Source: Piezodorus guildinii
Taxonomy: Eukaryota > Arthropoda > Insecta > Hemiptera > Pentatomidae
DNA: 64,000 nucleotides
Reading direction: 5' to 3'
NCBI GenBank assembly: GCA_023052935.1
Contig: CM041298.1
Span: forward strand, 5,661,344-5,725,343
This document shows, one piece after another, positions 1 through 64,000 of this stretch (its first letter is position 1; each line of letters opens with the position of its first letter). Below the pieces are notes generated by a model. The model saw only the letters and a list, made by a program, of their open reading frames with translations. It was not told the origin of the DNA and did not search any database. A program made the translations under genes and the position numbers.

Positions 1-699
1 ATAAAAAAAAAATTAGAACTACAGATCTATAAATCTAAAATAAAAATAAACTCGTTGTAATCTTATCATTACTTTGCATAGACTTAACTCCATCCTGCAA
101 GCTAATTAAAAAAAAAGTAAAACTAAAGTTAAATAATGAATTTCAATGTATTTATTTATTTAAGATTAAGCTGAAGTTAGAATGATTTTCTTCACTAATC
201 AAGGTGCTTTGTAAAATGATATTTTCAAAATTATCATTTAACTCAAGTCAGAATATTTCAATAACAACAAGACTCTATATTATTTTAATCATTATCGGAT
301 TCTTTTTTCTTAAACAGTTCTAACATTCCGAAAGCTATGTGGTCCCCCGTAGACGGATGCTTTGTTCCTTGAGTTCTGACTTCTGGTTTCTTATCTAAAG
401 TCCGATGTCTTAACTTTTACTATTGATGAAGTTATACTTCAGGACAAGTAATTTTCGAAGTTTCTTCTTCAACTGTACTTCCTTCCAGTCCTCAACAAAC
501 TCGATTCACCAGACACAAAAGTGACAAGGTGACCATAAAACATGGTACTTACATCCAAAATTCTTCTTTCTTTCTTTTTAAAGTAAAAAAAAACTACAAA
601 GCTTTACTAATACGTTAACTGTGGGATCACATGTAGCATAGTTTCCTTGGTTCCTTTCTCTAGCAAGTCATCCGCTCCCACCACCCCTCTTACATCTAT
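1..699. other. AT-rich stretch without recognised feature
   Basis: No ORF or repeat of the families seen elsewhere is recognised here, apart from a short SINE-A head-like string near 622-650 (GGGATCACATGTAGCATAG). Confidence 0.4.
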
Positions 700-1023
700 A
701 GTCTCCTGCAATTAAAACCACAATCCATACTCAGGAAACCAGATCCCGTCTTTCCGACCTCTATACGCCTTCCCATAGAACCAAACAATATGAATTTTCC
801 TTCTAAGCCCGGTCCACTTTCTTCTGGAATACTCTCCCATCACACATCCGTCATGTTCCTTCCCAATCTTCTTTTAAAACTCTCCTTTTTAAACACCTTC
901 TTGCTTCACAATCAGATGCCAACTGATTTCAGCACAACGAGATAAAAGTGATGTGAGAAATGTCTACACTTCATAACATAAATGATAGTAAAGTTTATTT
1001 TCATTTCTATTTTTAATTATTCT

Positions 1024-1069
<46 letters not shown>

Positions 1070-1306
1070 GTTTGTTAATTTTGTATTACATTTAGATATT
1101 ACTGTATTTTTATTTATATTTTATACTTCTCTCTCTTTTCATCAATTAAAATAATTGTAAATAATTATTGCAATCATTAATATTACTAGTTTTATATATG
1201 TGTTTTTTTTTGCCAGTTGTAGTCATTATTTTTTTTGTACATGTGTATTATTCTTAAGGGACTTAGTGCCAGAATAAAATTATTTTTTCATTCATTCATT
1301 CATTCA
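700..1306 (+). mobile_element. CR1/L2-like LINE 3' remnant (L2x copy 1)
   Basis: The plus strand encodes a broken C-terminus of a LINE reverse transcriptase at about 735-900. It reads like RSRLSDLYTPSHRTK, followed by a degenerate WNTLPS motif. Related peptides occur at 3540-3720 and on the minus strand of 54690-54900. After a 3' untranslated part, the copy ends with a GGGAC-loop-GTGCC hairpin, AGAATAAA and a short (CATT)n tail, a structure typical of CR1/L2-type 3' ends. The reading frame contains stops, so this is a dead fragment. Clade assignment is inferred from tail type and peptide resemblance. Confidence 0.6.
1026..1068. repeat. poly-T tract
   Basis: 43 consecutive T lie inside the 3' untranslated part of the L2x remnant. 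Confidence 0.95.
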
Positions 1307-1574
1307 TAGTGGCTAGCATAACAGCCTTCTATGCCAGATGTCACCGGTTCTAACCCGCAGGTGGTCCTAGGATTTTTTAATGGGAGTAAAAAATCCTTAG
1401 TTATGCCGTCCTTCGTAGGGGAAGTAAAAAGGTTGTAATAAGCTTGTCCGACGTCAGGTACTCGTTAATGATCCCTATCCTAATAAAACCTGAATAGGCT
1501 AAATTTATGACCCCCACTGTAGCATCGTCCGATTAGCCACAGCAGCATAAAGGGACGTTAAATAAATAAACAAA
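1307..1574 (+). mobile_element. SINE-A copy
   Basis: This is a tRNA-derived SINE. The 5' head has an A-box-like GTGGCTAGCATAAC (first bases lost) and a degenerate B box. The shared body follows (CCTAGGATTTTTTAATGGGAG, then ATCCCTATCCTAATAAAACC, then GCATCGTCCGATTAGCCA). The copy ends in GACGTTAAATAAATAAA. It directly abuts the (CATT)n tail of the upstream LINE. Confidence 0.85.
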
Positions 1575-1644
1575 GAATACTTTAAGTGTCGTATTATTGA
1601 GGTTTAGTGGCTCACTTCGAATTTTTCATTAAAATTCTATATTA

Positions 1645-2313
1645 AAAAATCTGGTGCTTTCGACACACTTACCTCTGTTTTTAGAATCAATTAAAGAATT
1701 TTAAAATACAGTTAGAGATAAAAATGAGTGAAACCATTAAAGAATTAATTAAATAAAATTTCTATAGTAACATGTATTTTATTAAAAAATATATTACATT
1801 ATTATTTAAAATAATCACTAAGTTTTATCGTCTTTTCATCACTCTCTATTAACTTTTAAAAGATTGTGTATGAGATAATATGTTTTCTAAAATCTCAAGC
1901 TTTCTACCGGTATATCATACATGTATATTACTGCTCTTATGTTCAAAAACAAAAAATTGCATTAAAAATATTTCTTTTTCTGTTTATCCTTTAGTTGTTA
2001 GTCAAATTCGTTCTACTTGCATATTTAGCTGTTATTTATCAATACTAACAAGATGATATGGTTATTTATATAGAATATAGAAAATTAAAGGTACTTTAGA
2101 AGAAGGAAATTTAAAATATCGGTATTTAAGCCCTGTCAGACCATTTTAATCAGAATGAAAAACATGATATTAAAGCCCGTTTAATTTTACATCGTTCTAG
2201 CGAATTTAATCAAAATTGTCCGAACCGTTTTCGAGAAAATCGAAAAAAGGTGCAAAATGCATGGTATAAAGTGGCTGTTCTGGTAAGTTCATTTTGATGA
2301 AAAAGGTTTTGTA
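1645..2313 (+). mobile_element. HRA copy (5' two-thirds)
   Basis: It begins AAATCTGGTGC and matches the HRA body through TTGATGAAAAAGGTTTTGT, where an RTE-like fragment cuts it off. The last quarter, with the (CA)n tract and 3' hairpin, is missing. Confidence 0.8.
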
Positions 2314-2713
2314 CTTACTTTGTTGGCTTAAGGTTTTCGAAAATATTGTAATGCGTAAAATATTTGGTCTGAAGAGAGATGAGGCCACTGGGGAGTTTAG
2401 AAGGTTACACAACGCGGAATCGCGAAGTTTGTATCCTGTGAATATAATTGAGTTGTAAGCATCGCGGAGGCTCAAATGGACGCGTAAAGTTGTTGGGCTC
2501 GATGAGGAGCGGATTCCGAGAAAGTTTGTATTCGTTGAACCGACTCGTAGGCATCTGAAAGGTAGACCGAACCGTCGATGGGAGGATTGCGTTAAGGCTG
2601 ATCTCGGGGGCTTGGGCTTGACCGGCGAATATTGGACGAGTCTGTTCAGGCGAAGTTAGGTGGTATCGGCATCGAACCTTTGTGTTCACTAAGCTTATTA
2701 TTATTATTATTAT
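2314..2713 (+). mobile_element. RTE-like LINE 3' end (RTEx copy 1)
   Basis: The plus strand encodes the C-terminus of an endonuclease/reverse-transcriptase LINE with motifs SRRLKW, RIPRKFVF, GRPNRRWEDCV and ADLGGLGL. Stop codons interrupt it. It ends in (TTA)n at 2698-2713, which fits the simple tandem tails of RTE-type elements. Related fragments lie on the minus strand at 50759-51476 and 57624-58910. The copy is 5' truncated and dead. Confidence 0.7.
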
Positions 2714-2762
2714 ATAAATCCAATATAGTTTGTTTCTAATCCACTTTTTGTTTATTAATTTC

Positions 2763-3050
2763 TGGAATCAGCTGTGGTTGTCCTAGCTTAAGAGCCGTCT
2801 ATTCCCAAGGTCCATTGGCTTAAACCTGGCTAATGGCCCAGGAATATTTTAAAGGGAGTTATGAATTATTAATGTTTCCGTCCTTCAGAGGGTACATAAA
2901 ATGATGATCCCGGACCTGTGCTATGGCAGGTACTCGTTAAAGATCGCTATTCTAATTAGGAAACCCGGTAAAGGCACAATTTAGGATTCCCAGAGTAGCA
3001 TCATCCGATTACGTACAACAGCATAAAGGGACCTTAAATGAATAAATAAA
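2763..3050 (+). mobile_element. SINE-A copy, old and diverged
   Basis: The order of blocks matches SINE-A (GGTACTCGTTAAAGATC, GTAGCATCATCCGATTA, ACCTTAAATGAATAAATAAA) but with many substitutions, and the B box is decayed. Confidence 0.75.
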
Positions 3051-3414
3051 GAATATTGATTTCACCGGAGGAGGAAAGTTGTTCGTTCTGTTCACCGGGA
3101 TCACGCTTCTCAAATACACAGAGGTAAATTATTAAACTTTAAGTGGACCTTCTGTTATTCCGTTTTGTTAATTTCGCTTTTATTTATTCACTCATTGAGC
3201 AGTTGAACAATGTATGTCCACTTTGTTCCGTTTAATCAACCAGCAATTTTTAACTGAAAACGTGAAATAATATTAACTGTCCAGAACTTTTTTGACCAAT
3301 TTCCTTACGATATAGGTAATAAGTAGTAAGGACATAAAATAACCTTACCTTACTGTTAATTTTTATTATGATTTGATATCTGCAAAATTAGAATAGCTAA
3401 AATGATTTTACAAA

Positions 3415-3459
3415 CACACACTGTCACTTACCTATATATGGAATATATAGTAAGGGAAA
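3415..3459 (-). mobile_element. HRA 3' terminus, split by Penelope-like insertion
   Basis: Read on the minus strand, this is the 3' hairpin and end of an HRA element (plus-strand GTCACTTACCTATATATGG). It resumes at 4273. The shared ATAGTAAGGGAAA at 3447-3459 and 4273-4285 is the 13-bp TSD of the insertion. Confidence 0.8.
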
Positions 3460-3523
3460 CTCTGGAAGGAATTAGTCCAAGTGGCGGTCATTAAATGAAA
3501 CAACTAAATAGTTTCAACTAAAT

Positions 3524-4040
3524 AGTATCGCCATTCTGACCTTTACATTCCTACCCATAGAACAACAACTTTTGATCATTCCTTTCTTGTCCGCTCTGCA
3601 AATCTCTGGAATTCCCTACCTACTCATATCCGCCATGCTTCATCTCTATCATCATTCAAGTCCCAACTGTTCCAATACCTCCTGTATTCCCAAACAGACG
3701 TTCAACAGCAATGAGGTTTTATATAAAAAATCAGATTTTGGATGTAAAAAGGAAATATTATTTATTGATCATACCTTACTTAATTTATTAATCTTTTTAA
3801 ATTTAGTTTTGTTCAGCAAAATTATGCATCTGAAGAAGTTTATTTATTTTACTCTTTTGTTTTATTGTATAGATATATTCCTTTTTTATTTTTTTTATTT
3901 TATTACTTCTCACACCATTGTAAATAAGAATTAATCATGATCATTTGGTCTTTTGGCCAGATACACTGTATAATTTAATTGTATATATTTGTTGTTCTTA
4001 AGGAACTATGTCCCAGAATAAAGATTATTTTCTATTCTAT
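3524..4040 (+). mobile_element. CR1/L2-like LINE 3' remnant (L2x copy 2)
   Basis: The plus strand at 3545-3715 encodes a LINE C-terminus with DHSFLVRSANLWNSLP, then IRHASSLSSFKSQLFQYLL in another frame. It ends with GGAACTATGTCCC, AGAATAAAGATT and an (ATTCT)n tail at about 4020-4045, resembling CR1-type tails. The copy lies inside the left arm of the Penelope-like palindrome, so it arrived after it. Confidence 0.65.
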
Positions 4041-4050
4041 TCTATTTATT

Positions 4051-4090
4051 GTTTGCCAACGTTTCGACCCCCTTTGTGGGTCATCATCAG
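4051..4090 (-). ncRNA. hammerhead-ribozyme-like motif 1
   Basis: On the minus strand, CTGATGA (4084-4090) is followed by one extra base and a GACCC/GGGTC stem, then GAAA (4062-4065) and CGTTGGC. This is the hammerhead order CUGANGA, stem II, GAAA, NUH. Stem III would be just the self-complementary ACGT, as in minimal dimer-forming hammerheads. The one base between CUGANGA and stem II departs from the textbook core. Cleavage activity is not shown by sequence alone. Confidence 0.5.
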
Positions 4091-4135
4091 AATGGAAACT
4101 GAACTGGAAGCAGTTTCTATCTCCCACCATGCGCC

Positions 4136-4172
4136 CTGGTGATGACCCACAAAGGGAGTCGAAACGTTGGAT
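4136..4172 (+). ncRNA. hammerhead-ribozyme-like motif 2, core mutated
   Basis: CTGGTGA (4136-4142) replaces CTGATGA. A GACCC...GAGTC stem, GAAA (4161-4164) and CGTTGG follow. The A-to-G change in the invariant core predicts loss of activity. It is the inverted partner of the motif at 4051-4090. Confidence 0.45.
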
Positions 4173-4272
4173 AACATTAAATAGTTGAAACTATTTAGTT
4201 GTTTCATTTAATGACCGCCACCCGGACTAATTCCTTCCAGTAATTCTCAACGGTCAACAAATTACATCCACA

Positions 4273-4950
4273 ATAGTAAGGGAAAGTATTGCGATCCTGA
4301 AAATTTTATAAGAATAGTTTTCAACGAAAATACACGTTTTAGGATCCCTGATTCCAAACGACCAATTCCCGCAAAAAGGTCTGTGTTTGTGTGTGTGTGT
4401 TAGCTCCGGGGCGAAAATTGAAAGTACTGTAAAACAGAAATTTCTTATTTAAGATTACTATACGCCCGAGATGTTATAGAATCATTTTATTTAAAATCAG
4501 CCAACTGGAAGATGTACTTTACACTATGCATTTTGCACCTTTTTACAATTAAATATATAAATTGAATTTATTCGATACCAAACTAAAGGAGAAAACAGAA
4601 AAAATATTTTTTTAATGAAATTTTTCGTTTTTGAACATAAGAGCAGTAATATACATGTATGATATACCGTTGGAAAGCTAAAGATTTTAGAAAAAAATAT
4701 TATCTCATACACAAGCCTTTAAAAGTGAATAGAGAGTGACGAAATGAACATAAAACTAACTGATTATTTTAGATAATAATATAATAGGTATTCTAATAAA
4801 ACACGTTTCTATATAAATTCAATTTAATTAATTCCTTAATAGTTTCACGTATTTTTATCTAAAACTGTTTTTGAAAACTCTTTCATTGATTTTAAAAATG
4901 TTAATGGTAAGTGACAGTCATGTGTTGCCCGCACCAGATTTATCTTTATT
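4273..4950 (-). mobile_element. HRA copy, internal deletion
   Basis: This continues the element whose 3' end is at 3415-3459. It carries the GT-rich microsatellite (4383-4400) and ends at the 5' terminus, reading GTTGCCCGCACCAGATT on the plus strand near 4925. About 200 bp is missing around 4545. Confidence 0.8.
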
Positions 4951-5394
4951 GATAAAATCAAAGTCCAAAATGATATATGGATAATGAATGTGTGTTACAG
5001 ATTAAATTAGCTAATTCATGTTAAATTAATTAATAAATTGTGTTACGAATAATAGTTCGAGGCCTATTGTAGATATAGATTCGTATAACATATGTGTTTC
5101 TCGTATGTAAAACATGTCTGTAAATAGACAAATACGATTCTAAATCCAAACAAATTGTGATATTTTATACAGTTCGCTGGGGAAAAGGATTTAGGATGTT
5201 CGGAATAACAAATTGTATAGAATGTTTTCTACTTTGTATCTCTGACAGTGCAGGCCGGAGTAACAATACATACTGTCTCTATTACAGTCAATCTGTCAGT
5301 CTGGTTTTCTTCTGACAAAACATTTTATATTCTTGTCGCATTTAATTTTTTACTATAAACATTTAAATTGCTGCATTATTAAGGTCCGTTTTTT
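4951..5394. other. unassigned AT-rich sequence
   Basis: No ORF, repeat family or RNA feature is recognised. Confidence 0.4.
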
Positions 5395-5530
5395 AATTTC
5401 ACTTATCTGTATATGTAATATATAGTAAGGAAAAGTATTGCGATCGTGAAAAGTTTCGAATTTTCAAAGGAAATATACGTTTTAGGGTCCCTTAAGTCCA
5501 AAAAGAAAATCGCAAGAAAAGGTCTTTGTG
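5395..5530 (-). mobile_element. HRA 3' end, inverted next to a plus-strand copy
   Basis: This is the 3' terminal ~135 bp of HRA (TATATAGTAAGGAAAAGTAT through the ggtctttgtgtg block). It sits head-on against the plus-strand copy starting at 5555 and forms a partial palindrome with that copy's end at 6352. Confidence 0.75.
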
Positions 5531-5554
5531 TGATAAGTCGTACAAAACAAAAAA

Positions 5555-6352
5555 AGCATATTTAGAACTTTCAAATACAGTTAGAGATAAAAATGAGTGA
5601 AACCATTAAAGAATTAATTAAATGGAATTTCTTTAGAAACATGTGTTTTATTAAAAAATCTATTATATTATTATCTAAAATAATCACTTAGATTTATTGG
5701 CTTTTCATCACTCTCTACTAACTTTTAAAAGCTTGTTTATGAGATAATATTTTTTCTAAAATCTTAAGCTATCCAACGGTATATCATACATGTATATTAC
5801 TGCCCTTATGTTCAAAAACGAAAAATTGCATAAAAAAATATTTTTTTCTGTTTTCTCCTTTAGTTGGGTATCGAATTCATTCACTTAATATATTTACCTG
5901 TTTTTTTTATCAGTAGTAACAAGATAATATAGTATTATTTTTATAGAATCAACAAAATTAATGGTACTTTAGAGAAAGAAAATTTAAAATATCGGCATTT
6001 AAGCCCCGTCTGACCATTTCAATCAGAATGAAACCTACATGATATTAAAATTTTACATCAAAATAGCGAGTTTAATCAATATCGTCGGAACCGTTTTTGA
6101 GAAAATCAAAAAAAGGTGCAAAATGCATGGTATAAAGTGCCTCTTCTGGTAAGCTCATTTTGATGAAAGATTATTTGTAACGTCCTGGGCGTATATTTGT
6201 CTTAAATATGAAATTTGAGTTTCATAGGACTTTTCGTTTCCATAAACACACAGACTTTTTTGCGGGACTTGGTTATTTGGACACAGGGGACCCTAAAACG
6301 TTTATTTCCGTTGAAAATTTGCACGATCGCAATACTTTCCCTTACTATATAT
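5555..6352 (+). mobile_element. HRA copy lacking the 5' terminus
   Basis: It matches HRA from CAAATACAGTTAGAGATAAA to TTTCCCTTACTATATATA. The 5' ~60 bp is replaced by the inverted 3' piece at 5395-5530. Confidence 0.8.
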
Positions 6353-6897
6353 AAAAAAATTGATACTCTAAATTCAATTTCTAATTATGAAGAGTTAAAT
6401 ATATTTAAATAAATTCTTCGGAACAACGAACAACGAAACGTTAATGCAATATTGATGAATTAGTAAATTATATTTAAAAAGAAGAGATTGTTCCGAGGAA
6501 TTTATTTAAAATTGGTATTTTATCCGTAAATACGCCCAAGCTCAGTTATTTATGAAGATGGAGAAAATATTTATCAGTATTTTTTAACCAAAAAACGCGA
6601 ATTAATATAAAAAATAGATTAAAAGAAAGGAAAAAAAAATGTAATTTTACCTATAAATACGCCCATAACTCAGTTATTTTTGAAAAATCAAAAATATTAG
6701 CAGCTAAAAAACGCTATATAAAAAGTTATACCCTAATATAGTTATTTAGAAATAATAAACCATTGTGTAATAATTTGAAGCTTTTCTTCTTATAAACCTT
6801 CTGGAAAGAATGTCCTTAATCATGGGGAAAATCTTATCAAAATCCGTCTTGTGGTTTAGGAGGAGTTGGCGGAAACGAAAATCGCTTTATCATTAAA
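6353..6897. repeat. diverged repeat family R4 segment
   Basis: Two imperfect units at 6530-6570 and 6648-6690 share AAATACGCCCA...ACTCAGTTATTT. The same phrase occurs inverted near 32470 and 32840 (GGGCGTATTTATGG). No coding potential is seen. Confidence 0.45.
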
Positions 6898-7060
<163 letters not shown>

Positions 7061-7317
7061 GAGGCCAGATTGTTCGCGTGACCGAGAATCGATTCTGGGC
7101 TTATCTTTAGCTGGGATGGCTAACTGGGTCACGGATCTTCGGGGGGTTGTTCTTGTGATAGTGGATTCTCTATCAATGTCACTGTCTAACTATCTCCATG
7201 TCACTATCGCTCCGTAGGGAATAGAGGATAGGAGTCTACTGTCACAGCAGAGGCTCTCATTCCAGTCTTTATTTTACTTTACTTTAACTCATAAATCTTA
7301 CTTTTATGTATTAAATA

Positions 7318-7530
7318 TACAGTAAAGGAAAAATATTTGCCTTCTTGATACTTTTTTAATTCGATTTTTTTAAGGAAATACATGATTTAGGTGTTTTTGA
7401 GTCCAAACAACCAAGTGCTACAAGAAGGTCTGTGTTCGTGATAATTCTACCTTAAAAAAACCTTACAGTACTCAAATATTATATTTAAAATTATAATAAG
7501 CCTGGGATGTAATGTTAATTTTTTTTTTAT
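7318..7530 (-). mobile_element. HRA 3' fragment, diverged
   Basis: HRA blocks appear in reverse order, including TTTTGAGTCCAAACAACCAAG and GGTCTGTGTTCGTG, with the terminal hairpin decayed. The sequence between 7061 and 7317 is unassigned. Confidence 0.6.
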
Positions 7531-7617
7531 ATACCGAAATCGTTTCAAATAGCAATTTATAATCCGCAGTTTGTAATTTTTTTTTTTACGATTTTCTCAT
7601 CGATATATGACTCTCTG

Positions 7618-7620
<3 letters not shown>

Positions 7621-7651
<31 letters not shown>
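7621..7651. repeat. (TA)n microsatellite
   Basis: A run of about 16 TA units sits next to the 3' end of SINE-B. Confidence 0.95.
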
Positions 7652-7654
<3 letters not shown>

Positions 7655-7656
<2 letters not shown>

Positions 7657-7946
7657 TTTTTCTCTGGCGCGACAGGCCGTGTAGGCCCTTGGTCTCGTGG
7701 TGTAATCCTCTGGGAGATCATACTCACGATTCACGATGAGATTTTACAGGGTAGGGTCATCACTCCTTACGCCTGTTTTTGTGAGTGGCCACCATTTGGC
7801 TGACGGGTCTCACATACCCGGGCGAGCGGCTGTGAGTGAATCCCCATTTAATTTTATCCTTATAAAAGCCCCGCCGGGACTGGATTCGAACTCAGGACCT
7901 CTAGCATGAGAGACTTGCGCCCTAGCCACTCAGCCACGGGCTCCCC
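7655..7946 (-). mobile_element. SINE-B copy, full length
   Basis: The minus strand starts GGGAGCCCGTGGCTGAGTGG (A box TGGCTGAGTGG). It continues with a B box in GAGTTCGAATCC and CCCGGCGGGGC, a tRNA-like head of about 75 nt. The body follows (GGTATGTGAGACCCGTCAG, GGCCTACACGGCCTGTCGCG) and the copy ends at 7655. A second, shorter copy lies at 30478-30685. The A box resembles class II tRNAs, but the parental tRNA is not determined. Confidence 0.85.
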
Positions 7947-8027
7947 ATTTGATATAAAATTAAATAAGCCATGATTTAATAAAGGTTCTATTGTCTCCAA
8001 AGTACGTCTAATTATTTTAATTTTGGG

Positions 8028-8262
8028 TTGTAATTTTCAATAATCAACCTTTGTAATCGACAAAAAAAAAAAAAAAATACCCTTGCTCAAAATTTGGAAC
8101 TTACGTTTCAAGATGCGTAGAACCCGAACAACGAATAAAAAAAAATCCATTTGCCCGCCGTACGCCGTATGCGGCATTTCTCCGAAACTATGGGACCGAT
8201 TTTTTTGAAATTCGCAAAAAAAAAATACTAGTCCATTCAACGATGATCCTAACACATAGTCG
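8028..8262 (+). repeat. repeat family R3 copy
   Basis: Contains CCTTTGTAATCGAC, an A-run, CAAAATTTGGAACTTACG, GATGCGTAGAACCCGA and TTTCTCCGAAACTATGG. Copies or pieces occur at 10255-10300, 18635-18800 and 33765-33915 (inverted). No TIR or TSD could be fixed. Confidence 0.55.
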
Positions 8263-8274
8263 TTGACATCAGCT

Positions 8275-8551
8275 GGTTAGTTTTAAAATGGAGGCCTATT
8301 TTTAAATTAGCATTGATAAAAATTGAGTGAATATGAAATATAAAATAATTTTATAGCAAACTAAAAGAGATTAAAGCAGAAAGGTTTTCAGTTTATTTGT
8401 GTTTTGCAAATTAAAATAGTAATACAGACATATTCTTTCATCTCCAAGATTATTGAATATTTATTCATGATTATTGTAAAGAATTAATTTTATGAATTGA
8501 TGTAAGTGATAGTTGCGTGTTTCATGCACCAGGTTTTTCTTATTCATTTTT
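8275..8551 (-). mobile_element. HRA 5' part, diverged, with Jockey inserted
   Basis: A diverged HRA 5' end (GCGTGTTTCATGCACCAGG) is interrupted at 8552 by a Jockey fragment. The host flank resumes at 8810. Confidence 0.6.
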
Positions 8552-8809
8552 TTTTTATAATATATTTTATTGTTTTTTACAACTGTATATACAAATACAA
8601 TAAGTAAAATGGCTGAATTACAATAACAGGCATGAATAGACATGTAAAGAATCTACCCAGTGGTAGTACTTCAAAGTTTATTTCATGAGCAGGTCTCGAG
8701 GCCACCGTCTTTTCAGGCGCCTCGGAGGATTACCGAGAATAGATGTAGATGAGAGGTTACGGACAAGCGGGTTTGAGTGGGCAGGTAGTTTGGAATTAAA
8801 GGAGGTGTA
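8552..8809 (-). mobile_element. Jockey-like LINE 3' end, 14-bp TSD
   Basis: On the minus strand this encodes the extreme C-terminus of a Jockey reverse transcriptase (plus-strand GGTCTCGAGGCCACCGTC, corresponding to RRLKRRWPRDLL). A 3' UTR and poly(A) follow, seen as plus-strand poly-T at 8547-8556. TCTTATTCATTTTT at 8538-8551 and 8810-8823 is the TSD. The copy is strongly 5' truncated. Confidence 0.85.
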
Positions 8810-8884
8810 TCTTATTCATTTTTAATTTAATATTTTTTATTTGGATACTTCTCCCCAATTAAGTACCTATTTTTTGTCTATTTA

Positions 8885-9630
8885 TTTTTTTTTTTTTATT
8901 GATCAACAAATTTAAAACAATAATAATAATTTTATTTATTTGTCTTTAGGGCAATGCCCATATAAATAGAGCTGGCTGGCACAGCACAATTAATAAATTT
9001 ATCACCAGCATTTATACAATAATATAATTACAATTCGAATAAATATTTAAAACAAGAACAACAAAACACATATACAGCAGTAAGCATAAAGGTGCTGCTA
9101 TCTTTATGATTAATTTCATCCAGCATATACATAAATATCATAAATTAAATATAAGCATATCAATAAATAATGCAAAAATAATAGTACTAAGGCGAATACT
9201 AATTCCCCACAAATTACTAATAAGTCTCGAAACCTTTAAGAGTGATTAACATTCTGAGAAAGATGTTGAAATCTTATTTTAAGATTCTCTTTGACAAAAA
9301 TAAATAATGATTTCAGATCTATTACGTGGGGTTCCGCAAGAATTTCGTAAAAGCCATCAATACTCACATAATTTAATACGGGCATATAACGGGTTCTATT
9401 GTCATGGTATGCGGGACATCGAGCAAAAAAATGGAAACGATCTTCCAATGCGTCTCCATCACAAACTGGGCACTGCACCTGTGGGTCCAGACTATACTTC
9501 TGCGGGCCGACACTAAAGGAGATGGCGTATTTTCCCGACAGTCTGATTTGGACTAAAATTCTAACATACGCGATATTGCATCCTAACATTAGATAACTTT
9601 GCGGAAGGACGGTGTCAGCAAAGACCTTTC
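8885..9630 (-). mobile_element. LINE 3' fragment with CCHC-type RT C-terminus
   Basis: The minus-strand ORF 9589-9236 (117 aa) contains CPVCDGDALEDRFHFFARCP, a CX2C...H...C knuckle typical of the C-terminal zinc finger of several non-LTR retrotransposon polymerases. Downstream (plus 8930-8960) lies a GGGCATTGCCC hairpin and an (AAT/ATT)n tail, taken as the 3' end. It is 5' truncated and the clade is not fixed. A fragment with the same finger type is at 38231-38834. Confidence 0.6.
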
Positions 9631-9669
9631 TGTACCAATTTAAAATAACAAAAAAATTTAAAATAAAAA

Positions 9670-9714
9670 ATGTATTATAATGTAGAGTTTGTCCTCATTG
9701 AAATAGTCTGAGTT

Positions 9715-9746
<32 letters not shown>

Positions 9747-10600
9747 ATTGAAATTTACAACTGTACAAAAAAAACATCAAGTAAATATGCTGTAATGTTA
9801 TAACACATGGAATGAACATGAAGAGAAACTGCCCATTGGCAGCACTCTTTGGTAGTGAGTCTAAACAAGAAGGTCTCGAGGCCATCTGCTTTTCAGACGC
9901 CTCGGAGGATTATCAGGAATGGAAGAGGAAGCAAGGATTGAAACTAATGGATTAGAGTGGGAGTGGAGTTTTTCATGGAAGGTGTGATACCTGGTACGGG
10001 CCAAATCAGCAACATATGGAACATTAAGATCATTGTGGATAATTTTATTCGTGACAAAGTAAGGAGCGTTAAGGATTTTGCGAAGGATTTTGGATTGTAA
10101 GGATTGGATACGGGAAGAGTTTGATGGTTTAGTAGAGCCCCAAAGCTCTACTCCGTAAGTACAGATAGAGTTGGACTTAAATCTGTAATTTCCGAAATTT
10201 TATCCTCTAAAGAAGCTATAAGATTAATATTATTATAGACTAATAATATTTTTGATTCATTATTTTTAGTAATGAACCTTTGTAATCGACCAAAAAAAAA
10301 AAAATTATTTATATTTATAATAACGCTATCTTTTTTTTTCATCCCAGAACTTTTTTCTTCAAGTTAATAAAAAAAATTAAATTGTTTTTATCAACGGATG
10401 TATGTGATAGTTGTGTTTTTCGTGCAGGTTTTTCTTATTCATATTTTATTACATAATTTTTTATTTGAATATTTTCGCCGATTACATATTTTTTTTTTTT
10501 TCTGATTGTTCAAATACATGTAAAATTAAAAAGGATGTATTATCGTGTAGGTTTTATCCTCATTAAAAATTCTGATAGGGCTTAAATATTAATCACGGTT
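9670..10600 (-). mobile_element. HRA-like host sequence, diverged, in pieces
   Basis: Pieces at 9680-9720, 10168-10260, 10370-10450 and 10530-10600 resemble HRA on the minus strand (for example GTGCAGGTTTTTCTTATTC and CTGATAGGGCTTAAATATTA). A Jockey (9721-10167) and an R3 piece (10255-10300) interrupt them. Confidence 0.45.
9721..10167 (-). mobile_element. Jockey-like LINE 3' end, 11-bp TSD
   Basis: Poly(A) appears as plus-strand T30 at 9719-9748, followed by the 3' UTR starting ACAACTGTAC and the C-terminal RT coding segment (GELWGST...SNSSRIQSLQSKIL type) on the minus strand. GAGTTGGACTT flanks it at 9710-9720 and 10168-10178. It is 5' truncated in the RT C-terminal region. Confidence 0.85.
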
Positions 10601-10605
10601 TAGGT

Positions 10606-11189
10606 ATTTGTTTGGAAAAGCAATATTTTCCCCAGTGAACCCCTGCGTGTGTATTTTCAGCGGAGAGTTAACCAATCGATACTGACCTTTATAGGGGCCA
10701 GGTTACTGCCTCGACCAATAGAAACTCTCGTAGCAAACATCGACGTAATAAAAATAAGATCCTTAATGACCCTAAGTGGAGGGGGGAGCTGAAGGGGATC
10801 TGCCCCCCTCCCCAGGAGGTGTCGAGTCAGCAGGACCTCTTTAATTAGGCTGCTACTTTGTGCTTAGGAAGTCCTTAAGCACCGAGTGGCTTTTCTACCG
10901 CAAACTCTCGTAACCTCATTCCGCTTCAGTTATTTCAGTTATACTCTGTATTAATTAATTAGTTACTGAGTCCAGTTTGTATAAAAAATAATTACAGGAA
11001 AAAATGATTGTATAATAAATTAATATTAATAAATCAAGTGTGCTTATGTAACGAATTTTAATTATGTGCATTTGTACATCTACCACGAATTGTATAAAAT
11101 GGATCTGCTAAGAAGTGATTAGGCAAATATTGTGCTCAGCTGCCATGTTTTTTGCACAATTTTGGGATAGTCAACAGAAATGCTCACAT
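10606..11189. other. GC-richer unassigned segment
   Basis: Between about 10640 and 10920 base composition rises (GGAGGGGGGAGCTG, CTGCCCCCCTCCCC). No ORF of note or known family is recognised. It may be a leader or untranslated part of an unrecognised element. Confidence 0.3.
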
Positions 11190-11420
11190 GGGATCACATG
11201 TACCATAGTGGCTACCTTAACACTATGCCAAAGGTCACGGGCTCAAACCCACAGATACAAAATCATTATTTATACGGTCGTAAAATGGTGGTCCCGAGCC
11301 TGTGAGATGTCAGGTACTCGTTATGTAAGATCCCTATCCTAATAAAACCTGGATAGAAAAAATGTAGGACTCCCACTGTAGCATCGTCCGATTAACCTCA
11401 GTAGCATAAAGTGACGTTTT
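11190..11420 (+). mobile_element. SINE-A copy with internal deletion
   Basis: The head begins GGGATCACATGTACCATAG, with B box GGGCTCAAACCC. About 35 bp after the head is missing relative to other copies. It ends GCATAAAGTGACGTTTTTAT. Confidence 0.85.
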
Positions 11421-11859
11421 TATTGTGTTTTTTTATTCGCAACTACGTTGATGCGCATCCACTGAATGTGAAGTACAATTTTCCTCTTGATTAGCGTCCT
11501 GAATTTTTTTTTATAGATAGTGTATCACACACAGTAAAGATATTGAAATACTGTGCTGAGGAATTTGGGTGACTTCAAGTGTACATTCCGAGGTCTCCTT
11601 CTTTGAGTGTGACACAAGTAATTTACAACAAGAGTGATGAGTCTTGAGGATCTGAGGATACATATAGCAAGGGATTGTAGGGGGGATGAGGAGTCGGCAT
11701 GGGCACCACAAAGCAAGTGCTCGCAGGTGGTGGGTACTGTGTCCTAAGTACAGGTATGTGTCCTTTGTCGGTACTCGGTCAGTCCTTTCTGGGTAGCTGG
11801 TTTACGGATATCCGTGGTAGTCTTAGGTATAGACAAAGTAAGTTATTAATAATTACTGT
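11421..11859. other. unassigned sequence
   Basis: Short ORFs at 11511-11711 (minus) and 11699-11920 (plus) have no recognisable motifs. Nothing else is seen. Confidence 0.35.
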
Positions 11860-12710
11860 ATATTATTTATTAATAAAGTCTCATTCTATAACTGATGATC
11901 TCTCAGCCATCGTCTTTTAAGTCTTCTTCGGGGCTGCCCTAGTAACAGGGAGGATGAAAGGGAAACATGTTTATTTGGGTGGTGTTGTATTGAAGAGTGA
12001 AACGTGTTATTTTTGTCGTGAACGTAAGTAATACTGTTGGAATGTTTGTGTAATTGTGTATCATGTGATTAGAAACATAACATGGTGCGTGAACAATGGT
12101 TCGTAAAATGTTGTTTGTATTTTGTTTGTGTGTACATGTTTTGCAGAACCCCAAAGTTCTGCTCCGTATGTCCAGATTGATCTCAGTAGTGTGGTGTATA
12201 TTAGTCGTTTGTTTCGTAAATTTAGTGGTGATCTGTAATCCAATAGATGTGAAAGTTGTTTATAACGTCTTGTTAATTCTTGTTGCTTTGATTTCGTATG
12301 TATGTTCCATGTTAGTCTTTTATCCTGATATAGTCCGAGGTATAGTACGTAGGTTTTTGAAGGTACTGAATTGTCGATTTTCACTGCTGGACAAGTAACT
12401 TTTCACAGATTGACGTTAAATAAATGGACAAATCAACCAAACAGTTTTAAATTCCAAACAAAAATATATAGGCTAAAAAATAAAAATGTTCAGGATCGAA
12501 AAGGTATGCAGTATCTTGTCGTTTCAATTCTATATGACAATTCCTGTTATACCTTTATCACGTGTGAAGTGGAATATTATTAACTGTAGTACTGTCATCA
12601 AGGAAGACTTAGGTTTATGGCAAAAGGTAAAGGTTTTAAGTAGGATTGTTGGAGTTTATTTCTTTTAGCCAATCCTGACACCATTCTTCATGGTTCAAGA
12701 GTGTATGAGA
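11860..12710 (-). pseudogene. Jockey-like RT fragment, frameshifted
   Basis: The minus strand encodes LGLYQDKRLTWNIHTKSKQQ and then IWTYGAELWGSAKHV (ORF 12384-12061). In a shifted frame follow VHAPCYVSNHMIHN and a C-terminal RRRLKRRWL at about 11900. Upstream, EEWCQDW at about 12690 is a further RT block, with about 200 bp of unrelated sequence between. Several frameshifts make it inactive. No poly(A) end is visible. Confidence 0.7.
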
Positions 12711-13212
12711 TTTTGGCGCAGTCCCGATCTTTGAAAATTTTTCCCGCGTCCCACGACGTTTTTCAAAAGCCCCGACTTTCAGAATTAAGTTAATTTTTAT
12801 ATTTATGAAAATCATTGTTTTGCGTTCTAAGAATCCTACGAGCTACGACGACTAACATATTGCTTTTGCTACCCAGTTACATTGTACAATACTTGTCTCT
12901 CGTATGATACACTTCGTGTTTCTTAATGCGTTCTAGCAAGCTAATTAAACAAATAACTTAGCTTTAAACTACTCGTAGTCTTCATAATTTATATTAATGA
13001 CAAAAATATATCACCGACCTTGACCTTAAAAGAAATTTTAGAAAGAAATATACATATAAAATTTTGCAAATATTTTAAGTCAATCAAACTAAGTTCGTTA
13101 TAAACAATAATATAATATGTTTATGTAAATTATGTTTGGGGCAAATTAATTCGATGAAATTTTGCCGATGTGAAATGAATAATTTTTTTAATTCTCATAG
13201 AAATATAATATT
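12711..13212. other. unassigned AT-rich sequence
   Basis: No ORF or repeat family is recognised. Confidence 0.35.
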
Positions 13213-13484
13213 GTTTATTTATTTGACGTCACTTTATGCTACTATGGCTAATCGGACGATGCTACAGTGGGGGTACTACATTTTAGTCTATCCAGGATTT
13301 ATTAGGATAGGGATCTTTAACGAGTACCTAACATCGCACAGGCTCGGGACCACCTTTTAACGTCCCCTCAGAAGGACGGCATAACTAATGATTTTATACT
13401 CCTACTAAAAAATCCTGAGGGTTTGAACCCGTAACCTTTAGCTTAGGAGGCTGTTATGCTAACCACCCAGCTACAAGTGATCCC
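13213..13484 (-). mobile_element. SINE-A copy
   Basis: Full length on the minus strand. The tail TTTATTTATTTGACGTCAC is at the left and the head AGCTACAAGTGATCCC at the right. The B box reads GGGTTTGAACCC on the plus strand. Confidence 0.9.
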
Positions 13485-13884
13485 AAATATAATATTGTAG
13501 TTCACTGAAGAACAGTTAGATAATCACTAATTATTTAAAATTTGAATTTATCTTTAAGAATCAAAACTTACAATTATACATTTTTTTCTACTGTAAATTA
13601 AGTACGGACATCAGAAAACTCAAAATTAAGTGTTGAAGCTTTGAAAGCCATTTTATGTGCCAAATATAATTTGACGTATTCTTGTGAAGATTTTTACAAT
13701 CCTTCCACTTAAGAATGGCACGAATAAGAATTCCACGAAAAAATGGCTTTAATAAGATTGCTAGATAAAGTGAAAATCGATCTTACAGCCCATCATTTAT
13801 TACTTATATATAAATGATACAGTAATGAAAAGTATTGCGTACTGGCTAATCACATTCTTTCTTGACTGCTGACTTAGAAGCAAA
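13485..13884. other. unassigned AT-rich sequence
   Basis: Only a poor HRA 3'-end echo near 13805-13835 (ATGATACAGTAATGAAAAG) is seen. Confidence 0.35.
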
Positions 13885-14795
13885 ACAAATAATCTGGTGC
13901 GGGCAACACACGACTTTCACTTACCACCATTTTTAAAATCAATGAAAGAATTTTCAAATACAGTTAGAGATAAAAATACGTGAAACCATTAGAGAATTAA
14001 TTGAATTGATTTTCTATAGAAACATGTGTTTTATTAAAAAATCTATTATATTATTATCTAAAATAATCAGTTAGTTTTATCGGCTTTTCATCACTCTTTA
14101 TTAACGTCTACAAGCTAGTGTATAAGACAAATTTTTTCTAAAATCATTAGTTTTCCATAAGTATATTATACATTTATATTACTGTCCTTATGTTCAAAAA
14201 CAAAAAATTGCATTAAAGAATATTTTTTTCAGTTTTCTCCTTTAGTTGTTTATCAACTTGTATAAAATTATATGTTAATTATCAATGTTAACAATATAAT
14301 ATAGTTATTTTTATAGAATCTACAGAATTATAGGTACTTTAGAGGAAGACAAAAATAAAATATCGGTATTTAAGCCCTGTCATACTATTTTAAATTATTT
14401 CAGAATGAACCTAAATGATATTAAAGCCCATTAAATTTTACATCGATGTATCGAGTTTAATCAAAATCGTTAGAGCCGTTTTTGAGAAAATCGTAAATAG
14501 GTACTAAATACATGGTATAAAGTGGCTCTTCTGGTTTGCTGATTTCGATGAAAATGTTGCTGTAACGTCTCGGGCGTATAGTTGTCTTAAAATATGAAAT
14601 TTCAGTTCCATAGGGCTTTTCGTTTTCGCGCTGGACTTATCACACACACAGAGAACTTTTTGCGAGACTTGGTTATTTGGACTCAGGGGACCCTAAAATG
14701 TATATTTTCGTTGAAAACTATAATTCTAAAATTTTCACGATCGTAATACTTTCCTGTACTATATATTTCATGTATAGGTAAGTGAAAGTAAAAAT
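13885..14795 (+). mobile_element. HRA complete copy (reference description)
   Basis: It starts AATCTGGTGCGGGCAACACA, with ACTTTCACTTAC about 20 bp inside the 5' end. An A+T-rich body follows, with blocks such as TTTCCATAAGTATATTATAC and TACATCGATGTATCGAGTTT, then a (CA)n tract near 14642. It ends with a hairpin and GGTAAGTGAAAGT, the inverse of the 5' motif. Offset inverted repeats, a 3' hairpin and a microsatellite near the 3' end are the marks of Helentron-related non-autonomous elements. A MITE with short inverted repeats is the alternative. No protein is encoded. ORFs recurring in copies run through the CA tract and are not conserved. Confidence 0.65.
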
Positions 14796-15402
14796 GACTA
14801 CAATCTACTGAAACAATCGCACTGAAAATAAAAAATATATCAAGGAATAAAATATTATACATTTCTTATATTTATTAATTGTACTTATGTTAAAATAAAC
14901 AAATATTACTATATTATTTTTATTCTGTATGAAAATCATTGTTGAGGAGGGAGGGCTCCTTCATAGTTGTCCCGCTTTGCCCATCTAAAAATCTGGTCAC
15001 CTTTGGTAAGGTACTACTAAATAAATATAAATAACCATTCCTCCGGACATATAAAGGAAGCTAACCTGAATTATTATCCCTAGATCCTTAGGAGAGGACC
15101 CAAAATGGCTGCTGGAAAGGACGAAATAATGTCCTGAGATCGCGAAGGCCCGTCACGCGCGAGTGCTAGAGATCCTCCTTCAATATTAGCTCTTCTCCCT
15201 TCACGTCGCGTCCTTTTCCCATCCTGAATATTAAGAGGAATATTTATTTGAGTGTCCTGGCTTAAGGAGGCTTGGACGATATTCCGATATATATGAAAAC
15301 CCTCACCTCTACTTCTTATGAAGGGTCTTAAGCTCAGTAAATACTGTTTCTAGCTCAACGGCTGTTTCTACGGTGAAAGGAGGTAATTGTCTATCCTAAT
15401 TT
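14796..15402. other. unassigned, partly GC-richer
   Basis: 15050-15400 has moderate GC, including GGCCCGTCACGCGCGAGTG, with no ORF or known family. 14796-15050 is plain AT-rich. Confidence 0.3.
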
Positions 15403-16175
15403 TTACTTTCACTTACTATATATAGTAAGGGGAAGTATTGCGATCGTGAAAATTTTCGAATTCCAGTTTTCAACGGAAATACACGTTTTAGGGTCCCCTG
15501 AGTCCAAATAACCAAGTCCCGCAAAAAGGTCTGTGTGTGTGAGTGTGTGTGTGTGTGTGGTAACTCCTGGGCGGAAACGGTAAGTCCTATGAAACTGAAA
15601 TTTCATATTTAAGACAACTATACGCCCGAGACGTGACAAAACTTTTTTCATCAAAATGAGCTTACCAGAAGAGGCACTTTATATCATGCATTTTTCACCT
15701 TTTTTCGATTTTCTCAAAAACGGTTCCGACGATTTTGATTAAACTCGCTATATCGATGTAAAATATAATTGACTTTGATATCATGTAGGTTTCATTCTTA
15801 TTAAAACGGTCTGACAGGACTTAAATGTCGATATTTAAAATGTCTTCCTCTAAAGTACCCTTAATTTTGTTTATTCTATAAAAATAACTATATTAGCTTG
15901 TTACTATTGATAAAAAACATGTAGATTTATAAGTTAAATGAATTCGATACCCAACTAAAGGAGAAAACAGAAAACATATTTTATTAACACAATTTTTCGT
16001 TTTTGAACATAAGAACAGTAATATACATGTATGATATACCGTTTGAAAGGTAAACATTTTAGAAAAAATATTATCTTATACTGAAGCTTTTAAAAGTTAA
16101 TAGAGAGTGATGAATAGAAGATAAAACTAACTGGTTATTTTAGATAATAATATAATAGATTTTTTAGAAAAAATG
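15403..16175 (-). mobile_element. HRA copy, near complete, lacking 5' end
   Basis: The 3' palindrome TTACTATATATAGTAA is at 15414-15429 and the GT tract at 15535-15558. The body runs to AATAATATAATAGATTTTTT. The 5' ~150 bp is absent, and a Penelope-like remnant lies beyond. Confidence 0.8.
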
Positions 16176-16277
16176 TAGGAGAAGTAAGTTCAGGTGCAGT
16201 CAAAAGAACACACAATTGACATATGAACTTAATAAACTGGTGCTGACGTTTCGGCCTAAATTATAGGCCTTCTTCAG
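16176..16277 (-). ncRNA. Penelope-like end with hammerhead-like motif 3
   Basis: The minus strand has CTGAAGA (16271-16277, matching CUGANGA), one extra A, a perfect GGCCTA/TAGGCC stem, GAAA (16249-16252) and CGTCAGCACC. About 65 bp after it, GACTGCACCTGAACTTACTT resembles the tail of the motif at 23598-23725. This motif and that at 23683-23711 have the best cores in the window, with a GTC cleavage triplet. Confidence 0.55.
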
Positions 16278-17261
16278 GGCGTTTGAAGGAGAGCGTCACA
16301 ACAACGTAGCAATAATGGATTATTATCATTATTATCACACTACACTGAGTATGTTAGCGCGCGTTGCATTAAACGCGCGTTGTCTAGCAACACAAAAGAC
16401 CAAATAATTTGAAAACCAAACAATTAAGAGTTCGAGACTTTAGGGGGCTTTTATTTTAGCATTTATCCCCCGCCCTCACCTCCTGCCCCGAGAACCCCGC
16501 ATAGCCTTAACAATGAGGTAGGGGAGAACAAAAAAAAAAAAAAGATCCTACACTGATTCATCATTTCTGATTTCTGATCGGCCTTCTGCATTCCCCATTT
16601 TCTTTTACGCGACCTAAGATCGTCCTCAATTTTTTTTTTCTTTTTGGCTATAATATAAATTGTATATATTTATTTTAAACTTTATCTTTTTAGTTTTTTA
16701 ACCTTATTGGCCCAGTTAGTAGTTTTATTTATGTTCATTTTTAGGAGACCTTTTTCCAGTTTTTTTTACAGTTAATTTTTTCTCTATCTATATGCATCTC
16801 TCTTGCTGTAGCCAGTTTCTCGCTGAGTAACCCGCTACCCTCCAGCCTCCTAGCAGGTCGCTTCCAGTAATACCAAGGACTTACAGTGTTACATTTACAT
16901 GCAATGCATGGATGCTCAGAGCTGAATAGCATGAGAGCTAGGAATGCCCTCCCATCGACAGACACAGACCCACCTGGGAGTTGTTTGATTGATCTGACAG
17001 CTAATGGTCACATCTACATTTCCCAGTTTGGATCATACACTATGTCCTGGATATTATTGTGCGATGCACGTGTGTGAAGGTAATATTTCGTGTAATTTAT
17101 GGACATCTAACATGCAACCGAACATTTCGAAGACTATAATTGTTGGTTTTGTAATAAATTTCTCTGGTATTCAATATACGTTTCTGTGGATATTTCTACT
17201 AACTGTTACGAAATATTCTCTTTGTTTCACTCTTCACAAGACATTGGGACAACCCTTTCCT
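16278..17261. other. unassigned sequence
   Basis: A 16.3-16.5 kb GC-richer patch, poly-A at 16532 and several short ORFs without motifs. CTGAGTAACCCGCTACCCTC near 16823 recurs at 53325-53345 and, in part, inverted near 52530, suggesting a further low-copy repeat. Confidence 0.3.
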
Positions 17262-17895
17262 GTATATTACTGTTCTTATGTTCAAAAACAAAAAATTGCA
17301 TTAAAAAATTATTTTTTCTGTTTTTTCCTTTAGTTGGGTATCAAATTCATTCAATTTATATATTTACCTATATTTTACCAGTGCTAACAAGATAATATAG
17401 TTATTTTTACAGAATTGACAAAATTAAAGTTACTTTAGTCGAAGAACATTTAAAATATCGGCATTTAAGTCCTGTCAGACCATTTAAATCAGAATGAAAC
17501 CTACATGATATCAAAGCCAATTAAATTTTACATCGATATAGGGATTTTAGTCAAAATCGTTGGAACCGTGTTTGATAAAATCGAAAAAAGGTGCAATATG
17601 CATAGTATAAAGTGGCTCTTCTGGTAAGTTGATTTTGATGAAAAACATTCTGTAACATCTCGGGCGTATAGTTGTCTTAAATATGAAATTTCAGTTTCGT
17701 ACGACTTTTTGTTTTCGTGCTGGACTTACCATACACACACACACACATACAGACCTTTTTGCGGGACTTGGTTATTTGGACTCAGGGGATCCTATAACGT
17801 GTATTTCCGTTGAAAACTGGAATTCAAAAATGTTCACGATCGCAATACTTTCCCTTACTATATATTTCATATATAAGTAAGTGAAAGTAAAATAT
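17262..17895 (+). mobile_element. HRA 3' two-thirds
   Basis: It joins the family at TGTATATTACTGTTCTTATG and runs to the 3' end. The CA tract is at 17734-17747 and the 3' hairpin CTATATAT-TTC-ATATATAA at about 17859-17878. It terminates GTAAGTGAAAGTAAAA. Confidence 0.85.
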
Positions 17896-18214
17896 AGTAA
17901 GATAAAGTATTACGATTGTAAAAAATTACTCTGAGTGGAAATGGTCCAAAAAAAAATGCATCTAGAGTATCGAAGAAAATTTTTTTTCTTAATACACACT
18001 TTTCTATTCACGCCTTTCATGTTTTTGAAAATCACATTTTTTATCAATAACAAACGAATGCTTAATTATACAATACATTCGTACAATTTCCTCAAAAAGA
18101 AATAAGAATTTTTCTTTCTTTTCATTGATAAATAGTGAGTAAACATAAAAATCGAAACGAATTTAATAAGTAATTTAATGAGAAACGTACAATGTTTATT
18201 CATCCCATCGCAGC

Positions 18215-18496
18215 TCATGAATACATATGGTAAGCAGGTATGCCTATATTACAAAAAAGCGAGGTTAGGTATACGTTCAGAAACATTTTTGAAATAGTTT
18301 GTTTTATCCGGGGAAGGTCGGATTCTGCTTGAAATTCGAAAGAGAAGAGTCCGGGATGGAGGAAGTCCAGTAAGGAATTCCAGGCACGAAGAAGGTGGAT
18401 TTGGCTGGAGTGTAACCTGGAACTACCTTCATATACTTTCAGGGTCCGTAGCTCTGGGATGGGGTCTGAGGGTTGCGGGATGGCTATTGTGTACAT
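18215..18496 (-). pseudogene. possible LINE polymerase C-terminal remnant
   Basis: A 93-aa ORF contains LHSSQIHLLRAWNSLLDFLH, resembling the arrangement FxPRxxRLWNSLP near the C-terminus of several LINE polymerases. There is no upstream RT motif or tail, so assignment is weak. Confidence 0.3.
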
Positions 18497-18634
18497 TGTT
18501 TAGAAAATTGTACATTTACAAAGATATGCAATGGAGAATTCAGAATTTAATTTATAAACACAAAGAAACAACTGTAACAAAATGTTCTTTGTTCATGTAG
18601 ATCAGTTGATTTAGTTGTTATTTAACCACGTCAT

Positions 18635-18800
18635 TTAAATTTGGGTTATTATTTTCAATAATGACCCATTGTAATCCACCAAAAAAATAAAATAAATATT
18701 AAAAAAATACCCCTCCTCCATCAAAATTTGAGGGCTTACGTTCCCAGATACGTAGAACCCGAATATAGAATTTTAAAAACTCCGTTATTCCCAATTAATA
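18635..18800 (+). repeat. repeat family R3 copy
   Basis: Aligns with 8028-8262: TTTTCAATAATGACCCATTG, an A-run, GCTTACGTTCCCAGATACG and TAGAACCCGAATA. Confidence 0.55.
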
Positions 18801-18844
18801 AAGTAATAGCAAAAATATTATAGGTGGAATAGTCAGGAATCAGT

Positions 18845-18925
18845 CATTTTTTTGAAAAGTTTTTAATTTTGGCAACGTTTCGGCTCAAGCTTGTGAACCA
18901 TCATCAGGACATTACTGAGCCATGT
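18845..18925 (-). ncRNA. hammerhead-like motif 4 (Penelope-like remnant)
   Basis: The minus strand has CTGATGA (18901-18907), one extra T, a GGTTCA...TGAGCC stem with one G-T wobble, GAAA (18878-18881) and CGTTGCC. The surrounding arm sequence differs from the other copies, so it is a separate subfamily. Confidence 0.5.
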
Positions 18926-19079
18926 CGAAGCATAAACTGCATAAACATTTTAAATCATTTTACAACAAAATGATTGGATGAAAGCTATGTTTTTCAAAAC
19001 GCGCGCCAGGTCAGCGCTCCATATCGCAGTGTATTTAGCCACTATGAATCATTTCTTCTAAGATTCCCTTGTTCAGATA

Positions 19080-19775
19080 TTCTCTCTCAGAAAAATTTTT
19101 CAAAACTGAAATTTCATATTTAAGACAGTTATACGTCTGAGATGTTACAGTAATTTTGTCATCGAAATCCGCAAACCAGAAGAGCCCCTTCATATAAATG
19201 CATTTTCCACATTATACGATTTACTCATAAACTTCGCTAACGATTTTGATTAAACTGTAACATTTTATAGGTCTTAATATTATTTAGGTTTCATTCTTAT
19301 TAAAAAGGTCTGACAGGCTCAAAAATCAATATTATAAATTTTCTTCCTTCTCAAGTACCTTTGATTTTGTAGATTCTATAATATTCATATCATAATTTTA
19401 CCATTTATAAAGAATAGCTAAATATAAAAGTTGAACGAATTCGACATCCAACTAAAGGATAAATGAGCAAGCATATTTTTTAAAATGGAAATTTTTTTTT
19501 TGGGCATAAAGACAGTAATATAGATGAATAATATACCGTTGGAAAGATAAAGATTTCAGAAAAAAAAGTATTTTATACACAAAATTATGAAGGTTGACGG
19601 AGAGTGATAAAAATCCGATAAACTAACTGATTTTCGTAGATAATAATATAATTGGTTATTTAGGTTTGGTTGGTGATTAAATTTAAATTTAATAATTTTT
19701 ATTTGATCGCAAACTGTATTTTGAAATGCTTTCATCTAAACAATGAAAGTCGTGTATTTCGTGCACCAGATATTT
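19080..19775 (-). mobile_element. HRA copy, diverged, lacking 3' end
   Basis: Blocks run from AAACTGAAATTTCATATTTA to the 5' terminus (plus GTCGTGTATTTCGTGCACC). The microsatellite and 3' hairpin are missing. Confidence 0.7.
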
Positions 19776-20202
19776 TTTAATTTCGGTCGTTAAGCGTGTT
19801 TAATCGGCCACCATTTTGAAACCAAAGGCCTGATCGAATTCATAAATGTTTAAACTATAGAATATTCAGTATAGAGGAACACACACTTGAGGTTATGGAG
19901 ACACTGGAGACTGTACGATGCCTCTATTTACTGCCCTGAACACTAGCACTACCAGTACCAGTACAAGATACAGGCTATTGTACTCCCCTTCTATGGCCCG
20001 GAGGACAATACCGTCGCATACATTTACCGCCTCCCATGCTCTCTCCTCAGTTTTTCAGTCCAGTTCGTATCTTGTGCGGTTATGTTCAGGCATTGTGCCA
20101 GGGTGTTCTGGGGAGGCCTTTATCGTTTGTTTTTTTTTTCCCTGATATTGAGAAAACACTCATAAGGAATTGTGATACTAAAGGTCTTGGAAGCATAATT
20201 TA
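19776..20202. other. unassigned sequence
   Basis: A 75-aa ORF at 19918-20145 lacks motifs. Nothing else is recognised. Confidence 0.3.
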
Positions 20203-20308
20203 AAAAAAAAATCTGGTGCGGCCAACACACGACTTTCACTTACCTCGACTTTTAACACCAGTTTAAAAACTATTAAATATACTTCAATTTGTAAAAATAT
20301 TTGAAGTT
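20203..20308 (+). mobile_element. HRA 5' end, interrupted by Jockey
   Basis: AAATCTGGTGCGGCCAACAC starts the copy. It is cut at 20308 and resumes at 21152 (to about 21250). AAATATTTGAAGTT at 20295-20308 and 21152-21165 is the TSD. A comparable uninterrupted version lies at 62555-62720. Confidence 0.8.
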
Positions 20309-21151
20309 TTTTATTTTATTTATTTATTTATTTTTTTTATAACTTTCTTTATTTATCCACACCTGTCTATACTTACATATAACAATCAGTGTATTGTCTG
20401 TCAGATATATTACAATATAGGGGCATGTCAGACATGAGAAAGATGACAATACCCAGTGCTATCTCTTCCGTGGCATGTTTTAATTCAAAAGATTACAGAA
20501 GATCTCTCATCCATGACCTTTTCAGTCTTCTCCTGATGTTGTTGGGCATATTGGTCGTTGCCATTTGTTCTATGAGAGGGTTGTAATGTCCTAGTAATTT
20601 GTTGTGAAATCGAGAGTAGTGAGTTCGTATGTATTCGCTGATGGTAGGCATGTGTAAGTCTGTATGTAAAGTGGTGTTTGAAACATACCAAGGTGCTTGC
20701 GTAATTAGTCTAAGTATTTTGACTGGAAAGTTTGAAGTCTATGTATGTGAGTCTTTTTTGCAGCTCCGATGATTTGAGAGGCGTAAGACCATATTGGTTT
20801 TTTTAAGTATGTGTAGATGGCAAGTTTCTGTCTTAATTTTGGTTTAGATTGTCGCCTGAGTAGTGTGTGCAGTAGTCTACTTCTTTGATTTAATGTCTTT
20901 CGTTATTTCTTAATGTGCGGTCCCCAAGTCATTCTCCTGTCAAAAGTTAGTCCTAGGTAGTTGACACTGTCTGTTTGAGGTATTGGTACATTATCGATGT
21001 ACACTGGAGGGCAGGTTTCACGTCTTATTGTAAATGTCATATGTTGGCATTTGTCATAGTTTAGTCTTGTTTCCCACAGCTTGCACCAATCCTGTACTTT
21101 TTGTAAGTGATGTTGTATAGTCAGTGAGGCTTGAGTATGATCTTCATTTTT
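20309..21151 (-). mobile_element. Jockey-like LINE, 5' truncated, 14-bp TSD
   Basis: T/A-rich plus-strand sequence at 20309-20345 corresponds to the poly(A) end. Minus-strand coding includes APWYVSNTTLHTDLHMPTIS and the terminal RRRLKRSWMRDLL, with further RT sequence up to 21150. It is related to the full-length Jockey at 39755 but clearly diverged, and cut off within the RT. Confidence 0.85.
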
Positions 21152-21250
21152 AAATATTTGAAGTTGTTTTTAATTAAATGTGTATTCATTTTCGTTGGAA
21201 ACATATGATTTAGATTAATTAATGTAACTATATTAATTATTAATCAGATT

Positions 21251-21691
21251 CGCTCCATCATCTCCCGTTCTAAGGTGATACAAAGCCAATCGAAACACGG
21301 GACTCTGGTACTACTCGAGAAGCGACGCGAATGTAAATAAAAAGGGTTTGGGTGTGTGTTTAGATTGAGTGGAGGAGGCGATTGTTTCATGTTCGATTCG
21401 AGGAGAGTCGAGGAAAGCAGTGAGAAGAAACTATTTATCTAATCTGTTTAATTTATTTACATTCTCTTTGTAATGGCACATTGTTTGGATTATCAAACAA
21501 GACTAAAGAAACTGCTCATAGATACCGATTACTAGAAAAATTTACACAAAAAAAAACATTAAAAATACTATGTATCAGGTAAAATGACTCCTGAAGTATA
21601 AAATGTAATGGGGTTTGGCTCGCTATTGGAATTGTAGGCCAAAACTAGTGGCTGGTTGCGAAGGACAAACCCACGTTAAAAACGTGTAAAA
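21251..21691. other. unassigned sequence
   Basis: No known family is recognised. Moderate GC near 21290-21420. Confidence 0.3.
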
Positions 21692-21695
21692 GAAT

Positions 21696-22012
21696 TTTAA
21701 CGAGTTTCGTTAAAAACTAATTCTTACTTAGTAATTAAAACTTTTATAACCAAAAAAGCACATTTATTATGTTCATACAAGCTTTATCAACAACATTAAA
21801 AAAAACATATGTTTTATTTACAGGAAGGTTACTTCCTGGTTAGCCACCTGGTACACATTTTATAAAATATATACAAATAAATTTAATGAACATATCAAAA
21901 ATATTCACAACCAAAAATATGAATTAGACAAATTATGTGACCAAGTGGCTAACGCGATTTATGCCGGCGAGCGGTACGATTAACTGAAGGTTAAGGTACC
22001 CACTCCGCTACA
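21696..22012 (-). repeat. TRIM LTR 1
   Basis: 317 bp. It carries the A-type variants AAGCTTTATC, TTTTATTTACAG and TTACTTCCTGG (plus strand), shared with LTR 3. Confidence 0.85.
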
Positions 22013-22160
22013 TCACCTCCCTATCTGCTTTAAAAAATTCCGGGAGCTGTGCTTTGACACAAGCCGTCGATACCATTTCTACGGGTTGTGAAATTACCGG
22101 CGGAGTTACGATCTCTTGGTCGTCTTGCGTGAGAAGATTAAACACATCCTTTGATGCCAT
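22008..22160 (-). pseudogene. gag N-terminal stub of the TRIM (unit 1)
   Basis: An ATG at 22160 opens a 50-codon frame ending at a TAG formed by the start of the next LTR. Its end, AQLPEFFKAD, resembles the start of gag in Ty3/gypsy elements, and the frame then runs into the polypurine tract. The same stub recurs at about 22536-22688 and 23063-23215. It shows that the TRIM arose by deletion from early gag to the PPT. Confidence 0.65.
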
Positions 22161-22203
22161 TTTTGTAAAAATGCTAATTAAAACTATGTACTCACAGCTC
22201 TCG

Positions 22204-22222
22204 GATCACGTCGGGGTCACCA
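22204..22222 (-). other. primer-binding site, tRNA-Trp type
   Basis: The plus strand reads GATCACGTCGGGGTCACCA, matching the conserved 3' end of metazoan tRNA-Trp plus CCA at 18 of 19 positions as I recall it. The minus-strand element thus has a TGGTGACCCCGACG site. Copies recur one unit on, near 22732-22750 and 23259-23277. Confidence 0.8.
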
Positions 22223-22223
22223 A

Positions 22224-22540
22224 TTTAACGAGTTTCGTTAAAACTAATTCTTACTTAGTAATTAAAACTTTTATAACCAAAAAAGCACATTTATTATGTT
22301 CATACAAGCTCTATCAACAACATTAAAAAAAACAATATGTTTTATATACAGGAAGGTTACTTTCTGGTTAGCCACCTGGTACACATTTTATAAAATATAT
22401 ACAAATAAATTTAATGAACATATCAAAAATATTCACAACCAAAAATATGAATCAGACAAATTATGTGACCAAGTGGCTAACGCGATTTATGCCGGCGAGC
22501 GGTACGATTAACTGAAGGTTAAGGTACCCACTCCGCTACA
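22224..22540 (-). repeat. TRIM LTR 2
   Basis: 317 bp. B-type variants AAGCTCTATC, TTTTATATACAG and TTACTTTCTGG, shared with LTR 4. Confidence 0.85.
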
Positions 22541-22751
22541 TCACCTCCCTATCTGCTTTAAAAAATTCCGGGAGCTGTGCTTTGACACAAGCCGTCGATA
22601 CCATTTCTACGGGTTGTGAAATTACCGGCGGAGTTACGATCTCTTGGTCGTCTTGCGTGAGAAGATTAAACACATCCTTTGATGCCATTTTTGTAAAAAT
22701 GCTAATTAAAACTATGTACTCACAGCTCTCGGATCACGTCGGGGTCACCAA

Positions 22752-23067
22752 TTTAACGAGTTTCGTTAAAACTAATTCTTACTTAGTAATTAAAACTTTT
22801 ATAACCAAAAAAGCACATTTATTATGTTCATACAAGCTTTATCAACAACATTAAAAAAAACATATGTTTTATTTACAGGAAGGTTACTTCCTGGTTAGCC
22901 ACCTGGTACACATTTTATAAAATATATACAAATAAATTTAATGAACATATAAAAAATATTCACAACCAAAAATATGAATTAGACAAATTATGTGACCAAG
23001 TGGCTAACGCGATTTATGCCGGCGAGCGGTACGATTAACTGAAGGTTAGGGTACCCACTCCGCTACA
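22752..23067 (-). repeat. TRIM LTR 3
   Basis: 316 bp, A-type like LTR 1. It shares GGTTAGGGTACC with LTR 4, where LTRs 1 and 2 have GGTTAAGGTACC. Confidence 0.85.
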
Positions 23068-23278
23068 TCACCTCCCTATCTGCTTTAAAAAATTCCGGGA
23101 GCTGTGCTTTGACACAAGCCGTCGATACCATTTCTACGGGTTGTGAAATTACCGGCGGAGTTACGATCTCTTGGTCGTCTAGCGTGAGAAGATTAAACAC
23201 ATCCTTTGATGCCATTTTTGTAAAAATGCTAATTAAAACTATGTACTCACAGCTCTCGGATCACGTCGGGGTCACCAA

Positions 23279-23593
23279 TTTAACGAGTTTCGTTAAAACT
23301 AATTCTTACTTAGTAATTAAAACTTTTATAACCAAAAAAGCACATTTATTATGTTCATACAAGCTCTATCAACAACATTAAAAAAAACATATGTTTTATA
23401 TACAGGAAGGTTACTTTCTGGTTAGCCACCTGGTACACATTTTATAAAATATATACAAATAAATTTAATGAAATATCAAAAATATTCACAACCAAAAATA
23501 TGAATTAGACAAATTATGTGACCAAGTGGCTAACGCGATTTATGCCTGCGAGTGGTACGATTAACTGAAGGTTAGGGTACCCACTCCGTTACA
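23279..23593 (-). repeat. TRIM LTR 4 (outer 5' LTR)
   Basis: 315 bp, B-type like LTR 2, with private changes (TGCCTGCGAGTGG, TGTAACGG start). Confidence 0.85.
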
Positions 23594-23597
23594 GAAT

Positions 23598-23725
23598 GTT
23601 AGATGAGGAAGATGGTTGGGGGTGCGGTCATGAATTAGAAATACATATTTAAAATAAGTGCTATTTTAATTATGTGCCGACGTTTCGGCCTACAATGTGG
23701 GCCTTCATCAGGGCTAAAAGAAACA
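23598..23725 (-). ncRNA. Penelope-like end with hammerhead-like motif 5
   Basis: The minus strand has CTGATGA (23705-23711), one extra A, a GGCCCAC/GTAGGCC stem with one mismatch, GAAA (23683-23686) and CGTCGGC. Stem I can form from GCC and GGC either side. The following ~100 bp (GGCACATAATTAAAATAGCA, later CATCTTCCTCATCTAACATT) matches 32335-32450. The TRIM inserted just beyond its end. Confidence 0.6.
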
Positions 23726-24163
23726 AGAAGAAACAATCAATGTAATTATAGACTTAATAATGCTTTAGGTATATAATAATAATATGACAGTAATAAAATA
23801 TGGGAGCATAAATAAAATTAAATGTAAAATGATAATAAGATGACAGTTATAAAGTATGGAAATAAACAAAATTTAGATGATAGTTATAAAGTATGGAAGT
23901 AAACATAATTGAGATGATAATATTGTAATGAGAGTATATAAAGAGAGACTAAGCAAATGAAAAAAATGACAAAGGAAAAATATGTGAACAATTAAAATTT
24001 TAAATATTAACAATTTTGAAGTGATATATGACGGTAATATATTAAAAACATAGTTAAGGGTATAGGTAATATATAAAAAGAACATAGTCATTAAAAAAGA
24101 GAAACAATCTGAATAAAAAATAATTTTAAATTTTAAAATAATGTTATATTAAACTAAGAATTA
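23726..24163. repeat. AT-rich imperfect short repeats
   Basis: GATGACAGTTATAAAGTATG and close variants recur at about 23840, 23876 and 23783. Otherwise there is no feature. The stretch may be part of the Penelope-like remnant next to it. Confidence 0.4.
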
Positions 24164-24165
24164 TA

Positions 24166-25076
24166 TTGGGTTGATGCAAAATTAATGCAGGTTTTTAGTA
24201 GGTATTGTAAATACGCCATATCTTTACTTTAACCATATATATTTAATCAAAATAATTTCCATCTGAATCAATGCACTTTTGCCAACGTTCAACAAGCTTT
24301 CTTATTCCACCAGAAAAAAAATCCGAATCCCTGGACTCAATGAAATCACGAAAAGAATTTTCAATGTCGTCCTGGTTTTGAAAATTTTTCTCCCTCAAAA
24401 AGTTGTCCAGATGCCTGAAAAAGTGGAAGTCTGTAGGAGAGAAGGTCAGGTGAATAAGGCGGATGTTGGAGAACTTCGTAGCCCAACTCGTGCAGTCGTC
24501 GAAGCGTTGGTTGTGCAACGTGTGGTCTGGCGTTACTACTGGCACCCACTTGGCCAACTTTTTTACCTTACCAATTGCTTCCAAGTGGCGTACAACTGTG
24601 GATTGGTTCACACCGAGTTCCGCCGCCATTTCTCGTGTGGTTTTGGTTGGGTCTTCTTCCACTTTTGACCTCAGCTAGTCGTTGTCCAGAGCAAGATGAC
24701 GGCCCCGACCTTCCTTGTCTTCGAGGTCGAAATCTCCTCTGCGAAACTTCTGGAACCAACGCTGCACCGTGCACTCATTAATAGCCCCCTGACCCCACAC
24801 TTCATTAATATTACGAGCCGTTTGCGCAGCGCTGCGCCCTAATTTAAATTCGTAAAAATAAATTTGACGAAAATCGCACTTTGACATTTTCGATTCAAGA
24901 CCTTTGAACACACTGAACAAAACGATTTTACTAAACAAATTCATGGTGAAAGAGAGGGTATTAGATAAGGTTTATTTTGGTATAATAATGATCAATGTTA
25001 GGATTAGCTTTGTTTACACAATTGGAATTAAGATATTGCAATAGAGGAAACCTGCATTAATTTTGCATCAACCCAA
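24166..25076 (-). mobile_element. mariner element (MarA), internally deleted, perfect TIRs
   Basis: 29-bp identical terminal inverted repeats (24166-24194 and 25048-25076, starting TTGGGTTGATGCAAAATTAA) are flanked by the TA target duplication (24164-24165, 25077-25078). At 911 bp it falls short of the ~1.3 kb usual for mariner. The encoded transposase lacks its middle third. TIR and protein resemble the cecropia-type group that includes Hsmar1. With intact TIRs it could in principle be mobilised in trans. Confidence 0.93.
24243..24944 (-). pseudogene. mariner transposase, deleted and frameshifted
   Basis: The N-terminal helix-turn-helix region is readable (FYEFKLGRSAAQTARNI, TVQRWFQKFRRGDFDLED). 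A TAG at 24675-24677 sits where the frame then continues LRSKVEEDPTKTTREMAAEL and STVVRHLEAIGKVKKL. After WVP the sequence jumps to ARPHVAQPTLRRLHELGYEV and PPYSPDL in another frame. It then returns to SPTDFHFFRHLDNFLREKNF and the C-terminal WQKCIDSDGNYFD. The deleted part would hold the first two catalytic aspartate regions, so the protein is inactive. Confidence 0.9.
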
Positions 25077-25078
25077 TA

Positions 25079-25835
25079 CATAGGGCGTGTACTTGCCCCC
25101 TTGGATTCACTAATAGGCCCCCCGGTTTCCCCATGGGTCTGGGAGACCCCTGGTAGTTTCCTACAGCGGCAGCCTACAAGAATATTAAGGGTGGTCAAAA
25201 GATAAAAATAAGATCACAAGGGCTGTACCGCCAACCAGGGTACTTCCCATGTCATCCCACCCGAGATGACGAAGATGGGAGAGAAGATTCGTAGGGCAGT
25301 CTTATTCGAACCAGGAGTGTAGTCATGTTTTATCCTCAAGAGGAGTGAGTCGGGTTCCACCTACAAGAAGAGGAGGTGGCCGTCGGTGTTTTGAGAGCAG
25401 CTGGAGGATGATGCCGAGAAAGGGGACCTAAGACTGATTTCACCTTCGCCAGCCGGTTAAGTGTTTCAAAGGTATATCGTTATTTGTAATATTGTATGGC
25501 AAAGGTAGTAGAGAAAATGTCCCTCAGTATTCTTAATCAAAGTTCTAGGCATGGGTTCATATAATTTATATGTGTTAGTGAAATATTATAATAACGTATT
25601 AATTGAATCTTGTTTACTTTAATCTTACCCTGCATGCCACCTATTGGATTGGTAAACACGATACCTTTGGAAAGAAGATCCATAGTATCATTAAATATAG
25701 TTTATATATTGACTAAATATAGTAAGTAAGCTAGTTTTTGAAGCTACCGCTGCCTTAGAAAAGCAGCCGGTCAAAAACATAGCAGTAAATTTAAGGACTC
25801 CATTTTATTATTAAAGTTTTTAGTATACTAATTTT
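25079..25835. other. unassigned, GC-richer at left
   Basis: 25080-25450 has GC well above its surroundings (GGCCCCCCGGTTTCCCC, CAGCCGGTTAAG) with short purine runs and no ORF over 60 aa. No family is recognised. Confidence 0.3.
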
Positions 25836-26109
25836 TGTTTGTTTATTTATTTAACGTCACTTTATGCTACTATGGCTAATCGGACGATACTACAGTGGGA
25901 GTCCTAAATTTTACCTATCCAGATTTAATCTTTATCGAGTACCTGACATCGCACAGACTCAGGACCACCTTTTAACGCCTCCTCCGAAGGACGGCATAAC
26001 TAAGGATTTTCTACTCCCACTAATAAATCCTAAGACCACCTGCGGGTTTGAGCCCGTGGCCTTGGCATAGGAGGGTGTTATACTAACCTCCCAGCTACAA
26101 GTGATCCCC
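25836..26109 (-). mobile_element. SINE-A copy
   Basis: Full length. The tail (plus) GTTTGTTTATTTATTTAACG is at the left and the head CCCAGCTACAAGTGATCCC at the right. Confidence 0.9.
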
Positions 26110-26202
26110 TAATTTCTGTTTTTCTTTCTTTGAATTATTTGCTGCTCTTCAGTATTTTAATTATTCATATATTAGTTTCTTAATATAGCCAACTACTATA
26201 AA

Positions 26203-26541
26203 TTAATACCTATGGAAGAGGCTTTTGTCTATAATAATGCCAATATAGCTATTATTATTATTATTATTATTATTATCTTTCGGGTATTTTTTTATTATTT
26301 CTTCATCATCAACAGTTGAAGGACGACCTGAACACTTTGCGTCTTCCAAGTCTATATATCCGGTTCTGAACCGAGCAAACAACTTACAGACGATGCTTTC
26401 TGCTAAGACATCATCGGCATACACATTGAAAATTGCGTTAACCGTCTTTGCAGCGGATTTTCCTTTTCGGAAATAAGAAATCATTAAATGACGATAATGA
26501 ATGTTTTCCCTTCCATTTTGAGTATGCAAAATACCACTCAA
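26203..26541 (-). pseudogene. mariner-like transposase N-terminal fragment
   Basis: The 112-aa frame has YFRKGKSAAKTVNAIFNVY, ESIVCKLFARFRTGYIDLED and SGRPSTVDD, the N-terminal DNA-binding part of a mariner transposase. It then degenerates into a (TTA)n tract read as poly-Asn (plus 26251-26277). No TIRs or catalytic part are seen. It is a third, separate mariner lineage. Confidence 0.7.
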
Positions 26542-26655
26542 AGATAAGGAATCTCAATTGAAACTGATGTATAAAAGCACCTTAAATAATCCTTTTTTTA
26601 GAATAAGTAAACATAATTGACCATGTAAACATGATTTATAAACACAGATAGGATT

Positions 26656-27245
26656 TTTTTTTTTTTAATATTTTTTTGATATTTACAACTGTACATACAA
26701 TATATACAACAAGTAAATGGGCTAATTTACACTTATGGGCGTGATAATGTCTTGTGAAGAAACTACCCAGTGGTAGCACTTCAATGTCTAATTAAATTTA
26801 AAGTAGGTCTCGAGGCCATTGTCTTTTCAATCGCCTCAGGGGTTGTCAGGAATAGATGAGAATGATAAGTTGCGTACATGAGGATTCGTGTGGGTCGGGA
26901 GTTTGGACTTAAAAGAGGAATATCTGTTTCGGGCTAGTTCAGCGACAAATGGGATATTTAGGTCATTATGGATGATTATATTCGTAACGAAATAAGGAGC
27001 ATTTAGGATTTTGCGAAGGATTTTGGATTGTAAGGATTGAATGAGAGAGGAATTAGATGGTTTAGTAGAGCCCCAAAGCTCGATTCCATATGTCCAGATG
27101 GGTCTGATAATGGTAACATAAATGAGCTTTTTGTAATAAATTGGAAGTTTCGAACGTTTGTCGAGTAAGTGTTGTAGTAATCGGTATCTACGGGCAGTTT
27201 CTTGTCGTTTAAGTCGCGTGTGGGGATTCCATGTAAGATAGGAGA
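26656..27245 (-). mobile_element. Jockey-like LINE, 5' truncated, 10-bp TSD
   Basis: The poly(A) end is plus-strand T12 at 26654-26665. The 3' UTR follows, then minus-strand coding with the GIELWGSTKPSNSSL-type block and conserved upstream RT sequence to 27245. AGATAGGATT at 26646-26655 and 27246-27255 is the TSD. Confidence 0.85.
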
Positions 27246-27494
27246 AGATAGGATTAAATTGAAATATTGGAAAACGCTACTAACATAACTTAGCTGAGCT
27301 GGCAAACGTTGTTCTGTCATATGAATTATTTCTGGTGGATACTTTAGTTGTTAAATAAAAATTAACGTATAGTAACTTTGTGTATTATAACCAATTGGAG
27401 ACGTTGGGCAAAAAGAAAAATAGAGACCTGCATATATTTTTATTCCCGAAAAAGAAAATCATAAGATCATACGGTTAACAAAATTTGCTGTGTG

Positions 27495-27881
27495 TATGGC
27501 GAGTTTTAAATTTTACATCGATATAGTGAGTTTAATCAAAATTGTTATAGCCGTTTTTGATAAAATCTTAAAATTATCCTTAATGCATGGTATAAAGTGG
27601 CTCTTCTGTTTAACTGATTTTGATAAAATAGTTGCTTTAACATCTCAGGCATAGGCAGCTGTTAAATAATGAAATTTAAGTTTTATAAAACTTAATGTTT
27701 TTGTGCTAGACTTACCACATATTCAAACACACACTTACGGACACACAGACCTTTTTGTGGGATTTATTTGGACTCAGAGGACTCTAAAACGTGTATTTTC
27801 GTTGAGAACTAGAATTCGAAAATTTCCATGATCGCAATACTGTCCCTTACTATGTATTCCATATATAGGTTAGTGAAAGTA
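27495..27881 (+). mobile_element. HRA 3' part, target of a SINE-A
   Basis: It runs from TTACATCGATATAGTGAG to the 3' end GTGAAAGTAAAAACGG, with 3' hairpin CTATGTATTCCATATATAG. SINE-A is inserted a few bases beyond. Confidence 0.8.
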
Positions 27882-27893
27882 AAAACGGTAAGA

Positions 27894-28175
27894 GGGGATC
27901 ACTTATAGCTGGGTGGCTAGCGTAACAGCCTCCCATGCTAAAGGTCACGGGTTCAAATCCGCAGGTGGTCCTAGGATATTTTAATGGGAGTATAAAATCC
28001 TTAGTTACGCCGTCCTTCGGAGGGGACGTTAAAAGGTGGTTCCGAGCCTGTGAGATGTCAGGGACTCGTTAAAGATCCCTATCCTAATAAAACCTGGATA
28101 GGCAAAATTTAGGACTCCAACTGTAGCATCGTCCGATTAGCCATAGTTGCATAAAGTGACGTTAAATAAATAAAT
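27894..28175 (+). mobile_element. SINE-A copy with 12-bp TSD (best complete copy)
   Basis: The head is GGGGATCACTTATAGCTGGG with A box TAGCTGGGTGG and B box GGGTTCAAATCC. The body is intact and the tail is GACGTTAAATAAATAAAT. AAAACGGTAAGA flanks it at 27882-27893 and 28176-28187. Pol III-type internal promoter boxes and a tRNA-like head define it as a tRNA-derived SINE. Confidence 0.93.
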
Positions 28176-28394
28176 AAAACGGTAAGAAAAAAAATAAAAT
28201 AAACTTTATTCACATATTTACATTTTGAAAAAATCTTAACAATGATTTTGGATGAGTCATCCTTACAATCAGAAAATATTTTTGTTTTTTCGTGATTATA
28301 GTACTTTAGCCTAAATGGCAAACATAAAATAAAAATAAAATGAGGTTATATTGCGATTGTAGAAAAAATTATACAAAAAACCTACTCATAAAAA

Positions 28395-28533
28395 CTACAC
28401 ATAAAATAATTGAGAATACATAAAATATTTGAAGATGCTTAAAATAATTGAAAATACATAAAATAATTGACAATACATGAAGTAATTGAAAATACATGAA
28501 ATAATTGAAAATACAAAAATTAATAGAAAATAC
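28395..28533. repeat. 19-bp minisatellite, about 7 units
   Basis: The unit is ATGAAATAATTGAAAATAC with variants (ATAAAATAATTGACAATAC and others). Confidence 0.8.
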
Positions 28534-29410
28534 GTACATATATTTGATATTATGAAATTTATAACATAAGAAAGTAAGTTAATTTAATAATACATGTTTT
28601 GTTCTCTTATCTCGTTTTAGTGAAAATTTATTGTAATTACCGATTTCTTTTATTAATGGGTTTTTGGAAACTGGAGTTTTACTGAAGTAAGAAGCTGTTT
28701 GTGAATGGACAAGTTGTTTGATTGTAGGAAGCTGCAAGTCTTGGAGCATTGATGATATTTTCGTGTATCGGGGGAAATTATTAATACGGTACGAAAATAT
28801 TTTACGACCCAATATATTAGATTATTTATAATAATAATTATTCTGCTCTATCGGATTATTTACCGTCTACTAAAATTTGTAACTCATAATTTAAGCCGTA
28901 TCGCTTAGAAAATATATATAAGGTTACATTACTAAGTTGAATTTACTACATATGTATAAGGCCTAAGACGATTACTAGGGAGGAGTTCTGGCCGATTTGT
29001 GGGAGGTGGGGTAGAGAGGGTGGAAGGGGTGGGACGTGGGAGTGATAGGAAAATAGGGAGGGAGGAGGAAAATGGAGGAAAGGGGATTTTTGCCTCCAAT
29101 TTGCCACCGACGACAGGCCATTAGTTGGCCAAACATTCCATGAGGCATTAACAAGATCTGTTCGCATCTGTACCTCCTGCCTAAGCCCCACTTTGGAAAT
29201 GCTTAACATCCAGGAAAATATTGTTAGCTATTTAAACTTCAGGAGCTGGGTGGCTCAGTAGTAGGGTACCAAAATTCTGATTTTGGGATTCTGTATGATG
29301 TGATTTTGTACTAATTGCAAGAGAGATATTCCTTCTCAATAATCAACAGAATTCCCCTCATTAATCGTCTTAGAATGTAATAACAATATCAATGTATACT
29401 TATATATATA
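28534..29410. other. unassigned; purine-rich block
   Basis: 28970-29090 is strongly G/A-rich on the plus strand (GGAGGTGGGG, GGAGGGAGGAGG). ORFs here lack motifs. The rest is AT-rich. Confidence 0.3.
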
Positions 29411-29670
29411 CACTGCCGGTTAAAAGTTTGAGACCATCTATAATTTACATCAATAAATCATGCATCACTTCTATCAATACGTAAATGAATATAGGTGTCT
29501 TATTATTATTTATATTTATTTATAAAAAAAATCTCATAATATTTGTAAAAAAGATGTTTGTGACTATCGTGAATAACAAGAAATAATTTCATTAAATATA
29601 ATTATTACTGAGAGAGCTAATGTGAAAAAAAAAATCAATCAGAATAAACAATGAGATTTTTGTTTCTGAA
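29411..29670. mobile_element. Tc1-like element end, partial
   Basis: After TA, the sequence CACTGCCGGTTAAAAGTTTG and GAGACC is the characteristic start of Tc1-type inverted repeats. No matching opposite end or transposase is found downstream, so this is one terminus of a decayed or truncated copy. Confidence 0.5.
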
Positions 29671-29884
29671 GCTTTATTTACAGTCAAATAAACCCTTATG
29701 GGGAATTGAGATGATAAATTTTATTCTTTGCTTGATTTATTGATTTCTCGACTGCCAAAGTTGTAAGAAGTTCACTGTACAGGTGATCTTCGTTTTTCTC
29801 ATTAAATAACAGTAGGAAAGAATGAATTATAAGCTGAATTGCTTAGTGAAATCACATAACACATAAAGAGAAAAACATCTGGAG

Positions 29885-30262
29885 TATTTAAAATATATAC
29901 ATTTAAGGCCTGTCAGACTATTTCAATCAGAATGAAACCTCCGTGATATTAAAGATCATTAAAATTTTACGTCGATATAGCGTGTTTAATAAAAATCGTT
30001 AGAGTCGTTTTTAAGGAAATTTAAAAAAAGTGCAACATGCATGGTATAAAGTGGCTCTTCTAGATAGCCGATTTTAATGAAAAAGTTGCTACATCTCGTG
30101 CGTATGGTTGTCTTAATTTCTGTTTCGTACGTCTTTTCGTTTTGCGCTTGACTTAACACACACACACACAGACCTTTTTGCGGGATATTTGGACTCAGGG
30201 GACCATAAAACGTGTATTTCCGTCGAAAACTGGAAATTCGAAAATTTAATATACAGCTGAGT
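29885..30262 (+). mobile_element. HRA 3' part
   Basis: Blocks run from GGCCTGTCAGACTATTTCAA to AGCTGAGTGAAAGTAATG, with the CA tract at about 30157-30168. Confidence 0.75.
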
Positions 30263-30334
30263 GAAAGTAATGTTGTGGACGAATTAATTACATTTAGTTT
30301 CAATTTAGTCTATATTTCTGTTCGCATAATAAAA

Positions 30335-30842
30335 AAAAATACATTCAATTTTTTTTTACTCATTTTTTCCTTATTTACTTATTAAATTCGTTCAACTTTT
30401 ATATTTAGCCATTCTTTACAAATGCTTAAAAGATGATATGGTTATTTTCATAGAATCTACAAAATTAATGTTACTTTCTTCTCCTTCACTGGCGCGACAG
30501 GCCGTGCAGGCCTAATTTTGTGAGTGGCCACCATTTGACTGACGGGTCTCACATACCCGGAAGAGCGGCTGTGAGTGAATTTCCATTTAATTGCATCCTT
30601 ATAAAAGCCCCGCCGGGACTGGGATTCCAACTCACAACTTTAGCATGAGAGACTAGCGCGCTAGCCACTCAGCCACGGGCTCCCCTAATGTTACTTTAGA
30701 GAATGAAAATTTAAAATATCGGTATTTAAGTCCTGTCAGACTATTTCAATTAAAATAAAACCTACATGATATTAAAGCCCATTACATTTTACATCGAAAT
30801 AGCGAGTTTAATCAAAACCGTTAAAGCCGTGTTTGAGAAAAC
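30335..30842 (+). mobile_element. HRA middle part, split by SINE-B
   Basis: The HRA body at 30335-30477 and 30686-30842 (TTTAAAATATCGGTATTTAA and so on) is one copy. The junction carries the SINE-B TSD. Confidence 0.75.
30478..30685 (-). mobile_element. SINE-B copy, internally deleted, 12-bp TSD
   Basis: The tRNA-like head on the minus strand (GGGGAGCCCGTGGCTGAGTG, B box region AGTTGGAATCC) and the 3' GGCCTGCACGGCCTGTCGCG are kept. About 85 bp of the body seen at 7655-7946 is missing. TAATGTTACTTT at 30466-30477 and 30686-30697 is the TSD. Confidence 0.9.
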
Positions 30843-31429
30843 CTGAACCTACCTTTGAATGAACTAGTTAGATCATTGATATAAAGGTAGAAGTAATGCT
30901 TTACAAGCGGGCAGAAATCAGTTTGTAACTCCGTCCTTAGATCTGTCCCAGGCCTGAGGACGGACAAGACAAATGGTTTCCACTTCGGGATTTCGCTTCC
31001 CTCCGACATTTCATATTCCGCTTCATCTCTTCCTGATCCTCTCCCGACCGATTTGAATAGAGTCCTTGGTCAGATATAGGACTAAGCGTTGTAAAGTTTC
31101 ATATTATGTGCGAGAGTTATTAAGCAGAAAAATGCTGCAAATTATTACACAATGGTTTAATTTTTTCAAGTAGCTATATTATAATAACTATATAATAACT
31201 GTTTATATAGATCTTAATAAGCAATTAACTAATATGAAAAACAATAAATAATTCAAAGGAAATGCTATACCACTACTGCTAATTTCAAAACGTATCTCTG
31301 CTATTTCTAAACTGATTTTAATGATTCTTTTTTTGGTTTGTAGAAAATTTAACTTCAATAATGCATTATAACCCTATAAATCTATAGTTTTGTATGAAAG
31401 TGAATTAAGACCAAATCGTTATACTAACC
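30843..31429. other. unassigned sequence
   Basis: A short motif-less ORF (30821-31009, minus) and AT-rich sequence. Nothing is recognised. Confidence 0.3.
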
Positions 31430-32230
31430 GATTCCCTAAGCGCAATTAAAGGTTTGCAGAACTTGTATTCAATTCATCCCACACTAGTTCGCACTCACTC
31501 TCATATAGCTGCGTTGCGAAACCTTGACAAGTCGGTAAGTTTCGTACGGGTGCCGAGCCACGAGGGTATTACCGGTAACGAGCTTGCGGACCTGGCAGCG
31601 AAGTAGGAGCTCACACTGGAGGAATAGCCATCTTGACCCCGCCTGAACTCAGTGAACCGCTCAGAAAGCAAGAAGATGACCGATGGCAGAAAATGTGGGA
31701 GGATAGCCAGGTAAACAAACTGAAGCATATAAAACAAACAGTGAAACCCTGGTCCACATCTAGCCGTAGCAGCCGGAGGGAGGAGGTCGCGTTGACCCGG
31801 CTGAGGATAGGACACTCGCGGCTGACGAACTCTTACCTCTTTGCTAGGCAGCCGGTGCCCCGATGTCAGCACTGTGATGGAACCCTTACCATTCGGCATA
31901 TTTTTTAAGAATGCCCTTATTACTCATCACACCTGAATTAAATTGGACTAAGCCCGAATATTTCAGCGGTGCTGGGTGATAGAGAGGAAACCATTATATT
32001 AATTTTCTTAAGGAGCAGTCATTATTTTCGAAATTATAAAGACCATTCCTAGCCAGTTTTTAATTAATTTGTTATTATTACTATTATTATCATTTTATTT
32101 ATCTTCTTAAACTATTGTTTACATAATAATCTTTTTTTTTTCTCTTAATTACTCATTACCTAATAGTTCTTTCTTATAAAGGTTGAATATGCATATAGTG
32201 TCTAGGCGTTGGTTTTACGCCTTAAAACCA
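31430..32230 (+). mobile_element. I/LOA-like LINE 3' end with RNase H remnant
   Basis: At 31548-31610 the plus strand encodes VRVPSHEGITGNELADLAAK followed by a stop: the C-terminal motif of a LINE RNase H domain. Further on, RLRIGHSRLTNSYLFARQPV and CQHCDGTLTIRHIF are the typical segment after RNase H, broken by a stop before ECPYYS. The 3' region has a GGTTTTACGCCTTAAAACC hairpin near 32210-32230. RNase H points to the I/LOA groups. The copy is inactive and 5' truncated. Confidence 0.7.
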
Positions 32231-32334
32231 AAACAAACCCTATTAATAATACGTTCAGATTTTTTCATATTTGTTTTAAAATTTATCGCGGAATTCTAAA
32301 ACTCCGTAACAATTTTTCTCTTTAACTTCAAAAA

Positions 32335-32450
32335 TAACTGAATCAGCCCGAAACGTTGGCACACAATTAAAATAAGCACTACTTTTTAATTTGCTTCTTT
32401 CTGATGACTGCAACCTCAAACATCTTCTTCATCTAATATTCTCAACGATC
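32335..32450 (+). mobile_element. Penelope-like end, hammerhead decayed (motif 6)
   Basis: GAAA (32350-32353) with CGTTGGCACACAATTAAAAT and, later, CATCTTCTTCATCTAATATT parallels the minus strand of 23598-23725. Stem II is missing (CTGAATCAGCCCGAAA), so no ribozyme can fold. Confidence 0.55.
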
Positions 32451-32454
32451 AACT

Positions 32455-32908
32455 GAACACAATAATTGTTACTGAGTGATGGGCGTATTTATGGATAAAA
32501 TTAAATTATGTTTTTTTTTTTGTTAAATTACACTAATAAATTATTTATCTATCTTAAAAAAATAAATGATTTATTGAATTAAATCACTTTAAATCGACCC
32601 CCATATCGGAGAAATGCCGCGGACGGAAAACAAAAGGAATTTTTTTATACATTTATTTTAAACGTTATTTATACGTTAAAACTCTATAGATTTTTTCCTC
32701 TATCTACGAAAAAAAAAAAGAATTACAAGTGTACATAACTATAAGCATGATTTCAGTTTTTTACTTTTCTAATTTTTTAATTGGTCGCGGTGTCCTGATC
32801 CTAAAATTGGATACAATTTTTTCTCTATCTTAAAAAATATCTGAGTGATAGGCGTATTTATGGCTAAAATTTATTTTTTTACATATATTTTCTATTTGCG
32901 GTTGATTA
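32455..32908 (-). repeat. R4/R3 repeat pieces
   Basis: GGGCGTATTTATGG at 32482 and 32858 matches R4 at 6530-6690. CGGAGAAATGCCGC near 32605 matches R3 at 8175. The mariner at 32911 interrupts this segment, which resumes at 33762. Confidence 0.4.
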
Positions 32909-32910
32909 TA

Positions 32911-33759
32911 TTGGGTTGTGTCACATGAAATGTCCGTTTTCAAGGTAAAGGATTTTTATTAAAAATACGATATGATAACAAGATTATTTTATTCGAAGTA
33001 TTTACCTTTTTTTTACACACGTTTTTCCCGACGTGACACCAACTTTTTTATCCCTGAACTAAAAAACACTGAGCTTTGAAGTGACATAAAATCTGAAAAC
33101 GCACTTTTCATTTGATCATCATTTTCAAAATGTTTTCCTTTGACGAAGTTCTAAATTCCTGAACAGGTGGTAATCTGCTGGAGACAAGTCGGGAGAATAT
33201 GGTGGGTGCGGAAGAAGTTCATAGCCCAGTTCTTTCAAGTTTTGAAACTGATGAGCTGCCGCTCAGTGAGATCATGAGGTACCCATGTATCGAGATTTTT
33301 TACTTTCCCAATACACTTTAAATGTCTGGAAACGGTAGATGCCACTTGCATTTAGTTGTGCTGAGAGTCCTTTAACGATTTGGTAGAGTTTTCCTTCTAC
33401 TGTATGTTTGAGGACATCGTTGTCTATTACGGACGGAGGTCTTCCTTGAATGGTCCGTTCATTAACACTCCCTTCCCCAAACGCCTTGCAAATATTTCTA
33501 GCGGCCTCAGCTGCTGAATGGCCGAGTTTAAACTCGTACAAAAATATTACTCGAAAATCGCGTGTTTCCATGTTCATATTTGGATGTATACTAATAAGTG
33601 GGTAATTGATTAAGAAGCTAATGTTTATGATACAAAGGTAGAGGATTAGTAACTGTTTACTTTAAATATGTAAACATTCGGAAGAAAACAGAGACCGGCA
33701 AAATCCTTAAATGTATTTCAGAAACTATAAAAACGGACATTTCATGTGAAACAATGCAA
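32911..33759 (-). mobile_element. mariner element (MarB copy 1), internally deleted
   Basis: TIRs share ACATGAAATGTCCGTTTT, with a few mismatches in the outer bases (TTGGGTTGTGTCAC, and TTGCATTGTTTCAC on the other end). TA flanks both sides (32909-32910, 33760-33761). The 849-bp length indicates a large internal deletion. Relatives are at 35437-36244 and 60051-60407. Confidence 0.85.
33040..33577 (-). pseudogene. MarB transposase remnant
   Basis: The N-terminus is MNMETRDFRVIFLYEFKLGH, then SAAEAARNICKAFGEGSVNE and, after a short deletion, GRPPSVIDNDVLKHTVEGKL. The frame then breaks. Lower down, C-terminal blocks are recognisable by comparison with the copy at 35437-36244. The catalytic middle is absent. 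Confidence 0.8.
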
Positions 33760-33764
33760 TATAT

Positions 33765-33915
33765 TGTGCCGATTTAAAAAAAATCGGTCCTATAGTTTCG
33801 GAGAAGGACAAACGGAGTTTTGTTAGTCGGATCCTATGTATCTTGAAAAGTAAGCCTTTAAATTTCGAGGAGGGATAATTTTTTTTTTTCTATTACAAAG
33901 GTTCGTTATTGAAGA
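33765..33915 (-). repeat. repeat family R3 copy
   Basis: On the minus strand it aligns with 8040-8215 (CCTTTGTAATAG, an A-run, CCGAAACTATAGGACCGATT). Confidence 0.5.
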
Positions 33916-34069
33916 AATAAACCAATATTCACATTATGACGTCTGCTTTTGTTTTTTTTTAAGTACAACTTATTTATGCGTGAGTACAGAGTAACTGAAT
34001 GCTTCGGATGACGTCAATCCAACGGAAACCAGTTATAAGAGATATAAAAATCAATTAACGTAAAAACTA

Positions 34070-34112
34070 CAATAATCAAGTGCGCACAACACACGACTTT
34101 TACTTACTGTCG
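34070..34112 (+). mobile_element. HRA 5' end, interrupted by Transib-like MITE
   Basis: AAGTGCGCACAACACACGAC and TTTTACTTACTG are the HRA start. The host resumes at 34971 with GTTGTTAAAATCAATTTCAG. Confidence 0.7.
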
Positions 34113-34970
34113 CATAGTGGGCAATATGACCGATTTAGGTGTACAAAATTCTGAAACTTGTCTATATTTAACCTTTGGGGTCCCAGATTACGAAAAAAAT
34201 ATTTTAAAAAAATTATAAGAAAACATTATAAAAACTAATTAATTTTTTGACACGATTAGCGAGCGTATCGTGGTCAAACATCAAATTTATTTGCTAAAAT
34301 TTAAAACTCCGCCATATTTTACGAGTGAAGTCCCAGAATACAGGGAAAACAATACAAAAAATCTAATTATGACTCGGAGTTGAAAAAACCTGCTAATAGA
34401 TTTATTTTATATCATTTAGCAAATTCTTGAAATTAGAGATTGTAAAATTTTTTATTTGTAGTGATGTGCCTGAAAAAAATGATGTATCACCCAAAACGGA
34501 AAAAAATCGCAAAAATTCTTTGTAATATCTAATGACTAGAAGGATTGTTAAAACAAATCCTATAAACAAATCTTTGGGGTAACTTGGGGGTTATATAGTT
34601 TTTCGTTATTGAATAAGGGCATACATTTACAAATTGCTAAATCAACTCTACAGGTGACATTGCGATTTATATTCAATAACGAGTTTGGAAATATAATGTC
34701 TTACCTATCTTGCAATGCCTATTGTTAAATAAAAGCAAAAAGACTTTGCTCTAAAAACACTTTAAACAGAATAAATGACCATCGAATGAAAATAATCCCA
34801 CTGTTAGTTATTAGGCACTTGTGTGAACAGGAATGATTCATTCAATTACTATTTATTTGTAAACACGGTATGGCGGGAAATATTAGTATTAATGGTCTTG
34901 CCAACTAATAATAAAAAGGTGACTTTTGATTGACTTTTTTCCACCTAAATTGGTGATTTAGCCCACTGTG
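34113..34970. mobile_element. Transib-like non-autonomous element (MITE), 858 bp
   Basis: Imperfect TIRs of about 30 bp end both sides: CATAGTGGGCAATATGACC at the left, and CACAGTGGGCTAAATCACC (minus strand) at the right, converging on ATTTAGGTG. The flanks TGTCG (34108-34112) and CGCCG (34971-34975) differ by two C/T changes and fit the GC-rich CGNCG 5-bp TSD of Transib elements. The CACAGTG end matches Transib ends, which resemble the RAG recombination-signal heptamer. No transposase ORF is present. hAT is the alternative but would need an 8-bp TSD, which is not seen. Confidence 0.65.
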
Positions 34971-35015
34971 CGCCGTTGTTAAAATCAATTTCAGAATTTG
35001 TAATTACATTTCAGA

Positions 35016-35436
35016 GAGAAATACAGGAAACAACTTTTTTATCATAGGTTCTTATAAAAAAGTTTTTTTTTTTTTTGGACCAAAAATTATTGAATGGAAA
35101 AAAAGGTCTTTATACAGAACAAGCCTTGAATATACTTAACATGGCGAAAGTATGAAAGGCTACATTGAAGGAGATTGGCTAATTTACATTATGAAAGAGA
35201 TATTGTAGAATCTACATAAATCGATAACGGGCAGAAGGATACTGTGATTCAAATAAGATGATATTCAGATCAAGCGGGCTCCAGTCTCTATAAATATTTA
35301 TGGATATTACATTAATAATAAAAATATATTTCCCTATCACCTCTCGCCTTCTACTATCTATTTCGCTATTATTTACACAACGTATTCAATAAATATCTAC
35401 ACAATATATCATATCTGAATATTCAACGAAGGTGGC
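35016..35436. other. unassigned AT-rich sequence
   Basis: Nothing recognised. Confidence 0.3.
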
Positions 35437-36244
35437 AACCAAAAATGCAGGTCTCTGTTGTTTTCTTCCGAATGTTTACATATTTAAAGTAAATAGTTAC
35501 TAATCCTCTACTTTTGTATTATAAACATTAGCTTCCCAATAAATTACCCACTTTTTAGTATACCTCCAAATATGAACATGGAAACGCGATATTCGAGTAA
35601 TATTGTTGTACGAGTTTAAACTCGGCCATTCCGCAGCTGAGGCCGCTAGAAATATTTGCAAGGCGTTTGGGGAAGGGAGTGTTAATGAACGGACCATTCG
35701 CCGTTGGTTTGCTATGTTTTCAGCTGGGGATACCGACTTGGAAAACATGCCCCAAGGAAGACCTCCGTCCGTAATAGACAACGATGTCCTCAAACATACA
35801 GATGAAGGAAACCCCTACCAAACAGTTGAAGGACTCTCAGCACAACTAAATGCAAGTGCATCTACCGTTTCCAGACATTAAAAGTGTAATGGGAAAGTAA
35901 AAAAGCTCGATACATGGGTACCTCATGATCTCACTGAGCGGGAGCAAGACCCCATGTTTCAAAACATACCATGCAAAAATTGAAAGAACTCCAACAGATT
36001 ACCACCTGTTCAGGAATTTAGACAACTTCCTCAAAGGAAACATTTTTGAAAATGATGATCAGATTTTGTTTTACTTTAAAGCTCAGAGTTTTTCAGTTCG
36101 GGGATAAAAAAGTTTGTGTTACGTTGTGGAAAATGTGTAGAAAAAAGTAGGTAAATACTTGGAATAAAATTATCTTGTTTTCATATCGCATTTTAATAAA
36201 AATCCTTTACCTTGAAAACGGACATTTCATGTGACACAACGCAA
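35437..36244 (+). mobile_element. mariner element (MarB copy 2), 5' TIR lost
   Basis: The plus-strand transposase remnant at 35577-36110 includes YEFKLGHSAAEAARNICKAF, TIRRWFAMFSAGDTDLENM, GRPPSVIDNDVLKHTDEGN and SAQLNASASTVSRH. After a stop follow TWVPHDL and then, past a deletion, RTPTDYHLFRNLDNFLKGNI. The right TIR (about 36214-36244, CGGACATTTCATGTGACAC) is intact with TA beyond. The left end is truncated just before AATGCAGGTCTCTG. Confidence 0.85.
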
Positions 36245-36250
36245 TATATA

Positions 36251-36335
36251 ACATGTAAAAGGGCTAAAATTACAATATAGGCATGAAATAGTCTTGTGAA
36301 GAAGCTACTTGTACTAGTTGTAACACTTCAATCAT
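36251..36335 (-). mobile_element. Jockey 3' UTR scrap
   Basis: GTCTTGTGAAGAAGCTAC and the surrounding bases match the Jockey 3' UTR at 26700-26790. No tail or TSD is visible. Confidence 0.5.
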
Positions 36336-37237
36336 TTTTTTTAGGTAACATTCTAATGTGTATTTTATAAGCTGGTCTCAATTGAAAAACTTATCGAACA
36401 ATTAAACGGTGAAAATTTACCTCCATTCATAAAGTTTTAAGAATGGCATAAACATATTTAAACAGGCTTTTGATTGATACAGTCTGACAGGGCTTAAACG
36501 CTGATATTTGAAGTTCTCTTTAACATAACATAAGTATTTAACAAATTTTTTTATTAAAAATGACCAAAGAATTCTTTTCGTATATATTTAAATCAAAGAT
36601 ACAAAGAAATACCCAAAAGAAAAAAAAAATGAAAATGTTTTTGCACATAAAATACAGTTCCATATCTAATATAAACTTTATATTACACAGAGAAATTCCC
36701 TTTTTTACGAAGCCGAGTTTAATTCTAAACAGAGAAAGTTCCCAGTACCTCATATCCATGCGAAGGTAGGAGAGTATATTGTTACATATCCCGTGATATA
36801 TGTTATGGAACTCGTTGTTAAAATATGTTATAAAACTTATTTCGTTTTGTGAACTCATGCGGGTGGCACTTCTTGCCATATCTAACTTCCCTTTTCGCAA
36901 AGTAACTTTCAGTCCGTTGTACAAGACGGTTCTGGCTTGTAACAGTTTACTACAGTTTCTTCGACATTGTGAATATTCCGCTTAAATTAAACTTATCGAT
37001 ACAACGTGATATAATCCTTAAATTACAACCTTTTCCTGGTACTTGGTAATTTAAACTCCCTTTAATCCAGAAAATTTATTTATTTTGCAAAAATTTACAA
37101 ATCAATTAACTTGACAATCAAGATAAATGGGATTTAATCCTACAGGAATTATCGTAAGGTTTAATAGGAGTATCGTTAACAGAAATTTCCAGATTAAAAT
37201 ATGAACAAAAGGCATCAGTTTCGGAAAAAATGTATCT
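36336..37237. other. unassigned, one 128-aa ORF
   Basis: The minus-strand ORF 36924-36538 starts YNGLKVTLRKGKLDMARSAT and becomes low-complexity hydrophobic. The start could be part of an element protein, but I cannot assign it. The rest is AT-rich. Confidence 0.3.
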
Positions 37238-37249
37238 ATATAAAAACTT

Positions 37250-38218
37250 TTTTTTTTTTTAATTTATTTATAGTAATTTACAACTGTACTAAAGAATACA
37301 ATAAGTAAATATGTAGAAAGAATATAAAAAGTCATGAAAATGTCTTGAGAAAGAACCTAACTATTTTAATACAGTAGGTCCCGAGGCCACCTTCTTTTCA
37401 GTCGCCTTGGAGGGTTATCAGGGATATCTGAGGAAGATAAATTACGGACAAGTGGATTTGTATGGGCAGGGAGTTTAGAATGGAAATAGGAGTATCTATC
37501 ACGGGCTATGTCTGCAACAAATGGGATGTTTAGGTCATTATGGAGGAGTTGATTTGTGACAAAATAAGGAGCATTCAGGATTTTGCGAAGGATTTTGGAT
37601 TGTAAGGACTGGATGCGGGAGGAATTAGATGGTTTCGTAGAGCCTCGATTCCATATGTCCAAATAGGTCTGATAATTGTGATGTAGATGAGACTTTTGTA
37701 GTATACTGGAAGTTTTGAACGTTTGTCTAGTAAGTGTTGTAGTAATCGATATCTTCGAGCAGTTTCTTGTCGTTTCAGTCTTGTGTGAGAATTTCAAGTA
37801 AGGCGCTTGTCAAGATGGAGACCTAGGTATCGGATTTGTTCAACAGAAGTAAGGGTAATGTTATTAAATGATACTGGGGGGCAGGAAGTCATCGGTTCGC
37901 GACGAAGGGTAAAGGTGATTTGGTGGGATTTGTTGGGATTTATTTTAATCCCCCAATTTTGACACCATTCTTCAATGGCTGTGATGTGGGACTGAAGGGT
38001 TTGGGATGCGATAGTTGGATCATTAAGGACGGATAAGACACACGTGTCATCAGCATAAGTATTGAGGACAGTGCGAGGATGGAGTGGAATGTCAGCTGTA
38101 TAAAGGGAGTAGAGGATAGGACCTAAGATACTACCTCGAGGCACTCCAGCAGATAGGGAAAATGTGGATGAGTAGGAAAAGTTGTGGTTTACCTTAAAGG
38201 TTCTGCCAGTAAGGTAGG
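37250..38218 (-). mobile_element. Jockey-like LINE, 5' truncated, 12-bp TSD
   Basis: The poly(A) end is plus-strand T13 at 37248-37260. Minus-strand coding gives FKVNHNFSYSS, PRGSILGPILYSLYTADIP, the catalytic YADD in LNTYADDTCVLS, EEWCQNWGIKINPNKSHQIT and IRYLGLHLDKRLT. After a frameshift at about 37796 come WNRGSTKPSNSSRIQSLQSK and RRLKRRWPRDLLY. ATATAAAAACTT at 37238-37249 and 38219-38230 is the TSD. Confidence 0.9.
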
Positions 38219-38230
38219 ATATAAAAACTT

Positions 38231-38834
38231 AAATTATTATTATGGATCACATTACAATGATGATAATAAAATAAACTTTAATGCGGTTAAATGGATATTC
38301 AAAGTTAGATGTAAACTTCTTTATCTCAACTACAACAGATTTTATTCAAATAGTAGTGTGTTGTGTTCTTTGTGCAATAAAAAAGAAACAGAAAATACAT
38401 TTCATTTCCTGGCTGCATGTCCGATTCTGTCTGAAATTAGAAAAAAATTGTTTCGGAAAGAGTTCTCTAAAAGTTGATGATGTGATAAAATGTTTCAATG
38501 GTGATGATGGGTGTCTGTATACAATTTTTGTAAAATTGCACGGCCTTATAGATATAGGCTTATTAAGGAATTTAATTATAATTAAAAAAAAAAAACTTTC
38601 GAATGTGTAATATTATTGATATGATTGATTATTGATATTTTTTTCTGATGTTTTATTTCTAAGTTAATACAGTTAGAAGGTGAATAGAATAAGTAAGTAA
38701 CCTGCTTGACTATTGTATAATTTTGTAAAACTTTTCAGATCGGCTCCGGGCTCACGGTCTAAAAGACCATAGTTCTACAAATGTTTTTTTTATATTTGTA
38801 ATATTTGTTTTTGTTGTAATATGCTTGAAGAAAT
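38231..38834 (+). mobile_element. LINE 3' fragment with CCHC-type RT C-terminus
   Basis: ORF 38184-38477 includes KVRCKLLYLNYNRFYSNSSV and CSLCNKKETENTFHFLAACP, a CX2C...H...C finger like that at 9236-9589. The 3' part has GGTCTAAAAGACC as a hairpin near 38756 and ends GAAGAAATAAA at 38834. A Jockey at 37250-38218 is inserted at its left. Confidence 0.6.
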
Positions 38835-39590
38835 AAAAAAATCTGGTGTGGGCAACACACGACTTTCACTTACCTCCATTTTTAAAATCAATAAAAGAAT
38901 TTCCAAATACAGTTAGAGATAAAAATACGTGAAATTATTAAGGAATTAATCAAATTGAATTTACATAGAAACATGTGTTTTATAAAAAAATCTATTATAT
39001 TATTATCTAAAATAATCAGTTAGTTTTATGTTCGTTTCATCACTCTCTATTAACTTTTAAAAGCTTGTGTATGAGATGATATTTTTTCTAAAATCTTTAG
39101 CTTTCCAACGGTATATCATACATGTATATTACTCCTCTTATGTTCAAAAATGAAAAATTGCATTAAAAAAACATTTTTTCTGTTTTGTCCTTTAGTTGGG
39201 TATCGAATTTATTCAATTTATATATTTACCTGTTTTTCATCAGCGTTAACAAGATAATCTGGTTATTATCATTAAATCTACAAAATTAAAGGTACTTTAG
39301 TGAAGGAAAATTTAAAATATCGGCATTTAAGCCCTGTCAGACCATTTTTATCCAAAAAAAACATACATGATATTAAAGCCCATTAACTTTTACATCGATA
39401 TAGCGAGTTTAATCAAAATCGTCGGAACCGTTTTCGAGAAAATCGAAAAAAGGTGCAAAATGCATAGTATAAAGTGCTTCTTCTGGTAAGCTCATTTTGA
39501 TGAAAAAAGTTTTGTCAGGTCTCGGGCGTATAGTTGTATTAAATATGAAATTTCAGTTTCATAGGACTTACCGTTTCCGCCCGGGAGTTA

Positions 39591-39630
<40 letters not shown>

Positions 39631-39754
39631 CTTTTTGCGGGACTTGGTTATTTGGACTCAGGGGACCCTAAAACGTGTATTTCCGTTGAAAACTGGAATT
39701 CGAAAATTTTCACGATCGCAATACTTCCCCTTACTATATATAGTAAGTGAAAGT
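38835..39754 (+). mobile_element. HRA complete copy, target of the full-length Jockey
   Basis: The start is AAATCTGGTGTGGGCAACAC, the CA tract at 39594-39628 and the 3' palindrome TTACTATATATAGTAA at 39731-39746. The final AGTAAGTGAAAGT (39742-39754) is duplicated at 44487-44499 by the Jockey insertion. Confidence 0.88.
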
Positions 39755-40145
39755 TTTATTTTTTTTTTTTTATTCGTATATATTACAATTTGTCATAATA
39801 GACAATAATAATAGTGCTACAGGATCTCATTCATACAATATAAACAAAAGGACAACAACAAAATTTATAGACAAAATAAATACAAATAAATGAAGTTAAC
39901 AAATAAATAAACAAAACATGTCTCATTCATACCTATGTACAATATTTACAATCAGCTCGGGAACCCCGGACGGGGCTTGTCCCCCCACTTGTGGAAGGAC
40001 AAGCAGAGCCCAAAGGATCCCAGCGCCTCCCTCTCAGCCGCATCACTGGTGAGAGCCAGCGGAAGCTAAGTGAGGGCGCCACAGCCACAATCACACCGCA
40101 CATGAGAGGAGAATCTGACCAGTGTCAGAACTCCAGAATAGATGT

Positions 40146-42829
40146 TTACAATATGTCTCGGGGCCACTGCCGTTTCAACCTTCTAGGAGGGTTGTATGGA
40201 TGAGTGGAGCTGGATAGGGATTGTGCTAGAGGATTAGGATGATGAATGAGGTTCTGGTGGAATTTGGAAAATTTAGATGGAATCAGGTCTGAAATAAATG
40301 GAACATTAAGGTCGTGGTGCAAGGTATAGTTGGATACATAATAAGGAGCATTTACTATTATTCGCAGGACTTTGGATTGAAAGGATTGAATGCGTTTGAT
40401 GTTAGAACGTTTAGCTGTCCCCCACAGTTCAAGTCCGTAGGTCCAGATTGGCTTCAGTATTGTCTTGTAAAGTAATAATTTGTTGTCAACTGTAAGCTTA
40501 GATTTTCTGTTTAGTAGTCTGTATAACTGTCCGAATCGTCTGTTGAGTTCTTTTCGTTTAAGTCTTGTATGTGGGTTCCACGTCAATCTTTTGTCTAGTA
40601 GTAAGCCAAGATACCGGACTGTGTCTGAGGAAGGAAGCGGTATGGAATTGAAATGAACCATTGGACAGGATTTGCGTCGAAGGGTGAAGGTGACGTGGGT
40701 GCATTTGCTTTCATTAACTTTAATACGCCAAGCATTACACCAGTCCTCGATAAGACAAAGGTGTCTTTGCAGGATTAAGGATGCTGTTTCAGGATCGGAA
40801 TTGGATGATAGGATGGCGGTGTCATCTGCAAATGTTGCCAGAAAGGTGTCAGGATGATTAGGAATATCAGCAGTGTAAAGGATGTAGAGGACGGGTCCCA
40901 AGACGCTGCCTTGAGGAACACCGGCCTCAATGGGATAAAAGTTAGAAAATTCTACACCACAGCGAACTCGGAAGGAGCGGTTGAGAGATAGGATCGTAGA
41001 ATGAGGTATAGAGACTGGGGTAAATGCGTTTTAAGCTTGAAGAATAATCCGGTGTGCCATACCCGGTCAAAAGCTTGCGCTATGTCCAGAAACGCACCAG
41101 AACAATACTCTTTGCATTCAAGGGCTGAGGAAATATGGTCTACAACTCGGAGTCCTTGTTGAACAGTGGAATGATGAGCACGGAAACCAAACTGATGGGA
41201 AGGAAGATTTTGTGATTCTAATATAGGCAGGATTCGTTTTAGAAGGAGTTTTTCAAAGACCTTTGAGAGGATGGGGAGTAGACTAATAGGTCTGTAAGAT
41301 GAAGTGTTGCTGGAAGGTTTACCTGGTTTTAGGAAGAAAATGATTGTGGAATGTTTCCACAAGAGAGGAAAATAGGTGGTGCGTAGGATGCAGTTGTAGA
41401 TATAGGTTAGGAATATAATAGCTTTCTGCGGAAGTTGACGGAGGATCTGGGGGGTAAGGAGATCATGTCCAGGAGACTTACGGAGGGTCAGTTTCTGGAG
41501 AAGATATTTAACCTCAGAGGGATTAATAGCTTTTGGAGGTAGGGAAAGAGGTATTGGTGACAAAAGGAAGTCTAGTACTGCTGCGGTATGATTGCTTTGG
41601 GATTCCGGGTGAGGAGTGAATACTTTGGAGAGGTGTGTGGCGAATTCCTCGGCTTTATCTTCATCAGACGCAGCCCAGGAGTCATCACCACGCCGGAGAG
41701 GATGGGAAACTTGATGGGATTTTAAAATCTTCTTCGTGACATTCCACAGGGAATTGTCACTAGCTGACAGAGAGGAGAGGTAGGAATTAAAGGACTGGGA
41801 ACGGAAGGTCGCCAACTCCTGCTTCAATTGTCTACAATAGAAGTTATAGGAGCGGCGATCTGTTGGGTGTCGGGTGCGCTTCCATAATGATCTGGCACGG
41901 CGTTTTGCATGGATTAGGTCTGTAAGGTGTTGAGGCAAATGGTTTTGGTGAGGAGTTATATTGGAGTGCTTAGGAGAGGAGGCAGTCCAGACAGCTTGCT
42001 GAATGGCGGTGGTGAAGGAGTAGACGGAATCGTCAAGGTCTTCTGGGGTTTTGAAGGTCGCTCTGAGGTTAATATTATCGGTCAGGATTTGGCGAAATAG
42101 GTTCCAGTTGACAGGGCCTCGGATAAATGACGGTGGAATAGGTTTTGGAATTGGAGTGAGAGATACTTTTAGGATCAGTGGACTATGGTCTGAGGATAGT
42201 TCATCAAGTCGAGTTAAAGATAAGTTGAAGGAGCCTAATCCGCTGTGAATGAAGAAGTCAAGGATGTCAGGATTACGGTTGGGATCGGTTGGCCAGTAGG
42301 TAGGGGAATCAGGAGGTAGGAGATTGAAATGACGGGAGTTGAGTGCAGACAGCAAATTTCGTCCACGAGAATTCGTGGTTCTCGAACCCCACTGTTGATG
42401 CTTGGCATTTAAGTCTGCACCCAGAATGAAATGATTTCCTAAGGAATTTAGAAAGGATACAAATTCGGTGTTGGAAATGGAGTGTTTGGGAGGGCAATAT
42501 GCTGATGTAAGGGTTACCGGAAAGGAAAAAGTTTTGATTACTATGGCTGTGGTTTGTAGGAAATCATAGGTAGGAAGTGGGAGTAAGTGATGAGAGAGGG
42601 ACTGGTGCACAATGACAGCAGTACCGGCATGGGCTTTGCCGTCTGGGTGGTCCGTACGGTATGTCACGTATTGAGGTATTTTGAAGAACTGTTTAGTGGT
42701 TAGTCTAGTTTCAGTAATAAGTGCTACGTCAACGTTTTTGTCTTGCAATAAAGCAGTAAGTTCGTCAGTATGATTTCTAACACCATTCGCATTCCATATG
42801 AGAATGGATAAGGAGTTAGGTGAAGTCAT
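40146..42829 (-). pseudogene. Jockey ORF2: endonuclease and reverse transcriptase, one frameshift
   Basis: The product would be a LINE polyprotein that nicks target DNA and reverse-transcribes the element RNA. Residues 1 to about 220 form an APE-type endonuclease: WNANG near 12, ITET near 39, GADLNAKHQQW near 138 and SDHSPL at 213-218. RT motifs follow: FLKPGKPSS and SYRPISLL near 505-525, FGFRAHHS, and LDIAQAFDRVW near 583 with the first catalytic Asp. At about 40980 one base is missing, so the first frame ends at 40952. The remaining frame carries GVPQGSVLGP, FADDTAILS with the catalytic DD, RYLGLLLDKRLTWNPHTRL and the terminal RRLKRQWPRDIL. ORF2 starts at the ATG touching the ORF1 stop. 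Confidence 0.95.
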
Positions 42830-44146
42830 TTAAGGATTTTTTAAGGAAGGGATTAAGTTTGATACAAGATTAGTAAGTAGTGATATTAGCGGCATAACGA
42901 GGGATTTGATTTCAGTGATGAAGGATGTCATCAAACTTGTAAGGTCTGAGACATTTGATGGAGGAGGGATATGAGAAATCTGATGCGGATGAGGTTTTTG
43001 AGGGTTGGGTAAATTTTGAGGAATAGCTGGTTGTGAAACAGTTTGAGGATTTTGAAGTGTGCGTTGTTCCGGCAGGGCCTCGGCCTCTTTGTTCTGGTTC
43101 CCACCTCCAAGTAGATGGGCAAATGTAACATTGGAATCAATTGTTTTTGAAGGTTGTCTTCTGCTTCTGATCGGTTCAGCTGTTTCATCCAGATTCTGAG
43201 GTTTTTGGTATCTGCTTTTGATGTTCTTGTAGATTTGACATCCCTTGTAGCTAGCCGGGTGGTCCTTGAGGCACAGAGCACAAACAGCGGGTGTTGATCT
43301 TGGTCTTGTACATTCTTCTGACTTATGTTGTTCACCGCATTTCACACAGCGTGGTATGTGGTGACAATAACTTCTAGTATGACCATATGCCTGACAATTG
43401 TGGCACTGCACTATTTCTTTCTTAGTGTAAGGTTTTTCAACTCTTACACTAGTATAGTATAATCTATTGAGGTCATAAATTTTTTCGACTCCTGCTGATG
43501 GCTCCAAGTCCACAAAGAATAGAGGCAGTGGAATTTTATCTTTTAGGACGTTGGTGACTTGCCGCACTTTATAGCCTATCTCCGTCAGTTCTTCTTGGAT
43601 AGCTGCTGCTGGTGTCGAAGGGTGTAGGTTTCTAATTACAACCCTTAAAGCTCTCTCCTGGCGTAACTGATATGTATGAAAATCAGCTTTGGTCTCCGTC
43701 AGATATTTTACTATTTTTCTGTAGGTTTCGGCGGTAGTCGGGGATATTTTAGTATCACTGGTTCTACTTATACAATAATAACTGTTAGGATCGGTTAATT
43801 TATTTAGATGCGCACACAGTAGTTGAAAGTTTTTAATATTTTTAACAAATATTGGTGGAGGTTGTGGTTCTTTTGGTATAGGAGAAGATTCCATTGTTTC
43901 TTTTTCAATTTGAAGGATCTGAAATGGGTTCGGTGTAAAAAACGGCGATTCTTCAGATAATCCTTGTGATGATGTGCTAGGCTGTGGTTCAGATCCTAAA
44001 GAGGTAGCTGAAGCAGTCGCTGGTGGAATCATTTTTTTATTATTATCACGGCGAGGTCTCTGTTTTTTGGGAGACGAGTTTGAACCTGCAGATCTAGATC
44101 TTTTACTTGTAACTTTCGAGGACATCACTTGATGAAAATATCGCAT
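42830..44146 (-). CDS. Jockey ORF1, gag-like RNA-binding protein
   Basis: Open for 438 codons. It binds element RNA and helps form the ribonucleoprotein in Jockey-type LINEs. The N-terminus is basic and Ser/Pro-rich. A central folded region (about 95-240, including RALRVVIRNLHPSTP) resembles the PRE_C2HC-type region of Jockey gag. Three zinc knuckles follow at about 248-303: CHNCQAYGHTRSYC, CVKCGEQHKSEEC and CALCLKDHPASYKGC. The C-terminus is Pro/Gln-rich with a hydrophobic end. The first ATG is at 44146. The ATG at 44125 (MSSKV) is an equally likely start. The stop TAA (42830-42832) is followed immediately, in the same frame, by the ORF2 ATG. Confidence 0.93.
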   Translation of the reverse strand: MRYFHQVMSSKVTSKRSRSAGSNSSPKKQRPRRDNNKKMIPPATASATSLGSEPQPSTSSQGLSEESPFFTPNPFQILQIEKETMESSPIPKEPQPPPIFVKNIKNFQLLCAHLNKLTDPNSYYCISRTSDTKISPTTAETYRKIVKYLTETKADFHTYQLRQERALRVVIRNLHPSTPAAAIQEELTEIGYKVRQVTNVLKDKIPLPLFFVDLEPSAGVEKIYDLNRLYYTSVRVEKPYTKKEIVQCHNCQAYGHTRSYCHHIPRCVKCGEQHKSEECTRPRSTPAVCALCLKDHPASYKGCQIYKNIKSRYQKPQNLDETAEPIRSRRQPSKTIDSNVTFAHLLGGGNQNKEAEALPEQRTLQNPQTVSQPAIPQNLPNPQKPHPHQISHIPPPSNVSDLTSLMTSFITEIKSLVMPLISLLTNLVSNLIPSLKNP

Positions 44147-44499
44147 TGATTAAAAAAAATAAATAGGAATAAATATATAATGGAATGAGAATAAGAAGGA
44201 AAAAAAATAAATAAAAGAAAGATAAGGAAAATAAAAGCAAGCCCGAGCTTGCCGAGCTAGCGGCAATCAGCTGATCAGTGACCCTCCTTTCACTTTTTCG
44301 TGATTGTACAAAGTAAATTATAACTTTGCTTACCGAAATTTCTCCAATATTCACTGCTGTAGTATTCCTGAGGTCTAGTGATGTTTTCCAGACTGAACTC
44401 AAGCGAATTCCTACTGAAAAAAGCAAAAATCTGAGAGACGAAGTAACGTATGACTGTTATCATCGAGCGCATCAGCTGATCATATCAGTAAGTGAAAGT

Positions 44500-45379
44500 A
44501 AAAACAGTTATCTATCTAATCTACAAAATTAAAGGTTCTTTAGAGAAATTTACAATATAAAATTCTTATGTGAAATAATAACTTAATCACTTAAGTTTAT
44601 GCCCTATTAGTCAATTTACATTACCTTCCACAACCTTATATGTAAGGTAACATTTTTTTCCCAAATATTTAAATAAATGTGTATTTATATTTATAAAATT
44701 TTCTGTTCTTTTCCTGATTTAGTTAGTTATGGAATTAGTTCAACTTGTATATTGAATCTTTTTATGTATGAATGTGTATTTTAGTCGACAACTTTTGTAA
44801 ATTTTTATGACCAATAGGAAAAGTACTTACTGTATGGGTAGGTAAAATTAATATAAATATACAGTTAGAAGAACTATTTGAGCTAACGGTGTAAATTTAA
44901 AGATCGACTTAGAGAGGGCCTTTGATAGCGCTCGGTGACCGGGACTTAGAGCGATCACCTCCCTTCAGGTACTGGTACAGGTATTTAGAACACCTGTAAT
45001 TATCAGAAGGTGACTAATACCTGAGCTAATTGGTCAAGTCTTTAGGGGGTTCATTAAGAGCGATAAGCCCCGAAGCCGTCATCAATTCTCTTCTATCGGG
45101 ACTTAGTCTTTGGAGGACTTGCCAACTTAACAACAAGTCTCGACTCGAATACTCGAGGGATGTTTGTCAACGGTAGAGAGAATGGCAAGTTGTAGGATCC
45201 AAATTTTTTTCTCATATTTCTTTTACTTACCTATGTACGAAATATAGTAATCTAAACTATTGCGATATAAACATAGGGAATTTAGTACCTTTTCTAAATT
45301 AAAAAAAAAGGTTTTCTGTTTACAGAGGATATAGTTTTGGAAAGAAATGTTTTTAGTCACTTTTGGAATGAAATAAAAA
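44500..45379. other. HRA scraps and unassigned sequence
   Basis: 44500-44560 continues HRA-like sequence (AATCTACAAAATTAAAGGTT). 45225-45290 is an inverted HRA 3' scrap (CTTACCTATGTACGAAATATAG). 44880-45190 is GC-richer with no recognised family. Confidence 0.35.
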
Positions 45380-45515
45380 GTGGCTTTAGTACCTTTTCAA
45401 AGGATTTTTATGGTTTTAAGATAAAATCTGATGACGGATTAAGATAGAACTAAACCATTGGAATATAAATATTTACTAATAATCCGTTCCTGCCTTTCAA
45501 ATAGAACCTTTAACC
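45380..45515. repeat. direct repeat, copy 1
   Basis: CTGATGACGGATTAAGATAG, then AATAATCCGTTCCTGCCTTT, is repeated at 46100-46232 with about 90% identity by eye. The two copies flank unrelated sequence and a Jockey 3' piece. Confidence 0.75.
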
Positions 45516-45674
45516 TCTGATCTTTCCTTGTTAGTTAAACGCATTTGATTATTTGTTCTTATATGGCTGTATACAGTACCTTTAGGAAGGAAATGAAAGA
45601 GAAAGATTATCTGTTTAACAAGGATACTTATTGACTTTTGAAATGAAACGAAATGTGGATTTAGTACCTTTTGG

Positions 45675-46085
45675 CGCCCTAACTCAGCCTCCGCTGGCTC
45701 ACACCAGTGATGCGGCTGAGATAGAGGCGTTGGGATCTCTTTGATTCCGCTTTTTCCTCCACAAGTGGAGGGAAAAGCGCAGTCTGGGGTCCCTCTAGCA
45801 GTTGTATATATTGTATATAGTTATGATTGTTTGTATGATGTTTATTTATTTGCCAACTTTTTATTTATCTTATTATAGGTGGTTGTTTTGATTTCTTTTG
45901 CTTTTATTTATTATTATTTTATTGTATATATATGAATTTATTTATTGTCTATTTTATGTAATTTGACTATTATTATTATTTTTTGTACATACTGTATAAA
46001 TGTGGTCTCTTATCAATATTGCTATTGTACGTTTTGTAACAAATTGTAATATATCTCAATAAATAAAATATATAAAAAAAAAAGA
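45675..46085 (+). mobile_element. Jockey 3' UTR-only insertion, 12-bp TSD
   Basis: It matches the 3' UTR of the full-length Jockey (plus 39955-40085 read inverted): CAGTGATGCGGCTGAGA and TTCCTCCACAAGTGGAGG. It ends in A10 at 46075-46085. AGTACCTTTTGG at 45663-45674 and 46086-46097 is the TSD. Only 411 bp was copied, so no coding sequence is present. Confidence 0.9.
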
Positions 46086-46099
46086 AGTACCTTTTGGAA

Positions 46100-46232
46100 T
46101 GTGCTGCAATTTCCAAATACTTTTTCAAAGGATTTTTAGATAAATCTGATGACGGATTAAGGTAGTACTAAACAATTGGTATATAAATATTTCCTAATAA
46201 TCCGTTCCTACCTTTCAGATAGAACCGTTAAA
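46100..46232. repeat. direct repeat, copy 2
   Basis: Partner of 45380-45515. The Jockey-like RT remnant follows directly. Confidence 0.75.
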
Positions 46233-46261
46233 GTCATCATCTCTCCTAGTATTTACTCAGT

Positions 46262-47053
46262 TAGCCGGTTTACCTCAAGGTAGTTTCCTAGGCCCAACCC
46301 TCTACACGGCGTATACAGCTGATATTCCTACCCATCCTTGCACAGTCGTTACTACTAACGCAAATGACACATTTGTGTTATCCCTAAATAATGATCCTGT
46401 TGCTGCATCCTAAGTCCTACAGGAACCATATATCTGCTATTGAAGGATGGTGTCAAAACTGGAGAATTAAAATAAATCCCATAAAATTACTTTTACTCTA
46501 CGTCGTAAACCCATGACTTCCTGCCCTACTGTATCCTTTAATAATAACCAACTTATCCCTGTACAACAAATACGATACTTTGTTAAGGAATCCATCTTGA
46601 CAAACGCCTTACTTGCAATCCTATTACAATACTTAAACGACAAGAAACTGTTCGTAGATACCGTTTATTACAACACTTACTTGACAAACGATCAAAACTC
46701 CCTATTCACTACAAAAAAACTAATTTATTTAACCATTCTTAGGCATTGAGCTATAGGGCTCTACTAAACCATTCAATTCCTCCCCTATCCAATCCTTGCA
46801 ATCCAAAATCCTACAAAAAATCCTAAATGATCCTTATTTTGTTACTAATAAAATCACCCATAGAGACCTGAATATCCCAATAGTTACAGATTTAGCCCAA
46901 AATCGATACAACTCCTTTCATTCCTAACTATTAGCCCACAGAAACCCGCTTATCCGTTAACTCGCGTCTTTATCTCTTCCTGATAATCCTTCGACGCGCC
47001 TGAAAAGACGGTGGCCTCGGGATCTGCTAATTCTTACAAATCAACAAAACTAA
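46262..47053 (+). pseudogene. Jockey-like RT fragment, decayed
   Basis: The plus strand encodes AGLPQGSFLGPTLYTAYTADI, a mutated catalytic box (NANDTFVLS in place of YADD), KITFTLRRKPMTSCPTVSFN and later shifted-frame C-terminal sequence to RRLKRRWPRDLL-like coding near 47020. Stops and frameshifts are numerous. No poly(A) or TSD was fixed. Confidence 0.75.
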
Positions 47054-47129
47054 AAATATTTTAGACGAATAATTTAAAAAAAAATTCCTTTCGAGCCTCG
47101 CCAAGCTTTTTAATTTTGGATAAACCCAA

Positions 47130-47395
47130 CATTAAATAAAATAGCATTTAATTATACATCAGTAGAGCGAGATTAATTAAAATCGCTTAAGATGTGTTTA
47201 AATTCTTCTTGATTCTTCACAAAACGATGGAAAAGACGAGGTATAAAGTAGATAACGTATTTAGTATTTTTCACAAAAAAATAATACTAACACATCCGAG
47301 ACATTTAATTGTCCTAAATATGAAACTTCAATTTAGTAGGAATTTTCTTTATGGAGTTGAACATACATACACAGACAGAATAACATCATCACATT
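47130..47395 (+). mobile_element. HRA fragment, strongly diverged
   Basis: AGAGCGAGATTAATTAAAATCG and ATATGAAACTTCAATTTAGTAG parallel the later HRA body. Confidence 0.4.
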
Positions 47396-48119
47396 TATAA
47401 ATTTAAAAAAAAATATTGATAATGCTATACGACATTAATATTCAAACCATTAAAAAAAAAACATCATAGAAATATAAAAGATTTCAAAATTATTAATACT
47501 CACAAGCAAGAGATTAATTAATAAACGACTTCATCCTTAAAAGGCTAATATATAAATTTATTTAGAAACAACAACACAAAAAATATAGTTATGTTTTTTA
47601 TATAAAATATAATATGAAATTAATGAAGGATATAAAATAAATATTTAATCCAAATTAAATCGATCGTGAGCTTATAATTAATAAAGTTTTAGCAATTATA
47701 ACGTTGTTAGCGACCCAAAGAAAATTTGTTTACCATTCGAAATAAACAATTCGCCTTTGTTTACTTAATACCTAATTACCAACCTTCTGTTAATTACTGC
47801 TAAAACATAAACAGCATCCTTACCTGTAAACAAAAAATGAAATAATATTATTGTAAGCGATGATATATAATGTTAAAATATACATATATATACTATTTAT
47901 AATAAAAATGTTTAAGGATTATATAATGTATTAATAAACAACCATTGGGTATGTAAATAATCCTTTTTATATGAATAATTTGTGTTATACGTCTATGTTG
48001 GTATTATGAGTTTTTTTATGCATAAGGAAAAAAATGATAAAAGTAAATTAAAAATAAATAAATTGAATTAAAAAATATTAAAATTTGGGCAGCCATATAG
48101 GGCTGCCGATAGAAATTGT
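47396..48119. other. unassigned AT-rich sequence
   Basis: Nothing recognised. Confidence 0.35.
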
Positions 48120-48180
48120 TTGTTTGTTTATTTATTTAACGTCACTTTATGCTACTATGGCTAATCGGACGATGCTACAG
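48120..48180 (-). mobile_element. SINE-A 3' end fragment
   Basis: GTTTGTTTATTTATTTAACG through GGACGATGCTACAG, then cut off. Confidence 0.85.
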
Positions 48181-48275
48181 CCCATCCAATTTGGATAGAA
48201 ATTAAAAAAAAAAAAATCTTGATTTGCAGTAGTTTTTTTTCGGACAGGAGACTACGTTTGTAAAAGTAGATTATA

Positions 48276-48420
48276 GGGGTACTCACTACGTTTGCTATAG
48301 GATGCTATTTGTGTTATTTTGCTAAACCCGTCGAGTTTCTACAGTTATTTCCTGTATAAAATTTATGGGTTTAGCACAATAGCACAAATAGCATGCTATA
48401 GCAAACATAGTGAGTACCCC
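48276..48420. mobile_element. fold-back MITE with 54-bp arms and TTATA TSD
   Basis: Arms 48276-48329 and 48367-48420 are inverted copies differing at about 4 of 54 positions (GGGGTACTCACTACGTTTGC and so on), around a 37-bp loop. TTATA flanks both sides (48271-48275, 48421-48425). The near-perfect hairpin could also be transcribed as a precursor of small RNAs. Confidence 0.75.
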
Positions 48421-48803
48421 TTATATTGAGAATGCACGTTTTATTATTATTGTTTCATTTTATTCACCTTGTGGAGATATGTCGTCTTGAATTATGTCAT
48501 CATAATCTGAATGTGACTGTAGACTGTATGAGTTGGTACACATAGCACATTTTATTTTTATTTTTATGGACCTGCCATTTGTATCTTAAAAATTAAAAAA
48601 ATTAGAAACATGCTTTTTATTTATTTTATAGATTGATCTATCAGTGAAAGAATTAAATTATTCGCTCTTTTGTTTTCCTCGTCGTGGACTTTTTTTAACT
48701 TGATTTTCTCTTGATCTTGAATTCCGGCTTTATAATTTAAATTATTCTCTGTTTTAAATAATTGATCCATCTATGAAAAATTAAAATAAATGGTTTGTTT
48801 ATT

Positions 48804-49052
48804 GTTTGTTTATTTATTTAACGTCACTTTATGGTACTATGGCTAATCGGACGATGCTACAGTGGGAGTCCTAAATTTTGCTATCCAGGTTTTATTAGGA
48901 TATGGATCTTTAACGAGTACCTCACATCGCACAGGCTCGGGACCACCTTTTAACGTCCCCTCCGAAGGACGGCGTAACTAAGGATTTTTTACTCCCATTA
49001 AAAAATCCTAGGACCACCTGCGGGTTTGAACCCGTGACCTTTACCATGGGAG
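48804..49052 (-). mobile_element. SINE-A copy, tRNA head truncated
   Basis: The tail is at the left and the body is complete. The copy stops inside the head after the B box (GGGTTTGAACCC, ACCTTTACCATGGGAG). Confidence 0.88.
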
Positions 49053-50248
49053 AAAAAATATATGTTTTTTTTCTTATATCTATACCGTTGTTGCATTTTC
49101 TATGGGACGCTTAATTTTTTCTCCTCAGCAGTTATTGTGATTGGGTTTGTCTATCTAGAAATTTGTTGATTAGACTATTGTATAACTTTTCAACTTATTC
49201 ATATGTCCCTTAAAGCTAATTTTATTTTATTTATTTTCCTCCTTTGAATATAAATTCGCAAAAATATAAAAGAATTTTTGACTAAAATGAGGATATCTTC
49301 TCCTTTTATTTATTATTTCCATAGCTTAATTTAATGAAAAATGAGGATATTTAAAAATATGAAGGTATTGTTCCTAAGTTAATTTATTTAAGATGTCAAT
49401 GGCTAACATCGAAATAACCTCCTAGATTGAGTTTTATTAGTTCAAAATTAATCATTATTTGAGTCATATTTTAGAATGTATGTAGACGTGTAACACTGAT
49501 AAATATGCAACACCGAAATAACCTCAGTTTCTCTCCCAAGTAAACAAAAAACTGATGTTTTAATTGGTATTGAAATATTTACTGTGCTTAATTGAAATCT
49601 ATATAATTAAAATGAATTTAATTTGCAAATGTCATATTTCTACGCTAACATGTTCAAGATATTCTTTTCGATTTCGTTTTACTACGTTTTAAACATTGAA
49701 AATAATACCATCATGATCTTGCTTCGTATGTTTAAATGTTTCATGCAAAGTAATGTTTTAATAATATTTACTAATATGGATATTTTAGAGTCAAGAAAAT
49801 TATGATATTCATTATATTAACTTTATATACAGTAAGAGGTAAGTTCTAAGACATAGTTTATCTACCATGTCTTTAGACATTTCATTCGATAACGTTTATA
49901 GAAATCGATATCGATATCGTATCTCTAGTGGACAGGCATGCAGAAACCGCTGCGCTTGCGCCAGTCTAGAGCATGTTGGTAACGTCGCCATGGTTACGAA
50001 ATTTTTAAATCCAAAGTTTTTACCCATGTCAAAAATCGCATAACGCGCATGAAGAAGTTTTTACTTAAAAAAAGTAATAAATAAAAATGTAATGATGTCA
50101 TTATAATCTTATAATTATTATAATAACTATTTAAACAAATATTTCCTGTAGGCTGTGTTTTGAGCAACCCAATATAGTTGGGCAGCACTACTTTATAAAT
50201 TAAGTATTTTCTTTCTGCTAACAAGGAAAAAGGTTAATTATTTAGAAT
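49053..50248. other. unassigned; GC-rich island at 49905-49995
   Basis: The island contains CTGCGCTTGCGCCAG and GTAACGTCGCCATGGTTACG in otherwise AT-rich sequence. These resemble NRF1-type and X-box-type sites only loosely. A small ORF (50224-49994) has no motif. Confidence 0.3.
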
Positions 50249-50758
50249 AAACAATATTTAAGAAAAATAATTGAGAATTAATTTATGTATCGACGGATGC
50301 ATAATTTCTAATCGACAATATTTAAGGTACTTAAGTCAAAGACATTTAAAAAGAAATAACGTCGTTTAAGCGCCGTCTATTCTATTTTACATCAGCATTA
50401 CTAGTTTAGTCAAAACGGCCCTAAGAAATTTTAACTTTAAATGGAAAAAAAATTATGTATCGAAGGATTTAGTTATTTTAGATTAAATAGTCCAGCAGTT
50501 TAAATTATTGTTTATCACAATATCTCACATTTATATTATATTTGTGACTTCCAATTACTTTATACGACTTTGTGTGTTATATAACGTTTTGACTAAAACA
50601 TTTCACCTTCCAAAACAATTTTATATGTCTATTCCAAAAAAAAATAAAAAAAAGATGTATTAAAAAACAATTTTTTTTTCCAGATCATTAGAGCATTTTT
50701 TCTTATGTCATGATTACCCATGTCTTATCTTTTCCCAACGAATCTTTTGAATAAGATA
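50249..50758. repeat. ~500-bp direct duplication, copy 1
   Basis: Begins AAACAATATTTAAG and ends TTTTGAATAAGAT. It recurs at 51477-51974 with scattered differences and small indels. Confidence 0.85.
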
Positions 50759-51476
50759 ATAATAATAATGATATGCTTACCAAACCCGAAGGTTCGATGC
50801 CGATACCACCAATGTCTGCCTACACAGACTCGTCCAATGTTCACCGTTTAAGCCCAAGCACCAGAGATCAGTCTCAACGCAATCCTCCCATCGACGCTTC
50901 GGCTTACCTTTCGGACGCCTGCCAGTCGGATCAGCAAATACCAACTTTCTCGGAATCCGCTCCTCACCGAGCCCAACAACTTTACGCGCCCATTTTAGTC
51001 TCCGCGATGCTATCAACTCAATTATATTCACAGGATGCAAGTTCCGCAATTCCGCGTTGTGCTACCTTCTAAAGCTTCTAAATTTTCGAAAACCTTTAAG
51101 CCGTTGTTCATCCTTCAAAGTAAGCGGCCACGTTTCCCATCCGTAAAGAACCGTCGGAAGAATAATAGTTTGATAAATTCTAACATTTAAGTTTTTTAGA
51201 TAGAAGCCGCGAACTAAGTAACTTAGCAACTGAATAATAACACGCGTTTCCCACCTTTAACCGGGACTTTATGTCTTCCTGGGTTTCATTTTTTCTAGTT
51301 ATCATTGAACCTAAGTACTTGAATTTCTCTACGTGTTCAAAAGTATGCTCTGATATATCAATATCACCAAGATCGACTCCGTTGCTGCTACTAATCATAT
51401 ATTTCATCTTATCGGTTTTTTTTTTCTGTTTTACCATTTGACAGTATCATGACACTGGGGTGCATAGGACCTCCAC
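50759..51476 (-). mobile_element. RTE-like LINE 3' end (RTEx copy 2)
   Basis: The (TTA)n tail is at plus 50756-50770. The minus strand encodes the C-terminal YPVNIIELIASRRLKWARKV, GRRPKGKPKRRWEDCVETD and, upstream, GDIDISEHTFEHVEKFKYLG with ITRKNETQEDIKSRLKVGNA. It sits exactly between the two copies of the direct duplication. Confidence 0.85.
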
Positions 51477-51974
51477 AAACAATATTTAAGAAAAATAATT
51501 GAGAATTAATTTATGTATCGACCGATGCATCATTTCTACTCGACAATATTTAAGGTAATTAAGTCAAAGAAATTTAAAAAGAAATAACGTCGTTTAAGCT
51601 CCGTCTATTCAATTTTATATAAGCATTACTAGTTTAATCAAAACGGCTCCTAACGTTTTTGAGAAATTTTAACTTTAAGTGAAAAACATTATGAATCGAA
51701 GTATGTAGTTATTTTAGATTTAATTTAAATTATTGTTTATCACAATATCTCACATTTATGTTATATTTGTGACTTCCAATTACTTTATACAACTTTGAGT
51801 GTTATATAACGTTTTTACTAAAACATTTCACGTTTAAAAACAATTTTATATGTCTATTCCAAAAAAAAAAAGTCTTAAAAACAATTTTTTTTTCACCAGG
51901 TCGTTAGAGCAATCTTTCTTAAGTCATGATTACCCATGTCTTATCTTTTCCAAACGAATCTTTTGAATAAGATA
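51477..51974. repeat. ~500-bp direct duplication, copy 2
   Basis: Partner of 50249-50758. Confidence 0.85.
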
Positions 51975-52621
51975 TAATTTAAAATGAAAATCTTATTATT
52001 TTTTCTGTTGAAGTTCTTCTATCAATAAAATTTTATTTTAAAACTCATAAATGGGAAATACCTTGTGTTTTTTTTTTTTTTTTTGTTTTGTTTTTTTCAT
52101 TTTGAAAGTATCTTAGAATATTAGGAGGTGGCGAGTAACTTTCATAAATGTATATCACTCTAGAAATAATTAATTAAATTAAAAAAGCAGGTTCTAAATT
52201 TTTCATAATAGCATTAAATTTCTTTGACCGTCAACGACATACTTTTGCAAGGTTTTAATTAAATGAGTCCCTTTTCTTTATTCTATTATATGCAAACACA
52301 CAACACGATTCCTTGAATAATTTTCATATCATTATATAATTCCAAAACTCCCAAAACGTCAGTTACCAAGCTTATTTCTTTAGTAATTATAAAATGAAAT
52401 GTGCTTAATGAACTGCGAAATATAAGAAAGAGTTGGTCTAATGAAGTGGCCAAGAGAGGTAAAAAGCTGTCGGACAAAGGTGTAACACTCCATCTCTTTT
52501 ATACTGAAAGCGATGTCCTTGGAGGGTAGAGGGTAGCGGGTCACCTAGCGGGAAACTGACAAAAGCAAGTAGCTAAAAGAGAGGCGCTGGGATCTCTTGG
52601 ATTCTGCTTTTTCCTCTACAA
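51975..52621. other. unassigned; Jockey 3' UTR scrap at its right end
   Basis: 52583-52621 (GAGGCGCTGGGATCTCTTGG) matches the Jockey 3' UTR. GGGTAGCGGGTCACC near 52530 relates to the motif at 16823 and 53325. The rest is AT-rich. Confidence 0.35.
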
Positions 52622-53280
52622 GTGTATTTTATTCACACAAAAAGATCTCTGTGTGTGTGTGGTAACTCCCGGGTGGAAACGGTAAGTCCTATGAAACTGA
52701 AATTTCATATTTAAGACAAATATACGCCCGAGACGTTACAAAACCTTTTTCATCAAATTGAGCTTACCAGAAGAGCCACTTTATACCATGCATTTTGCAC
52801 CTTTTTTCGATTTTCTCGAAAACAGTTCTGACAATTTTGATTAAACTCGCTATACCGATGTAAAAATTAATGGGCTTTAATCGCATGTAGGTTTTATTTG
52901 GATGAAAATGGTCTGACAGGGCTTAGATCCCGAGTTTTTAAATTTTCTTTCACTAAAGTACCTTTAATTATGTAGATTCTTTAAAAATAACCATATTATC
53001 TTGTTAGCACTGATAAAAAAACAGCCAAATATATAAATTGAATGGATTCGATACCCAACTAAAGGAGAAAACAGAAAAAATATTTTTTAATAAAATTTTT
53101 CTTTTTTGAACATAACATCAGTAATATACATGTATGATATACCGTTGGAAAGCTAAAGATTTAATTAATTCTTTATTGGTTTCACTCATTTTTATGTCTA
53201 ACTGTATTTGAAAATTCATTAATTGATTTTCAAACGGAGGTAAGTGAAAGTCGTGTGTTTCCCGCACCAGATTTTTTGTA
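52622..53280 (-). mobile_element. HRA copy, lacking 3' terminus and part of body
   Basis: The GT tract is at 52650-52661 and the body includes GAGCTTACCAGAAGAGCCAC. About 110 bp is deleted near 53160. The 5' end (plus GTGTTTCCCGCACCAGATT) is at 53255. Confidence 0.85.
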
Positions 53281-53789
53281 TTCAGCTGTTTTCCTTTAAA
53301 TCGTTTTTAGTAAGACTCCTCCCTCAGTAACCCGCTACCCTGTTACCTCCAAGCGAATCGCTTTCAGTAAGACTACTCTCTCAGTAACCCAGGGACCCGC
53401 TACCCGCTAGGCTCTACCCTCCTAGCTCCCAGTATATACAAAGCCTACTCACCACCGCCCCTAACACCCAACCCTTGGAATGTTATTTAATTGAAAACGA
53501 CTCCTTTGTGGTTTAGCCTTATTTGTATTCCCATTGTTCCGGCTTCAAGATAATATAAACCTTTTTGCCTCTTGCTAAAACACAATGCACGATATAACCT
53601 CTCTCTCCTTTAAACCTTTGTATCGTTTTTGAACGTTTTGCTTTTTAGAGGTTAGGGATTCAATGGGATAAAAAAAAAAAACGAAAAAAAAATAACCCTC
53701 TAATATTCCTTTTTATCTTGGCTTTTACTTAACAATAGGGGTGAGTTCTCAACTAAATTATTCTATACCGCTAATGTTTGAAAGCCACA
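53281..53789. other. unassigned; internal motif repeat
   Basis: CTCAGTAACCC...CGCTACCC recurs twice at 53322-53345 and 53372-53410. No ORF. Confidence 0.35.
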
Positions 53790-54205
53790 AAAAAAATATA
53801 TGTGGTGCGTGCATCGCCCGACATTTCATTTCAGCCATTGTTAAAATCAATTTAAGAACTTTTAAATAAATTTAGAGTAGAAAAAAAAGTTTATAAATTA
53901 CATTTAAAAGTGCTTCAGATTAAATAATCTGTTATATTATTATTTTAAACAATTACTTAGTTTTATTAAATAATTTGAGGCTGTAATATTTTATTAATAC
54001 TATTTCATCTGTTTTTCTATTCTTATCCACGGAAAAAGATTTATCTAGTAAAATATTTTGGCATTGTTCTCCTTCAGTTGTCTGTTTATAAAATTGCATA
54101 TTTGCCAACTTCGTTAATTATCAATTTTTACAGGTTGATATGGTCGAGTTTGTTCGAATCTACAAAATTAATGATTACTTCTTAAGAAGAAAGTTTAAAA
54201 TATCG
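53790..54205 (+). mobile_element. HRA 5' half, diverged subfamily
   Basis: Starts TGTGGTGCGTGCATCGCCCG and follows the body order to TTTAAAATATCGACATATGG with heavy divergence. Confidence 0.6.
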
Positions 54206-54249
54206 ACATATGGGTCCGTATTTTCCACTTTACCCAACCTTTAGTACGT

Positions 54250-54556
54250 ACTTTCCTATCTACCTAGAAACAGAAATAGAAATAGAAAAAAAAAATTATT
54301 CTGGGACTTTGTCCCTTAAGAATTACATGAAATTTACAAGTAAAGGTAGCACATCTGGCCAGAAAACATTAAATAAATATAATTATGTACATAGGCAAAA
54401 GAGGTAGAAAAACAACTTTATATAACTGTATGTACATACACACCTTTATGTACCAAAGATAAGAAAAAGCATAAAAAAGTAAAGTAAACAAATAGTAAAT
54501 GGAAAGTAAGAAACAACTAATTTTGAACACACTGATAAAAAAAAATTATAATAATA

Positions 54557-54630
<74 letters not shown>

Positions 54631-55345
54631 AAAAATAGATAAAAAGGTAAACATAGGATATTCATTTCTTATAATGAAAAATCTAATACATAATTAAAGA
54701 TCAACAAGCGTCAGTTTGTGATAATAGGTGTTGGAAAAGGCGATATTTGAATGTGGATAAGGAAGAAGCATGACGTATATTGGAAGGAATGGAATTCCAG
54801 AATGTAATGGAACGGGGAAGAAAGGATCGATCGAAGGCTTTAGTTCTGTGGGATAGCACATAAAGGTCGGAATGGCGCGATCTCGTTTCAAGCAAGTGGA
54901 CTGAGGATTTAAATTGAAAGATACAGTAGATATAGGAAGGATGCTGGGATTTTATCGTTTGGTAGAGAAATGACCCAAGGAAGAACGTAAGTAAGTATGG
55001 AGGTTGTTGGGAGTTTAACGATTTGGTAAAGGTATGATCCGAGAAAATATTTCCTCCGTATGGAGGAAAGAAGCCACTTCAACTCGGCATAGCGATGGGT
55101 CACTTGAGACCGCCTCGAGGTACCCAAAACAAATCTTAAAAAATAATTCATGAGACGCTTTAACCTGTTCTCAAGTACCACAGGGAGACCACCGTACACC
55201 GCGCACGGGTAGTCGAAGTGGGTGACGAAACGAGGAGCTTCCGCGTGGAATGTGGAAGAAGGTATCTGGAGCGATGAAAAAACTTCAGGGTACTTATAGA
55301 TCTACGGGAAATTTCGGCAATATGAGGTTTCCTCGATAGGGTTTG
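54250..55345 (-). mobile_element. CR1/L2-like LINE 3' end (L2x copy 3)
   Basis: The minus strand has RT C-terminal coding: YGGLPVVLENRLKRLMNYFL (55199-54909), then RSRHSDLYVLSHRTKAFDRS and RSITFWNSIPSNIRHASSLS (54895-54700). The 3' UTR contains the (TA)n tract 54558-54627. It ends in CTTAAGGGACAAAGTCCCAG, a clean hairpin, then AATAATT and a (TTTCTA)n-like tail at 54255-54280. This is the longest copy of the family, still 5' truncated and frameshifted. Confidence 0.75.
54558..54627. repeat. (TA)n microsatellite
   Basis: About 70 bp of TA units inside the L2x 3' UTR. Confidence 0.95.
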
Positions 55346-55643
55346 GTCTATAGTTACCCATATTCCATACTACCAAATTGTACCTAGTTTCCATTCGCCT
55401 ACATCACGGTACGAATCTCCACTCTACTCCATTTTTCAACGTTTCTTATTTCATGTATTTTTCTAATATATTTGTACATTATCTGCTCTGTATAGTCCTC
55501 TCATTATTATACCTTTGTCATTGTAATTTAATTAATTGATTTCTTTACGATTCTAGTTCCTTTTCATGTTATAATATTGACATTATATGGCGCAATAGTT
55601 TTTAAAATAGTTTATTTAATCTTATTTTAAATGTATCTTTTCA

Positions 55644-55760
55644 GTCCTGATGGTGACCCACAATGGGGGTCGAAACGTTGGTAAAAAATAAACTGTTGAA
55701 ACTACTCCATTGTTTCATTCACCGACCGCCACTCGGACTAATTCCTTTTAGTAGTTTCCT
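55644..55760 (+). ncRNA. Penelope-like end with hammerhead-like motif 7, core mutated
   Basis: CTGATGG (55647-55653, A9 changed to G), a GACCC/GGGTC stem, GAAA (55672-55675), CGTTGG, then the arm with GACCGCCACTCGGACTAATT as at 3460-3523 and 4185-4250. It confirms that the hammerhead and arm form one unit. Confidence 0.55.
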
Positions 55761-55937
55761 TATTATTATTAAGAATTCGCAAATTTTCACTTTTGTAATA
55801 ATCTACTATATATTTCATATTTGAGAAAAAGAAAAAAAGAACAATGAAATATCGGATTCTCGTATCCGAATTGTTACAATTAAAAATTCTCAATGTTCCA
55901 TTCAGGAATAAACTCATTCATAAAGATCTCCACGTTA

Positions 55938-56450
55938 CATATTTTTACTTTCACTTACTATATATAGTAAGGAGAAGTATTGCGATCGTGAAACTTTTCG
56001 AATTCCAGTTTTCAACGGAAATAGACATTTTAGGGTCCTCTGAGTCCAAATAACCAAGTCCCGCAAAAAGGTCTCGGTGTGTTTGTGGTAACTCCCGGGA
56101 GGAAACGAAAAGTCCTATGAAACTGAAATTTTATATTTAAAACAAATATACGCTTGAGGCTATACAAAACTTTTTTCATCAAAATGAGCTTACCAGAAGA
56201 GTCACTTTATACCATGCATTTTGCACCTTTTTTCGATTTTCTCGAAAACGGTTCTGACGATTTTGATAAAACTCGCTATATCGATGTAAATATTTTATAT
56301 TGCTTTCTCTAAAGTACCTTTAATTTTGTTGATTCTATAAAAATAATCTATCTTGTTACTACGTATGAAAAACAGGTAAATATATAAATTGAATGAATTC
56401 GATACACAACTAAGGAAAACACTGAAAAAATATTTTTTAATGCAATTTAT
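55938..56450 (-). mobile_element. HRA copy, 3' half
   Basis: The 3' palindrome is at about 55955-55970. The body runs to GAAAAAATATTTTTTAATGC with an internal gap near 56295. Confidence 0.85.
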
Positions 56451-56454
56451 TATT

Positions 56455-56612
56455 TTTATTTTCACTTACTATATATATGTCATATATTGCGATCGTGAAA
56501 ATTTTCGAATTCCAGTTTTCAACGGAAAAACACATTTTAGGGTCCCCTGAGTCCAAATATTCAAGTCCCGCAAAAGGTGTGTGTGTGTGTGGTAACTCCC
56601 GAGTTTCATAGA
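56455..56612 (-). mobile_element. HRA 3' end fragment, second in tandem
   Basis: TTTCACTTACTATATATATG through the GT tract (56578-56591), truncated at CTCCCGAG by a Jockey 3' UTR scrap. Confidence 0.8.
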
Positions 56613-56617
56613 TTTTT

Positions 56618-56720
56618 TGAAGTGCTGCCCATCGGCAGCTTCTTCACATATGTAACATGTCTTTTTATAATTAAACTCACATTATATTAATACAGTTATC
56701 ATTGATATAGATTTAAATTG
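56618..56720 (+). mobile_element. Jockey 3' UTR scrap
   Basis: TTTTTGAAGTGCTGCCCATC is the inverse of the Jockey 3' UTR at 9830-9855. No tail is evident. Confidence 0.5.
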
Positions 56721-57027
56721 GAATAAATATAGAATAATAAAAAAAGAAGAAATGTCATTTAAAAAACAGTAAAATGTATTTTTTCAAAAATAAAATTTTA
56801 AATCTGTTGGTTTTTGCCTATGCCGATAGATTTCTTGCTATGACAGAACAAAAAACTGAGGAAATTGCGGAAAGTGGCTGTTTCATTAATAATGCATCGG
56901 GTTCCACCAAAACTCTTTCTTCCGAAGACTCACGGCTGAAGAACAGGCCACTTAGTATAATATTAATAATCCCTTGTTTAATGTACCATTAAACATCTCT
57001 TAGGCACTTTAATATTATAAATAAAAA
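56721..57027. other. unassigned sequence
   Basis: A 72-aa ORF (56774-56992) has no known motif. Confidence 0.3.
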
Positions 57028-57621
57028 ATCTTGGGCGAGCAAAACACCAACACAAAACACTCTTACCTCCTTGTTAAAATAAATTTAAAAAATTTTTAAA
57101 CACAATTATTATGAAAATAAATTGTTAAAGAGTTAGTTAAATTGAATTTCAATAGAAACATATGTTTTATTAAATAATCTATTATATTATTGTTAACAAA
57201 AATTAGTTAATTTATACGCTTTTCATCCCTCTCCATTACATTTCACAACTTGTGTAAAAGATATAGGCATTTAAACCCCCTCAGACTATTTAAAATAGAA
57301 TGAAATCTATATCATATTTAAAACCCATCAAATTTTACCTCGATATAGAAAGTTTAATCAAAATCTTTTGAGCGGTTTTTAAGAAAATCGCTAAAAAGTG
57401 CAAAATCCATAGTATAAAGAGGCTCTCGTGGTTAGCTTATTTTGATGAAAAAGTATGTAACATCTCGGGCGTATAGTATGAATACGCATTAATATGGAAT
57501 TTCAGTTTTTCACCACACACAGACTTTTTGCAGGACTTGGCCATTTGGACTCAGGGAACCCTGAAACGCCTATTTCCGTTGAAATCAGGATTTCAAAAAT
57601 TTTCAGGATTGCAATACATTC
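57028..57621 (+). mobile_element. HRA copy, internal deletion, interrupted by RTEx
   Basis: The 5' end is diverged (TTGGGCGAGCAAAACACC), about 200 bp is missing near 57260, and the 3' part runs to TTGCAATACATTCCCTTA. Its last bases (TATATATTTCATATGTAGC, then AGAGAAAGTAAAG) lie beyond the RTEx at 58911-58950. Confidence 0.8.
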
Positions 57622-57623
57622 CC

Positions 57624-58910
57624 TTAATAATAATAGGCTTACCGAACCCGGAGGTTCAATGTCGATAACACCAAATTCCGCCTACATAGACTCGTCCAAT
57701 GCTCAACGTTCAAGCCCAAGCCCCCGAGATCAGCCTTAAAGATATTCTCCCATTGACGCTTCCGCCTACCTTTCGGACGCCTACCAGTCGGATCAGCAAA
57801 TACCAACTTTCTCGGAATCCTTTCTTCACCGAGCCCAACAATTTTACTCGCCCATTTTAGTCTCCGTGACGCTATCAACTCAATTATCTTCACAGGATAC
57901 AAGTTCCACAATTCCGCGTTGTGCAACCTTCTAAACTCCCAGTGCCCTCACCTCTCTTCGGACCAAATATTTTACGCAGTACCTTATTTTCGAAAACCTT
58001 AAGCCCTTGTTCATCCTTCAAAGTAAGCGGCCACGTTAACCGTCGGAAGAATAATAGTTCTATAAATTCTAACCTTTAAGTTTTTAGATAGAAACCGCGA
58101 ACTAATCTAACTTACCAAATGAATAATAACACGCATTTCTCACCTTTAACCGGGACTTTATTTCTTCCTGGATTTCATTTTTTCTTGTGATCATTGAACC
58201 TAAATAATTGAATTTCTCTACGAGTTCAAAAGTATGCCCTGATACATCAATATCACCAAGATCGCCACCGTTTCTGCTACTAATCATATATTTCGTTCTT
58301 ATCGGTATTTAATTCGAGTCCTATTTCTTTACCGGTTTTTATTAACACACGTATTTAGTTGTATGGTTTCCGTGTCTTCACCTAGCAGTACTAAATCATC
58401 GGCATACCCCAAAACCGGAATCTTGTCACCCATATTTAATCCTTTCTCGGTACGCATCATCTTTTCTATGGCATATTCTAAAGCTATATTAAATAATATA
58501 GGTGAAAGGGAGTCACCCTGTTTCAAACCCGATCGTACCTCAAATCTCTCGGAGTAATTATGACCGATTCTAACTTTATGAAATGTTTCCGACAAACACA
58601 TCTCTACTAGGTTTACTAACTCTCTAGGTATTCCCTGTTCAATCATGATGTTATATAGCTTCTGACGGTCTATTAAATTATAAGCCTTTTTAAAATCGAT
58701 ATAAAGTTGATGGACTACACAGTTGTATTCCATTTTTTCTCTAATATTTGACGTAAGGAAAATATTTGATCAATCGTTGAGCGATTCCGCCTAAAACCAC
58801 ATTGGTAATCTCCGATAATTTCCTCAGCGTATTCCGTGATTCGACTAGTTTTATTCGAGAATATTTTATAGCATACTGGGAGAAGAGAGATTCCACGATA
58901 GAATGCATTC
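57624..58910 (-). mobile_element. RTE-like LINE, 5' truncated (RTEx copy 3, longest)
   Basis: The short AATAATAAT tail is at the left (plus 57624-57634). In element order the minus strand encodes YRGISLLPVCYKIFSNK and GDYQCGFRRNRSTIDQIFSL (58930-58715). Then come LYIDFKKAYNLIDRQKLYN, VRSGLKQGDSLSPILFNIAL and the catalytic GYADDLVLLGED (58733-58329). FNYLGSMITRKNEIQEEIKS (58287-58102) and the C-terminal GRRPKGRRKRQWEN (57926-57639) follow. GLKQGDSLSPILFN is typical of RTE-type polymerases. Several frameshifts are present and the endonuclease is lost. Confidence 0.88.
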
Positions 58911-58950
58911 TCATACATTATATATTTCATATGTAGCTAAGAGAAAGTAA

Positions 58951-59457
58951 AGATCTTAAATGGAATTTCATTTATTTACATTTTCTTTGAAAAATTATAG
59001 GTTAAATTCAATGATGAAATAATTTTGTTTCCAAAGGCGTAGTATTCAATGAAAAGACAGTATTATGTATCCCGTAGCTTGGTCATTAGGAGCGGTAAAT
59101 TGTGTTACTACAAAGTGTTGGAAACTACTGACTCTATAATCGCCATTAACATAGCAATTGATTAAGCCCTCGCTAACTTGATTTAGCAAGGTCCTGCATA
59201 GCAATAGCACTTAGCACGGAGGCTTAGCACTTAACACGGTGTTTCGGGTTTCTCGACAAGTACGTAATCAATATTCACTAGGAAATGGTTACAGCCGAAT
59301 ATTAAACAAGAACTCATTAGATATACCGGTATAATCAAAAACATCAATGTAAATTTTACATAATTCCGGTTTTCATCTTACATTTCGGATCTCCTCAGGG
59401 TCCAAGCAACCAGAAGCATCAAGGAAAGGTGGAGCGAGGACAGTATTAGTAATAATT
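58951..59457. other. unassigned sequence
   Basis: 59160-59240 has AGCACTTAGCACGGAGGCTTAGCACTTAACACGG as short internal repeats. No ORF of note. Confidence 0.3.
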
Positions 59458-60050
59458 TGTTTTTTCTTTCAATTATTTTATTGATATTTACAACTGTACA
59501 CAGTACAACAAGTAAATGAGCTATTTATAGAACATTGGCTTGAAAAAGTCTTGAGAAAAATCTACCCAGTTGTAGCATTTCAGAGTTTATTTGGTAAGCA
59601 GGTCTCGAGGCCACCGTCTTTTCAGACGCCTCGGAGGATTATCGGGAATAGATGCCAATGAGAGGATACGGACCAGCGGGTTTGTATGGGCGGGTAATTT
59701 GGAATGAAAGGAGGAGTATCTTTTTTGGGCAATTTCTGCAACTAGTGGAATATTCAGGTCTCTATGGATGAGTTTGTTGGTAACAAAGTACGTAGCGTCT
59801 AGGATTTGTCGAAGGATTTTGGATTACAAGAATTTGATGCGGTAGAAATTCGTTGGTTTAGTGTAGCCCCATAGCTCTATGCCATAAGTCCAAATAGGTC
59901 TAATAATGGTTGTGTAAATGAGTTTTTTGAAGTAAAGAGGGAGTTTTGATCGTTTGTCAAGTAAGTGTTTTAATAGTCGATATCTACGAGCAGTTTCTTG
60001 TCGTTTAAGTCTTGTATGAGGACTCCGTGTAAGGCGTTTGTCAAGTAAAG
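59458..60050 (-). mobile_element. Jockey-like LINE, 5' truncated, fused to mariner remnant
   Basis: The 3' UTR begins after a weak T-run at 59459-59482. Minus-strand coding holds LLDKRLTRSPHTRLKRQETA, TIIRPIWTYGIELWGYTKPT and the terminal RRLKRRWPRDL-type segment. It joins MarB sequence at 60050. AGTAATAA occurs at 59448-59455 and 60049-60056 and could be the TSD, yet mariner sequence is not found on the far side. Confidence 0.75.
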
Positions 60051-60407
60051 TAATAAAGTCGGTATCCCCAGCTGAAAACAGCAAACCAACGGCGAATGGT
60101 CCCTTCATTAACACTCCCTTCTCCAAACGACTTGCGAATATTTCTAGCAGTCTCAGCTGCTGAATGGCCGAGTTTAAACTCATACAAAAATATTACTCGA
60201 AAATCGCTTGTTTCCATGTTCATATTTGGAGGTATACTAAAATGTGGGTAATTGATTGGGAAGCTAGTGTTTATAATACAAAGGTAGAGGATTAGTAACT
60301 GTTTACTTTAAATATGTATACATTCGGAAGAAAACAACAGAGACCTGCAAAATCCTTTATGTATTTCAGAAACTATAAAAACGGACATTTCATATGAAAC
60401 AGCCCAA
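60051..60407 (-). mobile_element. mariner MarB copy 3, half element
   Basis: The transposase N-terminus MNMETSDFRVIFLYEFKLGH and GSVNEGTIRRWFAVFSWGY is preceded by the leader and right TIR (plus CGGACATTTCATATGAAAC, ending 60407 with TA). The rest is missing at the Jockey junction. Confidence 0.85.
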
Positions 60408-60469
60408 TACAATAATACCACTTGACTAAAATCACCTGAAGTAGTTGGGATTAGAGGTAAATCTTTTTT

Positions 60470-60765
60470 ATGACTTAATATAAATGTATAATATACTGTT
60501 GGATAGCTAAAAATTCTAGAAAAAATATTGTCTATTTCACGGAATTTTAAATTATAATGGAGAGTGATGAGAAGCCAGTGAAACTAACTGATTGTTGTAC
60601 ATGGAAATATAATAGATTATTTAATAAAACACGTGTTTCTATTGAAATTCAATTTAATTGATTCTTTAACACATCATTTCCATCTCTAAATGTATTTTAA
60701 ATTTCTTAAATTGGTTTTAAAAATGGAGGTAAGAGAAATTCGTGTGCTGCGCACACTAAATTTAT
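60470..60765 (-). mobile_element. HRA 5' part
   Basis: TATAATATACTGTTGGATAG to the 5' end (plus CGTGTGCTGCGCACACTAAA). Confidence 0.7.
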
Positions 60766-61305
60766 TTATAATAAGAACGGCAATACAGACGTATAATATA
60801 CCGCTGGAAAGCTGAATGTTTTAGATAAAATATTATCTAATACAAGAAATTGTAAAAAGTAATAGTTGCCGAAACAGGATAAAACTAAGTCTTGCATTGT
60901 TGTAGATAATAATATAATAATTCAGTATAATTTAATTTTTTACCACTAAATTGTTTTAAATTTCTTGTTTGTTTATTTATTTAAAGTCACTTTATGCTAC
61001 TTAGGCTAATCGGACGATGCTACAGTGGGAGTCCTAAATTTTGCCTATCCAGATTTAATTAGAATAGGGATCTTAAACGATTTCCTGACATCGCACAGGC
61101 TCGGGACCACCTTTTAACGGCATAACTAAGGATTTTTTACCCCCATTAAAAAATCCTAGGACCACCTGCGGGTTCGAACCCGTGACCTTTGGCATAGGAG
61201 GGTGTTATGCTAACCACCTAGCTAAAAGTGATCCTGTTTTTAAATTTCTTAAATTGATTTTAGCAACGAAGATAAGTGAAAGTCACGTTTTGCGCGCGCT
61301 AGATT
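60766..61305 (-). mobile_element. HRA 5' part, second copy, split by SINE-A
   Basis: GTATAATATACCGCTGGAAA to 60966, then 61238-61305 with the 5' end (plus AAGTCACGTTTTGCGCGCGC). It stands in tandem with the previous copy. Confidence 0.7.
60967..61237 (-). mobile_element. SINE-A copy, 13-bp TSD
   Basis: Full length with a small deletion before AACGGCATAAC. B box GGGTTCGAACCC (plus). TTTTAAATTTCTT at 60954-60966 and 61238-61250 is the TSD. Confidence 0.92.
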
Positions 61306-61769
61306 TTTTCATTTATCTGACAACCAATGTATTGTATCTTTTAAAAATCGACGTCTCGATTATAAATCTATTAATTAAATTTAATTGTATTTAATCCTTT
61401 ATATTTTATATCAAGCTATGGCACGTGTTGAATAAACGTATAAATGGATTCCCGTTTCAATCAGCAAATGGATCCCTAATTCAATTTAGCCGAGGTATCG
61501 ATTGTAGGAATCGAAATCGTTTCGAGAGCGGATATTTCTGGTTTATGACAGGGGAGGGGATGAAGAAGGGGAGGGGGCTAATAGGCAATCAGTGCTGCCA
61601 ATCCTGGGACAATTTCCTGCTACACTTTTAGCCATTCATCAGGTTGTGTCTTCCTCTCGACCTAGTAGCTTCCGGTTTCTTAGCTTCGAAGTTGCCATGT
61701 AAGTCCTTCGATAAAGTGCCCTTTATCCGAAGCAAGGTTTGAGGAGTCTTCAAGTCAGGGTTATTAGAT
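61306..61769. other. unassigned sequence
   Basis: 61480-61740 is GC-richer, with GGGGAGGGGATGAAGAAGGG. The 68-aa ORF at 61425-61631 lacks motifs. Confidence 0.3.
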
Positions 61770-61965
61770 ACTTTCATTTACCTAAATATGAAGTGTAGAG
61801 TAAGAAAAAGCTCTGTAACGTTGATTTTTTTTTTGTTCCAGCTTTTAACGGAAACACACATTTAAGAATCTCTTGATTCCAAATAAAAAAGTTTCCCAAG
61901 TGTGTGTGTTAATCGCACTCAACTAAAATTTTATATATGAGACGAGTGTATGCCTGGTATTTAGG
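61770..61965 (-). mobile_element. HRA 3' end, diverged
   Basis: TACTTTCATTTACCTAAATATG, then CAGCTTTTAACGGAAACACA and a short GT tract at 61899-61910. Confidence 0.7.
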
Positions 61966-61967
61966 AG

Positions 61968-62040
61968 AGTCCGTGGCCGTTTGGAAAGCATGGTCTATCA
62001 CGCCAAAGCTTATGAGTTCGAATCCCAGTTAGCCCAGTAG
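61968..62040 (+). repeat. tRNA-like sequence (SINE head or tRNA pseudogene)
   Basis: GTCCGTGGCCGTTTGGAAAG has an A-box-like TGGCCGTTTGG. GAGTTCGAATCC is a good B box about 45 nt on. The acceptor ends do not pair well, so it is not a functional tRNA gene. It adjoins the left arm of an inverted repeat. Confidence 0.55.
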
Positions 62041-62522
62041 AATTAGACCAAAAAAGGGGGTTGGCTAGAAAAAGGTGGGGTAAATTTAATTTTTAGGCAC
62101 GATTGTTTGTACTGCTCCCCTCATTAAAAACCCAAGTTTTCACACTTTTCACCCTAGTGCGTTTTCCGCCATCTTAAAAAAACCTCTAAAAAAAAGCACT
62201 TTTTTCAGTTTTTTCCTTCTAAATCTCTTCCTGGAGATTTTAGAGAACAATAAATTGCCTACATGTTTGGTATGTAACATGTTGGAAAATTCGGAGCACC
62301 TACTGAGATACGTCGTTGTCAATATTGGCCAAATTGTCAAAAAAACACAAAATGTCAGGGAAGTCGGAGGCTTCGCTTCAATAACTACTTTGGTGTGCAG
62401 TTTATTAAAAAATACATAAGGAACGATCTTTTAGACCATTAAATTGAGCAGTACAAACAATAGTGCCTAAAAATTAAATTTACCCCTCCTTTTTCTAGCC
62501 AAAATCATATTTCTACTGAACT
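62036..62522. mobile_element. fold-back element with 57-bp inverted arms
   Basis: 62061-62117 and 62446-62502 are inverted copies with 2 mismatches in 57 (TTGGCTAGAAAAAGG...). Weaker similarity continues outward to CAGTAGAA. The 328-bp centre carries no ORF except a 63-aa frame. No TSD could be fixed. Confidence 0.7.
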
Positions 62523-62554
62523 AAGAAGTCCCGAAAAGAGTTTTTCAAGCATTT

Positions 62555-62882
62555 AATTAAAAATCTGGTGCAGACAACACTCCAACGATTTTCACTTACT
62601 CCGACTGATCAAATCAATTTAAAAACTAGTAAATATCTTGAATTTGAAAAATATTTGAAGTTAATTTCAATATAACGTGTATTCCATTTTCGCTAGAAAC
62701 ATATGATTTTTATTATATAATATGAATATATTAAATTATAACTTATAATAATCAGGAATAAGTTTATCCCTATTCGTAAACTTTATATTACATTTTACAA
62801 CACTGTGTATCAGATAATATTTTTTCTGAAATATTTCCGTTTAGGACGGTATATCATGCGTCTATATTACCATTATTTCTGT
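62555..62882 (+). mobile_element. HRA 5' third
   Basis: TCTGGTGCAGACAACACTCC to ATATTACCATTATTTCTG, then replaced by the start of a new copy at 62883. Confidence 0.8.
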
Positions 62883-63752
62883 TAAAATCTGGTGCGGGCA
62901 ACACACGACTTTCACTTACCTCCATTTTTAAAATCAATGAAAGAATTTTCAAATACAGTTAGAGATAAATTTGTATAGAAACATGTGTTTCATTAAAAAA
63001 TCTATTACATTATTATCTAAAATAATCAGTCAGTTTTATCGGCTTTTTATCACTTTCTATTAACTTTTAAAAGCTTGAGTATAAGATAATATTTTTTCTA
63101 AAAGTTTTAGCTTTCCAACGGTATATCAAACATGTATATTACCGCTCTTATGTAAAAAAACAAAAAAATTTCATCAAAAATATATTTTATCAGTTTTGTC
63201 CTTTAGTTGGGTATCGAATTCATTCAATTTATATATTTGCCTGTTTTTCATCAGTGGTAACAAGATAATATAGTTATTTCTAAAGAATCAACAAAATTAA
63301 AGGTAATTTAAAGGAAGAAGATTTAAAATATCGGCATTTAAGCCCTGTCAGACCATTTTATCCGAATGAAACCTAAATGATATTAAAGCCCATTAATTTT
63401 TACATCGATATAGCGAGTTTAATCAAAATTTTCAGAACCGTTTTCGAGAAAATCGAAAAAAAAGGAGTAAAATACAAAGTATAAAGTGCCTCTTCTGGTA
63501 ACCTCATTTAGATGAAAAAGTTTTTGTAACGTCTCGGGCGAATATTTGTCATAAATATAAAATTTCAGTTTCATAGGACTTACCGTTTCCGCCCGGGAGT
63601 TACCACACACACACACACACAAACCTTCTTGCAGGACTTGGTTATTTGGACTAAGGGGACCCTAAAATGTGTATTTCCGTTGAAAACTGGAATTCGAAAA
63701 TTTTCACGATCGCAATACTTTCCCTTACTATATATAGTAAGTGAAAGTAAAA
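62883..63752 (+). mobile_element. HRA complete copy; empty site for the Jockey insertion
   Basis: Start TCTGGTGCGGGCAACACACG, CA tract 63604-63621, palindrome TTACTATATATAGTAA at about 63726-63741, end GTAAGTGAAAGTAAAAAC. Confidence 0.9.
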
Positions 63753-64000
63753 ACAAACATAAATTACATTAAAACTGCTTTTTCTCTTTTATTCTTTAAT
63801 TAATCACCAAATTCGTTCAACTTATATAATTAGTCGTCCTTTATCAATGTTATTAAGAAGATATGGTTAATCTATTTGAATATCCGAAATTAAAGGTAGT
63901 TTAAAGGAAGAAAATTTAAAATATCGGCATTTAAGCCCTGAATGAAATCTATATGATATTAAAGACTATATAATTTTACATCCATATAGCGAGTTTAATC
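63753..64000 (+). mobile_element. HRA middle part, continues past the window
   Basis: It joins the family at the CTTTTTCTC...TTAATTAATCACC block and runs to TCCATATAGCGAGTTTAATC at the window end. Confidence 0.75.

Follow-up and report, generated by a model that had tools for sequence, protein, structure and literature searches.

We find that the 64,000 nucleotides analysed here (the window) contain several hammerhead-like motifs which very probably belong, as minimal type I hammerhead-ribozyme-like elements, to the terminal region (pLTR) of Penelope-like retrotransposons (PLEs), a judgement that covers both the identity of the motifs and the anatomy of the elements that carry them. Their identity with a PLE terminal motif is near certain, while conditional cleavage of the motif RNA is a proposal to which we give roughly even weight. 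Hammerhead-like motifs in PLEs are already known, and this genome holds tens of thousands of copies. At the DNA level, comparison of copies shows that upstream sequence and CC precede the core, which has one extra base, and that an AT-rich spacer and then an AC-rich 3' end follow it.

Four intact motifs lie in the window, all on the minus strand and all in the order CTGANGA, one base, stem II, GAAA and ACGTY (Table 1). The preliminary description of this DNA had listed four such ordered motifs and read their layout as a hammerhead core with stem II and a self-complementary ACGT; both the positions and the layout proved correct, as did the mutated versions that it reported, which are two plus-strand copies with one core change each (4136 and 55647) and a plus-strand copy that retains the 3' half only (32350). 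In the six copies that were aligned, the invariant core CUGANGA and GAAA is intact in four and carries one change in two; the seventh is truncated. A scan for the core followed by a stem II of at least 5 bp returned four places in the window and none in 300 order-3 Markov windows of equal size. A near-match at 21631 was judged to be due to chance. In the 1.2-Gb host genome the general motif pattern has 35,023 matches (17,555 and 17,468 on the two strands), a lower bound as are all genome counts of these repeats, against 26 (15 and 11) for a reversed control pattern.

Table 1. Motif copies and Penelope-like pieces in the window
Feature	Position	Strand	Remarks
Tail-only fragment, GACCC family	3458..3520	-	without core
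Head-to-head PLE insertion with both cores	4045..4274	.	89% to L233 over 241 columns
Hammerhead-like core	4058..4090	-	extra T, stem II GACCC/GGGTC; left half of head-to-head pair
Hammerhead-like core, A6 to G (CTGGTGA)	4136..4168	+	right half of head-to-head pair
PLE terminal piece around 16277 core	16175..16315	-	88% to L220 over 143 columns
Hammerhead-like core CTGAAGA	16245..16277	-	extra A, stem II GGCCTA/TAGGCC
PLE terminal piece, intron-free: exon ...GGCTCAGTAATG joined straight to core	18801..18962	-	limits are the union of L235 and L237 matches
Hammerhead-like core	18874..18907	-	extra T, stem II GGTTCA/TGAGCC
AC-rich 3' end block; putative reverse-transcription start region by analogy with PAc	23594..23630	-	adjoins 527-bp array
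5'-truncated 3' end of PLE	23595..24166	-	87% identity to L240 over 613 columns
Hammerhead-like core, C3 to H17	23679..23711	-	CTGATGA, extra A, stem II GGCC/GGCC, GAAA, ACGTC
Predicted cleavage site of the 23679..23711 core	after 23679	-	by analogy with hammerhead
5'-truncated copy, starting inside core 13 nt before predicted cut	32345..32467	+	spacer and end block retained
PLE terminal piece around 55647 core	55357..55756	+	83% to L198 over 427 columns
Hammerhead-like core, A9 to G (CTGATGG)	55647..55679	+	

An unusual property of the core, one that the preliminary description had singled out, is the presence of exactly one base between CTGANGA and stem II in all four intact window motifs, an A at 16277 and 23711 and a T at 4090 and 18907. 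This base is real and occurs throughout the genome: when stem II is held to GRCC/GGYC, 16,717 genome matches have one extra base, 20 have none and 89 have two, and the reversed controls for the three patterns return zero in every case. Among these matches, stem II pairs directly beside A9, as expected of a hammerhead, in only 20, and the best stem II register leaves one extra base in 57 of 61 distinct copies taken from genome loci and the window. Known hammerhead alignments have insertions of no more than one or two nucleotides beside CUGAnGA, according to the available portion of PMC10085705, and the core insertions that the available part of Perreault 2011 names, some of which reduce activity, do not include one after A9.

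The same extra base is seen in motifs outside PLEs. A strict three-stem pattern that includes it occurs in nine viral contigs (two of which, L123 and L126, are identical at the motif), and each of the nine holds a motif that outdoes shuffled flanks in closing stems I and III (p <= 0.02). Over 18 loci, closing at p <= 0.02 was reached by 16 of the 20 motifs that have one extra base and by 11 of the 12 that have none. Prokaryote genomes gave 31 matches in 30 loci (extra T in 24, A in six and G in one), 16 of which close their stems at that level, all of them with T. These closed viral and prokaryote motifs suggest that an extra U after CUGAUGA occurs in seemingly complete hammerheads; the extra A of the 16277 and 23711 copies lacks such a precedent, none of the six prokaryote motifs with A closing its stems at that level. 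Rfam is also blind, at its gathering score, to extra-base viral motifs that close all three stems, reporting no hammerhead in the eight strict-pattern loci submitted to it nor in L146. At E <= 5, only L125 among seven loci gave an alignment, to the type III model at 27.0 bits (cut-off 48.5; E 0.15), with an inserted u exactly at the position of the extra base. The generic pattern produces many chance matches in viral contigs. Because a 301-base stretch of L128 had no match among annotated phage records, we refer to these loci as viral contigs and not as phages. Some of the loci carry more than one motif: L125 has three hammerhead-like motifs with extra U, and L146 has five, four of which close their stems, together with a Pistol ribozyme found by Rfam. 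The prokaryote loci L167-L196 with extra-base motifs are from organisms such as Paenibacillus, Oscillibacter and Pseudoflavonifractor.

In the alignment of six window copies the core is accompanied by a stem II that reaches 6 bp at most and by a stem I of 3 bp, in which GCC pairs with GGC, imperfectly in some copies. Three of the six stem II pairs have two-sided changes, and the values for these six copies were reached in 500 shuffles 14 times for the covariation score, 24 times for the share of paired cells, 78 times for the number of two-sided pairs and 478 times for the number of pair types; taken alone, this covariation is modest evidence. Across 60 distinct copies from genome loci and the window, pairing is seen at the first four stem II positions in 57, 57, 58 and 59, with G-C/A-U and C-G/U-A exchanges, and the three stem I pairs form in 57, 55 and 55, whereas a fourth forms in 14. 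The compensating differences from which the preliminary description had argued for a constrained fold are thus real as two-sided changes, but because the copies are related repeats these reflect few between-family events and not many independent ones.

The Rfam hammerhead models have no match in the window, whether at the gathering score or with the threshold relaxed to E 10, and a 121-base slice and the inverted pair gave none either, so that no window copy exceeds a curated cut-off; the lack of a score above threshold is the result that had been named beforehand as speaking against the hammerhead assignment. Canonical hammerheads that Rfam detects in L086, L095 and L109 served as positive controls. 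Three helices within one RNA were likewise not seen, with stems I and III unclosed in all four intact window copies; stem I has just 3 bp, and a monomer cannot close stem III. A 51-nt monomer is predicted to adopt a plain extended hairpin in which GAUG of the core is paired to CGUC, and for two such strands the prediction is one long duplex and not a hammerhead dimer, a result that fits a need for protein and speaks against simple dimer action. A covariance model (R1) built from the six window copies found no further copy in the window and scores the viral loci with an extra U at 10.8 to 31 bits; since matches among 50 loci of the first generic scan score as high as 19.1 bits, R1 scores are not taken as proof.

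The link to Penelope-like elements comes most directly from the genomic locus L240 (G000:C1:1719001-1728000), which contains a 360-aa open frame on the minus strand with a YVDD motif and a GIY-YIG domain. Two head-to-head cores enclose this frame, which is 1.07 kb upstream of a core and within an insertion that is bounded by a 14-bp target-site duplication and has a one-sided PLE tail. Both Pfam matches are under the curated cut-offs (GIY-YIG, E 0.00094, 19.9 bits versus 22.6; RVT_1, E 0.001, 19.3 bits versus 29.6). The frame has 92 homologous proteins, nine with PF01541 and many with RVT_1 and PF26215, and the nearest named homologue, from Halyomorpha halys, is 57% identical. The window copy at 23683 matches L240, which bears out the association with a Penelope-like terminus that had been proposed from the letters alone; the linked reverse transcriptase (RT) and GIY-YIG frame whose presence was to be looked for was found in one copy, L240, where both domains lie in a single frame linked to the terminal repeat. 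The matching window piece at 23595 runs from intron-type sequence ending TTTCTTTTAG through the core and an AT-rich spacer to the AC-rich end block, and the head-to-head insertion at 4045 has lost its left end and retains a right end of the long type. No GIY-YIG frame is present among 30 window open frames of at least 110 aa scanned out of 32 (the two left out belonging to the repeated array), nor did a crude six-frame motif scan of the window reveal a GIY-YIG signature. Elsewhere, a frame in L243 without a Pfam match has a start that matches the short frame of a 296-bp array (see below), and we take it to be the N-terminal part of such a PLE; the fetched loci never show it together with RT. 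At L197 a zf-RVT-matching frame (1492-2103, minus strand) has its last codons encoded by the motif (ALMMTHNGGRNVGKQ). A splice fusion involving this non-LTR RT frame was considered and dropped, as the upstream bases fit a truncated insertion better, and the arrangement is probably a truncated Penelope-like insertion that is in frame by chance.

The window has several other repetitive features. Between 21696 and 23593 a unit of 527-528 bp is repeated in tandem 3.6 times, at 97-98% identity in BLAST pieces, and the last copy ends where the Penelope-like piece begins; three places in this array (22204-22251, 22732-22779 and 23259-23306) resemble RSV_PBS, a retroviral primer-binding site, in Rfam (E 0.23). 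A long near-perfect inverted repeat at 48273-48424, matched on both strands by MIR7127 of Rfam at 61.8 and 61.7 bits (cut-off 100), is perhaps a small inverted-repeat transposon. Frames of a non-LTR-type retrotransposon with endonuclease (Exo_endo_phos), RT and PRE_C2HC matches occupy 40146-44149, further RT frames are at 37794 and 58329, and transposase fragments at 24243-24674, 26203-26553 and 33272-33661 give one Tc3-type helix-turn-helix match below cut-off and two Mos1-type matches.

The arrangement of neighbouring copies is that of PLE insertions. The head-to-head and tail statistics are drawn from places near the start of contig C1, where the first 100 of the 35,023 places include 30 neighbours closer than 1 kb, 18 of them head-to-head, one tail-to-tail and 11 in tandem; with one array set aside, the 20 remaining close neighbours comprise 17 head-to-head, one tail-to-tail and two tandem cases. 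Inverted and tandem pLTRs with head-to-head joins, as expected of PLEs, are therefore both represented, the latter by a tandem array of 296-bp units. Twenty head-to-head pairs were searched for duplications, scored as a shared word of at least 8 bases with the ends 40-125 nt from the core and one of them at least 60. Such a word is present in 13 pairs and absent from seven; L238 (poly-T) and L239 (an internal palindrome) were dropped and L236 was kept despite being A-rich, giving target-site duplications in 11 of the 20 pairs, nine of them 12-15 bp long and one of these A-rich. The core end lies 45-75 nt from the duplication on the short side and 84-116 nt on the long side in these pairs, and the ends differ by 30-41 nt in all 11, in agreement with the optional 30-40 nt tail at one end of PLEs. 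The joins in the middle of head-to-head pairs vary.

The tandem array is at L227 (3749-7058), where 296-bp units that are 99-100% identical are arranged head-to-head, 6.8 on one strand and 4.3 on the other. Every unit contains a single core, a single tail and a short frame that begins MMKRTREQQQ and has its end encoded by the core; the frame has no Pfam match and is presumably a PLE N-terminus. RNA from the tandem units could supply the dimers on which minimal PLE hammerheads are said to depend, dimer action being reportedly what the title of a 2017 paper by Lunse announces for them.

Downstream of the core, several window copies have in common an AT-rich spacer and an AC-rich block that begins 50-56 nt after GAAAC. 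We compared blocks between family A (4161, 55672 and the arm at 3520) and family B (23686 and 32350), and two of the six comparisons reach p <= 0.006 against shuffles, the other four giving 0.08 to 0.88. A block profile from A alone misses B and one from B alone misses A; the best match of the joint profile outside its training set is the 16252 copy, at the expected place with E 3.8, and the next, a chance match, is at 4.2. The 18881 copy lacks a clear AC-rich block, and the 4065 copy is cut off before it. That the copies share this end block is weakly supported from the window alone and clear once genome copies are compared.

The sequence upstream of CC|CTGATGA is either a pyrimidine-rich stretch ending in AG or other sequence mostly ending in G, and the base before CC is G in 55 of 59 distinct copies, at intron ends and exon ends alike. 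Both halves of L239 continue from the exon GGCTCAGTAATG into GTACGT and an intron of 277 or 273 nt ending ...TTTGTAG|CCCTGATGATGG, and in L224 a 65-nt GT...AG intron separates GGCTCAGTAATG from CCCTGATGATGG; in L223 and the window copy at 18907 the exon is joined straight to the core. The exon occurs 14 times in the fetched DNA and the window (not de-duplicated), 11 times exactly intron-free and three times with an intron. The existence of both forms indicates that in the GGCTC family a 3' splice site lies 2 nt ahead of the core and that spliced and unspliced RNAs have both been copied; retained spliceosomal introns, which are a PLE trait, are thereby recognisable from sequence alone in L239 and L224. 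An intron in a Penelope family, and the retention of introns, are discussed in the available portion of PMC3846280. Splicing is shown, as far as genomic copies can show it, for the GGCTC family only, and is likely in the 296-bp unit, for which L243 (CTTCAG|GTGACT) is the only partner. The fetched DNA contains no intron-containing partner of the GACCC upstream sequence CACCATGCG; the window copy at 23683 is of the AG-ending type, and no intron-free partner of its family was seen in the fetched DNA.

The presence of G before CC in intron-ended and exon-ended copies would mean that stem I survives splicing. It is tempting to see the one-base insertion as defining a distinct functional hammerhead variant that is common to PLEs, viral-contig and prokaryote elements and is tied here to splicing, a suggestion that we regard as doubtful. 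The 5' strand of stem I (G|CC) would then straddle the 3' splice site, and in unspliced RNA the folded ribozyme could mask the splice acceptor.

We infer that the element protein primes reverse transcription at the AC-rich end on both DNA strands, at two sites about 35 nt apart, which would give rise to two outward-facing 3' ends. The motif RNA would cleave after ACGU(C/U) only if two copies dimerise through the self-complementary ACGU or if the element protein assists. Because the cut site is between the reverse-transcription start and the remainder of the element, cleavage would destroy the template. In 22 head-to-head pairs that were inspected, which include the 20 tested for duplications, both copies run past the predicted cut, and the templates were therefore uncut there. 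No clear copy starts at the predicted cut among 54 candidate tail starts, a biased sample in which nine lack GAAACGTY upstream and were judged to be chance or degenerate cases. The plus array of L227 starts 7 nt and the 32350 copy 13 nt before the cut, which is more like a stop at stem II. We conclude that cleavage, if any, is likely to be conditional and to lie outside the making of these copies, in agreement with PAc, the Poseidon element of Anolis carolinensis.

Several other explanations of the motifs were considered. They could be structural hairpins and not ribozymes, that is, a stem-loop at the PLE end that is recognised by the element protein or reverse transcriptase and has no role in cleavage, and we consider this possible, if on balance improbable. 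The predicted preference of the monomer for an extended hairpin and of the dimer for a plain duplex, the absence of an Rfam match and the derivation of the examined copies from uncut RNA are all consistent with it, as is the insensitivity of insertion in vitro by the Anolis PLE to a dead hammerhead in the available part of PMC11167929. However, N7 is A in eight of 61 copies, which breaks the hairpin yet is allowed in a hammerhead, the bases of CTGA-GA and GAAA are exactly those of the hammerhead core, and the Anolis motif, as that text has it, does cleave in the presence of protein. An alternative that we think unlikely is that the motif is a degenerate relic, an ancestral working hammerhead inactivated by the extra base and copied merely as part of the PLE end. 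Near fixation of the extra base would fit this, as would the minimal stems I and III and the lower activity caused by some of the other core insertions in the available part of Perreault 2011, whereas the preservation of the searched core bases in tens of thousands of copies and several stem II families, and the three-stem layouts elsewhere with an extra U in the same place, argue against it.

The predominance of head-to-head inverted pairs among close copies, many with duplications and nine of these of 12-15 bp, is also what would be expected of a foldback or terminal-inverted-repeat DNA transposon with the motif in its ends by chance. This is highly improbable, given the RT and GIY-YIG frame inside one such insertion, the unequal ends of all 11 pairs, the variable middle joins and the existence of intron-free copies. 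Chance matches in AT-rich DNA can be set aside for practical purposes: a generic pattern does frequently match viral contigs by chance, but neither the simulated windows nor the reversed genome control comes anywhere near the observed numbers. A minimal type I hammerhead-like element at the PLE terminus is thus the explanation we favour.

These motifs resemble the minimal hammerheads previously described in PLEs, for which a missing helix III, proposed action as dimers and a pseudo-LTR location are reported in the available portions of PMC6155905, PMC7761336 and PMC7229834; core, missing helix III, proposed dimer action and location are alike, and the copies in this genome differ in that nearly all have one extra base after CUGANGA. 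As described in the accessible text of PMC11167929, the PAc hammerhead cleaves only with protein, and PAc cleaves and extends both DNA strands; its reverse transcription starts at an AC-rich stem-loop 111-118 nt into a frame that begins at stem II, with two start sites and a 30-40 nt tail between them. The elements described here would share with PAc, so far as that text goes, the pLTR hammerhead, the AC-rich start downstream, two start sites with a tail, extension of both strands and uncut RNA as the main template. They differ in that a frame starts about 105 nt after the motif in the GACCC family, and not at stem II as in PAc.

The Penelope families of Adineta vaga are alike, in the available portion of PMC3846280, in their inverted pLTRs, head-to-head copies (there the most frequent form), 31-bp tail on one inverted pLTR and short target-site duplications, and differ in their very low copy number; the word "ribozyme" is absent from that paper's main text. 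Self-priming on an antisense template is preferred in that portion for Adineta vaga Penelope, and the insertion data here fit self-priming and priming on both strands equally. Metazoan non-LTR retrozymes, in the accessible part of PMC7229834, are comparable to the L227 array in having short tandem units with type I hammerheads. A retrozyme would be expected to have a canonical type I hammerhead and to be expressed as circular RNA, whereas the 296-bp unit has a PLE-type minimal core and a short frame. The viral-contig and prokaryote layouts share with the window copies the extra base, there a U after CUGAUGA in three-stem forms, and differ in that stems I and III close there and not in window-copy monomers. 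We found no description of the extra base or of the splice-site position for PLE hammerheads in the literature searched, whose scope did not extend to Cervera 2014 and Lunse 2017, and we make no claim that the near-fixed extra base or the position right behind a splice site is unpublished.

With its several families, its copies in spliced as well as unspliced form, its tandem array and its clean insertion ends, this genome is a setting in which specific questions about PLE hammerheads are testable: is the extra base tolerated or required, does cleavage feed into insertion (the examined copies say no), and are both DNA strands primed at two fixed sites, as the constant pairing of one long and one short end suggests? 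If the link to splicing is true, there would be competition for the same RNA among ribozyme, splicing and reverse transcription.
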